Below, piece by piece: positions 1 through 64,000 of a DNA stretch of 64,000 bases; position 1 is the stretch's first letter; every line of letters starts with the position of its first letter. The stretch spans positions 713,638 to 777,637 of the forward strand of contig PJRA01000453.1 in NCBI GenBank assembly GCA_016987375.1, read 5' to 3'. This DNA is from Brachionus koreanus (lineage: Eukaryota > Rotifera > Eurotatoria > Ploima > Brachionidae). Made by a program: the position numbers and the translations under genes. The notes beneath the pieces are model-generated. The model ran no database searches. It saw only the letters and a list, made by a program, of their open reading frames with translations, and was not told the DNA's origin.

Positions 1-1084
1 TTAATATAGATTAGATTCTCAAGTTAGATTTTATGACTGGTCATTTATTAAGAAAAAAATTCGATTCTCTTGCTGTTACATAACTCAACATATTTAAATA
101 AATAATCATGAGAATTTCTGACTTGAAAATATCCTCAGGAAAGATTTTATCAATTATTGAATGGAATTTGTTTGTAAAAGAGCATAAAAATAAATCAAAT
201 TAAAGTAAAATTGTCTTTAAAATAAATTATTTGAATCCATACATAGTCAATCTTAATTAAAATAAACAGTTTAAATTAAGTTAATGAGGCGTATAGAATA
301 AAATTAATTTTTTTTAATTTGTTTTAGTTTTATTAAAACTGAAAAGCACTTGATTCACTCCATTAATTTTATTCACAAGATTGTCATTTGAGTTCAAAAA
401 TGCAAAACTATATTTCATGATTTTAATCAACTAAAATTCTAAGCTTCAAATATCTTAATTAATTTTTGATTGTTTTTTGATTGAAATTGGTTGACAATTA
501 ACTAATGAGAAGTGAAGTGTATCCGTTCAATCCAATTTTTAAAATCAAATTTTCCACTCCCAGTACTATTCAAATATTTAAATACTCGCAGCACAAATAG
601 TGAAAACTTAATCAAAACACTTAAAATAAACATTACAGTTTTAATTAAATCATATGCACTTTTAATTCTCAACATCACTTGTTAAATTTGCCCAAAGTCA
701 ATAAATATCAAATTTATTAATTATATGTATTTCGAAATGTCTTCATATAGTTAATCACTCAAAACATAGCAATCTCATGTTTTATCAATAGAATTGTTTA
801 TTTCATTTCGAAAATTATTCATCGATAAAATTCAAAAATTTTTTCCAAATTAAATAATTTAATAAAATATTTTTCTTATCTTAGAAATTTTTTGATTTAT
901 TGAATAAATGAATTTTTATTAACTATAGTTTTAGCTAAATTTTAAAAATCTCTCAACTAAAGCTTTAATATGCGAACAATGAATGAAATTTAAAACCCTT
1001 TATAAAAAAAATCGGGCTGATCATCAACATTTGAAAAGTTTAAAAATCTCAATAATATAAAATAATTTAGTAAATTTGAAACAG
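1..1084. other. Intergenic A/T-rich DNA, no gene seen
   Basis: Homopolymer-rich A/T sequence with stops in all frames. I see no coding exon, RNA gene or clear repeat here. It may include an intron of a plus-strand gene ending near 1203, but nothing in it shows that directly. Confidence 0.5.
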
Positions 1085-1203
1085 CAAATTTAAATATCTT
1101 GACCATGTTTGGTTTCACAAAAAAGAACTATGTATTGCATGCGATAGAAGAAGAGCTAGAAACAAAAAGCAACCTGAGAGGCGTTTACTTAGATGAAAAT
1201 TAA
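1085..1203 (+). CDS. Possible orphan terminal exon of an unidentified gene
   Basis: A short stretch of clearly higher G+C than its surroundings is open from an AAACAG acceptor-like site to a TAA at 1201-1203. It contains an ATG at 1105 that would give a 32-residue peptide with a charged stretch (AIEEELETKSNLRG). A polyadenylation-like AATAAA follows about 60 bp later. The composition and the acceptor suggest the last exon of a plus-strand gene whose earlier exons lie further left or are too small to recognise. I do not recognise the peptide. It could equally be chance. Confidence 0.25.
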
Positions 1204-1573
1204 GAACCAAAGTTTCTTTTTTTTCTTATTATTCATTTAATCATTTAATTTTTTCAATTTAAAAATAAAATAACATATGAGGTAATTCACAGACATAGTA
1301 CTGTAAACAACGGTGTGTGTCATCAATTGTGCCAAATGTTATATTAATTCAATAAACCAAATGTTAGATATTTCAACATTAAAAATGTTTTTTTTTAAAT
1401 TTTGTTCTATTCCATTGTACCAAATAAATATCAAATAAGCTTATTATTATATAAAAAAAATTTAATTTTGTCAATAATTTATTTATTTAATTTTAAAAAT
1501 ATTAATACTAAAAATTTTTTTTTATACAATAATTACACAAAATAAATTTACACTGAATAATAAAAACAAAAAT
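1204..1573. other. Intergenic, convergent 3' ends
   Basis: A/T-rich spacer between the possible plus-strand terminal exon and the 3' end of the minus-strand lectin receptor. It contains poly(A)-signal-like AATAAA or TTTATT motifs for both strands and nothing else that I can recognise. Confidence 0.4.
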
Positions 1574-3736
1574 TTAAATAGCTGAAACTCCGCTTGAGCT
1601 AGACGAGAATGTAATTAGGGGTTGATTAGAAGAGGCGTTGGACGAGGCTGGCGACAATTCTCCATAGACCACACACGAATATTGTTCCTGTTCATTTAGC
1701 TTTACTTGCTGTTGATGGTGTTGAGGTAGCTGCTTGAGTAAGACAACAGTAGGGTTGATGGGAACAGGCCGAATTGTGGTCATATAATGCGAATTAATAG
1801 TTCCACACGGCATGACAACCATTGAGTCAAATGAAGGCATGTGATTAATTGGATTGTATTCGGCATAATTATTCCATTGATTGTTTTGTTTGTTTAAAGT
1901 CTCGTAATAATGCTGAGTCGGTTTGTTTGTATTGTAGGCCAATTCTGAGCCACTCGATGATAATGACTCACATGCTGACATGTGCTCTAAGTCGAATGGC
2001 GGCACTTTGGCATACGAATCAACACTTGATGTAAGAGTACGATTAGTTGATTTATTAGATCTTGACATAGTACTTGAACGATACGTTTGTTGATCAATAT
2101 CGTTTTTATTCTCGTAATATTTTCTTAGCTTTTTACTCAAATAGCTCCATAGACAAAAAATATTTATTGCTATAAGAACTATTGAGACTCCGCAAGCAAT
2201 AGCTATAATTAGAATAAAATCTTGGCTTAATAAAGCAATATTGTTGTCGTTTTTGAGAGCTATTTTAAACGTCGATGTAACATCTTCGTTGTCTTCAATT
2301 GTAATGATGCTTTTGAGGATTTTAGTTGTGCTTGATTTGCTTGTCGATCGAGAACTATGTGTGCTCGGTCTCTGTGTGTTTAGTATCGAATTTGAATTAA
2401 CACTTTTCCTAGTACTGCTCTCTGACCTAAATGAAGATGAAAATATTGTCGATGACGATCCACATGCCACTCGAATTAGTCTATTGCCACTATTATCGCT
2501 CAGACCAGAAATTAATTTTTCTCTCTGTTTAGTCAAAACAGGCTCAAATTCGCAGATAAAAGCATTTTTTTGCATACATGACTCCTCGGACCAATCATTA
2601 AGTGCTTTGGTAAAGCACTTTGATTCGTTTTGTTTACGAGACCAGTATTTTACTCGATCGACAAGAAAATGATCTATTCTCATATCATCGACAAAGTCTT
2701 TGATTGAAATTAGACGACCATTGAGTGACTCGCATGACTTGGATGCCTCGAACCAGTCCAGTTTATAGGAATTTTTTTCGTCATCATCGCCAAAAAGCTT
2801 AATGCACTTGTTAGAACTAAATCGCTTTGAGTTAAACGGGCAATATGTTTCCGACTGTGTCGATACTTTGATCAAAAAGCCTCTTCTTGTTATAACATCA
2901 TCGGATTTAAATTCTAAGCTAAACTTTGCACCTGACGAATAGAGCTCTTTGAAACGCTTGTTTTGTCCACACATTGACACATCTTTTTTGTCTGATTTAA
3001 TTCTAAAATAGTCTTTTTGACACACATCAGTTATACTCTCTTCCAAATCGAATTCATAGCTTCTAAAGACCAAATTCATTTCTGATTTGGTACTAATGCT
3101 TGATTCAGAATTTGAATCTATTTTGACATATTCCATTTTACAGCTGCAATTGTTCATGTTGTTTTTGTATTCGATGGGATAGTCTGGACTAGTCAAATAG
3201 AACGAACCAAATCTTGATAGTGAATTTGAATTTTTATTCTTGGCAAAACTTGAGTCTATGATAAAAGTCTCGTCATTTGAGCATATGTCTATTTTTTGAC
3301 TACCCGGTATGCATTCGTATGCAATTGAAATGTAGTCGGAGTTGTTTTTGCATGAGTGTAAGAATTGTGCGTCTAGGACAATGTCGCACGAGTTCAGGCC
3401 GTTGCATTGATTGGCAATGTAGTCGACAGTGACCACACAGTCGTTTGGAGACGGTCTGCAGTCGTCACCCACTGCTGGTTTAGCTAAACTAACGCCATAT
3501 TTTGTTTGGCCTATGAACAAAAAGTCATTAACATTGGGACATTTCAGACGTAGTTTGTTTATATTTTGGTTTTGTTCATTTTCGTAGAATAAGTCGCGTT
3601 CAAAGTCTTCAATAATCGAATTGTATTCAGTGTCTATGTTGTGGTTAAACGCCGACAAATGTCGCGTACATTTAGTCTGATATTTCCAGCCAAACGCTAA
3701 ATTTATTTGTATCACCAAAGCTAAAATCTTAAACAT
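1574..3736 (-). CDS. SUEL-lectin/CUB/C-type-lectin single-pass membrane receptor
   Basis: Intronless 720-residue type I membrane protein. A hydrophobic signal peptide covers residues 1-16. A SUEL (rhamnose-binding, Gal_Lectin) domain follows at about 61-143, recognisable by its cysteine spacing and the NSCDIVLD and SIAYEC motifs. Next come a CUB domain (about 152-295, with FYLTSPDYP and CGQNKRF) and a short C-type lectin-like domain (about 299-397, with WFEASKSCESLNGRLISI and the final FICEFEP). A Ser/Thr-rich stalk (about 420-480), one transmembrane helix (about 508-533) and a 190-residue cytoplasmic tail rich in Ser, Tyr and Gln complete it. The CTLD lacks an obvious EPN/QPD sugar-binding motif, so calcium-dependent sugar binding is doubtful. 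Likely a cell-surface adhesion or recognition receptor; ligand unknown. The ATG at 3736 directly precedes the signal peptide. The architecture is clear; no orthologue name is offered. Confidence 0.9.
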   Translation of the reverse strand: MFKILALVIQINLAFGWKYQTKCTRHLSAFNHNIDTEYNSIIEDFERDLFYENEQNQNINKLRLKCPNVNDFLFIGQTKYGVSLAKPAVGDDCRPSPNDCVVTVDYIANQCNGLNSCDIVLDAQFLHSCKNNSDYISIAYECIPGSQKIDICSNDETFIIDSSFAKNKNSNSLSRFGSFYLTSPDYPIEYKNNMNNCSCKMEYVKIDSNSESSISTKSEMNLVFRSYEFDLEESITDVCQKDYFRIKSDKKDVSMCGQNKRFKELYSSGAKFSLEFKSDDVITRRGFLIKVSTQSETYCPFNSKRFSSNKCIKLFGDDDEKNSYKLDWFEASKSCESLNGRLISIKDFVDDMRIDHFLVDRVKYWSRKQNESKCFTKALNDWSEESCMQKNAFICEFEPVLTKQREKLISGLSDNSGNRLIRVACGSSSTIFSSSFRSESSTRKSVNSNSILNTQRPSTHSSRSTSKSSTTKILKSIITIEDNEDVTSTFKIALKNDNNIALLSQDFILIIAIACGVSIVLIAINIFCLWSYLSKKLRKYYENKNDIDQQTYRSSTMSRSNKSTNRTLTSSVDSYAKVPPFDLEHMSACESLSSSGSELAYNTNKPTQHYYETLNKQNNQWNNYAEYNPINHMPSFDSMVVMPCGTINSHYMTTIRPVPINPTVVLLKQLPQHHQQQVKLNEQEQYSCVVYGELSPASSNASSNQPLITFSSSSSGVSAI

Positions 3737-3891
3737 TTTCTTTTATCGCGCTTTTACTCGTTCAATATTTCATCTATTTATATTTCTAAACAGAAAAAAA
3801 ATAAAATAAAAGAAAATTTATAAACAAACTGTTAATAAAATACGTGTTAAACGCCAAAGCTGTAAAATAATAAAGTTCTGTTACTCTCATG

Positions 3892-3915
3892 GAGAGAGAG
3901 AGAGAGAGAGAGAGA
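3892..3915. repeat. (GA)n microsatellite upstream of the lectin receptor
   Basis: About twelve GA units lie some 155 bp upstream of the lectin receptor ATG, in its probable promoter. In some animals such tracts bind GAGA-type factors; here it may be only a simple repeat. Confidence 0.85.
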
Positions 3916-6900
3916 ACGAGTCAGAAAAAATTAAGATAATCCAATTGAAATAAAAGAGAAAAGGTGAGTTAATATGTTTTTTGCTTGTTTTTAACTGAAC
4001 TGACATTTATGAACATATTGAAAATTTGGCATAGAATCTAATATCCAAATTGATTAATTTAATTACTTATTCGACTGGACTGTGAATTGCCTAGTATTAA
4101 ACCTAGCCAATAAATCATCCTGTTCGCTAATCGATTATCATCGATTTTCGAGTTGTTTCGCTGATAGACTTTATCTTTCAATAGGAAAATATTTTTTTTA
4201 TATTTTTAACTAAATTAATCAGTTGCAATATCGCGTTAGCATGTCTACAAACTAAGCTTTCAATTATCTAAAATATTCTCAGACGAATATAGATATCTAT
4301 ATCTTAAGCAAATTGAATATCAATGTCGACCTTGAAGATAAAAAAAACTATTACCTAGTTTTAGCGATTTGAGAAATACCAAATCGCATTTTGAAAATTT
4401 TCTTCTTTATTTTTGATAATAAAAAAAAAATAATGAAATTTAAACAGACCTTTTTATTGATTAAAATGTTTAAATTTTTAGAAAGTAGTCGAAAATTAAC
4501 ATGCTCATTTAACAAAACTATTGACTACAATACTTGCTGTAAATGTTAAAATCTATTAGATTACCTAGGCTATTGTCAGCATAAAAAATTGTTAAGTAAT
4601 TTATTCATCGACTACTAAAATCTTGATAAAAAATAAAAAACTAATTATTATGTAAACCACAATAATTATTCTAAATCCAAGTGTACTAAAAAAATATATA
4701 TTTATTATTATTAAAATAAGATTACATCTCTAGTTGAGCAACATGACAAAATATTTTTTATCTACTTACAGGAAAGAAAATGATCAATATTTGTTTAATT
4801 TGAAAATTAAAATAAAATACAAAATTGAATTAAGTTTGATTAATTAGGATTTTTAATAGTGGGTTTCTATTAAGTGCTGCATCTTCTAGTCATTCTATTG
4901 CTCGTCTTAATTGTAAATACTAACCACTAAATTTTTCTTACTTCAGATATATTTCTTATAATAAATCTTAACACTAAACGAATGTTAATTTTTTTCTCTT
5001 TTATTTGAACTCAAAGAAAATTTTAAAATTAAAACATCTAACTGATTTGTAAAATTATTTTGAAACTAATTACCGACAATGAGGTAATTACATTGATCAA
5101 AGTTGAATTACCGGCACTATTAACAAGCTAGTCTATATGCCATTATCTAGAAAATGTAGGAGTAGTAATCGCATACTGTCCGATATTTTTTAGGGAAAGA
5201 TCAAAATGGCTAGCCAGCTAATATCAGTCATTTTGATTTTTGATTGAAATTGAGCTGATCAAACTAGAATGAGAATTAGGTTCGTTTTGTACTAACTTTT
5301 GAGAATGAAAACAACTTTTATCATTTTTTCGCCTGGAGAAACGCGACTGAACTCTATTCTTGCTTAGCAACTGGTTATTCTCACTAATATTAACTTTTCT
5401 GATATAATACTCAAGCAAAATAGAATTGAAAACCATAGTCCAGGTTGTGTTGTTAAGCTACTTATTCACTAATACTTAATAAAAATATATTTACCTATTT
5501 ATATTTTTTTTTTCAATAAATAAATAAAAAAATAAACGAATTATTTGAATAGTATTAGTAGTTTGCTTTTTCTTTTCTCTTTTTTGTTAGTTATGTATTA
5601 TATTTGTGGCCAGTAGTTTTTTGTTTAGTTCGTGGTTTCACATGAATTGTTTACAAAATGTATATTCATACCTGTAATTGCATAACAAAAACATGTTCAT
5701 TTAAACATTCACTTTATAAGCAAATAGTACGGAATGGCTGATTAATATTCAAATATTTGACATTTATAGAATTTGACTACTTTTCATCATTAACGATTAT
5801 ATGCTAAAAAATTTTATTACTATTTTGTTTCTGTTTTTAAATAAAATCTTTTAACGATTGTTTAATGGCTTTTGCAAGTCAAATATTTGATTTTTTTACT
5901 AAATTGATTTTTTATACCAGGAAACAAATGAAAAAACGATTTTTTCTCTCTTTCTTTCTCTGTAATTAACAAACGTTCTAATTTATTCGCTTAAACGAGC
6001 AGTCAAGTGACAGCTCTGTGCGTTTGGCCACGCATATACACACACAGCATTCAAAATTGGAATTTTATCATTAAATCTTAACTATTTGTTTATCTAAATA
6101 GCATGTTTTCTTTTTTATTCTACATAGAAAAATATTGAAGATTTATGATGAGAAATCTTATAAATTGTTTCTGAGTTTTTCTTCCTAAATCTTTGACTTA
6201 TTTGCTTAATTTAACAAACTAATGAAAATTACATATCGATCAGAAATTTGAAACCTGACCAAGTCCGAAGCAAATATTTGCTTCTAAGTCTTATGTCGTC
6301 TTCTTAATGAACTTCATTTGATCCCATATTTTTTAATTAGAACCTGAGAGAGCTGGCATGCTGTGCTGATAAGTTGAGGTAATCTCGTTTTTCGAGTACT
6401 CTCAAATGTTTAATGTGCGCGAAAAAAAAGTCAGAACAAAAATTTAATTAAAACAAATTTAATTTTTTATGTACATGCCCAAAGCAATAAGTAATTAATC
6501 GAAATTTTATGACAACCATTACTAAATGATTTTTCTAATTTTATTGTCTAAATAATCATCTCCCCAAAGTAATAAGTTGCAGAAATATTTTCTACCTTTT
6601 TGGCTCTAAATTGCATAGCTTAAATTCTTGGTCGATGATTGATTAATGGCACGGCCCTTCTTCCGACAAAAAAAATCCTCACTAATTCAATAAAATAGAC
6701 CAGATAGAATTTGAGCCGGGCCAGATGAATTAAGATTTATATCTTAGTAACCATGAATCGACGTCTGACTGAGCTTATTTTTAAACAAGCCTCATGCCGA
6801 TTTCTCCAAAGTAATGTACAACAACAACAAAAACAACTAGCCAAATCTAATAAAAATAGATTAAAAAGCGGATCGAAATAGTTTTTCATTTGACAAAACA

Positions 6901-9900
6901 AGGAAACAATAGTGAAAAAATTTTAACTATGTTCAATTAATTGATTTTTTTTTTTACTTTTTAATAAAAATTAATTACTTTTTAAATTAATCAAAAAGAA
7001 AAAATACCTTGAGATCAAGCGACCTTATTACTATGCTAACCTTATCATTAATCGAGCACTCTTCAAAAACAATCGCTTTCTTTAGATCAGTAGTAGCACT
7101 TGAATATCGACAAGCTTATTAATCACATTTATAGCTTTGTTTAGCTATTCAAATGGACGTCCAATTGATTACAAAAATAAAGTGCTTTTTTTAATACCGA
7201 CTCTTCCAAAGATGTCACATTATTATATTAGTTTTTTTTTTCTATTTCACTTATTTAATCTTAAAATAAAAATTAAGAATTTTTTATTTCTAATTTTATT
7301 TTCAATTAACTTTAAATAAAAAATACAATTAGATATTACGAAATTGTTAGTTAAAATTAATTAGACCAAATGATGATGTCGTTAACCTTTAGTGAATGGC
7401 GATTATGTAATTAAAAAGAAAAAAAAACTATTGTAAATGTTATACAAGTAGTTGGGTTTTCAATTGAACGGAAACACAGATGAAAATCACTGAGTCGAAA
7501 TTAAAAACCATTGACTAGAAACAAATAAATGTTTTCTCAGCATTATTTGTTGACAAATAGTCTATTCAATAGCCTTATCAATTCTATGAACTTTTTTACA
7601 AAAAAAAAAATTCTGAAATACACTTGAGAAAAAATGAATTTATATTTACATAACTAGTGACAAAGAGCAAAAAAAAACCGGTGAGCAAAGTTCACTTTAA
7701 ATCGTTTATAAAAATTAATTAGGCTTATTTTATTAATGCTCATCGTATCGCCTTTTATTTCTGTTAATGGTAGCTCACATTTAATACGATTGAAATGCGC
7801 GCCATCGCATAAATATTTGCATTAGTAACTCTTTGTAATGTATCTAATCCTTTAAAAACTAGCCAACAAATCGAGGTGTTTTTTGTTAAATTTTTTTTCC
7901 TATTTTTTTTTATTGTCGGCTTATTTTGATTCTTTACCACGCTTAATTTATTCAATGTATAATTAGCTTTGTAATTAAAGAATAGCTTTGCAAAATATTT
8001 GTTCATGGTTAAGTGAGTTTTATCGCTTTTATTTAATCGATTTCAAATATTGACTTACCAATAAAAACATCATTTTATGATTAGATAATAACATATTTTT
8101 TATTATCTTCCGCTCTTTTTGAAACATCATTCTCTGTAAACATGCTCAAGTGCATTCACAGCCTTTGATCTCTTATCTAATACTTGCCCTGTCACTTGAC
8201 TTTACGACTCAACGCACATACACACACTACAGTACTTCCTTTTACTAAATTAAATTAGAAGTCTGACTTCAAAATAAGAATGGTGTATCTAAAATTGATA
8301 TTTGTATCTTCTCCTACCATGCCTAAAAATTAACTTTACATTTATCAATTTTTTTCAAGCTTAAATTAACTTTCCTAAATAAAATTTTGTTAAATAAATT
8401 ATTTTTTTTATTTTTATTTATTTATTTTCAAAAAAAAAAATTACGCCATATAAAAATATTAAATTATAAAAGAAATTCTTCCAATATAAAAAAAAGACAA
8501 TTTTTTCAATCATACCATTAAATCTACATGCTTATAAAAAGGATAGATTTACATAATTTGTATTATACTTAATTATTATTTTTAGTAGTATTTTTTTTTA
8601 TACAATAAATTTGTTTATTATTTGAATTAAACTTTAATAAATTTAAATTATTTTATGTACAAAAAAAAATATTGACAAAACAAGATTGTTTTATTTTATC
8701 TAATTTTAAAACTAAACTTTAGCTAAATGAAAAATTTTGTGAAGGGCATCAAAAATGCTTAGATAAAATAAAAATTTTAGTTTTGCTTGTTCATTTGATC
8801 AGCTTAATTCGCTTTGAGTGCAAAAAAAAAAAATAAAAAAAAGTTGTAAAAAAATATGAACTTATTCTTTTAATAAAAAAAAAAATTCACGATTAACTCG
8901 TGTCCATTCCAACTAACACTTAGGATCGATAAAATAACCACTAAATTTAAACTATTATCTTTAAAAAAAAATAAAATGACATAGTATAATATCAAAAAAT
9001 ATTCATTAGAAAAAAATTTGTTTAAAATGCAAATTTTTTTTTCTAAATTGATTTTTAATGTTTGAAAAATTGCATTTTTTGACTAATAGTGGCCAAAATA
9101 CCCGATGCTCAAACTAGTGTGAATAATACTATCTAGCTTTAAAAAAAAATGTGCTCGACATATTTTTGTCATAGCATTGTATCTGGTTAGTATTGAGCCA
9201 AATTGGAAGATAATATGCAAAAAATCAATTAGTCTCACTTCAATAGAATATGTTCGAAATTTTAACCTCGAATTTTTTAAAGCAAAATCTATAGTCCAGA
9301 TCGCATGGTTCAATAGAATCAATTTAAATAAATATTCTCAAATGAAACACAAAAAATAATATTTATTTATTATCTTTATTAAACACTTTCGCTCAATCTA
9401 ATGCCCGCTCGAGACCTTGAATACTAATTTTATGACTCTCTTGAATAGAAAGCGGCGGCTATAGGTCTACATTTAAGTTTTATTACCCCATATATCTATT
9501 TAATAGTCATTTAAAAGTCCATGCATGATAACAGTCTTCTTAATCGAGCCCCAACTGAATACAGCCATTAATATCAAGCGTCAAATTTTATTACTGCTCT
9601 AAAAAACTCTCCAAGCGATACTTTAAAAAACAAACTTTAAAACCAGTAGTCGGCACGACTCGAGTCTAAGAATTTCGGCACACAAAGTATTTAAGCTAAT
9701 CACTTAAAAGCTCTTAAATAGAATTTAATTATACAACAGCATAAAATACACCTTTGGGCTAAATAAATTGAGTCTGAATGTTAGCTTTGTTTGATAAGAT
9801 TAATAAAATTAAGAATTCAATATTTGAAAAAGTTTTGGCCCAACATTGTACGTAATAATCTCCTCAATTTGGCAAGAGGTTCAAATTTCAAGCTATCTCG

Positions 9901-12900
9901 ACTTTCAATTGAACGCAAATAAGCCAAATCTTTTTTTTTTTATTGTTCGAAAGCCTTAATCTCGGTTTAAAGCAATGAAAATAAGACTAATCTTTTTAAT
10001 AGTCCTAGTTGTCACACTATTAGACTTGCGAGTCACTTGAAATTCTAAAGTTAATTAGATTTGATTTTTTTTTTGATAGTTAAATTAAAAATCGCAAGCC
10101 GATTTTTATATTTTTAACCTCAATTATCTGGTTACATTCTATTCTCTAAAAGTTAAAATTTAATTCTATTGAAAAAAAAAGAGAATTTTTAATTTAAATT
10201 CGAGTAGTTATCTAATATTGCATAAGATATCTGGTAACAACTTGTTAAAGTATTAATTTCTAGCCCTAAAGATGTAAATCGGATGCTTTAAATCAATATT
10301 TTTTGTTCCGTTTCACTTCTAGTTAAATTAATGAATTCAAGAAAAAAAACTGAATTTCAAACCCTCTTTTGTATTAATTAAAAAAAATTTTTTTCTATTA
10401 AGTTGACTTAAAATAATTTGTTCCATAACTCTACAAACAACCAAAACTAATTTTCTAACTTTATTTCTAATAAAATAATATTCAAGATTTTTTATTTTCT
10501 CATAAATAATTGAATAAAACCTAATTGAAAAAAGTAAATTCACCTTAAATAATTAATATTCCAATTTTTTTGACTAATAATCAATAAAACTTTAACAATG
10601 AAAAAAATTTATTCATGAAAAAATTGCTCGAAAATAGAGTCATATGTTAAAAGTGTACGTTTTTTTTTTTATAGAAAAAATAAAATTTTTGCATTTTTGA
10701 ATTTTATAAAAGTAAAAAATAATTTTTTTTTCTAATAAAAAAATAAACTGAAATCTGCGGGTAGTGATAAATGCTAAATATTCAACTGAAAAAAAAAACA
10801 TAAAAAAATCCGAGTGAGCTTTTATTTTTGACCTGAGACTAGAACGATGGCCATAAAGCTAATGTTGGCTCAGCATGAAACAATATCAAATTTCTGCCTT
10901 TATCCAAAATAGAATAAAAGAAAAAAAAGAGCGTAAATGGGTAATAGGAGCATGAAAAAGTTATTTAACTGTATAATATGAAATTTGTCAAAAAATAAGC
11001 TACTAATAATAGAAATAAAAAAAGTATAGAATGGTATATGGCCTAAATATCGTATAATTACCAGGCTGTGAAATATGACTATTCTAAAAGCTTTAATTAC
11101 ACATTGCTATAAACAAAATTAGTTTAGTGTTTCGGTTCTCAGCAACTGTATATTTATAGAAGTTCCACTATTTTTCCATCTAGTTCAAGTGCTTTGAAGG
11201 AAATGATAAATTATTGTTTATAATTAATGATTAGAAATTGTTTTTTTATTTTACGATTCAGTAAAATTTGAATAAAGAAAGCGCTCGTCTTTAAATCCAT
11301 ATTAGAAATTTGTAATTTATTAGAACCTTATTTTTCGATGGCATTAAATTTTTTGAAAATTCAACTAATAGTTTTGACATGTATTAATTTGATATTAATC
11401 ATCGAGCTGAGAATATAAACTTTTCTTCTTCTGAAATGTTCTCAAATGTACCGCTAAGGAAAATATTTAAAAAACATTTTAGTTCTATTAATTGTTGATG
11501 AAAAGTCATTTGTTCAGCTTAGACTACTTTCCGCCAATTGATCATCAAACCTTGATTAATTGTTTCCCTTAAACTTAAATTCCGTCCTAGTCTATTGTCT
11601 TTTGCTAATCCATTTTTGACTCAATGCTCTGATCTGACCAATGCATCGAAAATTATTCGATTACAAAGCTCACTGAGCAGACAATTTTTAAGATCTAATA
11701 ATTTTCAACACAAGAAAAAAGATTAATCACTTTTGCTATGGCATTTAAAGTAAACACAGATCGAACTATTAGAAAAATCACACCAGTGGTCAGCGCCTGT
11801 TTTCTAAAGATCGTGCTCTATAAAATAAACAATGTTTACATCTAAAGATTTGCCAACCGATTTATAGCTCTATTCAGATAGCGTGAATGATTTTATTTCA
11901 TTAGTCTTTTGAGTTATTGATCTATGCTGACATTTTAAATTACGGTTTTTTTTTCCAATTCGATTAAGTTTTATGACCATGTAACTTAATACTAATTTGA
12001 CTGATCACCACTCAGCCATATTTTCAAAAATTAAATGTAGACATTTTTAAAATGACTTTAAATGAAGCATATTGCTTTCTATCAAAAAATTTCAATTGAC
12101 TTTTTTTCTTCTAAATATAAACCCATTTAACTAATTTAAAATATACAAAAAAAATAAAGATAAAATTAGATTTATTTAGTTTCAATTTATCCTTTAAATA
12201 AAACAGTTAATACTCTTAGATTTTTTGCTAAATCGATTAAAAGCTTTCTATTAAATTGATTTTTAAGAATTAATTGGCATCTCAGCTTATTTCTCTACTG
12301 AACAAAAATTAAAATAGCTTTTTCTCTCAAAAAATAATAAGAAAATTTTCTTTAAATAATATTTTATTTTAAAATATTTGTTAAACTATTATTTGAATTT
12401 AATCGAAATTTTTTTACTCATAAGTCTGACCTAGTAAATCTGTTCAATTATTTTAGAATTGTCTTATAAAGTACTAGTAATGAGAACTATATAATAAAGT
12501 TGACTTGTTTTAAGAATATTGCTCCAAAAAAAAATTAATTTTATCAAATAAAAAATTGAAATAAAATAATTAAAATTTTAGAATCAAAAAGTCTGCTTAA
12601 TAGAAGAAAAGTAATGCATGTAATCATTGAGTCCGAGATAAGTTGAAGCTTTTAAAAAATGACTGCATAAAATGTACGTCTGCGATACGTATTAAAACAT
12701 TTTTAAAAACAACTCAACACTTGAATAAAGAAAAAGCTAATCTAGACCATCTGATGATTAATCGGGTTATCTGTTTCAATAAGAATTGTTTTTCAATCAG
12801 ATTTAGACATAAAGTTTTTGAATTTCGATCTAATGAAAAAATCGAATAGGCCTCTTGAAACTGTACCAAATAACATTAATGACTTTCAATTGCAAATAAT

Positions 12901-13991
12901 TAATTTAATCTTTGTTTTTGTTTGTGGCTAAATCGTTTAACAAACATTCCAAAATTTAATTTTTTTTGTCTAACTGGGTCTGAAATTTTTCCTTAATGAA
13001 AATTCCATTCAGCGTTGAAAGATTAATTTAATTAAAAATTGTATTTCAAGGCATCGAGTGTTAAAATCAGGAAGTAGTTTAAATTTTTTTCCGTGTAGAC
13101 CTAATTAGCTATATAAATTAAACATAATGCTATCTTAATAAAAATTCCCACAGGTAACTAACTAACGAATGCGACTTTTGTTTCAAGAGCTGTAATTAAC
13201 GATTATTGATCTCAACCTAAGAACTTGATCTATAATAAACAATAGGAATTAAATTTAAAATATTTTTTTCCTGTTCGCTTATGGGCCATTTCTAAGAGCC
13301 AACTAAAGGCTAAATTAATATCAAATCTGCTCGGAATACAAAGACAATTTATATTTTTAATAGATAGATTAATTCAAAGCATTTGCCTTCGAACTGACTC
13401 CAAGGCTAGAAAATGCATCCAAATTTTAGATTAATATATAAACAAACTTTTATTGATTTTATTTCTTTTAATTACTCAATCAACAATAGCAAAAATGTTC
13501 TAATTAATTTACATGGGCAAATTTTCAGTACATAAATAAATTTTATTTCCTCAGACCCAAGTGTTTAATTATCTGAAAAATAAAATTAGATAATGATAAA
13601 AAATAATTCACTTTTTATTTCATATTAAAACTTGTAAATGAAGCAATTGAATTTCTATTTTATATTAAAAAAAAAAGATTAATGTCTCATAAGTGATAAG
13701 AAAAAAAAATTATTTTAAATATTAAAAAGGCTGATTTAATCTTAAATTATTTTTATATTTATAGTTAAAAATTTAAGACCTAAGAAGTCCCTCAATTTAT
13801 TTTAAATAGACAGCGAACGGCTTCATGAGATATGTCTGATTAGAAAGTCTGGCTGTTTAAAATAGAAATAAAAACAGAATCAAAAATTTAGATTTATTTA
13901 TTTTTAAAAAATCTTCTCTATTAAGCTTTACTTATTAGAGAAAAAATATAAAAAAAATTTGTATACAAATCAGGTTAAATAGTTAAATTAA
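3916..13991. other. 10-kb gene-free A/T-rich region
   Basis: No exon, tRNA or transposon coding fragment could be supported on either strand. Open frames of 60-80 codons (for example 5224-5436, 7764-8006 and 9083-9322 on the minus strand, 12643-12849 on the plus strand) have composition no different from their flanks and show no motif. Slightly G+C-richer patches at about 6000-6060, 6240-6420, 6640-6740 and 9400-9700 might be regulatory DNA or old repeats; nothing in them identifies them. Confidence 0.5.
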
Positions 13992-16891
13992 TTATTGCTT
14001 TGTAGAGGCTTCCGGATCCCTTACCAATGACAATATTTTATCCAATTTTGGTATTTCGAATTCGGGTCCTTTTGGAGCTTCCTGGCCCTTTTTCTCTTTT
14101 GGCTTCTTTCTTAAATTTGGTGAAAGCTTCAAACTGATGATGTTTCCTCTGCAAAAAATTAAAGAAAAAGAAATTAAAAATTCTTAGAAAAAATTCCATA
14201 TTTTAAATTAAATAACCTATCATCCCCGACTATTATAATTGGGTATTTGGAATTAAAGGCAATGTGAGTCAATTTAGTCTTCTTTTTTTGAACTACCACT
14301 TGTTCACAAATAGGCTCATATTTGTTGATATTCAAATCGAAAACAAAAACTTTGCCATCTGCAGTTACCGCAGCAAACACTGTTGACGAATAAGGGGCCC
14401 ATGCGGCATCACCGACAGCACTTCCTAAGTCATATGTAAACAAAGGATCTCTGAAAAATATTATTTTTTTACAGTATTAAAAAAATTTAAAAAGTTTCAA
14501 TTTATACTTGCAAGTATGGTCCCAAATTTTGACTGTCCAATCAGCTGAACAAGTCAAGTAAATTTTTGGATGATACGAGTTCCAAGCCACTGAATAAACA
14601 GCCATATGATGTGCGTCAAATGTGTCCAAAAATTGATTAGTATACGACTTGGAACACTTGTGAACTTTTCCTTCTTCTGTGCACACCAAAAATATTTGAT
14701 CTTGTTGTTTGTTAAAATCGAAGCATGTTCCGCAACCCAAAGCTGCCACAATTGCACCTTCTGGGCCATCCAAGGTGTTTTCTAGACTCAAAGTCACTAC
14801 ATCAGTGAACAGCAATTCGCTCTTTTAATTTTTAAATTAGAAAATTTTAAAATTTTAATTTTCTTAATACTTTTGCCAATGTCCAACAAACAACTCTACC
14901 ATCTGATGATACAGAAAAAAAATTCATATTTCCATCAAGGTCGTCCTTTTGCCATTTTACTTGCCAAACAGGATCAGTATGCTTTCCATTTCTAGCACTA
15001 CTTGAATACTTAGCAATCTGGGTTGATTCAGCTGTGTTATAGACAGCCACTGAACCGTCATAAAATCCTGCGGCAATTAAATGCGGATAATCCGAGTGAA
15101 AATCTAAACTCATCACTCCGCTCTCAGTATAATAGATAAACTCAGGATATGAAGGATTTTTGAGCGAATACAACAAAATTAAACCTTTAGCTTGCTTTAA
15201 AAAATCATCTTAAATACAAAAAAAAAATAAATTTTGAAAAATAATTTTTTATATATTTTTTTTACATGATCCATAAGCGACCGCAAATAAATCAGTGTAT
15301 TTTTTGTTCCATGTTAGACTAGTGACGCTTAGTTTTTTGGCTTTGTCACAAGAAAACTTCCACAAAGGCAATAATGTGCCCTCTTGATCTCTGAAATCAT
15401 CAGCATCGTCCTCGTAGTATTTGAAATCCAAGGCTATTTCATCAAAAGTATTCTGATTGACCATTCTTTCAAGAATTTTGGCCGATTTGGCAACTTTGAG
15501 CATTTCGTCACCTTGATCCGATAGATTTGTTTTTTTTGCTTTTGGTTTCTCGGCTGCTTTGTGGCTTGGCTTTTTTTCTTTGGATTTTTGCTGACCAAAA
15601 TTTAGTAAAGCTTAATTGAAAAGACAATTAAAAAAAAATTTTACCTGTTGTTCATAGTCTTCAATATAGGCATCAAAAATTTCCCATTGAGTGGCATTTG
15701 ACGAAAAATTAGCCCTTGGTGGTGGCTCGGTCATTTCACCACGGTCACGTGATGGATTATTATAAGTCTGTGATGCTCTATCACTAAAATTAAACTGATT
15801 AGCAGGCTTTTTTTCTTTTCGACCGACTGCACGTTTATTTCCCTCTTCATCCTCTTCTTCAGCAGGCTTTACTGTTTCTGTTTCCACATTCACTGTCTCC
15901 GATTCTTCTTCAGCTTCATCTTCTCTTTTCATCATTTGCCTCTTTGCTTCTTCAGAGTCTATTGGAATCAAATTTCCATCCATTTGAAAGTGAATAGCCA
16001 ATTGCTCTACATGCGGAATTAGCTTGTACATCTTTTCTTTGTAATTAAATCGAACAATATTTTGTGGTGCATTTGGATTGTTAGCTTTCAAAATTCTAGT
16101 TATCTCTTCTTTAAGCTCCTTTTAAATTGACAAAAAAATATTAAAAAATTTATTTTAAAAAATATAGGTCTTATTACCGCTTCGCTTAAATTCAATTGAT
16201 CATCTGGTTTAAGCAATGCTCTATTCTAATAAAATCAAACAAAAAAATAATTTTCAAGTTAATTCAATTTAAAAAAAATTTTCTTAAAATCAACCTCCCA
16301 TGTGTTTTCTTCATCATCTTGTTCACCATCATCCTTAAAATATTGAACATAAAATTTTTCATTTATGGGCGTTTTTGTTTTCTTACTCGGACAGATGCAA
16401 TATTTCTAGGTACGACTGATCCAGGTTTGAGTCTGTTAATAGGACCACCAACAATGCTCTTAAAAAATTTGATTTTTGTTTTCAAATAGAATATTTTTTT
16501 TAAGAAGATTTTTATTTTTAGGGTAAAAGTTTTATCAAGCAACAAAAATACAATATATTTATACCACGTTCCAAGAAAGTTGGTAATTTAGATAGGAAAA
16601 GGAATTTAACTTACTGATGATCTACGAGCCGAATTCGGCGACAAATTCTACAATAAATATAATGGGGATTTTTTAATAAAAATATCAAAAAAATTTTTTT
16701 ATTCTAATTCATTCTCTCTAAACATAAACCCTACACTTAAAAACATTCAAAAACACAAACCTTAGGAGTTTTATTTTTATTCTCGATTATCTTCTGAATG
16801 AGAAGAATAATATTTGATTCGATTAATTAAAATTTAAAGATTTTACCTTCTTTCCAGCTCTGTCCGATTTTGCGAGATTGCTAAATGGCAT
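13992..16891 (-). CDS. DNAI1: Dynein axonemal intermediate chain 1 (outer dynein arm)
   Basis: WD-repeat intermediate chain of the ciliary outer dynein arm. Twelve exons rebuilt in frame: 16847-16891, 16761-16793, 16615-16647, 16387-16458, 16295-16333, 16178-16225, 15645-16118, 15266-15590, 14871-15208, 14508-14821, 14217-14450, 13992-14148. Total 703 residues, against about 699 in human. Diagnostic segments are [20 protein letters not shown] and [15 protein letters not shown] before the WD domain, [19 protein letters not shown], the WD repeat ending TVKIWDH, and the C-terminal [20 protein letters not shown] followed by KEKKGQE. The N-terminal half is acidic and lysine-rich, as in the family. 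Donors at exons 2, 5 and 11 (GTTTGT, GTTGAT, GTTATT) depart from GTAAGT but preserve frame. The first six exons are tiny (33-72 bp) and least certain. NME8, another outer-arm component, lies 17 kb away on the same strand. Confidence 0.93.
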
Positions 16892-17744
16892 TTTGTCTTA
16901 GCTATCTATTAAACCTTTAAAATTTATTTAGCTATTAATTAGATTATCGAAATAGAAAAAGAAAAAGCTAGAGACAATCAAATCAAATCCCAGAACATGA
17001 TTTAGAAATATAAGAATTTTTAATTGTACCTTTGATAGCAACCAAAGTTTTAAGTTAATTTAAAAAAAAATTAAAGTAAAAAAATATTTCCATAGAAACC
17101 ATGAGATTATTTAAATAATGCTAATTTAGCTGTTAAAGAGCCTCACTAAAGAACAATATTTGTAAAAAAATGTTATTAATTTTTGAAATCAAAATTAAAA
17201 ATTTTTATTTTTTTTTTAAATAAATTTTTAGAAAAGTTGGGTATTTTTTTTTATTATTTGACAAAAAATTATATACAATAATTTAATTTCAATGTGAATT
17301 TTTACATATACTGTTTTTTTTTTCAATAAAAATTAAAAAAGCTTTCAATTTTCATTTATTTTTTATGAAACTATTGATCAAAATATATAGTTTAATAATT
17401 GATTTTTTAGCATCAAAAATTTCCAATGTAAAATGCAGAATTTTCATCGAATATTATCCCTTTTTTTTTAAATTTTGAAAAGATTGCTTCATTTTTACTA
17501 AATCTTATCTGATTATCTTGCTTGGCATAAAAAATCCGATTTTTCAAAAGGTTCTTGCAATTTTTCCTCTATGATTTACCAATTTGAAGATTCAAAGCAT
17601 TTTATTTAAAAAGTTAACTAAACAATATGTTAGTTTTTAATATGATAGAAAAATGAATCCGAAAAATTATACTAAATCTCAAATATTTCAATTATTTTTA
17701 TTTTTAACTAAATAATTAAAAACCTATATCAATGCATTAAGAAA
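16892..17744. other. Upstream region of DNAI1, A/T-rich
   Basis: Contains the DNAI1 5' flank (minus strand) and homopolymer-rich sequence. No other gene or motif was recognised. Confidence 0.45.
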
Positions 17745-17935
17745 AAAAGATGATGGTACAATGTCTTGGACGTGCACTTGGAATTAAAGAATAAAAGATA
17801 CCAAAAAAAGCCTTTCAATGGATACCCGAAGGGCGACGTAAGGCAGGAAGACCAGCAGTAACACGGAGGTCAACAATCACGAAAGGGCTCATCGAAAAAG
17901 GAATGAAATCAAAAGTAATGACCCTATGCTCCACA
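17745..17935 (+). mobile_element. Non-LTR retrotransposon fragment (C-terminal end of reverse-transcriptase ORF)
   Basis: Reads in the plus direction as a short remnant carrying KAFQWIPEGRRKAGRPAVTR, which corresponds to the W-x-PEGKR-x-RGRP-x-TWRR signature near the C-terminus of many LINE endonuclease/reverse-transcriptase proteins. The matching upstream segment is already scrambled. The patch stands out as G+C-rich against its A/T-rich flanks. It is a dead fragment of under 200 bp. The family signature is established knowledge; clade assignment is not possible from this piece. Confidence 0.7.
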
Positions 17936-19660
17936 CGATGTGAATAAAGAAAAAAAAATTTATTATATAGTTTTGAGATAATTGTATTTTTCTGTGTTCA
18001 AAATATTAAATTTTTGCAGATAGACGTCACTTTGGAAGCTTAAAAGACATTAATCTTTCAATAAGCTTGGTTTGTAGTTCCAAGCTTGTTTAAATAAAAG
18101 CCATATTTGCAGTTTGGATGAGTGATGCTGTTAATGATGAACGTCCCACAAGCTTCTTAGAAAAAAAGACATAACTCTGCCGTTGCCGCCTTTCAGTCCA
18201 AAAAAAGGAGGATGGCTTATTTTCTAATCCAGTAATTTAAGAATATTCTAGCATAAAAATCTATTATTTTCTTGCCTCTTTGTACTAAGAATTAATTTTT
18301 CCAATTCTTTTATTTAGATATCGTTTTTTTGTCAAAGTTGAAAAACTTATTCTAAATGATATTTCTTTATATTACCAATATTTGAATTGGGTTAACAATT
18401 TTGGACAAAAGATGTAAATACCCTATTTGTTATTACAAAATTTTCTAAAGCAAAATTTTTTCCAAGGATATTAATCAATAAAGTTGAATAGATAAGTAAG
18501 AATACATTGATTATCTAAATAATTTCATTTTTACAGTTTATTTGAATTGAATAAAAAAGGCTTATTTCATTTTTTTTTTGAAAAAATATGCAATTTCCGG
18601 TTGCATTACGCATTTATTTTTTTTAATTAAAAAAATCTTCAACAATCATTCTTCAGAATTTTTTGAATAGATTCTTCTTAGTCAATTTAGAAGCTTTTTT
18701 TTAAATCAGTACAGTAAATAGTTAGACATAAAAATATGAAGAATGAAGTAGTTATTTTAGAATAGTTTAATATCTACTTTGATTACTTTCATTGATTATT
18801 TTTATTTAATTTTTGAATAAAAGTACTCAATTTTCCCGAGACGATTCTCGAAGATAAAATATTAAAATAAAAAATTAATTGTTGAATTTATTAAGTGCAA
18901 TAATTAATCAAAAGAAAATAAAAAATTTAATGAAAAACTTACGTCAAGTAGGACAATTTATAAAGACAGAATTGAGATGGAAATATTTAACTCTTAAAAA
19001 ATAAGATTTAGTGTCAATAAAATATTTTAGAATATTCAAATCGTAAAAATCAAACGAATTCATTTTACAATTCTTAACTCTCATTTAGCAGTTGTTTTAA
19101 TTAATATTTTAAATTTTCATCCTTTCAGTTGGAATTAAAACACAACTAGTTTTTATTTTACGTGAATTCATTTTGGTAAAATTATCCAAAATTTATTCTA
19201 CAAAACTAATTTGAAAAATAAGCAACTTTTAAAAGATTTAATGCATCTTGATCTGACATGCAGTGATCATTTGTTTGAGCAAATGAAATCCAGATTACTG
19301 ATTTGTTTTGATCTGACAGCAAACATACATCAAATTAAAATCAATTTTCTTGTTTCATAATTTTCAGTTCTTTTGGCCATTTATTCAGTATGATATTGAT
19401 TAAAAATTTATAAGATATTAATTGACGTAATCATTCATCATGTGAATCGGTTCTATAGCACAATTTTTTTCCCCAGTGAATACTTAATTATTCAATCTTT
19501 TTTTTTTTGATATTACCATAAAATTAATTTTTTTAGAAAATCGAATTAAGAAAATAATTTTTTTGTTCATTCAATATTTGTTGTGAATAAAAATAGAGTT
19601 TTTTTTTTGAGTGTAGAAAATTTTTTCAATGATTTTAAAAAACTAGTTAAAATACAAAAA
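17936..19660. other. Intergenic region upstream of the 7TM receptor
   Basis: A/T-rich. A somewhat G+C-richer stretch at about 18015-18220 directly follows the LINE remnant and could be its old 3' end or another repeat; no reading frame or motif was recognisable. The final few hundred bases are the probable promoter and 5' UTR of the receptor gene. Confidence 0.4.
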
Positions 19661-20668
19661 ATGAAGCATTTGTGGATAAGCTATGGATTGGACAGTGATT
19701 TGGACACTTTTCTGGAAACAGTGGACTCTTACTGGATACTTGATATTTTATATATATATTTATTCACACCGACCACAATAGCCGGTTTTCTCTTGAACAT
19801 TTTGAGTCTTAAAATTCTGCAAAACAAAAAGTTTACAGCTTCATTGCACAATTATTTTAAAGTGTACACATTAAACAGTGCTCTGATCAATTTATTGTCC
19901 ATTAGTAGTTTTTTTTTCATGGCCAAACGAGTTTTCTTATTCACAAACAACAATTTATCATCTAATTTTCAATGCTATGTCTACATACCACTAATGGCTA
20001 ACTTTTTATTTGTAAGCTCAATTCTAGATTTAATTATTGCTTTCGAGCAAATAACACTATTTAAAAAAAAATTGAAAATTTCTAAAATTCATGCCTACTG
20101 GTTGTCGATCATAATGATTACAGTGGTTTTTGTGTTTCACCTACCATATGCTGCATTGTACAAGAAGTCTAAAGCCAAAATATATTTCAATAATCGAACT
20201 CATATTGTAAATTACATCGACAAGAGCGAATTTTCTTCAAGTGTTTTGGGAATTGTGTATTTGACACTGGAATATATGGTCAGAGATGTTGTCAGCATGT
20301 TTTTCCTAATAATCATAAACACATTTTCAATATTTTTTATGAAAAAACATTTTAGTCGAAAGCTTAGCCGATATGGCAATAGTGTTTTGAGGCGAAACTC
20401 GATATACTACGTTAGCTTTAAGCGAAAATTGAATCGTAGTGATCGAAGATTGACCCAGATGATTGTTTTCAAGTGCTTCTTGTCCATAATTGAGCACATA
20501 TTACTCCTGCTTCTTTGGTATTCCTACTATAGAAAACCAGATTTTGTCGCCAATATGATCAAGTTTGTGTCAAACTATTTTATTATTCTAAAGCATTCGG
20601 CAAATTTTCTTACTTTTTATTTATTTGACGCCAATTTCAAAAAATTATCAACAAATATTTGCTCTTGA
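19661..20668 (+). CDS. Divergent rhodopsin-like (class A) seven-transmembrane receptor
   Basis: Single-exon 335-residue protein starting at the first ATG of the open frame (19661); the frame stays open a little upstream but has no ATG there. Seven hydrophobic segments can be placed, with TM1 around LFTPTTIAGFLLNILSLKIL (containing the TM1 GxxxN-type pattern) and a Cys at the start of TM3. The DRY position is replaced by FEQI. A basic third intracellular loop contains NRSDRRLTQMIVFKCF, and TM7 contains LKHSANFLTFYLFDANF in place of NPxxY. An N-glycosylation site (NRTH) lies in the second extracellular loop. This resembles large, poorly characterised receptor families of small spiralians. Ligand unknown, probably peptide or chemosensory by analogy only. 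Additional upstream exons cannot be excluded. Confidence 0.8.
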   Translation: MKHLWISYGLDSDLDTFLETVDSYWILDILYIYLFTPTTIAGFLLNILSLKILQNKKFTASLHNYFKVYTLNSALINLLSISSFFFMAKRVFLFTNNNLSSNFQCYVYIPLMANFLFVSSILDLIIAFEQITLFKKKLKISKIHAYWLSIIMITVVFVFHLPYAALYKKSKAKIYFNNRTHIVNYIDKSEFSSSVLGIVYLTLEYMVRDVVSMFFLIIINTFSIFFMKKHFSRKLSRYGNSVLRRNSIYYVSFKRKLNRSDRRLTQMIVFKCFLSIIEHILLLLLWYSYYRKPDFVANMIKFVSNYFIILKHSANFLTFYLFDANFKKLSTNICS

Positions 20669-20819
20669 CTGGTTGAAATTTAGGGCTTATTTTTTTAATA
20701 AAATATTTTATCAAGCTTCAACTAATTTTTAATATCGAATAAACAAAAATATTTTATTTCAGAGTTAACTAAAATTCAAAAATAAATTTCATTCTATTAA
20801 ATCAAAAGAAAATAAATTT

Positions 20820-20825
20820 AAAAAA
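20820..20825 (-). terminator. RNA polymerase III terminator of tRNA-Glu
   Basis: On the minus strand a run of six T lies within ten bases of the tRNA 3' end, the usual pol III stop signal. Confidence 0.7.
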
Positions 20826-20828
20826 TTT

Positions 20829-20900
20829 TTCCCACACCGGGAATTGAACCCGGGCCGCCTGCGTGAAAGGCAGGAATCCTAACCACTAGACCATATGGGA
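20829..20900 (-). tRNA. trnE-UUC: tRNA-Glu (anticodon TTC)
   Basis: On the minus strand a 72-nt intronless cloverleaf begins TCCCATATGGTCTAGTGG and ends with GTGTGGGA plus discriminator A. The acceptor arms pair. The A box (TGGTCTAGTGG) and B box (GGTTCAATTCC) are present. The anticodon stem CCTGC/GCAGG closes a CTTTCAC loop with anticodon TTC at 20865-20867. It is very close to metazoan nuclear tRNA-Glu. No CCA is encoded, as expected for a nuclear gene. It sits 160 bp downstream of the 7TM receptor on the opposite strand. Confidence 0.97.
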
Positions 20901-22000
20901 ATCTTAAAGAATAATTCTTTTTAATCAAACGATATACCAAAAAAGAATGCTGACTAGAAATCTTAATAGACATTGCTTTGAATTCGGGTCGTAAATATTT
21001 ATTTTTTTTTTATGAAGAGTGCTTTTAGTATTTAATTATTAAAATGAATTTGAAAAGATTAGTTGGGATTTGATTAAATTTCTAAGTCGAATCAAGTTCT
21101 TGTTGATATTGTTTTTAGAATTAATAATTAATTTAGATTCAATAAGTATTTTTTTACAAAGATTAAAGAGTCTATCGTAAAGAAAAAATTTTGTCAAAGC
21201 TTTCAAAATTGAAAAATAAAAATAAAGTATGCATATAAAGAGAAAAATAGAAATTTCACTTAGTCAAGTTTTTTTTTCCCTATCGACTAATCTATCTGAG
21301 TAGGTAAATTGTATTAAAAAATATCTAAATTGATCCATTTTTTTTATTAATTTAAAAAAAGTCGGAAATATTCTGAAAAAAAGTTTCTTTGCCTATTTTT
21401 CACTCTTTAATTTTAGTTTGAAATCATCAAATTTTTTTTTAATATATTTTTCTTTTTTATTTCCAAAAAAAAAGATCATAAATTTTTCTTTCTTCAATTA
21501 ATTTTTAAGCGAAAACTTCTTCAAGTGAATGAGCAAAAAAAAGCTTTTTCTCTTAGAAATGTATTAGATTAAAGTAAAAAAGTTTGGTCAACGCATAGCA
21601 CTATTTTATTTAAAAATAAGTTAGACACAACTTTGGTCAGTTGAGACTTAGTTTTGAAACAATTTTTAATATAGACGCAAAACTATTTCTATTGTCTGTC
21701 AAAATGATTTTAAAATAGAGAAATATTCTAAAAATTTATTAGGATATCGGCCAGATTATTGAATTCCAGAGCTGGATTGTGTTATCGAAAATTATGTAAC
21801 ACTAAATTACATAATACTGATTCATTTGATTCTATTTATCATGTTATATTATTACTTTATCAGTTTATTTTAAAACATCATGTTTAAAAAAAATTCCTAA
21901 GTGTTATTTAATTAATTCCAGTTAAAATGTGTACTCGAATGCACTTAGTGATGGTTCTTAGAGCATTTAAAAACAAATAACAAACAACGAGCATTAAGTT
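20901..22000. other. Intergenic, nothing recognised
   Basis: A/T-rich sequence with no supported gene or repeat unit. Confidence 0.4.
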
Positions 22001-22156
22001 GTTTATTTTTGTTAAACCTTAACGATACAATGCTAAAATGTCGGACAATACACGTATCATATTTCCTATCTTTAAGTGTTTATTATTTTTCTACTATTAA
22101 ACAAACTAGTCATAGATTAAATTGTCCGATACTTAAGGTTCGATAAACAAATAAAG
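22001..22156. repeat. Imperfect inverted-repeat (fold-back) element
   Basis: The left arm (22001-22049) reads TTTATTTTTGTTAAACCTTA and ends TGTCGGACAAT. The right arm (22121-22156) is its imperfect reverse complement, starting ATTGTCCGATACTTAAGGTT and ending with AACAAATAAAG. The arms match over about 36 positions, with a 10-bp insertion in the left arm, and enclose about 70 bp. The structure would fold into a long hairpin. It could be a MITE or a structured RNA or DNA element. No target duplication is obvious. Confidence 0.5.
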
Positions 22157-25100
22157 ATTAAATGATAAATTTTGATAAAAATTTTCTAACTTTAGCCTAT
22201 TTTTTTTATTTGATTGTCATAATTGTATCATGCTTTTAAACTTTTAACATTTTTGTATAAATTATGTAGCTTTTCTAAGAGAACACTTTAATTTATACTA
22301 AATTTCTCGCGTATTTATTTGGCCTTTCTTTAAATAAATTCCAAAATTTAATAACAATTTCAATTAAATTAAATTTAAAATAAATAAAATAAAATAAAAT
22401 ACGTAGTTATGTTTTTTTTTTAACCCAGATAAGTAATTAAATTAATTTAGATTAATGCGTTAGTTTTATTTTAGTGTTTAATTTTAAACGAAAAAAGAAA
22501 AAATTATATCATGTGATTTAATAATTGGGAATCTAATCGCACCCCGAGTGATACAAACATGATCATGTTTTATCTATTATATAAATAAATTCTTTTTTTT
22601 TTCAATAATTTTAATTTATTCAATTTAAATTTCAAAATAATTAGTTCTAATTATAGTTTATATTGTTAAGATTTAAAGATTGGCAAAACACTTTGAGAAA
22701 AAATTCATTTGACATTTGAGAAATAGATCTCAATTTAAAAGAGATGATCTATATGGCTTGGGGAAAAAATCGACCATTAAATACGTGCCTATGCTATGTT
22801 CATTTTAACTAATTCCTAGACCGTAAACAAATCCATTTTTTTCTTAATAACAAAAACCTGATCTGAAGTCAATTAGCGAACAATTGTCAGCTTTATGCAG
22901 CACAAAACAAACACATATTGAATCAATTAGATTAGATAACCGAATATAGTGGGCTCAAATGGTTTCAAACAACTGATCTAGGGCCATCTATTATATAAGT
23001 TAGGATTTTCATTTATTTTCTTGGACACATACACACGTTGTTTAGGTCACCCTTTTTAAAATTATCCTTATTTTTTATGCTAATTATTAATTCTAATTTT
23101 TTGGCCTTTAATGGAAAAAAAACAAGAAAAGAAAACGGTAAATAAACAAGATAGATTTATTAATAAATTATATATAAATAATAAAAAATAAAAATTGATT
23201 TAAATTTATTAAGAAGTGTAAAAACAAAAGGTCAGTTGATTTAATGGACACTACAGTCCCATTATAAAGCCTAAGCAATGAATAATAATGAATCTTCTGC
23301 ATTACAAGCAAATAATTATGCGCACGTAGTGCAAATTTTTTTTCTAGTTCGTTGAAGACGATTTAGGCGCTCACAAAATATTCAGTTATTTCTGAGTCCA
23401 TATTAGAATATTTGGCCTGACCTGTATAATTTCTACCTTGGTTTTCTGTTAATCTAATACTCATTGCTTTCAACTTAGGCGTTTTATTTAGATCGGATTT
23501 CAAGCAATATAGCGAAACTAAATCGAAAATAAAATACCATAGAGAATTAATCATATGATTATTATTATTATTATTAAAGAATAAAGAGTTAATTATAATT
23601 TTTGTTTTTTTTTTTTAGCCTAGAGAAACTAAACAAAATCTATTAAGAGTTTTTTTTTTGCAAAAAATTATATAAAGTGTTATGGTTTACAGCTGAAAAG
23701 TTGAGAGCCATTTAAATGGGTTTATTAGACAACAAGTAGCGCTTTTCCTAATGCGATTATGAATCGCCCCAAAATAAATTCTGAGTCGTTTAGTCAAGAT
23801 TTTTGCTAATACAAACATAATAATTATGTTTTCTAAAATTAGCCAATTTATCCATTAAGAAAATATTTGTCCAAAAAAACAGAATGCTTAGATAAATAGA
23901 AGCCTATTTGTGGGAGTGGATATTTTTCCATAGACTGAACCCATAGATCCGGAAACCAAAAATTTTCATTCACATTTCATGCTTAATTATGAGCGATGAC
24001 TTAAAATTTGACTTTTTACTGGAAAATGAACTTTAAGACTGTGCAAAGAAAGCATGTTAAGTAATGTTATATAATTTTTATATTAAGAACTAATACTTTT
24101 TTTAAAGTGATATTTACATCTTAAATATCTTGACTATTTTGGTAAAATTATAAGAGAATAACATTCGAGTTTTAGTTTTTCTATTTTAAAATGTCTAAGT
24201 AGACTTTTGCTTTCTTTCAAGAGTTCGACCATCAATAGTCTTTTTAATATCAATTTATATTTATAGATAAGATAAAAATTAAAAAAATTTTAAAAGATTT
24301 TTTCTTCTAACACACACAATAAAACAAAAAACATTGTTTCTTTCAAGTTTTGCCTGGATTTTTTTGACCATAGGGCATGGCTTTCGTCACAAATGTCAGA
24401 TTTGAATAGAAAATATTTTTTTTAATAAAAAATTAGAATATGGAAAAAATTGTTATAATACGATTCAATTAAAAGTTTTTTTTTTGTTTTTTTTTTAACT
24501 AAAATAAAAAAATAAATCGAATATTTTATTTTGGAATGAAAATGTTTAAGAAATAACTAATACAAAGTGCGAGATAGATAGAAATCTTTCTTTTTTAAAT
24601 TGAGGCCGATTGAAGCGTGTGCTCAATTAAATATTATTATCTAATATTAAGCAATAGCAATATAGAGAGCTAAGTAAAAGCGATAATTGTTGTTCCTAAA
24701 TTTAAAAATAAGGGCCTAGTTCTAGTCAACTAATCGCTCGCTATCTAAACAACGATCCTCGAGACTTATCAAAAAATTCTTCGAAAAAAATTTTCATAAT
24801 TTTGCATTCAACTAAGCATCTAAGATGGTATTAAAGTTTGTTTAAAATAAAAAAAAAAAACTAGTCATAATTTTTGCTCGTCAATAATCATTCGACTTGG
24901 AAACTATTTTTAAAAATAATTTTTCAACACATAATTTAGATTAAAGCTTATATTTTGTTCGCACAAGTGTCAATTTTAGTAATAGCTAGATGATTTTGAC
25001 ATATCCGGACAAGCAGCTGATTAATTTGTTATCTATCTAATATGCCATCTAATCGCATGTTAGATCGAGTTGTTTTACGCAATTTTAGTATTTTATCTAG

Positions 25101-25639
25101 CTGTCGGATCGATAGAACTAAGATAACCAGTCATTAATAGCCAATAGACAGTAAGTACTGAGATTTTTTTTCAGCATGTTGCGGCCGATGTGCTTTTTTT
25201 TCTTAATGTATGGGATTTCTCGCACGTGCTTCATCGTCTAAACCAACTTTATATAAATTCCATTTATTTTCAAGATTTTCAAAATATCATTTCAAAACAT
25301 TTCAAAAAAAACCACTTTGCCCATCCCAACCAAACAATGCTAATTACAAACGAACAACGCCACATTGCAAATCAACTGTAATTATCTGTTTATTTTTAGA
25401 CTTAAACAAAAAAAAAAATTTTTTTTTTTCATTAAGTAGAATAAATTTTTAAGTTAAAAATATTATCAAAATTTTATTTAATAATTTTTAATTGAAAAAA
25501 ATTTAAACAAAAATACACACTCACACACACACACACACACACATTCGGTTTAATTATCCGAATTATTATTAAACGCTCATAAACAGCTATGTTTTAATAT
25601 TTTTTTGTTTTGTTTTTATTGTGCTATTTAAGAAACAAA
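22157..25639. other. Intergenic region upstream of TBC1D25
   Basis: Mostly A/T-rich. Simple repeats include an ATT run at about 23557-23576 and a (CA)n tract at about 25522-25543. A minus-strand open segment at 23363-23480 (reading ...YSNMDSEITEYFVSA) has slightly coding-like composition but no recognised partner exon. The patch at about 25160-25380 is G+C-richer and probably belongs to the TBC1D25 5' UTR or promoter. No gene is called. Confidence 0.4.
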
Positions 25640-28415
25640 ATGGAAACTTTTTCAAAACTTCGCCCACCTGATGCAGTTCGAATCAAAGTTAAAGTAATTT
25701 AAAAATGAACAAAAAAAATTTTTTTTCAAAATTTTTTCTAAATTTTTTATTTCAATAAAGCTAATTGAAAAAGAATTTGAATCATGCAACCAGAGTGTTC
25801 GTGTGAAACAAGTGAAAAAATTCTGCGTCGACCCAATGGTGACCAGCTATGACATTCTATTTAATTTAATATGTCAAGCATTTTCAATCAAAGAGTAAAA
25901 ATTTGAAAATAAAAGCAAAAAAAAATTAAAAAAATTTTTTTTATTTATTAGTGAAGTTCAACTAAGCTATTTGAACCGGCAAGTGTACTCACCGGAAGTG
26001 TCCGTGTCGAGCTCGACAGACACCGATACTCGCAGCGACATATACATGGCACTGTACAACGATTGGGACCTGGACGCAGCCTTCCTAAACGCGTCCCAAC
26101 CCTATCTAAGCCTAAGGGTCGAGCTCAAAAAGCCAGACCACACTGACAATGTGTACGACGAGTGGGAGGTGATACACTCAACAGAATCGGCCTTGACCTC
26201 CAATCAACTAAAACGTATCCGGTTGGACAACTCAGACGAGAACAAAAGACCCGTGCCGAACGGCCTTAACCGCTCGTTTATCTCGAGCGCGGCAGACCGG
26301 GCCGTGTCCGTGCTCAACCGCATGTTCAGCTTCAATCGGTCGTTCTCGGCGCCAGTGGCCTCCAGTGCCGACGATGAAATAAACCTATTCGATCTGAGCG
26401 TGATGGAACAGTGCGTGAAAGTACGGCCGCCTTTGGCCGAGTCCGAGCTGCGCAACTTCATGGACTGCGACGGCCGAATCGTCCAGCCCCAAGAGCTCAG
26501 ACAGCGCATATTCGAGGGGGGCTGCGAACCGTCCCGGCGCCCTCTTCTATGGCCCATTCTACTCGACATATTCCCCAGTCAGCACATGACCAGGCAACAG
26601 CGCGCCGACTTCACAAACCTAAAATCAATCGAGTACAAAAATCTAAAGCACTCACTGTGGTACAATTCGAACAAATTGCTTCATCAAAATTCATCTCAGA
26701 TCGTGTCGGACAGTTCGTTTGATTCGAACTTTTCCGACGAACAACAACTTAACAATTTGGCTCATAAAATTTACAAAGATGTTTGGCGAACCGATCGCAA
26801 TCACAAATTTTACAGCGGCGAGTCGAACAAAAACACCGAAGCTCTATTCAACATTCTAATGACGTACACACTGGGCAATCGTGGCCAGCCCTATTGCCAA
26901 GGCATGAGCGACCTACTGTCACCTTTGCTCTACGTCTTAAAAGACGAATCGCTTGCCTATCACTGTTTTTGTGCTCTGATGACACGATGCAGTCAAAACT
27001 TTGAAATAACATCGGACTCGATCACAACCAAAATAAGACTATTGGCCGCTCTAATTCAAAAATTCGACCCTGAACTATGGACATGCTTGCATCAGGCCGG
27101 AGCCGAACAATTACTATTCGTCTACAGATGGCTGCTGATTGAATGTAAACGCGAGTTTCCCTTTGCCGACTCGCTGCGCGTATTCGAAATTATGTTCTCG
27201 AGCATACCCAGCAATAAATCAGTCGGTTTTCTAAAAGAGCCTGTTGTCGATTTCAACATGTCTCAGAATTCGCTAAACAACAACAACAATAATTGTTCTA
27301 ATTGTAAAATATGCGAAGACAAAAATGATGTCGACACTGAAATAGAAACAGACACGGACATTGAATCGGTGAACGGCTTCAATTACTACAATCATTTGAG
27401 GCGAAATAAAGAAAGACGCCGACGTCGACTTAGTCTAAATACGTCCTTTTACAGTCACAAGTCGAAGACAAAATTTAAGCCGTCCAGTTTGAACACAAAC
27501 TGCTATTTAGCCGAGCTTAGGGAGCAGCAATATGAGGAGAAAAAGTTAAAAAAATCCAGACGAGTGGTCAACAGGCCGAAGAGACGCTCGAGGAGTGTCG
27601 AGTGTGTCGGGCCTAAAGAGAATTTGGTCAGGCGGTCGAGTAGCGAGGCCAATTTGAGAACCAGCTATGATCATTTGGCCAAAAAAGTGCCTGTTTTGTT
27701 TGCCAAACAGCTCAAGTCTTCGTTGCTTGGCAACTCGGCTGAGCGCAAGCACAGACCTTCGTCAACTAGCTCAGATCTGAGCGACGATTTAAATAAGCTT
27801 AAGATAATGAAAGTGAAAAAAAAAGTCAAAATTGTGAACAGCTCACCCCGTAATGACATTGAGGAAAAAGCTAAGAAAAAAATTTTATTCAAAAATATTA
27901 AGAAATCATTGGAAAAATCTCATATGCGTATAAATAAAAAATTTACTAAATATCATCAAACGCACAAGAGTAGCACATCGTCCAAATCATCCACATCGGC
28001 CTATGTGTCAGCCGGCTCTGTGCTAAGCTCGGCATCATCGAGCATATCATCCTGTTCGAACACATATTCAAAGCCCAAGTGTTCAAATGGCTCGATGCCC
28101 ATTCGAATTAGCAAAGATCAATCCCATTCGAACAGTGTTCTTGGCGACGAAGAGCTTGTTTATCAATTGTCCAAGTTGGACAATCCATTTTTGTTGTTTG
28201 TTTGTTTTGCCATGTTTTTAGAAAATCGCGAATTTATAATTAGAAGTCAAATGGATGCAAACGACATTGCTTGCTATTTTGACAAAATGACACGCAAGCA
28301 CAATGCCAAAAATGTGCTAATTAGAGCTCGCTACTTGTACACAAAGCTTTATTTGGCCAAAGTAAATGCGTTCAGCTACATTCAACAGTTGATGGATATT
28401 CAAAATAGCCCTTAA
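25640..28415 (+). CDS. TBC1D25: TBC1 domain family member 25 (Rab GTPase-activating protein)
   Basis: Rab-GAP; the human protein acts on RAB33B and binds ATG8/LC3 in autophagosome maturation. Three exons: 25640-25693, 25761-25894, 25952-28415; 883 residues (human about 688). The N-terminus begins METFSKLRPPDAVRIKVK and continues through a PB1-like ubiquitin-fold region ending YNDWDLDAAFLNASQPYLSL, very close to human. The TBC domain follows with IFEGGCEPSRRPLLW, the arginine-finger motif I336-Y-K-D339-V-W-R342 and the glutamine-finger motif YCQGMSD (Q379), so catalysis should be intact. As in human, a long low-complexity insertion (about residues 480-780, basic and Ser-rich) splits the TBC fold before the final helices (NPFLLFVCFAMFLENREF). 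The 5' half of exon 3 is far more G+C-rich than the surroundings. Start and both introns are fixed by alignment to the family. Confidence 0.95.
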
Positions 28416-29954
28416 ACTACTTGATTGATAATTCAATTTTATACATTTATTACTTTTATTATTATTGATACTTTTTTTTTTATTTATTTATTAAATTTTT
28501 TTATTTTTTTTTCTAATTGCCGATGTAAGACTGTTGATTTAGTACTGTCAATCCCAGAGACGATTTGGGCGTCAAGGATATTTAGTAGATTTGTTGATAA
28601 ATTGAAGGTTATGTAGTTTAGAAACAAGGAGAAAAATTCAAGCTCAATTTAGATTTTTTTAGTAGTTGATTTTTTTTTCAACATCCGGTTAGGTACACGA
28701 GTATAAGGAGTTTTTTTTTTTTTTAAACTACGGGTAATTTTTTTTATTTTTTCTTTTTTTTTTTTTTGTATTTTGTTGATCATTTAAATTTCTTACGAAA
28801 TTCCTTGATTACCCTAAGACTTTATTTAAACATTTATATTTATAATTTAATTTTATTAGACACACACATTGGTTTTCAGAATTTTTTTTCTTCTTCTCAG
28901 TATTAATTTTTTTCTTATTGGAAATTTTTTTTGTCTCTGATTTGGTGACTCAATTGCTTTTGAAAAAAGTATTTGAAGTTAAATCGTTTGTAATTGAATA
29001 AAAAAATTTGATGGTTAATTTAATTAATTTTTTTCAATTTTTTTTTTTCATTTTTTGGAGAAATAAAAAGCACATTTATATTACTAGAAATTGCGGACTC
29101 GTCTTGGGCTAACGCAGTTCAGCAGTTTATTTGGCTTGGGACGGTCAATTAAAAGACTTATTTGGTTTTAAATTTTTATTTATTTTAATTTTAACAAGAG
29201 AAAAAGAAACAATTTTTACAAAATTCAAGCAAATTTCACTAGTTAGTCCGTAACATATGCATTGTTGTTTTTTTTGGTCAAAAATTGATTTTTCTTTGGT
29301 AGATCCACCTGGGCTACCATCAGAAACCACACAAACAGGCCACAATTAACCCAAATGCAGACCATATCCAAGCAATTATCTCTTAAAAAGAGACAATATA
29401 GAGAACTTTGATGTTGTGCACTGAGTTTGGCATCACAAATGAGATGAAATTTAACCCAAAAACTAAGAAACAAAACAATTCATATCAATAGAAGTTTCAA
29501 ATAAATAAATGGCTTAGACATACTTTAAAACGTAGATTAAAATTCAGCTGAAGTGGTGGACCAAATATAATTGAACCTTAAAAATAAATAACACAGCCAT
29601 TTCAATTTGAATTGAAAAAAATTGCTCATATCACAAATCAAAAATGTGAGCCAAAATGCCTATTTAATAAATGAGTTAAAAGACTTAGATCCATTCAAAG
29701 TTTACAAATGAAAACTTGGACACAGTAAGATCAAAGATTCAAAAGCCCGTATGATCAAGAGAGTTTTATCAATAGGACGTTAGAATAGCCAATAATTGAG
29801 AATAAAATAAAAAACCTTTAATTTATAACATTTTAGCTTTAATAAAATTTTAATTAGAATCCTTTTAGCCTCTTTAATTTATGAAATTTTTTTTTTTTCA
29901 ATTTATTTTTAAAATAGTATTAAAATAATATCATTTAGAGAAAAGCTATTAATA
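28416..29954. other. 3' flank of TBC1D25 and spacer
   Basis: Begins with the TBC1D25 3' UTR. On the minus strand at 29243-29474 an open stretch encodes a hydrophobic segment. If a 40-base GT-AG intron at 29382-29421 is removed it reads CDAKLKIIAWIWSAFGLI followed by VACLCGF and a stop, which looks like a membrane helix. A further minus-strand patch at about 29090-29145 (LLIDRPKPNKLLNCV) is also coding-like. I recognise neither and do not call a gene. Confidence 0.3.
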
Positions 29955-30610
29955 AAATTGAATAGGTAGTATTAGTAGCAGTAGAGGTAGTAGTAAAAAA
30001 GAACAGTAACTTGAACTGTCAATAAGTTCAAGACAAGCCAACAATTTTTATTTGCTTTTCTAATGCTTCAACAAAAACTTTCTTTCATTGAAACTATTTA
30101 AACTCTGTGCATTTACAATATATGCTGGTAATTTGTTCCAAGCTGTCGCAACTCTATTTGTGAGATTAAATTAAATCTTGGTTGAAATTATTTCATTTTA
30201 TTTCTGTAAATAGTTCTATTGTGAGATCTGAAATAAAATTTTATATTTTCAGCATTAAGACAAGGGTAGAGATTCACAATCTCTACTTTTTACGATCTTG
30301 AATATCTGGAATAAGGTCGTCACTCTGCCTTATTACTTGAAATTTGATCACATTCAAACTATCAGTATAATTTAATTTTCTCAGTTCCTGCACCAGTCTC
30401 GCCGCTCTTCTTTGAATCATATCCAACTCATTTATATATTTTACACATTAGAGATACAAAGAGCTAATTGTCTACTCTACAGGTGGTCTAGCAGGCGATT
30501 TGTACAAAAGTCTAGTGTGGGGCTTTTAAGGATTTTCTTAAGAATTAAACTCAGCATCCAAATCGCTTTTGCAGTCTAACTTGAACATCCCATTTCATAT
30601 GAGGTTTTAT
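29955..30610 (-). mobile_element. Decayed 3' end of a CR1/L2/Jockey-like LINE
   Basis: Minus-strand translation, jumping frames, gives the typical C-terminal reverse-transcriptase order of these elements. KAIWMLSLILKKILKSP (about 30510-30575) is followed by MIQRRAARLVQELRKLNY (about 30370-30425) and FNLTNRVATAWNKLPAYIVN then SLNSFNERKFLLKH (about 30060-30175). Several stops and frameshifts show that it is dead. Downstream of the ORF end lies a GTA-rich microsatellite-like tail (29965-29994 on the plus strand), typical of the 3' end of such LINEs. The copy is 5'-truncated at about 30.6 kb, as usual. Confidence 0.82.
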
Positions 30611-31250
30611 AACTATTCCAAGATTCTTTTTACCACTACTACTAAAACAACACATATTAAAAACATACATAATTATTGTACACAATGGTCAATTTAATAA
30701 CAATCACACTCAGAATTAATTTAATAAAAACGTCAGGATAAAATCATAGTAACATGATAATTGACAAACAATACTGGATATTAATTTTTTAAAAAGTAAC
30801 AATAAAAATAAAATTGACTGAACAAAAGATAATATTTTAATAAATTTACTTTAAATTTTTATTAAATTTTCTTTAATAACAAAGAAACGGTTGTTAATGT
30901 TTTACAAATTAACTTTTGATTTACCATTTTCTATTCTGAAAATTACTTTTTTGATTATTACAAATAATTATAGATAATTTTTTAATAGTTGTATAGATCT
31001 ATTAAATTTTATTTAAATTTGTTGGGAATATTAGAATATTTTTAAAAAATTTATAGTCAAAGAGATCATTTCTAAATTTTCTGTCGTGAAACAATCTTTT
31101 TCAAATAAAGCATTGTCTAATTCAAAATAGAATTATTTTTAATCAAAAAATGGCATTTTTTTATTTTTAGGAGAAAAAATCAAATTTAAATAAAAAATAT
31201 AATCCTAAACAAAAAATTTAATTAATATTTAATTAAAATTTCGTTTTCAC
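30611..31250. other. Spacer between LINE remnant and GALM 3' end
   Basis: A/T-rich sequence including the GALM 3' flank. Nothing recognised. Confidence 0.4.
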
Positions 31251-32510
31251 TCATTCGATTGAAAAAGTTAGAGTGGTCAGATGATAATATTCCTTCTCTG
31301 GATTTAAAATACAATTTGGAAATTGTTTCTTCAAAAAGAATATAGAAATTTTTGATTTTTTTTTTCATTTCAACAAAAAATTACATGATTCAATGAATCT
31401 GGATAATTGTGAGCTTCTAAGCAAAATCCATGATGTTTTTTAAAATGTGAACCATGAGAAGTACTAATATCCAAAAAGTTTCCTGTGTAAAAATACAAAC
31501 CTGGCTGATTGGATTTCAATTCAAACATGATTCCATTTGAAGGATTTTTAACTCTTTTATAAAATAAAATAATTTAAAACCCTAAAAAATAAAATTTAAA
31601 TTACGATGCCAAAACACTCAGAGCTAAATCAGAACTATTATTATTTCCTAAGAAATAATTATCAAATCCATTCTCAGGCCAGTCAGCGTCTATTGAAATG
31701 CGTTCAGCAAGCAAGGTAAAATCTCTTAAATCGTATTTAGACTGATCAACTTGTTTGCAATTACCAGAAACTGTATTGTCCGTGTTAAGCTCCAAATACT
31801 TGTCTGAATTAATCTTAATTAAATGATTGTATATTCTATCGGTTGAGTCACGTCCATTGAGGTTGAAATAAAAATGGTTTGTCATATTGACAGGTGTTGG
31901 CTTATCTGTTATTGCTTTATATTCAATACTTAGTGTATTCTCATTTTCCTCCAATTTAAACCAAGCATCAAACCAAACTTCACCCGGAAAACCTCCTTCT
32001 CCGTCAGCACTTACATAACTAAATTTTACATGATTGTCGACAATGGCAGAAGCCCAGTTTTTCTAATAATAAGAAAAAATTTATTTAAATAATTTCCTAA
32101 ATATGTCTACCATTGCTAGACCCTTGGGTCTTCCATGCAAAGTGTTACCTCCTTCATTTTTTTCCAAATGATAAACATTGCCATTTAGTTCAAATCTAGA
32201 TCTAGCAATTCGATTACTAACTCGACCAATTGTGGAACCAATGTAGGGATTAGACAAATACTCTAAATAATTTATTTAAAATATAATCAAAAGAGTTTTT
32301 TTTTCTAGCTTTGCCTTCAATAGTTTCAAATCCTAGTGCAATATTGACCATTTTGCCGGCTTTATCCTTGGTCAGAACTGACTGAATTGAAGCTCCATAA
32401 GAAATTAAAGATACCGAAAAACCATTTTTGTTAGTCATTGTGTATTTTTTTACTATTTGTTTATCCGGAAGCTTACCGAATAAACTTTCTTCGATTTTTA
32501 CTTGATTCAT
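31251..32510 (-). CDS. GALM: Galactose mutarotase (aldose 1-epimerase)
   Basis: Interconverts alpha and beta anomers of galactose and glucose, feeding galactose into the Leloir pathway; cytosolic. Five exons in frame: 32315-32510, 32111-32262, 31605-32062, 31385-31553, 31251-31328; 350 residues (human 342). Family landmarks are SLISYGASIQSVLTKDKAGK, IGSTIGRVSNRIARSRFELN, NTLHGRPKG (catalytic-region His in LHG), TPVNMTNHFYFNLNG (second conserved His), WPENGFDNYFLG, and LYFYTGNFLDISTSHG with the conserved C-terminal Glu in GFCLEAHNYPDSLNH. The first intron (32263-32314, 52 bp) starts with GC rather than GT; no alternative GT donor exists nearby and retention gives an early stop. The ATG at 32510 gives a normal-length N-terminus. 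All introns are 50-60 bp. Confidence 0.95.
32263..32314 (-). other. GC-AG intron in GALM
   Basis: On the minus strand the exon ends GAAACTATTGAAG and the intron begins GCAAAG; the acceptor is TTATTTAG followed by AGTATTTG. Splicing joins GAA-G to AG-TAT, restoring the family sequence (…TIEEYLSNPY). GC-AG introns are a known minor class with an otherwise strong donor, which this is. Confidence 0.85.
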
Positions 32511-33415
32511 TATTAGAATAAAAATTTCTTAATTTTTTTAATTCAAAATTAAAAAAACAACATATTTTTCATATCTAACAAAGTTGAATTTTTATATTAA
32601 TAATTTATTATTATTGTTTCATTAAAAGGAAACATTTTAGAGTCTATTAAACTATTATTTAAATCAAAACTAGTTAATTATTTCAAGTGGAAGAAATCAG
32701 ATCTGAGTTGAAACAAAAGATAATTATTTTTTAAGGCATTTAATTTAATTATTTGTTTGTTTTAGAATATTTTTTTTTAAAATGTTTAAAAAAAGACTGC
32801 ATTTTTGTCTGAAGAAAAATTTTTTTTTAATTAAAAAAATTTATTTTATAAAAATAATTTGAAAAAACATATAAAAAAAATCATTTATAGTCGCACGCTT
32901 TTCATCCTTGGAACAAATGACCTAAAATAAAAAAATTAATCAATTATTGAACACGTAATATTTTAAGCAAGAAAAGCTTTGGTTCCTAGAACAAAGATCA
33001 CTTTTCAGGCTGTAAATAATTCACCAAAGATAAAATTGACAAAAAAGGAAATTTAAATTTAAATGAGAATATTTTTGTGTTTTTATGTTAGGACTATTTG
33101 TGTAATATACTTTGGCGATATAAAAGGACCAAAAAAATAATAAAATAGATATTAGAATTGTTAGAATTAGATTTTTAAATTCCAAAAAAAGTCACATTGA
33201 CGACTTTTTGAGAATTTTTTTTAACACAACAACATACATTATTAGAAAAAAGATTATTGATCAGCGAGAATAGCATTACCATTTTGATTTTTTAAACATT
33301 ATCATCTACTAGACAAATAAAAAAAAAATTTAAGTATCATTATTTATAATTTGGAAAGGTCAAGAAGTGTTAAGATTTTTAAAGCTGGTATTTTTTTGTT
33401 GCTAAGACAACGCTT
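32511..33415. other. Spacer between NME8 3' end and GALM start
   Basis: Contains the NME8 3' flank and the GALM promoter. On the minus strand near 32880-32930 an acceptor-like TTATTTTAG precedes a short, G+C-richer stretch (GTCATTTGTTCCAAGG...). Spliced from the CAG/GTAAAT at the NME8 end, it would give an alternative C-terminus ending GHLFQG and a stop. Otherwise nothing recognised. Confidence 0.35.
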
Positions 33416-36365
33416 CTATTTACCTGATTTATCAAATTTGATATCACCGAAAAATAATTTTATCTCATGCTCGGCTTGTTCTTGGGTGCTCGGACCATGC
33501 AATGCGTTTTTCAGCACATCAATTCCATACAAAGCCCTCAATCTATAAAAAAAATATTTCTAATTATTTTAAATAAATTTAAATTAAATAAAAAAATAAA
33601 CATAATTGTTAAATAATAAAAAATTTGATATTTAGATATTTTTTAATTAAAAAAATTACGATTCGGGATTTTCTTGTTTGGCTTTTTCAGGATCTACGGG
33701 TCCGATTGTTTGTCTCCAATTCTGAATGGCATTTTCTCTTGACAAAACCATTATTTCAGTCTCGCCACTTAAATTTAAAAGTAAAAAAAATAAAAATTCA
33801 ATTTTCCATTTTTTCTAAAATTTTCTACCTGGTCATCAAATTGACCAAATCATCATAGTATTCTTTATCACTGGCATTTTTATACATCTCTTTAGCAATT
33901 TCTTGGCTGAGTGTATCGGATTTTTTTGTCGCTATAATAAAACCAAAATCTTCAATTTTCTTTTTAATTTCCTCTTGAATTTAAACAAAAAATAAAATAA
34001 AATTAAAATCTTAAGAATTATGAGATTTAAGTACCTCTTTTTTCAGGTGTTAGACCAGGTTTTAGGACAGCAACTGTCTGTTCCATGGGAAAGAAAGTTT
34101 CTATTTCTTTTTGTGCCTGCTCTTCAGTCGACGGTCCATGCAAAGCATTAATTGGAGATCCCTCGACATCAAATTCGTTTCTTAAAGTTCCGGCTGCTTC
34201 TTTTATTTGTTCTTTTTCCTTGGGTCCAAGCAAGCTTCTCCAAGTTTGAATGGCATTTTCTTTGGCCAAACAAAGAACCATCATCTGACCACTGGTCATT
34301 TCTTTGACCAAATCATCAAAATAAGGTCGGTCCTTGTGATCGGCATAGAATTGCTCAGCTTGATCAGCACTTAATTGAACAGTTTTGCTCATTGCAATTC
34401 TAAATCCTTTATCCTGAATTCTTTTAACTATTGATTCATGGTGCTTGTTGAACGCACTCGGTCTAATCAAAGCAAGTGTTCGTTGTATTTTTTCATTTTT
34501 TTGAGAATTTTCGTAATCAGGAAAGAAAAACGCAAGCTCTCTAGTAGCCGATTCGTGGCTATCACTACCATGAATGGCATTCATTAGCTTATCACTGGCA
34601 TACTGACTACGGAACGAGTCTGGATTCTCTTGTGGTTCCTCAATATCGGCTCCAATATCCTGGCGCCAGTTGTTTATAACATCTTCGCTGTTTCCTTCTT
34701 TGGTCAAAGCCAATACACATGATTCATCACTGGTCATGTACCGGATTAAGTCATCAAAGTGAGGCTGAAATTTTTGAAAAATTTTAATTCAGTTGAATTT
34801 TTTTTTTCAAAAATAAAAAAAAATTTTTTTAAATTTTTATTAATTACATCATCTTTTTTGTGACCGTAAAATTCCCTGGCCATTTTTTCAGTAAATTGAA
34901 CATTTCGTTGTTCGACTATTTGGTATCCTTTGTCTTTAATTTTTTCTATAATCTCATCTTTTTTGTTCTTGGCAATCATGTCTGGTTTGATTATACAAAT
35001 GGTAATTGGTCTTTCGGTTTTAACTTTTTAAAAATTTAAAAAAATAAATCAATTTTTTTCTCCAAATTTTACTCAAGTGATGCACTTGTTCCTTTGATTT
35101 TTCTTCGGCTCGTTTTTTTCTTAATTTTTCAATTTCTGAATCTGTAATCTAAAATTTGTTTAAAAAAAAAAAAAAAATTCTTGAAAAAGATAGTTTACTG
35201 GTTTTCTCTCCGCTTCTCCTTTGAGCACTTTGTGTTCTTGCTCGAGTTGTTCACTGATGGTTCGAACAATCAAGGGAGCATTAGCACCCCTGACCACACT
35301 TACCAGTTCCTTGCCCTGAGGAAAATATTTGAAATTAGTTTTGAGAAAAATTTCGAAAATTTACCTACCGCATAAAAAAGGAAACAGGGCTCACTGCGTC
35401 CCCTGTAGTCTTCCAGTGCATTAATTGTATCAGCTTTAGCCTTAGTAGAAAAAAATTTTTAAAAATCTAGTTTCAAAATGCATTAAGATTAAATATTTAA
35501 AAGCAATTTATATCTAATAGATAGCAAGCAAATATTTATGTGAAACTCACTATGGCAAAGTGTAATTTGTCATCACCGAGTGTGTTTTTAAGTGATCTAA
35601 ATCTTGACTCCATGGCCCTAAGGGGTCCGCCATAGCTCTGGTACACATCAATAACTATTCATTTATTTATTAATAATAATAATAAAAATAATAAAAAAAT
35701 GTGATTTTTTTTAAATTAAAAAAATATAGTGATAAATCAAAAATTTGGTCTAGTGGTGAATTTTTTGTGAGACTAAAAAAATGTGAATTTTAGTCTAAAT
35801 AAATAATTAATTTTAATTACAACGGCGAATTTTAGCAAATCGTCTGACTGTTCCATTTTAATTTTTTTAAAGATGTTCTCAAATGCTTTACATGGTCCAC
35901 ACCAAGCCTGGTACGCTTCGGTAACTAGCAAAAATTAGATTAGAAAAAAAAATAAATGGATAAACATTCTTTGGGGACTCGAATTATAAACATGCATCTA
36001 CAACAGGGAATACTTAAATGCAACAAATAAAAGCGCTAAGGGCTTAAAATTCTAAATTATTACACTAATGAATTTAATATTAGTTTTATATTTGCAAACA
36101 CTTTTCATAAATCGAAGGACATGATACGATGGACCTGTCCATCTCTGATAAATATCAATTACTAGTATTGAAAATTTAATCGAATAAATAAATAAAGTTT
36201 AGAAATATGTTCGTCTTTTACCGATAAGACCTTCATTTTCCAGCAGTGTTTTCCATTGATCATCTGTCTCAATTTCTTGCTTAATTTAATTTCCTGTTAA
36301 TATTTGGCTTCACATTCAATTTAATCAATTACTTGTAAAGCAATTTCGGCTTTTCTTCTTGCCAT
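33416..36365 (-). CDS. NME8: Thioredoxin domain plus three nucleoside-diphosphate-kinase domains (outer dynein arm component)
   Basis: Orthologue of TXNDC3/NME8 (sea urchin outer-arm dynein IC1), a ciliary dynein component mutated in human ciliary dyskinesia. Exons: 36333-36365, 36222-36279, then one of three alternatives (36064-36161, 35821-35924, 35551-35654), 35369-35440, 35199-35315, 35073-35148, 34848-35023, 34035-34764, 33829-33973, 33660-33767, 33416-33542. With a 104-bp alternative this gives 581 residues (human 588). The thioredoxin domain is followed by RGANAPLIVRTISEQLEQ, then NDK1 (ITICIIKPDMIAKN to NAIHGSDSHESA), NDK2 (LALIRPSAFNKHHESIVKRI to NALHGPSTEEQA) and NDK3 (VAVLKPGLTPEKR to NALHGPSTQEQA). 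All three keep the active-site His region, but only NDK1 has the canonical HGSDS. Starts MARRKAEIALQ, close to human. The final stop could be bypassed by an alternative splice. Confidence 0.95.
35551..36161 (-). other. Three tandem alternative exons for the NME8 thioredoxin active site
   Basis: Exon A (36064-36161, 98 bp) reads VIDIYQRWTGPSYHVLRFMK and ends IKFIS. Exon B (35821-35924, 104 bp) reads VTEAYQAWCGPCKAFENIFK and ends LLKFAV. Exon C (35551-35654, 104 bp) reads VIDVYQSYGGPLRAMESRFR and ends KLHFAI. Each has a TAG-type acceptor and a GT donor, enters in phase 1 (completing a Val codon with the G of the preceding exon) and leaves in phase 0. Lengths are 3n+2, so using none, two or three shifts the frame. 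Only B has the redox CGPC pair; A has TGPS and C has GGPL. All three are open and aligned end to end, implying selection on each. Separating introns are 139 and 166 bp, with 60 bp before A and 110 bp after C. Confidence 0.88.
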
Positions 36366-37114
36366 TATGTTTGATTAGATTTAAACAAAACTGGTTAGAC
36401 TTCTATCAACTAAAAATTTTAAAAATTAAAATAATTTTGTTTTGATTAAGCTTGTAAAAAATAAAAAAAAAAAAGTATAAAAAAGTATTTCCATGGAAAC
36501 AAATTTTTTTTTTTAAGTAAAATCAACAAATTTTAAAAATTAATTTTTTTTTTGGATGATGACTAGAATTTTGTATACTCTAATTAGCCAATTGTTCTTG
36601 TTTTGAATTTAAGTTCTAAAATTAAAATTAAATATTTAGTTTTAAATAAATTTGTCCATCTGCATAAAATAAACTCATTCATTAAGCTTTGAATTGACAG
36701 TAAAGTTTTTTTGAAATTTTTCTTAATTTCTTAGCATTTTTTCAAATCCAAAAAAATTTTTTCTCTTAAGTCACAATAAATCAATAAAAAGCTTCCTTTT
36801 TTTAATATTAGAATTTAAATGAAAATAAAAAAAAAAATTCTTTTGTTTCTATTTTTATTTTAATCAGTCAAGTAGAGTAAAAAAACCTTTCCTGTCAGTA
36901 ACATTCGTGAATTTTAATTTTTTTTCAATCAGATGATGTAATATATAATCAAAATTTAGTTTGTTTTAATTTAATTTAAACTCAAAAGAAAATAAAATTT
37001 TAAAAAATTTTTTTTTTATTCAAACACCCACATTTTACATTTATTTACATATAATATTACATAATTTAATAATACCAGGCTAAAACAAAAAAAAAAGGAA
37101 AAAAAAAACACAAT
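36366..37114. other. Spacer between semaphorin 3' end and NME8 start
   Basis: A/T-rich; includes the NME8 promoter and semaphorin 3' flank, both on the minus strand. No further feature recognised. Confidence 0.4.
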
Positions 37115-40100
37115 TTAAAGATAGTATCGATTAGAATTCGATAGAGTATTAGATAAAATACTATTTTTGCGTTGAATATCTTCATCTTTAATTTTCAAAA
37201 TGTTCAGATAATTTTCCCGACGACTGAGACTAGAGCGAACTGATGATCCCGATGATACACTTGAACATGTCGATTTAGAGCTAAGAAACTTGGGCTGATG
37301 AACAGTGGTAAAATAGTCGATTTCCTCATCGTTTTCAATGCAAAGTCTATTCACATCTAGGACACATGGATTTGCCTTCAAATAAACATATCTTGACTCT
37401 GGATGATCGGCTTTGTTGGCAGACAAAACCGATGACTTGGTAGAAGTGTAAGAAATTGTTGACGAAAGCTCGAAAGGACTTGGTTGCTGGGCACTTGAAA
37501 AAACTCTGTTCTCAGGCTTTTCTCTTTTTTTCAATTTTTCGAATATGGTCACCATGGGTAGCTTAAATTTTGTCTCATTGTGTCTCAATTCCAATAGTGA
37601 GCTGCTCAATTTAAGCATTAGAAAAAAACACGTGAATATAAATAGAAAAGCAACAAATAAAACAATCAATATAAACAAATAAATATTGATTTTAATATTT
37701 ATTTCATTTTCATTTCTAATTATTTGCTCAGTATATCCGCTAGAATTAGTCTCATTTTTTAAATCAATTTCTTTTTTAAGCTTTAAAAGAGTAAAAGAGA
37801 CTTTGGTTGAATTTAAAGTGACCGGTATTGTGTCTGCATTAAGCTTGTAATTGAAACACTTTGAGTGCTTGGCAGACCATTGACAGTAGGGGTACAAATT
37901 TTGATCACACTTTTCCATGCTTTTTTTTTGCTCACAAAAATCAGCTGGCATTGAAATAAGCTTATTTTGAGTTAAAATTACAAAAAAATCTGCATCTTTT
38001 TGAGCTATAAATTTTAAATTTTTAATCTGAGTCGATTTAGTCTCAATTATTTGAGGCATAAAAAATTGACTAGGAATTTTGTTGATGTTGTTTTCAACTT
38101 TGGAGAAATTGATGTTTAAATCAGTGCCATTGAAGAGTTCAAACTGTTCAGAGTAAATCAGCTGGTCTTTGTCGAGCACAAATGTCAAAATTCTTCCATT
38201 TTCAGTGCCGACAAACAAAGTGTCTTTGGATTGAAAATCAACATCTATGGACACAAACCGGTCGGACGTAGAGCTTTCGACCACAATGGCGTCGGATGAA
38301 ATTTCTTTTTGCATGATAAAATTTTTTCGCGAAAAGACCAAATGTTGATAGGTTAGCTCGTTAGGACACTGACTAGGTCTTGGCTTGGGCACTGATTTTT
38401 TGAATCGATTGTAACTTTCGCCAAAGTCAAAATTTCCGTTTGATTCAAATTTATACTCGCCATGAAACGAGTCCATTATTTGCTCCATGTCAAATTTGCA
38501 GATAGCCGATGCGGTTATCGAATTTGTGGATGTGCTAAATACTGCATAAAAGTATTCTTTGCCATTTTCGTTCTTATAAACTTCACTGACAGATTCTAAG
38601 ATTATTTTTTAAAAATTTAAAAAAAATAAATTTATGAGTTGTTTATTTATTTTACTTATTTCATCAAAGTAAAATGTGGTTGACTTTTTGAAAGTTGGAC
38701 TGAGAGATTCGTGAGAAAATGCAGAATTGATGGCTGGGTTGTGAGTGCAGCTAAGCTTGGATTTCAAATAGGTGGTCCAAATGTTGCGCAATGAATTAAG
38801 AGGTGCACCTCTATCATTCAAACAAATATGAGCTATGTAAGAACTTTTGTACGATTGTCGTGAAATACGATTTTCATCATTTAAATTTGTCACATCTTCA
38901 TTGAAAATAAAAAATATTCTTTTCTCATTTTTAAAAGTGCTTATAAATTCAGCTCCTAAAATAAACAAATTAGCGAAAATATTTTATTTTAATTTAATTT
39001 AGAACCGGTGTTAAAAACATTTATTTTTTATTCAGATTAGATTTAAAAGATTTACTTTTAAATTTGTTACTTGGTCTTTGCCAGTAGGCCAGGTTTTATA
39101 CTCAGCTTGGATTTTTAAAATTTTTGCTTTGCATATTATTTTGTAAACAATTGAACAAGGACTAAAATTGTGTATATCTTGATTTATATTAACGTGAGTC
39201 AAAAATTTTGGATTTTTTTAATTTATCAATAAAAAAACAATAGTTTGCTAATTTTCAAAGTATAAATCATAATGTTTTATTAGTCTTAAGCCATTTATAG
39301 GAGAGTAGTTCAATTCCTCTATTCTACCATTCACGCTATTGAAGCATAAAACTCACAGCACACTTCTTCAACTTGATCTTGGTTAGTAAAATGTCGTCCT
39401 CTAACAAAATGAGCCATTGAAAGAAAAAAAATAAACTGAAGAACAAACACTGGGCTATATGCTGGGTGAGAAAGAAGTTGGATCCCTTCAAGCACTTATA
39501 TTTTTGTCATTGTACTTCTAGCTGTTTGAGGTCTAGTGTTATCTTGAAGAAGTTTTTGGTTGACCAAAGAAGAATACTTTTGTTGTAGTGGAGCATACAT
39601 TTGTTGTCACGACCGTTTGAGCCAGCTGAAAGAGTATAGCCCCTTGGAAATTCCACCATACATACAAAATCATCTTTATATCAAAGTGTACTCTTTTCAC
39701 GACTGATTTAGCTGGTTTAGATGGATATAAAAAGCCCGTATAGCGAGTGGTTTGTGTGTTAGTCATGCAAGCAGAGGGTGGAGGGTTCTAAACCTACTGA
39801 GGGTGGAAAAATTTCAAAATGTCTCTACAATACGGGGCGCATGTTTAAACCCCTTTCATAAAAAAATGGGAGACTGGTTTCGACTGGGAAANNNNAATGG
39901 ATATAAACATTGATTTCTGTTATCATAATTTCGAAAATAGATCTATTTCTCATCACAAGTAATGATCTGTTTGAAAAACCGTTCATCTAGGCGATTTAAG
40001 TAGTTACTGCTGTTGCTGATAGGTCTTATTACCAATAATGATTTATCAGTTCATTTAACAATTTTTTTTTGAATAAAATAAACTGATGAAGTTTGATTAA

Positions 40101-41223
40101 ACCCAAAATTTTCAAATAGTTAAAAAAATTTTTTTTCCCTATTTCAAAGAGAAAACTTAAATAGTAATAAAACATAATAAAATATATTAATTTTTTAACA
40201 CCAGTAGTTTTTATTTTAAATTTTACTGTTAAGCCAGGAATTATCATCTACATTTGTAGTAATGCGGTCTTGATCGTGTAATCCATTAATGCTAGTAAAA
40301 AATCTATTCAAGTCTATTGAATTAGCAGCATACAATCTGTTATTAGCAAAATTATAAGCATATTTGCTTTCATAGGCCTTTAGTGGTGCTTGTCCGACTC
40401 CGCTAGTTTCATTAATAATATAAGAATTCCAAAATTGACCATATGTACTCTTTAATAAAATATTAGACAAACAATTATTTTTTATTTAAAAAAATATCAA
40501 ACTTTTTTCAAGCCGTAGAAACGGCATTTTGGATTAAGAGCGTTTGTAGAACAAATTTTGAATACATTATCATTTATTTTTAGGTAAACTTTAATGTAAT
40601 TATCACACTCATCCTTTAACAAAAAGCGGGTCAGATTTTACGATTTTTTAATTAGATCTAAAAAATACTTTATTGTTTATGATTGATCTGTTCAGGCAGC
40701 TTATTGTGTCCATTTGAGAGCTTGTCCATGTTTGATTCTTAAAAAAAAATGTCAATTTTTAATAGACAATTTATCATGTCAATTTACACTTATGATCTGT
40801 AGATCAGGCACTCTTATTTGATACAAATAATTCCTTATTAAAATAAATATTAGAAATTTTGATTTATCATTTGTGAGCTTAATTTACCTGGCCCCGATAA
40901 AAATCGATGACTGATCTGTGTCAAACACATTGCTCTGAGATGATGACAGCAATTGAAAATAATCTCGATTCGAGTAAACACTCTCGAATAGTTTGACTCG
41001 ATCATTTCCTTTAAAAAAAAAGCCATGAGTTAATTGAACGATCTAGTTTCAAGATAAATATTTTTTTATTCTATCAATAAAAAAAAACTAATTGAGAAAA
41101 AAAAAATTTCAAAATACCAATTAGTTGTGTATTCACTTTGAAGTTGTAGTCTATTGTTTGATGCCATGCGTTAGCATAGATTAAAATTTTGACAAAAAAT
41201 ATAAATTTTATAAAAAAAATCAT
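37115..41223 (-). CDS. Transmembrane semaphorin, class 1-like (sema, PSI, TM)
   Basis: Axon-guidance ligand or receptor family acting at the cell surface through plexins. Eight exons: 41118-41223, 40888-41008, 40788-40833, 40669-40737, 40503-40613, 40227-40449, 38656-38955, 37115-38595; 818 residues. Signal peptide (MIFFIKFIFFVKILIYANA). Sema-domain landmarks are FIGARNYLYQI, QTWTSSQMDTISCLNR, DECDNYIKVYLKI, NALNPKCRFYG, AEFISTFKNEKRIFFIFNE, SSYIAHICLNDRGAP, TTYLKSKLSC, TTFYFDEI and DTLFVGTENGRILTFVLD. The PSI domain is at about 546-574 (CDQNLYPYCQW). There is no Ig domain, and one TM helix lies at about 628-655. The Ser-rich tail is about 160 residues. Sema-PSI-TM without Ig matches invertebrate class 1. 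The exon 5 donor (GTTTGA) is weak but keeps frame. The 1.27-kb sixth intron carries a mariner remnant and a SINE. Confidence 0.9.
39732..39896 (+). mobile_element. tRNA-derived SINE inserted in the mariner remnant
   Basis: About 165 bp, with a tRNA-like head at 39734-39807 that starts GCCCGTATAGCGAGTGG. It carries pol III A-box (39741-39751, TAGCGAGTGGT) and B-box (39784-39794, GGTTCTAAACC) sequences and an anticodon-loop-like CATGCAA. A non-tRNA body and tail extend to a 4-N gap. It interrupts the mariner reading frame exactly between ...LYPS and KPAKS. It is flanked by an 11-bp direct repeat ATGGATATAAA (39721-39731 and 39897-39907), the target-site duplication. Clear LINE-mobilised SINE anatomy; family not named. 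Confidence 0.85.
39892..39895. other. 4-N ambiguity in the SINE tail
   Basis: Four undetermined bases at the SINE 3' end, probably where repeat copies or a variable tail defeated assembly. Confidence 0.95.
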
Positions 41224-44200
41224 CTAAATTTAATTATTTTTTAAATTAGTAAAAAAAAATAAAAATTCAAAATAGGTCCTTTGGGCTGACCGAGCAGACT
41301 TAGTGTAAACAATTCTATTGCAAAAAAAAAAGAATGTGTTATTGCTAAAACTTATTGTTTTAAGCCGTAAAAATATAATTAAAACAATTCTGAGAATCGA
41401 AAGAGCCGAAAGAAAAATAAAATATAGAAAAAAAAAACAAAAATATATTGGCATCTTGAGACTAGACTTGAACAAAATTTGAGATAAACGACTGAGAATT
41501 GGTTCAAAGCGGAAATTACTGAACTTAGGTCAACAACAATTTAGCAAAAAAAAAAAAGAAAATTACTTTTTAATAACTTTTCAGTCAAATCTTACAAATT
41601 TATAGAGCTTGTTTTCTCTTCTTTTTTTTTCAACTAGTTCTCAAATTAAAATTCTTAATTTTTTTCTTTCATTTTTATGAGACTAAATTTGATATACCTG
41701 TAATTCGAATTTTAAAAGCATCTCAAATGGATTAACACACTTGATAATATTTGTTTATAATTTGAAAAAAAAAAAAATGAAAAAAAAAAAACAAAATTGA
41801 AATAGCTCGAATATACTTTTTTTATTTGCTATATGTGTGATAAATAGTGAACTAGTGCCGCGTGTGCCTAATCCCCCTACCCTACTAATTGTATAAAATT
41901 TTGCAAATTTTTTACTACATGCCAAATCCCATATAAGCAAAATTTTCATTTTTTCTAAAGTGTGCCTCAAAAATATCCAAATCCTTTAATAAGTTTAAAA
42001 TTTAAGAACATAAAATGTCCACTTAGCGAATTTATTGTTTTTACAATATTTCACTAAATATAAATTAAAGAGTCCTAATTTTATGACCTTTGTGTGTATA
42101 ATTTTTTTTCTCATTTAAATAAGCAAAAACGTTTATCTAACCCTAAAATTTATCGGGCTAAATTTGAATAATTCTTACACCCGAGTGAACAACAATTCAT
42201 CATCTATTACAACTACCTGTATCCACTAACCTTTTTATTTCTACAAATTTAAATAATAAATATTTATTGTATAAATAAATTAAAATTAAGTAATCCGAGC
42301 ATTAAATAATTGATTCTTGGCAAAAGATTAATAAAATTTAAATGTTAAAGTCTTAAGCTCTAAAGAACGCGTATTTTGCTTTGTTGTTTATTATTTCTCT
42401 TAGAGCGACTAATAAGCCCCTAAATTTAATTTTCATATATTACTTAATTATTAGGCGAAAATTTGCTCTTTACTTACACTTAATAAAACTTGCTTATTTT
42501 TCATTTATTTTTTAAAGCCGAATTTATATCTGGAAACAATGGCAGAGTATCTGCCTACTTGCGTAATCACTCAACTCTAATTCTTGCTCGGAAATAGAGC
42601 ACCGAGCTCTCTATTTTTTTTTTTTGTTAAATAAAACATGATCGCACATATATTAATCTAAGTATTGAAATTTCCTGTGTATCCAAGTGCAGGTGTTGTG
42701 CTACCAGTGGTCTGAAATCTAAATTGATCAAGCATATATTTATTCATTAGAAGCCTATAAAGAACTAATGCTCTTTTTTTTTTATTTTGCATTTAAGCTG
42801 AGAAATAATGAATGGTCCGGATTAGAAAATTCGATAAACAAAGATATTTGTAAATAGCTTGAGAGCCGAATTTTGCCTTTATCTGCTAGAGCAAATTTTG
42901 TGGAATTTTTTTCGAAAACTAATTTAAAACAAATTCTATTCTAGAGAAAAAAAAAAATTTTTCAGGTCAGATAATTACAAACAAATATTGGTTGATTCTA
43001 TTTGGTGCACATATTCCTGTAAATGATCTCATTAATCCTTGCATATTTAGTTTGTATGCCTGTCATCAATTTTCTCTTGTTGACAAGCAAACGCTCAAAT
43101 ATTTGAAAAATTTATCATCTCTTAAATGATTAGCATTAAAAAAGTTAAAATTCACAACAGCTTGAGGAAACAATAGTCTTTTTTTGTGGGATATTTATTT
43201 AAAAATACTAATTTTGGACTCATTCAAGTATGAATTGAGCAAAAAATTTTCTTCTTGTATCTCTCTCTATTCTTTCTGTCGGTGCTTGAAGGTATAAGCG
43301 TTTAACCCAGAAAACAAAAAAACGATAAAAACACATTTAAATTGTTTTAATTGAGATTTTTCAAGAGATTTTGATCGAAATTGCTCTAAATTGGATCTGT
43401 AAGAAAAGCTCAGTTAAATTTGTTTCAACACTTAACAGGGTCAAATTAACTGTAAAATACTATTTACTATTCAATTGTTCACTCTTAAGAATATAATTAT
43501 CAAAATTGCTACTATCAACTCTATTTTTAAATATTTGATATCCCCTAATTACAAGCAAACATCATCATTACAAATTTGTCAATATTAAATAAAATCGTTC
43601 TATCAAAATTATAAATTATTAACGAAAAAAAAATTACAATTAATATTTAATTAATTTAAATAAAATATTCTCCTTTATTTTCTTTTTTTTGAATAATTAA
43701 AGCTCTTAACTTAATTTAGCAAAAAGTGTTTTTATGCTTTGATTTTGCCGATTTCGGCCAGAATAAAAACAGAGCTAAATGAGCGCAATTGAAATTTTGA
43801 GTGCTCTTTTTTATTTTTTATTGAATTGGTTGGTGGTCTTTTCCTCGGTGCTGAATAAAATGGAACTATTGACCCTTCAATGGACACGTGCCTGTCTCGT
43901 CTAATCTCGGATTAAAAGACTTGTTAAAAAAAGAGAATTACGTGTTTTCTAATTTAGGTTATTATTTGTAAAGACAACTAAGAGTTAAGTCTACTTTAAT
44001 ACAAAAAAAATATTTTTTAATCAAAATCCATTTAGAAAAAAAAAGAAAAGAAAAATTCTAATAATAAACTAAGCCAAATATTTGCCAAATTCATTTAATG
44101 GAAAAATGAAATAAAAGAAATTATTTTATTAATGTTTCTTTTTTGTGACTCGATTTTATCAATAGATAAATTGGCCAAAAATCACGTAAACTTTATAAAA

Positions 44201-45081
44201 TCACATTTCCACACTGTTTACTCTGAACGTTAAATAATGTAAATTAATTTATCCGTTTCTTTTCACTTTTTCAGGTTTAGTCAACCGAGTCATATTAAAC
44301 AAAAATTAAAAAAAAAGTACTTAACCTCAAACAGCACAATTTGGCGGCATCAAGAAAAAAAAACATCAAAAATACTAATCTAAATCGATCTTAAATGGAT
44401 AGATAAAAATCAAAATAAAACCAAAAAAAAAAGATAATTTTATTTTAATTCATTTAAACGCCTTGTAAATCAATTTTTTTTCTTTCATTGCAAATCTCAA
44501 CCTAAACAATAAGGGTTAATCTAAACGCAAATTTTAGAACATTCGAATTATTTTTTTTTGTAAATGAAATTTAAAAAAAAATTTTTGCTTTTCTTTTTAT
44601 TGTTATTTGCTGGTGTTCTCTAAAAAAATAAAATTAGATGGAAAATTTAAAAATTAAAAAATTAAATAAGCTGATTTATTTTCTAGATTGAGATTTTCTA
44701 AATAAAGAATTAGTGGTATCCTAGTCATTTGGACAATTATCCCAAAATGAGATCTCTTACGTAATTAGCCAATTAATAGTAAATTCAAAACTAAGATTAA
44801 ACTAAAAAAAAAATCAAAAAAAAATATTTGTACTTAATTAAATTAATGGAATGTTTAAATATAATTTTCATAGAAGTTAGCTGCCTGGTCGATAAAATTA
44901 TTTGCCCAGATCATTTAGCTATTCAGCCAGGCTGTAATAAATAAACTTGAAATTTTGGCTTTGCTCTCTTCAATACTTGTTCGGATATTTAATCCGACTC
45001 ACCAAATCACTTAGAATTCTTTTCATTCACTTAATACTGAATAAATAGTTTTTTTTTTTTTAACAAAAAAAATAGACTCTA
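41224..45081. other. 3.9-kb intergenic region upstream of the semaphorin
   Basis: A/T-rich with a few G+C-richer patches (about 41850-41890, 42540-42610, 42660-42715, 43850-43920) that may be promoter or enhancer sequence of the semaphorin gene. No exon, RNA gene or transposon was recognised on either strand. Confidence 0.4.
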
Positions 45082-46517
45082 TTATTTTATTATGGTTTCT
45101 TTTAAAAATATGTTCTCATTTAGAAAGTCTAAAACAGAACTGGTGCTAATTAGCGAATTGAAAAATCTTCTCTCGCTTTTGGCGAGATTGTTCTGCAGCA
45201 TTTGGGCAAGGACCTGGTGAAAGTACTGAAACGGAGTGCCGTATTCGATACATATGTTGACCCAGTCGCTGACGCACTCGACCGGGGTGCTCTGATGCCC
45301 GGCGAACATGGCCGGATTCTCAAGCAGCCCGCGTGCACACATCACACCGCGCACATTTGCTTTACTCTTAACTCGCTCGCAGTCTTGCAGCGAAAACAAG
45401 TCTCCATTGGCAACTACTGGCATTTGCTTGACACTGTCCGCCACCAGCATCAATTGGTCCAAGTGTACCGGCTCGTGACGTTCGTGTTTTGTTCTTGCGT
45501 GAACTGTCAGATAGCTACAGCCGGCACTCTCTAACTGACGACACAAATCAATTGTTTTGCTAATAAAAAAATCAATTAAATTTTTAATTTTAATCATTAA
45601 AAAAATAAAAAACTTGAAAAAAAATTTTTTTTTTTAAATTACTGTTGAGAGTCTAGCTGAGTTAAATTCAAAAAAAATTGTCATTAGAAATTTTTTCCCT
45701 ATTGTACAATTAAGTTGAAAATCAGAAAATTTATTTTTTTTTTTTTATCAAGAGGAAATAAATTTATTTCAAGTCAAGTCAAGAGCTAATTACTATTTAA
45801 TTGAACACTTAAAACCTGAAACCAAGTCAACTGAAAAATATGCAATATTATCCATAACTAAAGAGCTCTTGAGCTCTATGAATTATTTTTAAATATTTGT
45901 TTTTAGATTATTTACTTTTTATTAAAAAATAAAATAAATAAAACCAGCATTTTTAACTAATATTTACCTTAAATTTTCGTGTAAGCGTATTTTAACTGCA
46001 ACGGTAAAGTCCTTGTCATAATTGAGTCGTTTTCTTGTCTCTTTGACCATCTCGCAGACGAGATCATTTTTGTCAATGAGACCGGCACCGACTCCTTCCT
46101 GAATGGCCCATTTTTGCGGGCATCCGCAATTGAGCTCGACGCCATCGGCACAATTTCGCACAAACTGTGCCGATGAAGCAAAGTCGTTTGTATTATTGGC
46201 TGCGAACTGGACTATCAAAGGCCGGTCGAATTCGTTTGTTGTAAACTCATTGTCTCTGGCTTTTTGAGAGCGCACAAACGAATCGGACATAATCATCGGC
46301 GTATAGGCCAGATCGCAGTCGTATTTTCTGATCAGCTCTCGAAATTGCAGCCTTTTGAAATTTAAATTTCAAATTTAGTTTTTAAATCATTTTTTTTTTT
46401 TTTTTATTACTTTGTATAGCGAACCATTGGTGCGCACAGCTTGACCATGTCACTTGATTCAAAAAGTTCAAGTGGTTTTTTATATTCAAATTTTTTGATT
46501 TCACAGTTCTCAGTCAT
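45082..46517 (-). CDS. DUS4L: tRNA-dihydrouridine synthase 4-like
   Basis: FMN-dependent reductase that makes dihydrouridine in the tRNA D-loop (positions 20a/20b for the Dus4 family). Three exons: 46411-46517, 45968-46351, 45082-45559; 322 residues (human about 317). Landmarks are MVKLCAPMVRYTKLQFREL at the N-terminus, the family motif VELNCGCPQKWAIQEGVGAG with the catalytic Cys region, AVKIRLHENL, YLTVHARTKHERHEPVHLDQ and MPVVANGDLFSLQDC, which are flavin- and phosphate-binding strands of the TIM barrel. The second intron is 408 bp, the first 59 bp. The ATG at 46517 lies three bases after an AG (TTTAG-AAA-ATG), only 118 bp downstream of the SSBP1 stop on the same strand. Confidence 0.94.
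45560..45967 (-). other. DUS4L second intron
   Basis: 408-bp GT-AG intron with long A/T runs; no embedded gene or repeat recognised. Confidence 0.7.
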
Positions 46518-46635
46518 TTTCTAAATTATTCAAATTAATTTTTGTTTAATTTATTCTTAAATTGTGTCTTAAAACAATTTAATTCAAAAAAAAAAAAGAA
46601 AATAAATAAAATTTTTGAAAAGAGCACTTTTTTTA

Positions 46636-47118
46636 TTAGTTTTGATTGAATTTATTCAAAAAAATGAGATCATCAGCCACAATATTTGTTACTAGTCTGG
46701 GCTCACCGCTTTTGTTTTTGACCAAGTCATAGTGTAGGCGTCCAGTGATGTGCAAGCGGTCACCTTGGCGCACTTTGTTCAAAGCATATTCTTGTAATCT
46801 GTGCGAAATCAAAGTAATCCGGTGCCAGTCAGTTCGATATTTTGGTTCTCCTTTTTCACCCATTCCTTGATATTCATTTGTGGCCATGGAAAAAAGAACA
46901 ACCTTGTTTATTCTCTTGTTCGATTCATTATTTTCATCCTGGCCTGCAACTTTCGGGTTATGCCCGACACGGCCAATAATTTGAACCAAATTTAAAGTTC
47001 TTTCTTTAGAAATTTGCTCAAACTTTTCGTCAACTTTGTTTCTTTGGTCACATACAGTTGAATTGATCGAAAATGATCTGATAAGTGATTTGTTTAATAG
47101 TGCACGACTTAGACTCAT
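46636..47118 (-). CDS. SSBP1: Mitochondrial single-stranded DNA-binding protein
   Basis: Intronless, 160 residues (human 148). An N-terminal basic/hydroxylated presequence (MSLSRALLNKSLIRSFSINS) fits mitochondrial import. The OB fold follows with NLVQIIGRVGHNPKV, VVLFSMATNEY, the WHRITLISHRLQEYALN segment and GDRLHITGRLHYDLV, all close to animal mtSSB. It coats and protects single-stranded mtDNA during replication. It lacks the acidic C-terminal tail of bacterial SSB, as do animal mtSSBs. It lies just upstream of DUS4L on the same strand. Confidence 0.96.
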   Translation of the reverse strand: MSLSRALLNKSLIRSFSINSTVCDQRNKVDEKFEQISKERTLNLVQIIGRVGHNPKVAGQDENNESNKRINKVVLFSMATNEYQGMGEKGEPKYRTDWHRITLISHRLQEYALNKVRQGDRLHITGRLHYDLVKNKSGEPRLVTNIVADDLIFLNKFNQN

Positions 47119-49623
47119 AATCTAAAGCTATTTAAAGACAGTGATGAGAAATTTCAAATAGTGCTTTTTGAATCAAAAGCCCATTTATAATGAATTGAAA
47201 AAACATCTCAAGGAAAATGTCCATTAATGATTTTAAAATACTCGTTAAATTAATTGTCTAGATTTTTTAATTGATTTTTAACGCTCAGCTTAAGTTTCTT
47301 GTAGAAATTTTTATAATATTTCTTCTTTTTTTTTTAAATTCAATCTTGAACAAATACACAGTTTATTTGGTACATAATTAAAATAAATAATTAATTTATT
47401 GCTAAATAATTTTTTTTTCAGGTTTGAATAGACAAAATAATTTGAATATTTGATTATTTAGTTATATTTTATTCATTAAGAAAACAATTTTGTCGGTCTT
47501 TCAAGCCGCAAAATGAATTTAGCTAGAATTTTTTTGTCAAAAATTAACTTATTTTGGGCTATTTAGATTAATATTTATTTGCAAAAAAAAAATTCTTTTA
47601 ATTTTAAAATTAAATGTTTTTTGTCATAAAAAAAACTTTAAATTAAATTAATTTGAATTTCAAAGTATAAAATGAGAAATTTATTCAAGCTTGAGCTTTT
47701 GCGTAATAAATGATTATTTTTTTTAAATTGATTTGTTTTTTATTTACTTGCTTTATTTAACTATTATGATGAAAAAATTCTCTGAAATTGTAAAAAAATA
47801 TTCATGGAAAATTTTTGAATTATATATCAAAATGCAAAACAAATATTCAAATAGCCAAAACGTAACTTAGTGATTTGAAATTAATTTTTTTTTAATTCTT
47901 TAGAAACTTATTTGATTACAAATTGTTTAGGAAAATTATCGATTAATACAAAAAAATAAGCAATAAAAGGAATTTTATTCTATTTAATAGAGAAAATTTT
48001 GAAATGTAAATTAGTATAAAAAACATTCGAAACTTTTTCTATATAATTTTCAATTTATTTAAACTATTAATGTTCTATGTATTTATTTGGAGAGAAAACA
48101 ATTAGTCATTTGATATATAAATAATTTTTTAAGGACTATCTTTTTGAAAGTTATTTGGCATTGAAGAAGTCATATAAAAACTGAACTAAACTTTTATTTT
48201 TATATTATTTATTTTTTTCTAAATTCAAATTGACAATTAATAAAAAAGTTCTTGAGCCTTTTAGTCTAAAATATTTGCATTTGTTTCTATTATTCTTTTA
48301 AACAATGGTTAACAATTTATCAAAGAGTTAGTTAATTTATTTGATTATTTTTTCTATGTCTCTTTTGGTGATTCACAATTTCCCAAAAATTTTAAAAATA
48401 GAATTACAGACTAATATTCGCAAAATGAGTATAATTTTAAATTTTTAAATTTTCAGATTTTCAGATTTTTTGTGCAAACTTACAGAATATTAAAAAAAAA
48501 AAAAAAACTCTCTCAAATTATTTGGTAAGCCAAAAAAAATAAAAAAGTTGATCAAAAACATAGACTTATTTTTAATTAATATAACATTGATAAAAATAAT
48601 CCAAATAAAAATGCTGAAATTTAATTCAAATATTTAAATGTCTACGAAATCAAGTATTTAATCTTTTTAATTACTACACTAATATTAGAAATGTGAATTT
48701 TGGCAGCTAATACATAGGTTGCATAACCCGTTTTTTTTTCTCTAGAAAAAGCTCTGCTATTCTGCAAAATAGTAAATGAATTAATTTAATCTTTTAAAAA
48801 TTAAAATATTGGGTGCAAAATCTTGAAGGAGAGAGGACCTTTGAATATTTTTTTTAAAGATAAATAAAATCTTTTCTGATCAAGAGATCAAATTTGAAAT
48901 TTTCAACGTTTAAGCATTCAATTTTTGATAATATCAATTTGATTTATGTAGATTTTGTTACAAATTGGAATTTTTCAATTTAAATATATTGTTTTTAATA
49001 AAAGGCCCAAAAAAATTAAGGTTTTGGTAATAAAAATGTGAGAAAAATAACTTTTTTTCAAAATTTTAAAAATGGTTTTATTCTGAAAAAATCGTTTCTT
49101 ACTTAATTTTACGTAAAATGACACAATTTTTGGTAAAATTTTTAAATTAAAAAAAGACTTAAAAATCAATAAGTTATTTCTCCAAAAATTTTCAAAATGA
49201 ATTAGTAATTAAAGCTAATTTAATAAAATCTAATAATAGAGAAAAATCGTTTGGATTTTTTTACAAAGAGATCAATGAGATTGAAATTCACTACGTTCAA
49301 GCTTTCTATTTACAATAATATAAATTTTTAGTCAATTTTTATAGATTTTATTAAAAAACTTAAAACATTTGATTTAAATTTTTCAATGTTTAATTTTTCT
49401 AATTAGTCAAAACTTTACTAAATTAACTTTTTATACAATTTAGATAAATAAATAAAATGTTAATCAGTCTATTAGACAAGGGTTTTGTGAAATTTAGTAC
49501 AATATAACAGAACAAAAAGTTAAAAAGTCTTATTACTATACTTTTAAAAGTCAAAAGCAAGTTCTGTAAATACAAAATGGTGCAACATTCAAAGTTGCAC
49601 TATTATCAACAACATGGTAAAAT
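47119..49623. other. Intergenic region between SSBP1 and assembly gap
   Basis: A/T-rich, no gene recognised. Close to the gap, at 49578-49598, the sequence GTGCAACATTCAAAGTTGCAC forms a small palindrome (split here as GTGCAAC / GTTGCAC arms) that may belong to the unresolved repeat. Confidence 0.45.
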
Positions 49624-50231
49624 NNNNNNNNNNNNNNNNNNNNNNNNNNNNNNNNNNNNNNNNNNNNNNNNNNNNNNNNNNNNNNNNNNNNNNNNNNNNN
49701 NNNNNNNNNNNNNNNNNNNNNNNNNNNNNNNNNNNNNNNNNNNNNNNNNNNNNNNNNNNNNNNNNNNNNNNNNNNNNNNNNNNNNNNNNNNNNNNNNNNN
49801 NNNNNNNNNNNNNNNNNNNNNNNNNNNNNNNNNNNNNNNNNNNNNNNNNNNNNNNNNNNNNNNNNNNNNNNNNNNNNNNNNNNNNNNNNNNNNNNNNNNN
49901 NNNNNNNNNNNNNNNNNNNNNNNNNNNNNNNNNNNNNNNNNNNNNNNNNNNNNNNNNNNNNNNNNNNNNNNNNNNNNNNNNNNNNNNNNNNNNNNNNNNN
50001 NNNNNNNNNNNNNNNNNNNNNNNNNNNNNNNNNNNNNNNNNNNNNNNNNNNNNNNNNNNNNNNNNNNNNNNNNNNNNNNNNNNNNNNNNNNNNNNNNNNN
50101 NNNNNNNNNNNNNNNNNNNNNNNNNNNNNNNNNNNNNNNNNNNNNNNNNNNNNNNNNNNNNNNNNNNNNNNNNNNNNNNNNNNNNNNNNNNNNNNNNNNN
50201 NNNNNNNNNNNNNNNNNNNNNNNNNNNNNNN
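49624..50231. other. Assembly gap (608 N)
   Basis: Undetermined bases. Any open frame crossing it is an artefact of the N run. Confidence 1.
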
Positions 50232-50471
50232 CCGAAACAATAAAGAATAAAAAAATTAAACAGAAAATTTAGATAATTTTCTTTAAAAAAAATTGATTCA
50301 ATTTATTAAAATTCATTCGCGCACCATTTTTTTTTTGAAAGAAAGAAAGAAAATAAATTTACCTGTCCACTCGGACCGACTAAACAAAATGGAATATTAT
50401 CTTAGCAATAAATAAATTCTCTATTTTAATTTAAATAATATGAGAAAAAATTATATAAAATAATTTTTTTT

Positions 50472-53400
50472 TTAATTAATAAACAATTTGGGAAAGTCAA
50501 TATCACCAAGAGTAACCGATTTACTTTGATTCAAATTCTCCTTATTCAAATGAGACTGAACACTGGCATTAGTGCTCAAACTGCTAACGCTAGCATTCGA
50601 TTTGTTCGGATCGGCAAAGTCTTTGGACACAAAATCAAACACTTGCTGATACTTTTCATTGCACATCAAATTTTGGTTAGTTCTGAGCAAATTTTGCTTT
50701 AGCTCATCGAACGGCATTTGATAAAAATCCCTGATTATTTTCTGGTTTTTCTCATGCTGATCGTCAACGGACACGTTAATGCCAAAAGGGGGCATACCGG
50801 CAGGCGCGATGCTACTATTAGGTCCGTGAGTGCTCGAGCCGACGCCTAGGCCGCTATTGCTCAGATTGCTGGCGTTCACATTCGACCCGCTATTGAACAA
50901 CATGCGTCGTATGGTGTCAAAACTAGTCAAGTCGACATAATTACTTCTCATTCCGTTCACAGACGTAATTGTTGTCTGATTATCGTCTATGTAAAATTTC
51001 ATGTTCTCTTTTAGCTTGGGATCGAGTTCGAAGCCGTGGTCTATGCTTATTTGGCTAGCGCTGTCGTAGGAAGTGTCGTCGTCCATCGAGTCCATGTCGA
51101 TAGAGCGGCGCGGCGTCTGGTTGCTCTGCGATATGCCGCTGAAGCCGCGCGAATGGCCCCGATTGAACGCCTCTTCGTCGGCCGTCTCACTCTCATTCGA
51201 ATACGGATTGCGATAGCGCATCGCCGACTGCACGCACGGCAATGCTTGCACATAGGCAAGCGACAGCGTGTACTCGGCACTTGTAATCAGCAAATTTTTA
51301 GAAACATTATTTCTAACGAGTATTTGTTCGATGCGCTTTTTGTCGAACATCCAAGGCGACAACTTGACACACCAGTCAATTTCGTTGTCGCTGTTGCGAC
51401 TCAGCTTGTCCACATAGGCCCTGTAGTCTTTGGCCGACTCGGTCATGTCTCGCCTGAGCTCGGACTCTATTTCGCTGAACGAGCTAACTTGGGACTGTAT
51501 GCCCGAGTCGCTCGCCGAGTCCAGCAAAATGTACTCCGGATAGACAAACTTGTACAAGTCTTTGCGCCGCCTCATGTCGCATATTTCGCTTACATAGTCG
51601 TACAAATCGCCTATTTGGCTCCATTTGGCCACTAGTAGAAAATAGGCGCATATAAATTTGTGCACTGAGCACTGTAGACTAAAGTTAAACGGCGCCGAGT
51701 CGTGATTCAACAGCGCCAAGTCTTGTACATAGAAACCGAAGCGTAGAAAATCGACCAAAAATTCGCTATCGTTCAAAAAGCCTAGTACAATCAGACTCAA
51801 TGTTACATAGACTGATTCGTAGTTTTCGCGACGATTGTTGGCTATGAACAAGTACTCGTTAAAATGGGCGAGTATTGTGCGACCGTGTTTGCGCATGAAC
51901 ATTGAATCGTCGCGACTCGACCGATATTTTGTCCTATTTCGATCGTCTAAGCTCAATTGACTTAGAAACGTTTGATTTCGACTAAGTGTTTGTTTGGTCT
52001 CGTGTTTGTTCAATGAAAGCGCACTATCGTTTAGACTGGTGGCCGATTTGAAATTTTTTTTCAATACAGGCACACGATACGTGCCCGGCTTAAGCGCATG
52101 TATCCGCTCGAGCATCTGATACTTGTCTATGAGCAATTGTAGTATTTCGTTGGCTTTTTTGCGCGACGCATAATCGCTGACTAGAATTAGCTTGAGGCTG
52201 TCCTCGAGAAATTGTTGACTGCCGAACGCGCCGAACACTTGCACCGGCTTGTATCTCGTGCATATTTCGTACAAGCATTCGTAGTATTTGACTCGTTTGC
52301 GACTGTTCAACAATTCCAATTCGTTTTTGTCCGTTTGTGCGTTGCCACTCAGCTCAAAATAGCTAAATTGCTGCGTGTTTATTTGACGAGCGAAAAATAC
52401 TAGTATGTCATTTTTGGCATAGTCGGGCATATTCTCGGTAAATTGACGCATTGCGCTTATTATCTCCTTTTGCAGTTTGTTCTCGTCGGACAAATTGTCG
52501 GCCTTTTGCGACGACAAATTGTACGATTTTTCCACACTTATGTTCATGTGCTTGAGCAAATTGTTGAATATGTCTATTATTTGACCGGTGGTGCCCACAG
52601 ACTGCATGGCGCTTATTTTAGTGCACAGGATTATGGTGCGTATTATTTTGCATTTGAGTGGTGCACGCGAGTTTCGATGCGAGTCCAGGTGTTTGAGAAG
52701 CTCGCGTACAACAAACGCGTGCTGTTGTCTCACATTGTATATGACAATTAGAAAAATACATCTAACAAATTTGGTCAAGTTCCATCCGTGCTGAGTGTTG
52801 TCGTCCAAAAAATCCAGTATTGGCACGACTATTTTGCTTATTGTCGTATAATCGGCCTTGTTGCATATGTTTCTTAACAAAGTTTTAGCCTCGTGTTCGG
52901 GATCGGGCTGTTCAGTGTTAGTTCTGTTCTCGTTTAGACTTATGACCACGTTTTCCTCGTCGGCGCACTCCGAATCTCGTTTGAACTCGACTTTTAGCGC
53001 CGACTCGCTACCCATCTTGTCCACGCTTCGTCTCAGCCTAGTGCTCATGTACAAATCGCCGTAAATGTACTCGGTAAGCTCTTGTTCGTCCTCGTTATAG
53101 TCGTAGTCGCTTTGATCGTGACGATCGTTGTTTTTCGCGTCGCGCGCTAAATAGCGTTCGTGTATTATGAACAAAATGCCAGCTACTATTTTGTCGACAT
53201 TGTCCCAAATGTAGCCAGCGCGTAAATTGTCGTCAGGCACTAGTCTATGAACCATAGTGGCCAAGCATTGCAGGCCACTAGTTCTTATTTCGGCACGTAT
53301 GGCCTCTTCTTTGTTGTTATTAAAACACAATGAGCTAAATTGACACACAAATTGATCGAAATTTAAATTGTAATTTGACAAATTAGAAGATTCTTTTTCG

Positions 53401-53864
53401 CAAAATTTTTGGAAAAGACCAGCTGCTTTTTTTTGATAGCGAAGCGATTCGTTGTTGATGGTTGTAAGGGTGCCGTAGCTGGACGCATTCGACATGCCAT
53501 TCTGGGACACCGACTGGGTTCTCAGACCGTAGCCTTGTTCGAGCAGCTTTTGAATCACTTTCAAGTAGGTCGGAGCGTAGTAGTTCAAATTTTGTGGCGT
53601 TATGGCTAGTAGAATTTTTTCCAGCGCTTCGATTGTATTCTCTATGTACTTGGCGTATTTGTAGCCGTTGTTTAGTGCCCATTTCAAATTCTGGTACAAG
53701 TATTCGCCTATTTTGGACAATTTCTCCGGATGAACAGTCGCATAGTAGAGCAGCTTGTCCACTTCGTTTTTTACCAGCGGCGCGTCGTTCTGACGCGGAT
53801 AGATATTGTCCACTTTGCGCTTATATTTTGGATAGAAGCAGCAGCAAGCACAGCATGATGACAT
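50472..53864 (-). CDS. EFR3: EFR3 homologue (plasma-membrane scaffold for PI4KIIIalpha)
   Basis: Palmitoylated membrane anchor that recruits the PI4KIIIalpha-TTC7-FAM126 complex to make PI4P at the plasma membrane. Intronless, 1130 residues from the ATG at 53864 (vertebrate EFR3A/B about 820). I chose this ATG over the in-frame one at 53906 because it places the palmitoylation cluster at the very start (MSSCCACCCFYPKYKRKVDN), as in the family. Matching segments include DKLLYYATVHPEKLSKIGEY, AIRAEIRTSGLQCLATMVHR and the helical ARM/HEAT-like repeats. The C-terminal third is longer, Asn/Ser-rich and poorly conserved. The coding region is much more G+C-rich than nearly everything else in the window. 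An acceptor-like TCTATTCAG just upstream suggests a spliced or trans-spliced leader. Confidence 0.93.
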   Translation of the reverse strand: MSSCCACCCFYPKYKRKVDNIYPRQNDAPLVKNEVDKLLYYATVHPEKLSKIGEYLYQNLKWALNNGYKYAKYIENTIEALEKILLAITPQNLNYYAPTYLKVIQKLLEQGYGLRTQSVSQNGMSNASSYGTLTTINNESLRYQKKAAGLFQKFCEKESSNLSNYNLNFDQFVCQFSSLCFNNNKEEAIRAEIRTSGLQCLATMVHRLVPDDNLRAGYIWDNVDKIVAGILFIIHERYLARDAKNNDRHDQSDYDYNEDEQELTEYIYGDLYMSTRLRRSVDKMGSESALKVEFKRDSECADEENVVISLNENRTNTEQPDPEHEAKTLLRNICNKADYTTISKIVVPILDFLDDNTQHGWNLTKFVRCIFLIVIYNVRQQHAFVVRELLKHLDSHRNSRAPLKCKIIRTIILCTKISAMQSVGTTGQIIDIFNNLLKHMNISVEKSYNLSSQKADNLSDENKLQKEIISAMRQFTENMPDYAKNDILVFFARQINTQQFSYFELSGNAQTDKNELELLNSRKRVKYYECLYEICTRYKPVQVFGAFGSQQFLEDSLKLILVSDYASRKKANEILQLLIDKYQMLERIHALKPGTYRVPVLKKNFKSATSLNDSALSLNKHETKQTLSRNQTFLSQLSLDDRNRTKYRSSRDDSMFMRKHGRTILAHFNEYLFIANNRRENYESVYVTLSLIVLGFLNDSEFLVDFLRFGFYVQDLALLNHDSAPFNFSLQCSVHKFICAYFLLVAKWSQIGDLYDYVSEICDMRRRKDLYKFVYPEYILLDSASDSGIQSQVSSFSEIESELRRDMTESAKDYRAYVDKLSRNSDNEIDWCVKLSPWMFDKKRIEQILVRNNVSKNLLITSAEYTLSLAYVQALPCVQSAMRYRNPYSNESETADEEAFNRGHSRGFSGISQSNQTPRRSIDMDSMDDDTSYDSASQISIDHGFELDPKLKENMKFYIDDNQTTITSVNGMRSNYVDLTSFDTIRRMLFNSGSNVNASNLSNSGLGVGSSTHGPNSSIAPAGMPPFGINVSVDDQHEKNQKIIRDFYQMPFDELKQNLLRTNQNLMCNEKYQQVFDFVSKDFADPNKSNASVSSLSTNASVQSHLNKENLNQSKSVTLGDIDFPKLFIN

Positions 53865-54216
53865 TATTTTTGTCTGGCTGAATAGAATCCTAACTTTTAC
53901 AATCAAAGGTCGCAGAAAAAAAAATTAAATCTAAAACTTGTTTTTATTTTAATTTTATTTTAGAAAATAAATTTTTCAAAATTTTTAAATTTTGTCTATT
54001 TTTTTTTTTTTTAATTTTTTTAATTTTCAATCGGAATTAACTTAAAAATCTATAAAATAAAAAACAAAATTAATAATAACATTTTTTTACTTTTAGAGTT
54101 GTTAAAAATTGCAACTAACTAACTAAGTAGTAATAGAATCAGAATCAATTAGCTTGATTGAAAGACTAAATATTGCTTTATTCGAAGGCTTACCAATGCA
54201 TACATCATTTATATTA
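53865..54216. other. EFR3 upstream flank
   Basis: A/T-rich promoter and 5' UTR region of EFR3 (minus strand), with an alternative in-frame ATG at 53906. No other feature seen. Confidence 0.45.
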
Positions 54217-54441
54217 TTAACACTAGAAGCACCAAGCATTTTTTCAGGTTTTTTTAATCCATAAATATTTTATAAAAAAACTAAAATAATTTTACAAAGT
54301 AATATCATTTTTTAAAGAAAATTTTAAAATCTACATAATTCAAAAAAGATATATTTATTTGAAAAATCCATTCAAAAAATATGAGGATTTAAAAATTTTT
54401 CAAACGAGTCAAAATGACTCGTTTGGTGCTTCTAGTGTTAA
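54217..54441. mobile_element. piggyBac-type MITE
   Basis: 225 bp bounded on both sides by TTAA (54217-54220 and 54438-54441), the piggyBac target duplication. The terminal inverted repeats are CACTAGAAGCACCAAGC on the left and, read inwards from the right end, CACTAGAAGCACCAAAC: 16 of 17 matching. Just inside the right end is a subterminal palindrome (ACGAGTCAAAATGACTCGT), also common in this superfamily. There is no coding capacity. Must have been moved by a transposase encoded elsewhere. Confidence 0.82.
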
Positions 54442-55307
54442 TGTTGGTATTTATTTAAAGTTAAAGCCACATTGGCAATTATACTATGTATAAAAAATAA
54501 ATAAAAAAAAGTTCTTTAATTAACAAAATAAATTCAGTGAACTTGAGTTACAAAAAAAAATTGACAAATTCAAAAATAAATTGAACAAATTAGTCATTAG
54601 CAGTCATAGGTTTCTTAGAGTAGAACTGACTTTAAAAAATTTAATTTCTATGAAAATTTTTTCATACAAAAATAATGATAAGATTTAGATCTAACAAACT
54701 TAGTTCACAATGCTTAAAATTTTCGATTTATAGGAATTTTCCAAATTCAAAAATTAAATTTTCTAAATTACTCTCTTCGAGAAAAAATTGCTTTCAATTT
54801 CCTTTAAATTGTGCAGAGATGAGAATCCAAAGGATCGGCTCTGCGTACCAAACTCAATCCTAACCCAAACTTGATACTCGAAAAAAATCATTGCTAATGC
54901 CTGAAACTATGTGATAAAATCTTGAAATTTTAAATAAAATATTTTTATTCATATCTAACTTTGATCTAGGAAATATTTTTTTCATTTTAGAGAAATGATT
55001 TTCAGCGCATCTAATTTCAATTGAATACATTTTCTTTAAAAAATATAATAATTTTTCTTTAGATTTAGAAACTTATTTGAAGGAATCGAAAAATTGCCTA
55101 TAGATCTTAAAAGTAAAAAATAACTCAGACTTGAACTTAAAATTTAGGCATTTTATTTTTAAATTTAATCTTTTCTATTAAATAATTTATAAAAGCTTTT
55201 TACAGCTTTAAATCTAAACGATTAGGAAAAAATAACTACTTTAGTACATATTTATTTATCAGACAAATCTTTTCGAATTGAAAAAAAAATATTTTTAATG
55301 AGATCAT
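54442..55307. other. Spacer between the MITE and LSM3 3' end
   Basis: A/T-rich; nothing recognised apart from the LSM3 3' flank. A plus-strand frame at 54675-54863 has no motif and is not called. Confidence 0.4.
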
Positions 55308-56675
55308 TTAGACAGTGTTTCTGGTCAATGGGGATACTAAAATAACACCGTCACCGCGAACAAACAGCATCGGAATTGTTCTTTTTGTAGGCTTAATGGA
55401 AAATAAATAAAAAATTAATCCTCAAGCTTTAAACGACTTAGAAGAAAGCAAATTTTCGAAAAATAATGGAAAATCTCAAAATAGGAGCACATTTATTATG
55501 ATTTTGTTTATTTAATTAATTATTATTGCCAAATTTATCATTTTATTGTTTTAAATTTGAGAGGAAAATTATTCAGTTCTTCTCTGCAACTGAACAAATC
55601 ATTGATTATTTGATTTGTTTGATAAAACATTGGGAAATTAAATTTCTTTGTGCCTAGACAAACAAATCGACTAAAATTTTTTGAAATTCTTGCTTAAATA
55701 ATGTCCAGATTAATTAAGTATGATAGTTTAAAAACAAAACAGACTTAAATAACAACGCAGTCTAAAACGATGAGCATTTTCGTTTTTTTAGATTTTAAAT
55801 AATCTATTTAAGGACACAAAAATAAAGAATATCCAACAATTTATTTGAATGAATAAACTGCATGAATGTTGCTATACTTAAATTTAGAAAATTTTTGAAT
55901 AAATAATGTTTCAAAATAAATAAACTAAAGGTAAGAACAATGAAATATTGAAGAAAAAAAAACTCCATTCTAATTTGAAAATTAAAAAAAAATGTCGATT
56001 ATTCTCTTTTTTTTTAAAACTAAAACTCAATTTTTTTTTTTTTTAATTAATTAAGAAAATTTCTTATCACCTGTCATTTTATTTTTCGTAAAATATGCCA
56101 ATAAAATAATTTTAGATTAAAACTCCAAGGGTATAAACATGAAATTTCTTTGAAAAGAGAAACAAATTGACCCGTTTTAATACAAGCCCGTGGCATAATT
56201 TAAAATTCAAGCTAATGATGTTTAACAAAGCCTTTTTAAATTCACAAGAAAATTGGAAAAAATTCAAATTAGCTTTAATCTAATGTTGACTACGGCAAAA
56301 GTTTGCTTTCTCTAAATGGGTCAATTGCTTTTCACATTTACTTTATAGACTTCTTCATAAGTTTCTTCATCTATTTCTACCGAGGTTACTGTTTCCTCTA
56401 CTTCGCCCAGGACCATGTTCAAATGCTGGTCATAAGACTTAACAATTTTAGCTTATTTTCATATAAAATTGGCACATTAGTCTTTATATTTACATGCAAT
56501 CTTCCTCTGAGCTCGCGGTCACTTCTCATTTTCACATATATTCTCTCGTCTAGACTCAATTTTATCAAATCTAAAGGCTCTTCGATTGTTTGGGTGGATA
56601 TGGGCTGTCAAATATACATATTGAAAGTCGAGTCTAATCGTATAAGAAAAAACCTACTTGCTCTTCTTCAGTCAT
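55308..56675 (-). CDS. LSM3: U6 snRNA-associated Sm-like protein LSm3
   Basis: Subunit of the LSm1-7 (mRNA decay) and LSm2-8 (U6 snRNP) rings. Four exons: 56658-56675, 56494-56604, 56342-56437, 55308-55391; 102 residues, the same as human. The first exon is only six codons (MTEEEQ). Exon 2 carries [20 protein letters not shown] and the Sm1 motif [10 protein letters not shown]. Exon 3 carries [20 protein letters not shown], and exon 4 carries the Sm2 motif [14 protein letters not shown]. Near-identity to the vertebrate protein makes the model secure. Intron 3 is 950 bp, large for this locus. The gene is divergent to MED23. Confidence 0.97.
55392..56341 (-). other. LSM3 third intron
   Basis: 950-bp GT-AG intron, A/T-rich; I see no transposon or RNA gene in it. 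Confidence 0.6.
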
Positions 56676-57666
56676 CTCGTTTTTCAAAGCAAAAAAAAAT
56701 TGAGATAAATTAAAAATTATTTTTATACTATCTATCCAAAATAAATTTTATGTTCAAAATGCTAAATTTTTGCTAGCAGAAAAACATAACAAGCTACCTA
56801 AATTGTCTTCATAATTATCCCACTCTTTTTCCAAAATTATTCAAGTCTGAACATTACTCTTATTGCTGTCTTGGCTACATTACAACATTTTGTATTTGTT
56901 TCCCTGGCAAAATACCTATTTGATTGATTTTAATTCATAATTTTAATTATAATATGTGACAAATATTTAGAAACGATTGTTTCTAGCACTAAGAATTATG
57001 CTTTTTTTCTTTTCATTCCTTTATTGATTTGTGAATCCATCTCGATAGAACGTTTCACGAAAACCCAATTCTAATATTCTTCCAAAATCTCATGTTACAT
57101 GAAAATTAATCACATAAATAATTAAAGTTGTTTGACTAGAAGCCACAAATATTCAGTTGTATTTACTCTGCAACTCTTTTTTTTTCAAAATGTTTTTTTT
57201 TTAGTTAAAACCAAACATCCCGATCAGATTTAGTTTATACTAAATCCTTAATTTATATTCATTATCAAATTATTAATTGATTTTTTTCTAGAGAAAATTT
57301 TTTTTATTTTTAAATTTCAATTTTCAGATAATTTAAGTGAGCATTAGTTAAATTCAATTTATTAGTGATCTATACCTGGAAATTTTGTCCTGTAATAATT
57401 CTAAATTATATAATTATGTTTTAGCTGAGGACTAATTTTATCTTAATGACTTTTAAAATAAGCATAAGATTTAAACTGAATTGTGTATCGTCAGTTATTG
57501 ATTTTGAATACATAATTTCAATTTATCCCCAATAGTATGATTAAATGATGAAAATCAAAACCCTAGATTTAAATAAATTAATTACATCTAAAGAGCATAA
57601 TCTTTATTCTGAAGAAAAAATATCGATTTTTAATTTTGTTACAAAAATAACCGGAAATTTTATCTA

Positions 57667-58200
57667 TGAAGAAAAATATTTGGGTCTTGTCCAATATGTG
57701 ATCATTTTACTTAATAATGCTTTTTTTGTGAACAAGACTGATCAACAAATCAATGACTACTTAATGTTTGAATAAAAAACATAAAAATTAAGATGAAGAT
57801 AAAAAAATTTTGTAATGAATGTTTTTATTCTTGATATCAGTCCTCAAAGATTGATTTAAATGCTCCACAAGAACTACATCGCCATGAAAAATGGCATATT
57901 TGGCACTGGTAGATCTTTTTCTTTGCTTCAAATTTATTACTGTACCAAATTTTTTGTACTAAGATTAATAGAATTTCTAATCGTTTTGGATTTAGCCAAT
58001 CTAAGCTTTTTTCTCAAAAGGTTTTAAATCCTCAAAGAATACTTTAATCTGAAGGAGCATTAGCTCGGTACAGAAAACAAATAAATATCTATAGTTTATA
58101 AAATTTAAATTAACAGTCTTGTTGACAAAACCAGTATTATTAAAGTGATCCCATTTTTTGCGATCAATTGATCACATATTGGCCAAGACCCAAATATTTC
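57667..58200. repeat. Inverted duplication with arms of about 80 bp
   Basis: The left arm (about 57667-57745) and the reverse complement of the right arm (about 58120-58200) share AAATATTTGGGTCTTG, then one mismatch, then CCAATATGTGATCA, and further on TTTGTNAACAAGACTG. Matching is about 85%, except for a 20-bp insertion in the right arm between two GATCA copies. The roughly 370-bp interior is not recognisable. It could be a fold-back transposon or two opposed copies of one repeat. Confidence 0.6.
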
Positions 58201-58718
58201 AAAAAAACTAAAAGATTAGAAACATGTGCATTTTATCAGTTGAACTCAGACAAAAATAGTTCAATGTCCTTTAACTTGATCTTTAAAAATTAAACAAAAT
58301 TACCAAAATTTTCATTACATAAATTCAAAATTGATAAAAATAAATGAGTCCATTGAAAAAATTTAAAAATACAGCTCTTAGAGCCTAATAACAACGAAAA
58401 AATTGTTAATTTAAATTTGAATTTAAAAAAAAACATAATGAAGAAATCAGATCTAAATTAAATATTTAAAAAGTAATAATGAAATAACAGGAAGTCTTGT
58501 CAATATCTTTTTTTTAATTGCTATCAAAATAATTTGGTGAACAAAAATAAAGAAAAATTAATTTTTCCAAATTAAAGTTAAACAAAATTGATAATGATTT
58601 AATTTATCAAAGGCTATAAAGTTTAAATAAGCTTTAGAATTTAATTGAATCTGAAAAGAAAAGGTATATATGAAATATATAAAAATTCAAATTTTTTATT
58701 AAATTTAATCTTTGTTTT

Positions 58719-58854
58719 AGATTTAAATTCAAATTTTGAATTTCATCATTTTGCCTTCTCTTCAAAAAACATCAAATCAAATTAGACCTTAAAATAAATA
58801 TAAAATTTACTTTTAAAAGAAAAGGTAAAAACGATGAAATTCAAATTTGAATCT
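58719..58854. repeat. Imperfect hairpin just upstream of MED23
   Basis: The left arm (58719-58762, containing TTGAATTTCATCATTTTGCC) and right arm (58815-58854, containing AAAACGATGAAATTCAA) are imperfect reverse complements over about 40 bp, with a roughly 50-bp loop. It ends 95 bp before the MED23 ATG, so it may be in the promoter or 5' UTR. Confidence 0.6.
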
Positions 58855-58948
58855 AATATAAAATAAACTTAATTTTTCACCAAAAAATTTTCAAACAAAA
58901 AATTTTTTCTTACAAAAAATTAGACATAATTGTTCAAATGAAAATAAA

Positions 58949-61900
58949 ATGGCAACTGTTAGAGATCAAATAAAATTCATAATCAATAAAGCTTTTGTAA
59001 TTTTAATTGAAAAAAATAATTAGGTATCTAATTTATCTCTATATTTTAGTCGTTTGAGACCATCGATGAATATTCTTATGCCAGCACAAGCATCGACATT
59101 GTCAGTCAACAATTGAAAATTTGCTACAATGATTTAGTCAATTTGTACGATTCAATATCAAAGCAGGCAGAGGTAAATGAAAAACAATTAAAATTCAAAT
59201 GAAATTGTTTTTTTTGTTCCAAAGGGTCAAGAGCCCGATGCAGGCAATAAAAAGGAAGCAATTAGTGAATTAGTCAATCAAATATTTCAGCAAAAACATA
59301 CCAAAAAACAGCTTTTAATCATTCGTCTAGTGACAATGCTAGTCGATAACAAAGTAATAGAAGTTAGGTTTGCAAGCGAGTTCATGCTTAGCAATTTGAC
59401 GTATTCAATCAGCAGCGAAAGATCAGAAAACTCTGATGTATCCGCAAGTCCTTATATTTGGTGCAAAATACTTGACTGCATTCGAAATTTTATAGTTCAA
59501 CATGACTACAAGTCTTGCCGAGATATACTTAGAATGCTGCTTGATCTAGTCAAGAAAATTCCCCATGATGAATCAAGTGTGCCGCCTCAATTGGAAAGCG
59601 AGGCATGGTTTTCGAAATCGGCGCGCAAAAATAAACTTGTAGCTGACCGAAGTGTACTCATTGATGACCAGCCAGTGATCTATAGCCATCAGTTTGCTTC
59701 ATCAGAAACAAACGATATAAAACTGGAATCTTTATTCGAGGTAAATTTGTCATTTGGAAAAGAAAGAAAAAAATAATTTTTTATTTTCAAAATAGATAAT
59801 TAATTTTTTAATGAACAAAAATAATTATTTCATGCCAAGATATTTGGCTTTAAACGAGATTAAAATTGTAATATCATTTGGAAAAGAACCATACCATAAA
59901 GTACAAATATATTTTTGATTTAAGAAAAAAAATAATAAATAATTTCTTAATCAAGAGATTTCATAAGTTATTTACTGATTTTATACATTCATTCTTGCCT
60001 ATTGCCAACATGATGTCGGTCTCGGGCAGAGATAGACTTATCCCTATAGTCGGATTTTCAAATTTGTACAATTTGTACAGTTTTTGGCGCTACAATCCAA
60101 CAGGCTGCAAATTTAATTCCAGTGGTCCTTTACCTTATTATAAAGTAACTTTTAAATGAAAAAAAAATCAAAAAAAATTTTGAAAAAATTTTTTATTCAG
60201 CATGTAACAAAACCTCATCCGGAGTTTTTTTTTTACATTCTTCGTCAAAATACTACTCAGTACTTGTTGCTTAGTTTGATGAATTTAAATCGTACCATTA
60301 AGACCAGATATCCAGTATTGGAAAATCAATTTGTCAATGCTATTGTATTCACCATGGAGTTGACCGAACAAAATCCAAACAACATTTTTGGTATTTTCTT
60401 TTCATATACATATAAATGTTTTTTATAATCAAATAAAAGTATATAAAATTTTAAAAAAAAAGAAAATTTAAGAATTTGGAACAATTTGGTCAACAATTTG
60501 ATCTATTTGATTCAAATAATTCATATGCCATCTTTCATTCAAGAATTGATTTCAATTGTAATTAATTTAAATTAGAAAAAAAGCTATTTGTTTTTTTTTT
60601 TCTAATTTTTATTTTCTCAAAAGCTTAAAGAAAAAAATCACAGTTTTAGAGAAAGTCGAGATTGGCTCATGTGGTTTTTTTTGATGATAATGGTGACCAA
60701 CATAGCCAAGAATTGTTTTACCGAAATTTTCAAATTATGTGATGTCCTATACAAAGAAAATGAACAACTGCCAAGACCAGAAATGAACTCTATTTATTCA
60801 ATAATTAAATTGGCACCGTTGGCTGTTTACATATCAATAAGTTCTTCTTTTGGCGCACAAGAAAACGCCTCAGGACAAAATTCTAAAACCAAAACACTAG
60901 TTTTTCCTGAATATTTAATGGACCATTACAATTTTCTTCAAGAATGCATCAGTTTTCAGCATCAAAATGACTATGCATTAGCCATTTGTCTTAATGCTTG
61001 TAAGAAGCATATAAATTCTAATTTTTTTTTAATTTTTTTTTCTAAATTTAAAATTTAATTTTAGACTCGTATGATACTTCACATTTAATGCAGCTATTTA
61101 ACTCGCTTTTGGACAAAATTGGTAAGAATGCTCAAATTCAAATGTCTCAAAATCAAATGCCAATTGTCAATTCTCCATCTGGAATGACTAGCCCTAATAA
61201 TTTGGTCAATTCAATATTCACTACGCATCAACCTTTGGCCATGGAGGTGATCAGCTTTCTCAACTTGCATGTTCGATTTACGTAAAAATTCGATTTTTTT
61301 TTATTAAACAAAAAATTTAAACAAAAAAATCTATTCTAATAGTTTAACGGGCTATTTAACTAACATTTTAAATCAACGAACACCTCAAAGGACAATTAAT
61401 ATGAACATTCCTGTATCAATTGTAGAAACACTAGCTAGACTTGTAATTTACGATCCTGACAATTTTGTCAAATACTTAAATCGTAAAAATTAAAAATTGA
61501 TTTTTTTTTTAAAATAAATTTTTCTTTCATTTAGAACATTTTTGGCAAGGCCTTTTATCTGTAAATACGAGCACATTAGCTCAACTTCAATCCAACCAGT
61601 CTGGTCAAAATGTGCACTTATCGTATTTTTACCAACAAATGAATTTGCTAATTGAAATGATAACTTTCCGTCTTAAACAATTAAGTTTTACGCATAAGAC
61701 AACTTTTTTGATTCTAATCAATAGCTTATATACTCATCCGTCATTGAGTGCAAATGTGGCACAAGCTGCACAGGCTCAAAAGCCGGTCCAAAGCACACCC
61801 CAGATGCCTCAGCTAAAAGTCGATCAAATAAATTTCTTAAAACATCCGTTGATTTACATGAATTCCCAATATGCCATGCTGAAAATTCTGTCAAGTTACA

Positions 61901-64000
61901 ATGGCGGAGATTTCTATGAATTGCTAAACAGTTTGCATCCAACTAGCAAGCATTCGCCAGCATTGTTCGTAAATCAAGAATCTGAAGAAATAAATAAAGC
62001 TATAATTTTTGTCATTGCTCGTTCTGTTCATTTGACCTGTAAAATTCAACAATTTTTTAAACTTAATTTTTGATTACATTGTTTTTTTTTTATTGTAAAT
62101 TAAAGCTTCTGATCTTTGTCCATTTGAAAATAAAGAAAAAGATGACATGCTAAAAAATTTGCTTAAAGACATTATTCAAAAAACACCAATATTTTTTCAT
62201 GAGCACACGCTTGATTATTTTCCAAAAGTGATGCAGGATTTTTTGAAACGCGAACAACAGCAGATGCGTCCAGATTTGATCTATACAGACTCGTCAAATA
62301 GGCAGTACAAAATGGCCCTGAAAAACAAAGTAGACGAAGATGTTGTCCGATTTTTGGGTTAAAATATATATCCATAAAATTAATGTTTAAATTTATTTTA
62401 TTTTTTGTTTTAGAGTCTAAAGCAGCTAATCAAACCATGGCTATATTCCAACAGCCTAACCAAATAAATGCTCTGACTTATTTTAGTGTTTTTTTTAATG
62501 TTCTGCTAAACCATTCATACAGTCCAAATTTAAACAAATTATTAGGGGATTTATGCTAGTAACAGCTAGATATTTATATATATATTTTATATAAATCTAA
62601 TTTTATAATTTTAAGCTGCATAAATGGACTTGATAACAGAAAATTAAGTCAATCATTGCGCACATTTTGCGACTATTTAGTAATAGAATGCTCAAACAAA
62701 TCAGTGGATGTTATTAATAGTGTAAACTAAAAATTTAAGTTTTTATTTAGAAAAAAAAATTCAAAATTTATTATAAGTATTGCAGCATTGTGGTTCAGAT
62801 GATAACAAATTTCAGTTTGTTTTCCTACGATCGATTTTTGTACATAATGGTGATTAAATTTAAAAATTTTTTTTAAACTTGTTAAACTGAATTTTTTTTT
62901 GCTAAGACCTTTCGAAGCTTTGATGAAAACGATTGTCTTTTGTCATTTGAAATTTTAAATTTTGTCCTCACAAACAACATGGACTTTAACTCTAAATTAA
63001 ATGATTATTTTAATGTAATTTTTTATTGTTTTAAAATAAATTATAAAATGGATGGTTGAATAAAAAATTTATTAGTGCTGGAATGCGCATTCAGAAGGTG
63101 ATGAATGGAATCCGTCTTTTTACGGTCAGTACATTCAGACTCATCCAGAGAAGCACTTTTTTGACAATCTAAAAGAAAAGTGCAATGTTCCTATCAACGA
63201 AGCCATTATAAATACTTATTATGGGAGTTTGATTCTTCGTTGCTTGCCAATTCTTGATTTTTTGAACAATCGATACATTGAACTAAAAAGTCAGTCAACC
63301 AGTGCAGAAAATTTGTTGGATCAATTGAATCATTTGTACAAATTCCACTATAATCCAATATCGTATGTATACAACACGTACATGTATTACAATAATAAAT
63401 TTCAATCTGCTGCTGCCATGGGTATAGACATGCTGAGTAGAAGCAAAAAAAAACGATTGTTTTTTATTCTAACAGGTAGAAAAAAGTGAAAAAAATTTAA
63501 ATTTATTAAAAAAAAAAATATGAAATTTTTCTTAGTCCAAAACTGTGTTCAATTTTCAAACCGTTTTCGCAATTATCTTTCTCAAGTGAATATCCAAGAG
63601 TTGAACAATCCAGATATATCAGTGAACATTGACTATAGCTATTATTATGAACTAATTCAACGTTTGGTTAAAAATATCCTTTTTAGATTTAAATTTAAAT
63701 TTAGTAGAAATCATTTTTTTTTCTTTAACAGTTTTTTTTTTGCACGAATTTTAGACCAAGAGTCGAACCAGAATTTTTTGTCTTTAAAAAGCGAATTTCA
63801 AAATCCATCTTGTCACATGCTCTATGAAACTCTTTGCGAGTTGATATCACTAGAGTTGTTCACCACAGATCCGTCTACATTTACACAAAATATATCCAAA
63901 AATATAATAAATATGTTTTTTGTCGGGTATTAAAATCAAAAATTAAATTTATTTGCTTTTATTAATTTTTATATATATTCAAGAAAATTCAATGATCCAC
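58949..64000 (+). CDS. MED23: Mediator complex subunit 23 (3' end beyond window)
   Basis: Mediator tail subunit linking transcription activators to RNA polymerase II; nuclear. Twenty exons rebuilt: 58949-58996, 59050-59172, 59225-59740, 59796-59867, 59956-60144, 60201-60390, 60463-60557, 60624-60999, 61065-61281, 61343-61482, 61535-62038, 62106-62357, 62414-62558, 62616-62721, 62778-62849, 62907-63014, 63076-63475, 63536-63673, 63746-63926, 63984 onward. About 1296 residues so far (human about 1368). Family segments are TRYPVLENQFVNAIVFTMEL, NRDWLMW-like SRDWLMWFFLMIM, LNKAIIF-like EEINKAIIFVIARSVHLT, NHLYKFHYNPISYVYNTYMY and YYYELIQRLVK. The exon 7 acceptor has a poor pyrimidine tract but is the only one that keeps frame. 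Intron 18 appears to be AT-AC. Helical throughout; no catalytic motif expected. Confidence 0.93.
63674..63745 (+). other. Probable AT-AC (U12-type) intron in MED23
   Basis: The intron begins ATATCCTTTTT, an exact U12-type donor. TTCTTTAAC, one mismatch from the U12 branch-point consensus TTCCTTAAC, lies 17 nt before a terminal AC. Removing these 72 bases joins AAA-A to GA-ATT and yields YYYELIQRLVK-R-ILDQES, which retains the conserved RLV and the length of the family. A GT-AG alternative (63662-63753) is in frame but deletes that conserved segment. Confidence 0.75.

Follow-up and report, generated by a model that had tools for sequence, protein, structure and literature searches.

In the docking/selector clusters of the Dscam type a single exon is picked from a set of homologous ones (PMC6071210, PMC1431710), and the tandem mutually exclusive exons of human genes are likewise adjacent, homologous and devoted to the same structural segment (PMC9741552, PMC5740500). 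One recognised way of keeping such exons apart is that including them jointly destroys the reading frame (PMC5740500), and a mutually exclusive exon event in a calcium channel has been found to be conserved across protostomes (PMC9741552).

Alternative splicing is also known from human NME8, the gene with which we are concerned here. The isoform TXNDC3d7 is taken to arise by the skipping of exon 7, with no swap of homologous exons. This product binds microtubules and may be a component of the outer dynein arm (PMC8754002). Sequence and fold matches indicate that the thioredoxin domain of NME8 is the same domain that is found in the outer arm as Chlamydomonas LC3 and LC5, Tetrahymena LC3BL and human TXND6 (NME9), and the biological meaning of the thioredoxin domains in NME8 and NME9 was still described as an open question in the consulted part of a 2026 review (PMC13256974).

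The window analysed here, a single stretch of 64 kb from the rotifer Brachionus koreanus, contains one NME8 gene (minus strand, 36365 to 33416). Its product has a thioredoxin domain followed by three NDK domains, the latter being the sum of five NDK matches across the gene, and this combination bears out the identity proposed in the preliminary description. Against the Pfam thioredoxin profile (cut-off 23.5 bits) the B form of the protein scores 38.9 bits and the C form 24.0, with the A form just under the cut-off at 20.5. From its sequence and the match of its fold to the human structure 8j07_v1 the protein is a putative component of the outer dynein arm. Its closest relative is the Brachionus plicatilis protein P0001, with 93% identity over residues 1-118 of the C form. 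A second NME8 gene was sought in the genome (83.26 Mb in 92 contigs) by a protein search with the N-terminus of the B form and none was found, the other matches, of which the best candidates were scored, being 24-37% identical and lying at places that belong to the thioredoxin family. Table 1 lists the exons of the gene.

Table 1. Exons of NME8 in the window, in order of transcription
Feature	Position	Strand	Remarks
Coding exon 1 (MARRKAEIALQ)	36333..36365	-	agrees with N-termini of homologues
Exon 2, constant, before the cluster, exit phase 1	36222..36279	-	acceptor picked by homology
Exon A, 98 nt, VIDIYQRWTGPS..., WTGPS	36064..36161	-	19.5 bits; weakest of the three
Exon B, 104 nt, VTEAYQAWCGPC..., WCGPC (both redox cysteines)	35821..35924	-	55.9 bits
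Exon C, 104 nt, VIDVYQSYGGPL..., YGGPL (motif without cysteine)	35551..35654	-	52.4 bits
Exon 4, constant, after the cluster (AKADTINALEDYRGRSEPCFLFYA)	35369..35440	-	
Exon 5, remainder of thioredoxin domain	35199..35315	-	
Exon 6, linker	35073..35148	-	
Exon 7, start of first NDK domain	34848..35023	-	
Exon 8, from the end of the first NDK domain through the second to the start of the third	34035..34764	-	
Exon 9, third NDK domain	33829..33973	-	
Exon 10, third NDK domain	33660..33767	-	
Exon 11, last part of third NDK domain, TAG stop	33416..33542	-	

Elsewhere in the window, and also on the minus strand, a partial Sema domain is encoded just upstream of NME8 by a frame of 457 residues (37115-38488), an uninterrupted frame of 1144 residues carries an EFR3 armadillo domain (50472-53906), a frame of 720 residues combines a CUB domain with a sub-threshold match to SUEL lectin (1574-3736), and a tRNA-Glu (ttc) is found at 20828-20901.

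Exons A, B and C each have an AG upstream and a GT downstream, a length of 3n+2, entry in phase 1 and exit in phase 0, and the stretch of the thioredoxin domain that they encode runs from strand 2 through the active site and helix 2 to strand 3. The earlier account of three successive exons for one segment was reproduced in its coordinates, lengths, phases and motifs. Any one of the three on its own gives an open NME8 protein of 579-581 aa, and with canonical sites all five wrong combinations (none, AB, BC, AC and ABC) shift the frame and lead to early stops. The claim that skipping or joining breaks the frame therefore holds for canonical sites, but not for an internal CAG that occurs at the YQ codons of each exon and which, if used as an acceptor, brings B+C', A+B' and A+C' into frame (C' being C shortened in this way).

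A profile of 27 non-rotifer NME8 segments, when run against the six-frame stop-free stretches of the 64 kb, retrieved only these exons, with E-values of 4.5e-16 for B, 5.7e-15 for C and 1.1e-4 for A; the next best stretch in the window stood at 1.1 (6.7 bits). Comparison of the open reading frames of the window with one another, at distances of up to 4 kb, gave six pairs, namely B with C, four pairs of NDK repeats and one weak pair, and exon A fell below the threshold of this comparison. The weak pair, at 48864-49328 on the plus strand, consists of two short open stretches that are alike (65% over 23 columns) and lie just before a masked run of N at ~49.6-50.2 kb.

Counterparts of B and C can be recognised in other rotifers, where a look at relatives had been suggested as a check and turned out in favour of these two exons, both B-type and C-type being present in monogonont-like and in bdelloid species. 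The B. plicatilis model P0001 is a C form; in that of B. calyciflorus (P0002) the whole B segment precedes C starting at YGGPL, and the Adineta steineri model P0003 has a B-like segment (WAGPC), an intron-like translated stretch and a C-type segment (YGGPC). The Rotaria proteins P0054-P0057 are C-type, whilst that of Seison (P0112) shows a single, divergent segment; two segments in one protein are thus confined to P0002 and P0003, that is two of the eight genome-based rotifer rows. Both of these models look mis-annotated, as they place the two alternative segments in one protein.

A further five rotifer contigs are taken to be cDNA since their 1804-2030 bases barely exceed the whole reading frame of 571-594 aa, in a gene that has ten introns here, and every one of them has exactly one segment. 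P0004 is C-type (YGGSC), P0108 and P0109 (both WCGHC) and P0111 (WCGHA) are B-type, and P0083 (WCGSC) is B-like in form and unplaced in the tree. Past the thioredoxin domain these five proteins are 54-61% identical to the window protein, 42-47% to Pecten, Owenia and Lingula and 32-38% to two bdelloids, which suggests that they are monogonont-like. In a tree of 39 segments a C-type group of six rows has support of 100/98 and a B-type group, also of six rows, 91/87, and each holds bdelloid and monogonont-like members, the bdelloid in the B-type group being one row on a long branch (the B-like segment of Adineta). The tree rests on 35 columns with an unsettled bootstrap, P0083 was excluded from it for its length and exon A stands on a very long branch; its groups were named after the sequences had been seen, and the one labelled 'moll2' is exploratory and not one group. 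On this evidence B and C have been kept apart since before the split of bdelloids and monogononts.

It would seem most improbable that the extra exons are pseudo-exons and that one exon alone is ever spliced: exon B agrees at 34 of 35 residues with its counterpart in B. calyciflorus P0002, and exon C at 34 of 35 with B. plicatilis P0001 and at 24 of 29 with the part present in P0002, against 78% identity to P0002 in the rest of the protein and 88% to P0001 past the thioredoxin domain, and each type is found on its own in cDNA-like contigs of related species. Hardly more credible is serial inclusion, whereby B would be joined to a C shortened at its internal CAG and the thioredoxin domain would contain a doubled helix-strand unit. 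The B+C' junction is in frame here and P0002 has this very form, but none of the five cDNA-like rotifer contigs does and a second helix 2 and strand 3 would have to be inserted into a compact fold, so that we read P0002 as an artefact of prediction; the double model of Adineta, for its part, runs through an intron-like stretch and looks like the work of a predictor forced to place both segments.

A different matter is whether the choice is between three exons, as was proposed, or between two. The part of the proposal that concerns B and C is strongly backed by the comparisons above; that which concerns A is weak, as the profile match of A stops after VIDIYQRWTGPSY and so covers residues 1-13 only. 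For its last 20 residues, 181 of 2000 shuffles match the profile at least as well (0 of 2000 for both B and C), and its tail matches none of the 269 collected homologues even at E<=10, whilst the tails of B and C match 52 and 186 of the 269 at E<=0.001. Exon A was also missed by the search of the genome with the B form at E<=1, is two codons shorter than its neighbours and has an intermediate coding score of -4.8 bits (B +11.3, C +17.8). All this would be expected if B and C are used and A is a skipped, decaying relic, a reading that we regard as evenly balanced, for A is stop-free (as are 5.4% of simulated non-coding stretches), is flanked by AG and GT in the proper phases, and has a coding score that exceeds those of 97.4% of simulated stop-free stretches and of all 90 non-coding control windows (maximum -6.9), these windows being overlapping and partly drawn from regions that trained the background. 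Use of exon A in another frame was rejected on account of stops in both of the other frames. Exon A appears to be homologous to B and C and its use is uncertain.

Outside the rotifers, at least four bivalves have pairs of protein models, taken from databases, in which it is just this part of the thioredoxin domain that is exchanged. The pairs of Ruditapes philippinarum (P0030/P0102, WCGPV/WCGLC) and Mercenaria mercenaria (P0079/P0094, WCGPT/WCGLC) share one sequence as far as residue 40-42 and again over the 546 residues past the segment; those of Dreissena polymorpha (P0052/P0088, WCGPV/WCGLC, the two models coming from different annotations) and Mytilus galloprovincialis (P0114/P0115, WCGPC in both) agree fully as far as residue 42-61 and over the 86-88 residues past it, with further differences downstream. 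As the source contigs within a pair are equal in size and the flanks identical, each pair is likely to derive from one gene. Of the 16 spiralian species for which two or more proteins are listed at least four, the bivalves, show two segments and 12 show one; the former count is a lower bound, as it covers the 120 listed of 249 matches and proteins are merged in the database at 90% identity. A rough count of motifs gave a false second match (YRGEL) in eight Littorina rows and missed the second segment of P0002. A search with P0101, chosen as possibly non-spiralian, gave rows of fish proteins (P0151-P0269, 119 of 379 matches), every one of them with a single WCG[PA]C segment that was recognised by pattern in 117 rows and by eye in two.

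As regards a common origin of the rotifer and bivalve clusters, the 35 columns favour neither view, and holding all rotifer exons together gave a p-AU of 0.417. It is tempting to trace the one-of-N active-site exon of NME8 back to a device of ancestral spiralians that rotifers and bivalves have retained, and which might furnish each type of cilium (feeding cilia or sperm, for example) with arms that differ in their heavy-chain contacts and redox response, although we consider this unlikely enough to be offered only tentatively. The motif itself has been eroded in several lineages, as in P0111 (WCGHA), P0058 of Mya (WAGPV), P0112 of Seison (FAGRC) and the NME8 proteins of the Magallana oyster and Lingula (P0044, P0099; WSGPC).

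The preliminary description saw in the cluster a switch between redox-competent and redox-dead domains, and this fits B (WCGPC) and C (YGGPL) in Brachionus. Were redox on/off the main purpose, the choice of isoform would set the dithiol chemistry of the arm, and it is in keeping with such a role that all six C-type rotifer rows of the tree are without the first cysteine and that the redox state alters motility and outer-arm ATPase in Chlamydomonas (PMC10886578). Against it stand the human NME8 and NME9 proteins, which seem to have no detectable thioredoxin activity according to the part of the review consulted (PMC13256974), the B-like exon of Adineta (WAGPC), in which the first cysteine is lost, and the two forms of Mytilus galloprovincialis, both of which keep CxxC. 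These last two cases mean that redox chemistry is not the shared theme, and as a main purpose we regard it as possible and on the whole doubtful.

A swap of the contact face covers the species compared, which the redox reading does not, and is the safer reading. In Tetrahymena, LC3BL lies between heavy chains, with which it changes its contacts (PMC8500839); its motif is WSGPC in our alignment and is stated to be kept in PMC10886578, as far as that text was consulted. An AlphaFold2 model of P0001, a C form, has a mean pLDDT of 86.3, with an arrangement of domains that is unreliable (pTM 0.47), and in it the swapped segment, residues 31-65, takes in a strand (29-35), the active-site loop, a helix (43-56) and a strand (61-67). 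The thioredoxin domain of this model, which is confidently predicted, superimposes on that of human thioredoxin domain-containing protein 6 (8j07_v1) with a TM score of 0.94 (by target length), at 1.1 A and 50% identity, and given this match of the predicted C-form fold the loss of the motif cysteines would not be expected to break the fold.

As a whole these observations are in our view best explained, and with a good deal of confidence, by a cluster of tandem-duplicated, mutually exclusive exons in NME8. Each mature mRNA would include a single one of the copies that encode this part of the thioredoxin domain (strand 2 to strand 3, with the active site and helix 2 between them), the rest of the protein being constant; B and C would be working alternatives that predate the split of bdelloids and monogononts, and A either a third choice that evolves fast or an exon that is being lost. 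Skipping or double inclusion through the canonical sites would shift the frame and give short products that are probably degraded, and we infer that it is on this loss of frame that exclusion in B. koreanus probably rests. The swap would alter the face that the thioredoxin domain presents to its partners in the dynein arm; in Brachionus it would in addition remove the nucleophilic cysteine, so that some arms would answer to the redox state and others would not. Steric exclusion by short introns is unlikely, the introns between A and B (139 nt) and between B and C (166 nt) being longer than the shortest of the gene (49-53 nt).

If the cluster works in this way, nature provides proteins that differ in the active-site segment and nowhere else, both in bivalves and in animals whose cilia are easily watched. 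By comparing the use and the partners of the forms it should be possible to tell whether redox chemistry or a contact surface in the dynein arm is what the thioredoxin domain is for.

The statement that no such cluster had been described in this gene family holds as far as the open-access literature searched, in which titles and the openings of abstracts mention no mutually exclusive exons in NME8, the thioredoxin domain or rotifers; subscription literature lay mostly outside this scope. In the portions of the literature consulted no exon swap is described for LC3, LC5, LC3BL or TXND6, and the algal and ciliate thioredoxin subunits are, unlike NME8, separate light chains that are not fused to NDK domains. 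Whilst the choice of one among several homologous exons is shared with the docking/selector clusters, the introns of NME8, unlike theirs, show no pairing above that of shuffled sequences, with 46 to 175 of 200 shuffles as strong for the six intron pairs of this one species; competition between paired introns is one of the known routes to exclusion and no prerequisite for it. The main texts of PMC9741552 and PMC5740500, in the portions consulted, name neither NME8, TXNDC nor thioredoxin, whereas the piece that is swapped here is the active site of a thioredoxin domain. The exon swap of NME8 is in our assessment real and deeply kept, and represents a known kind of cluster at an unusual target.
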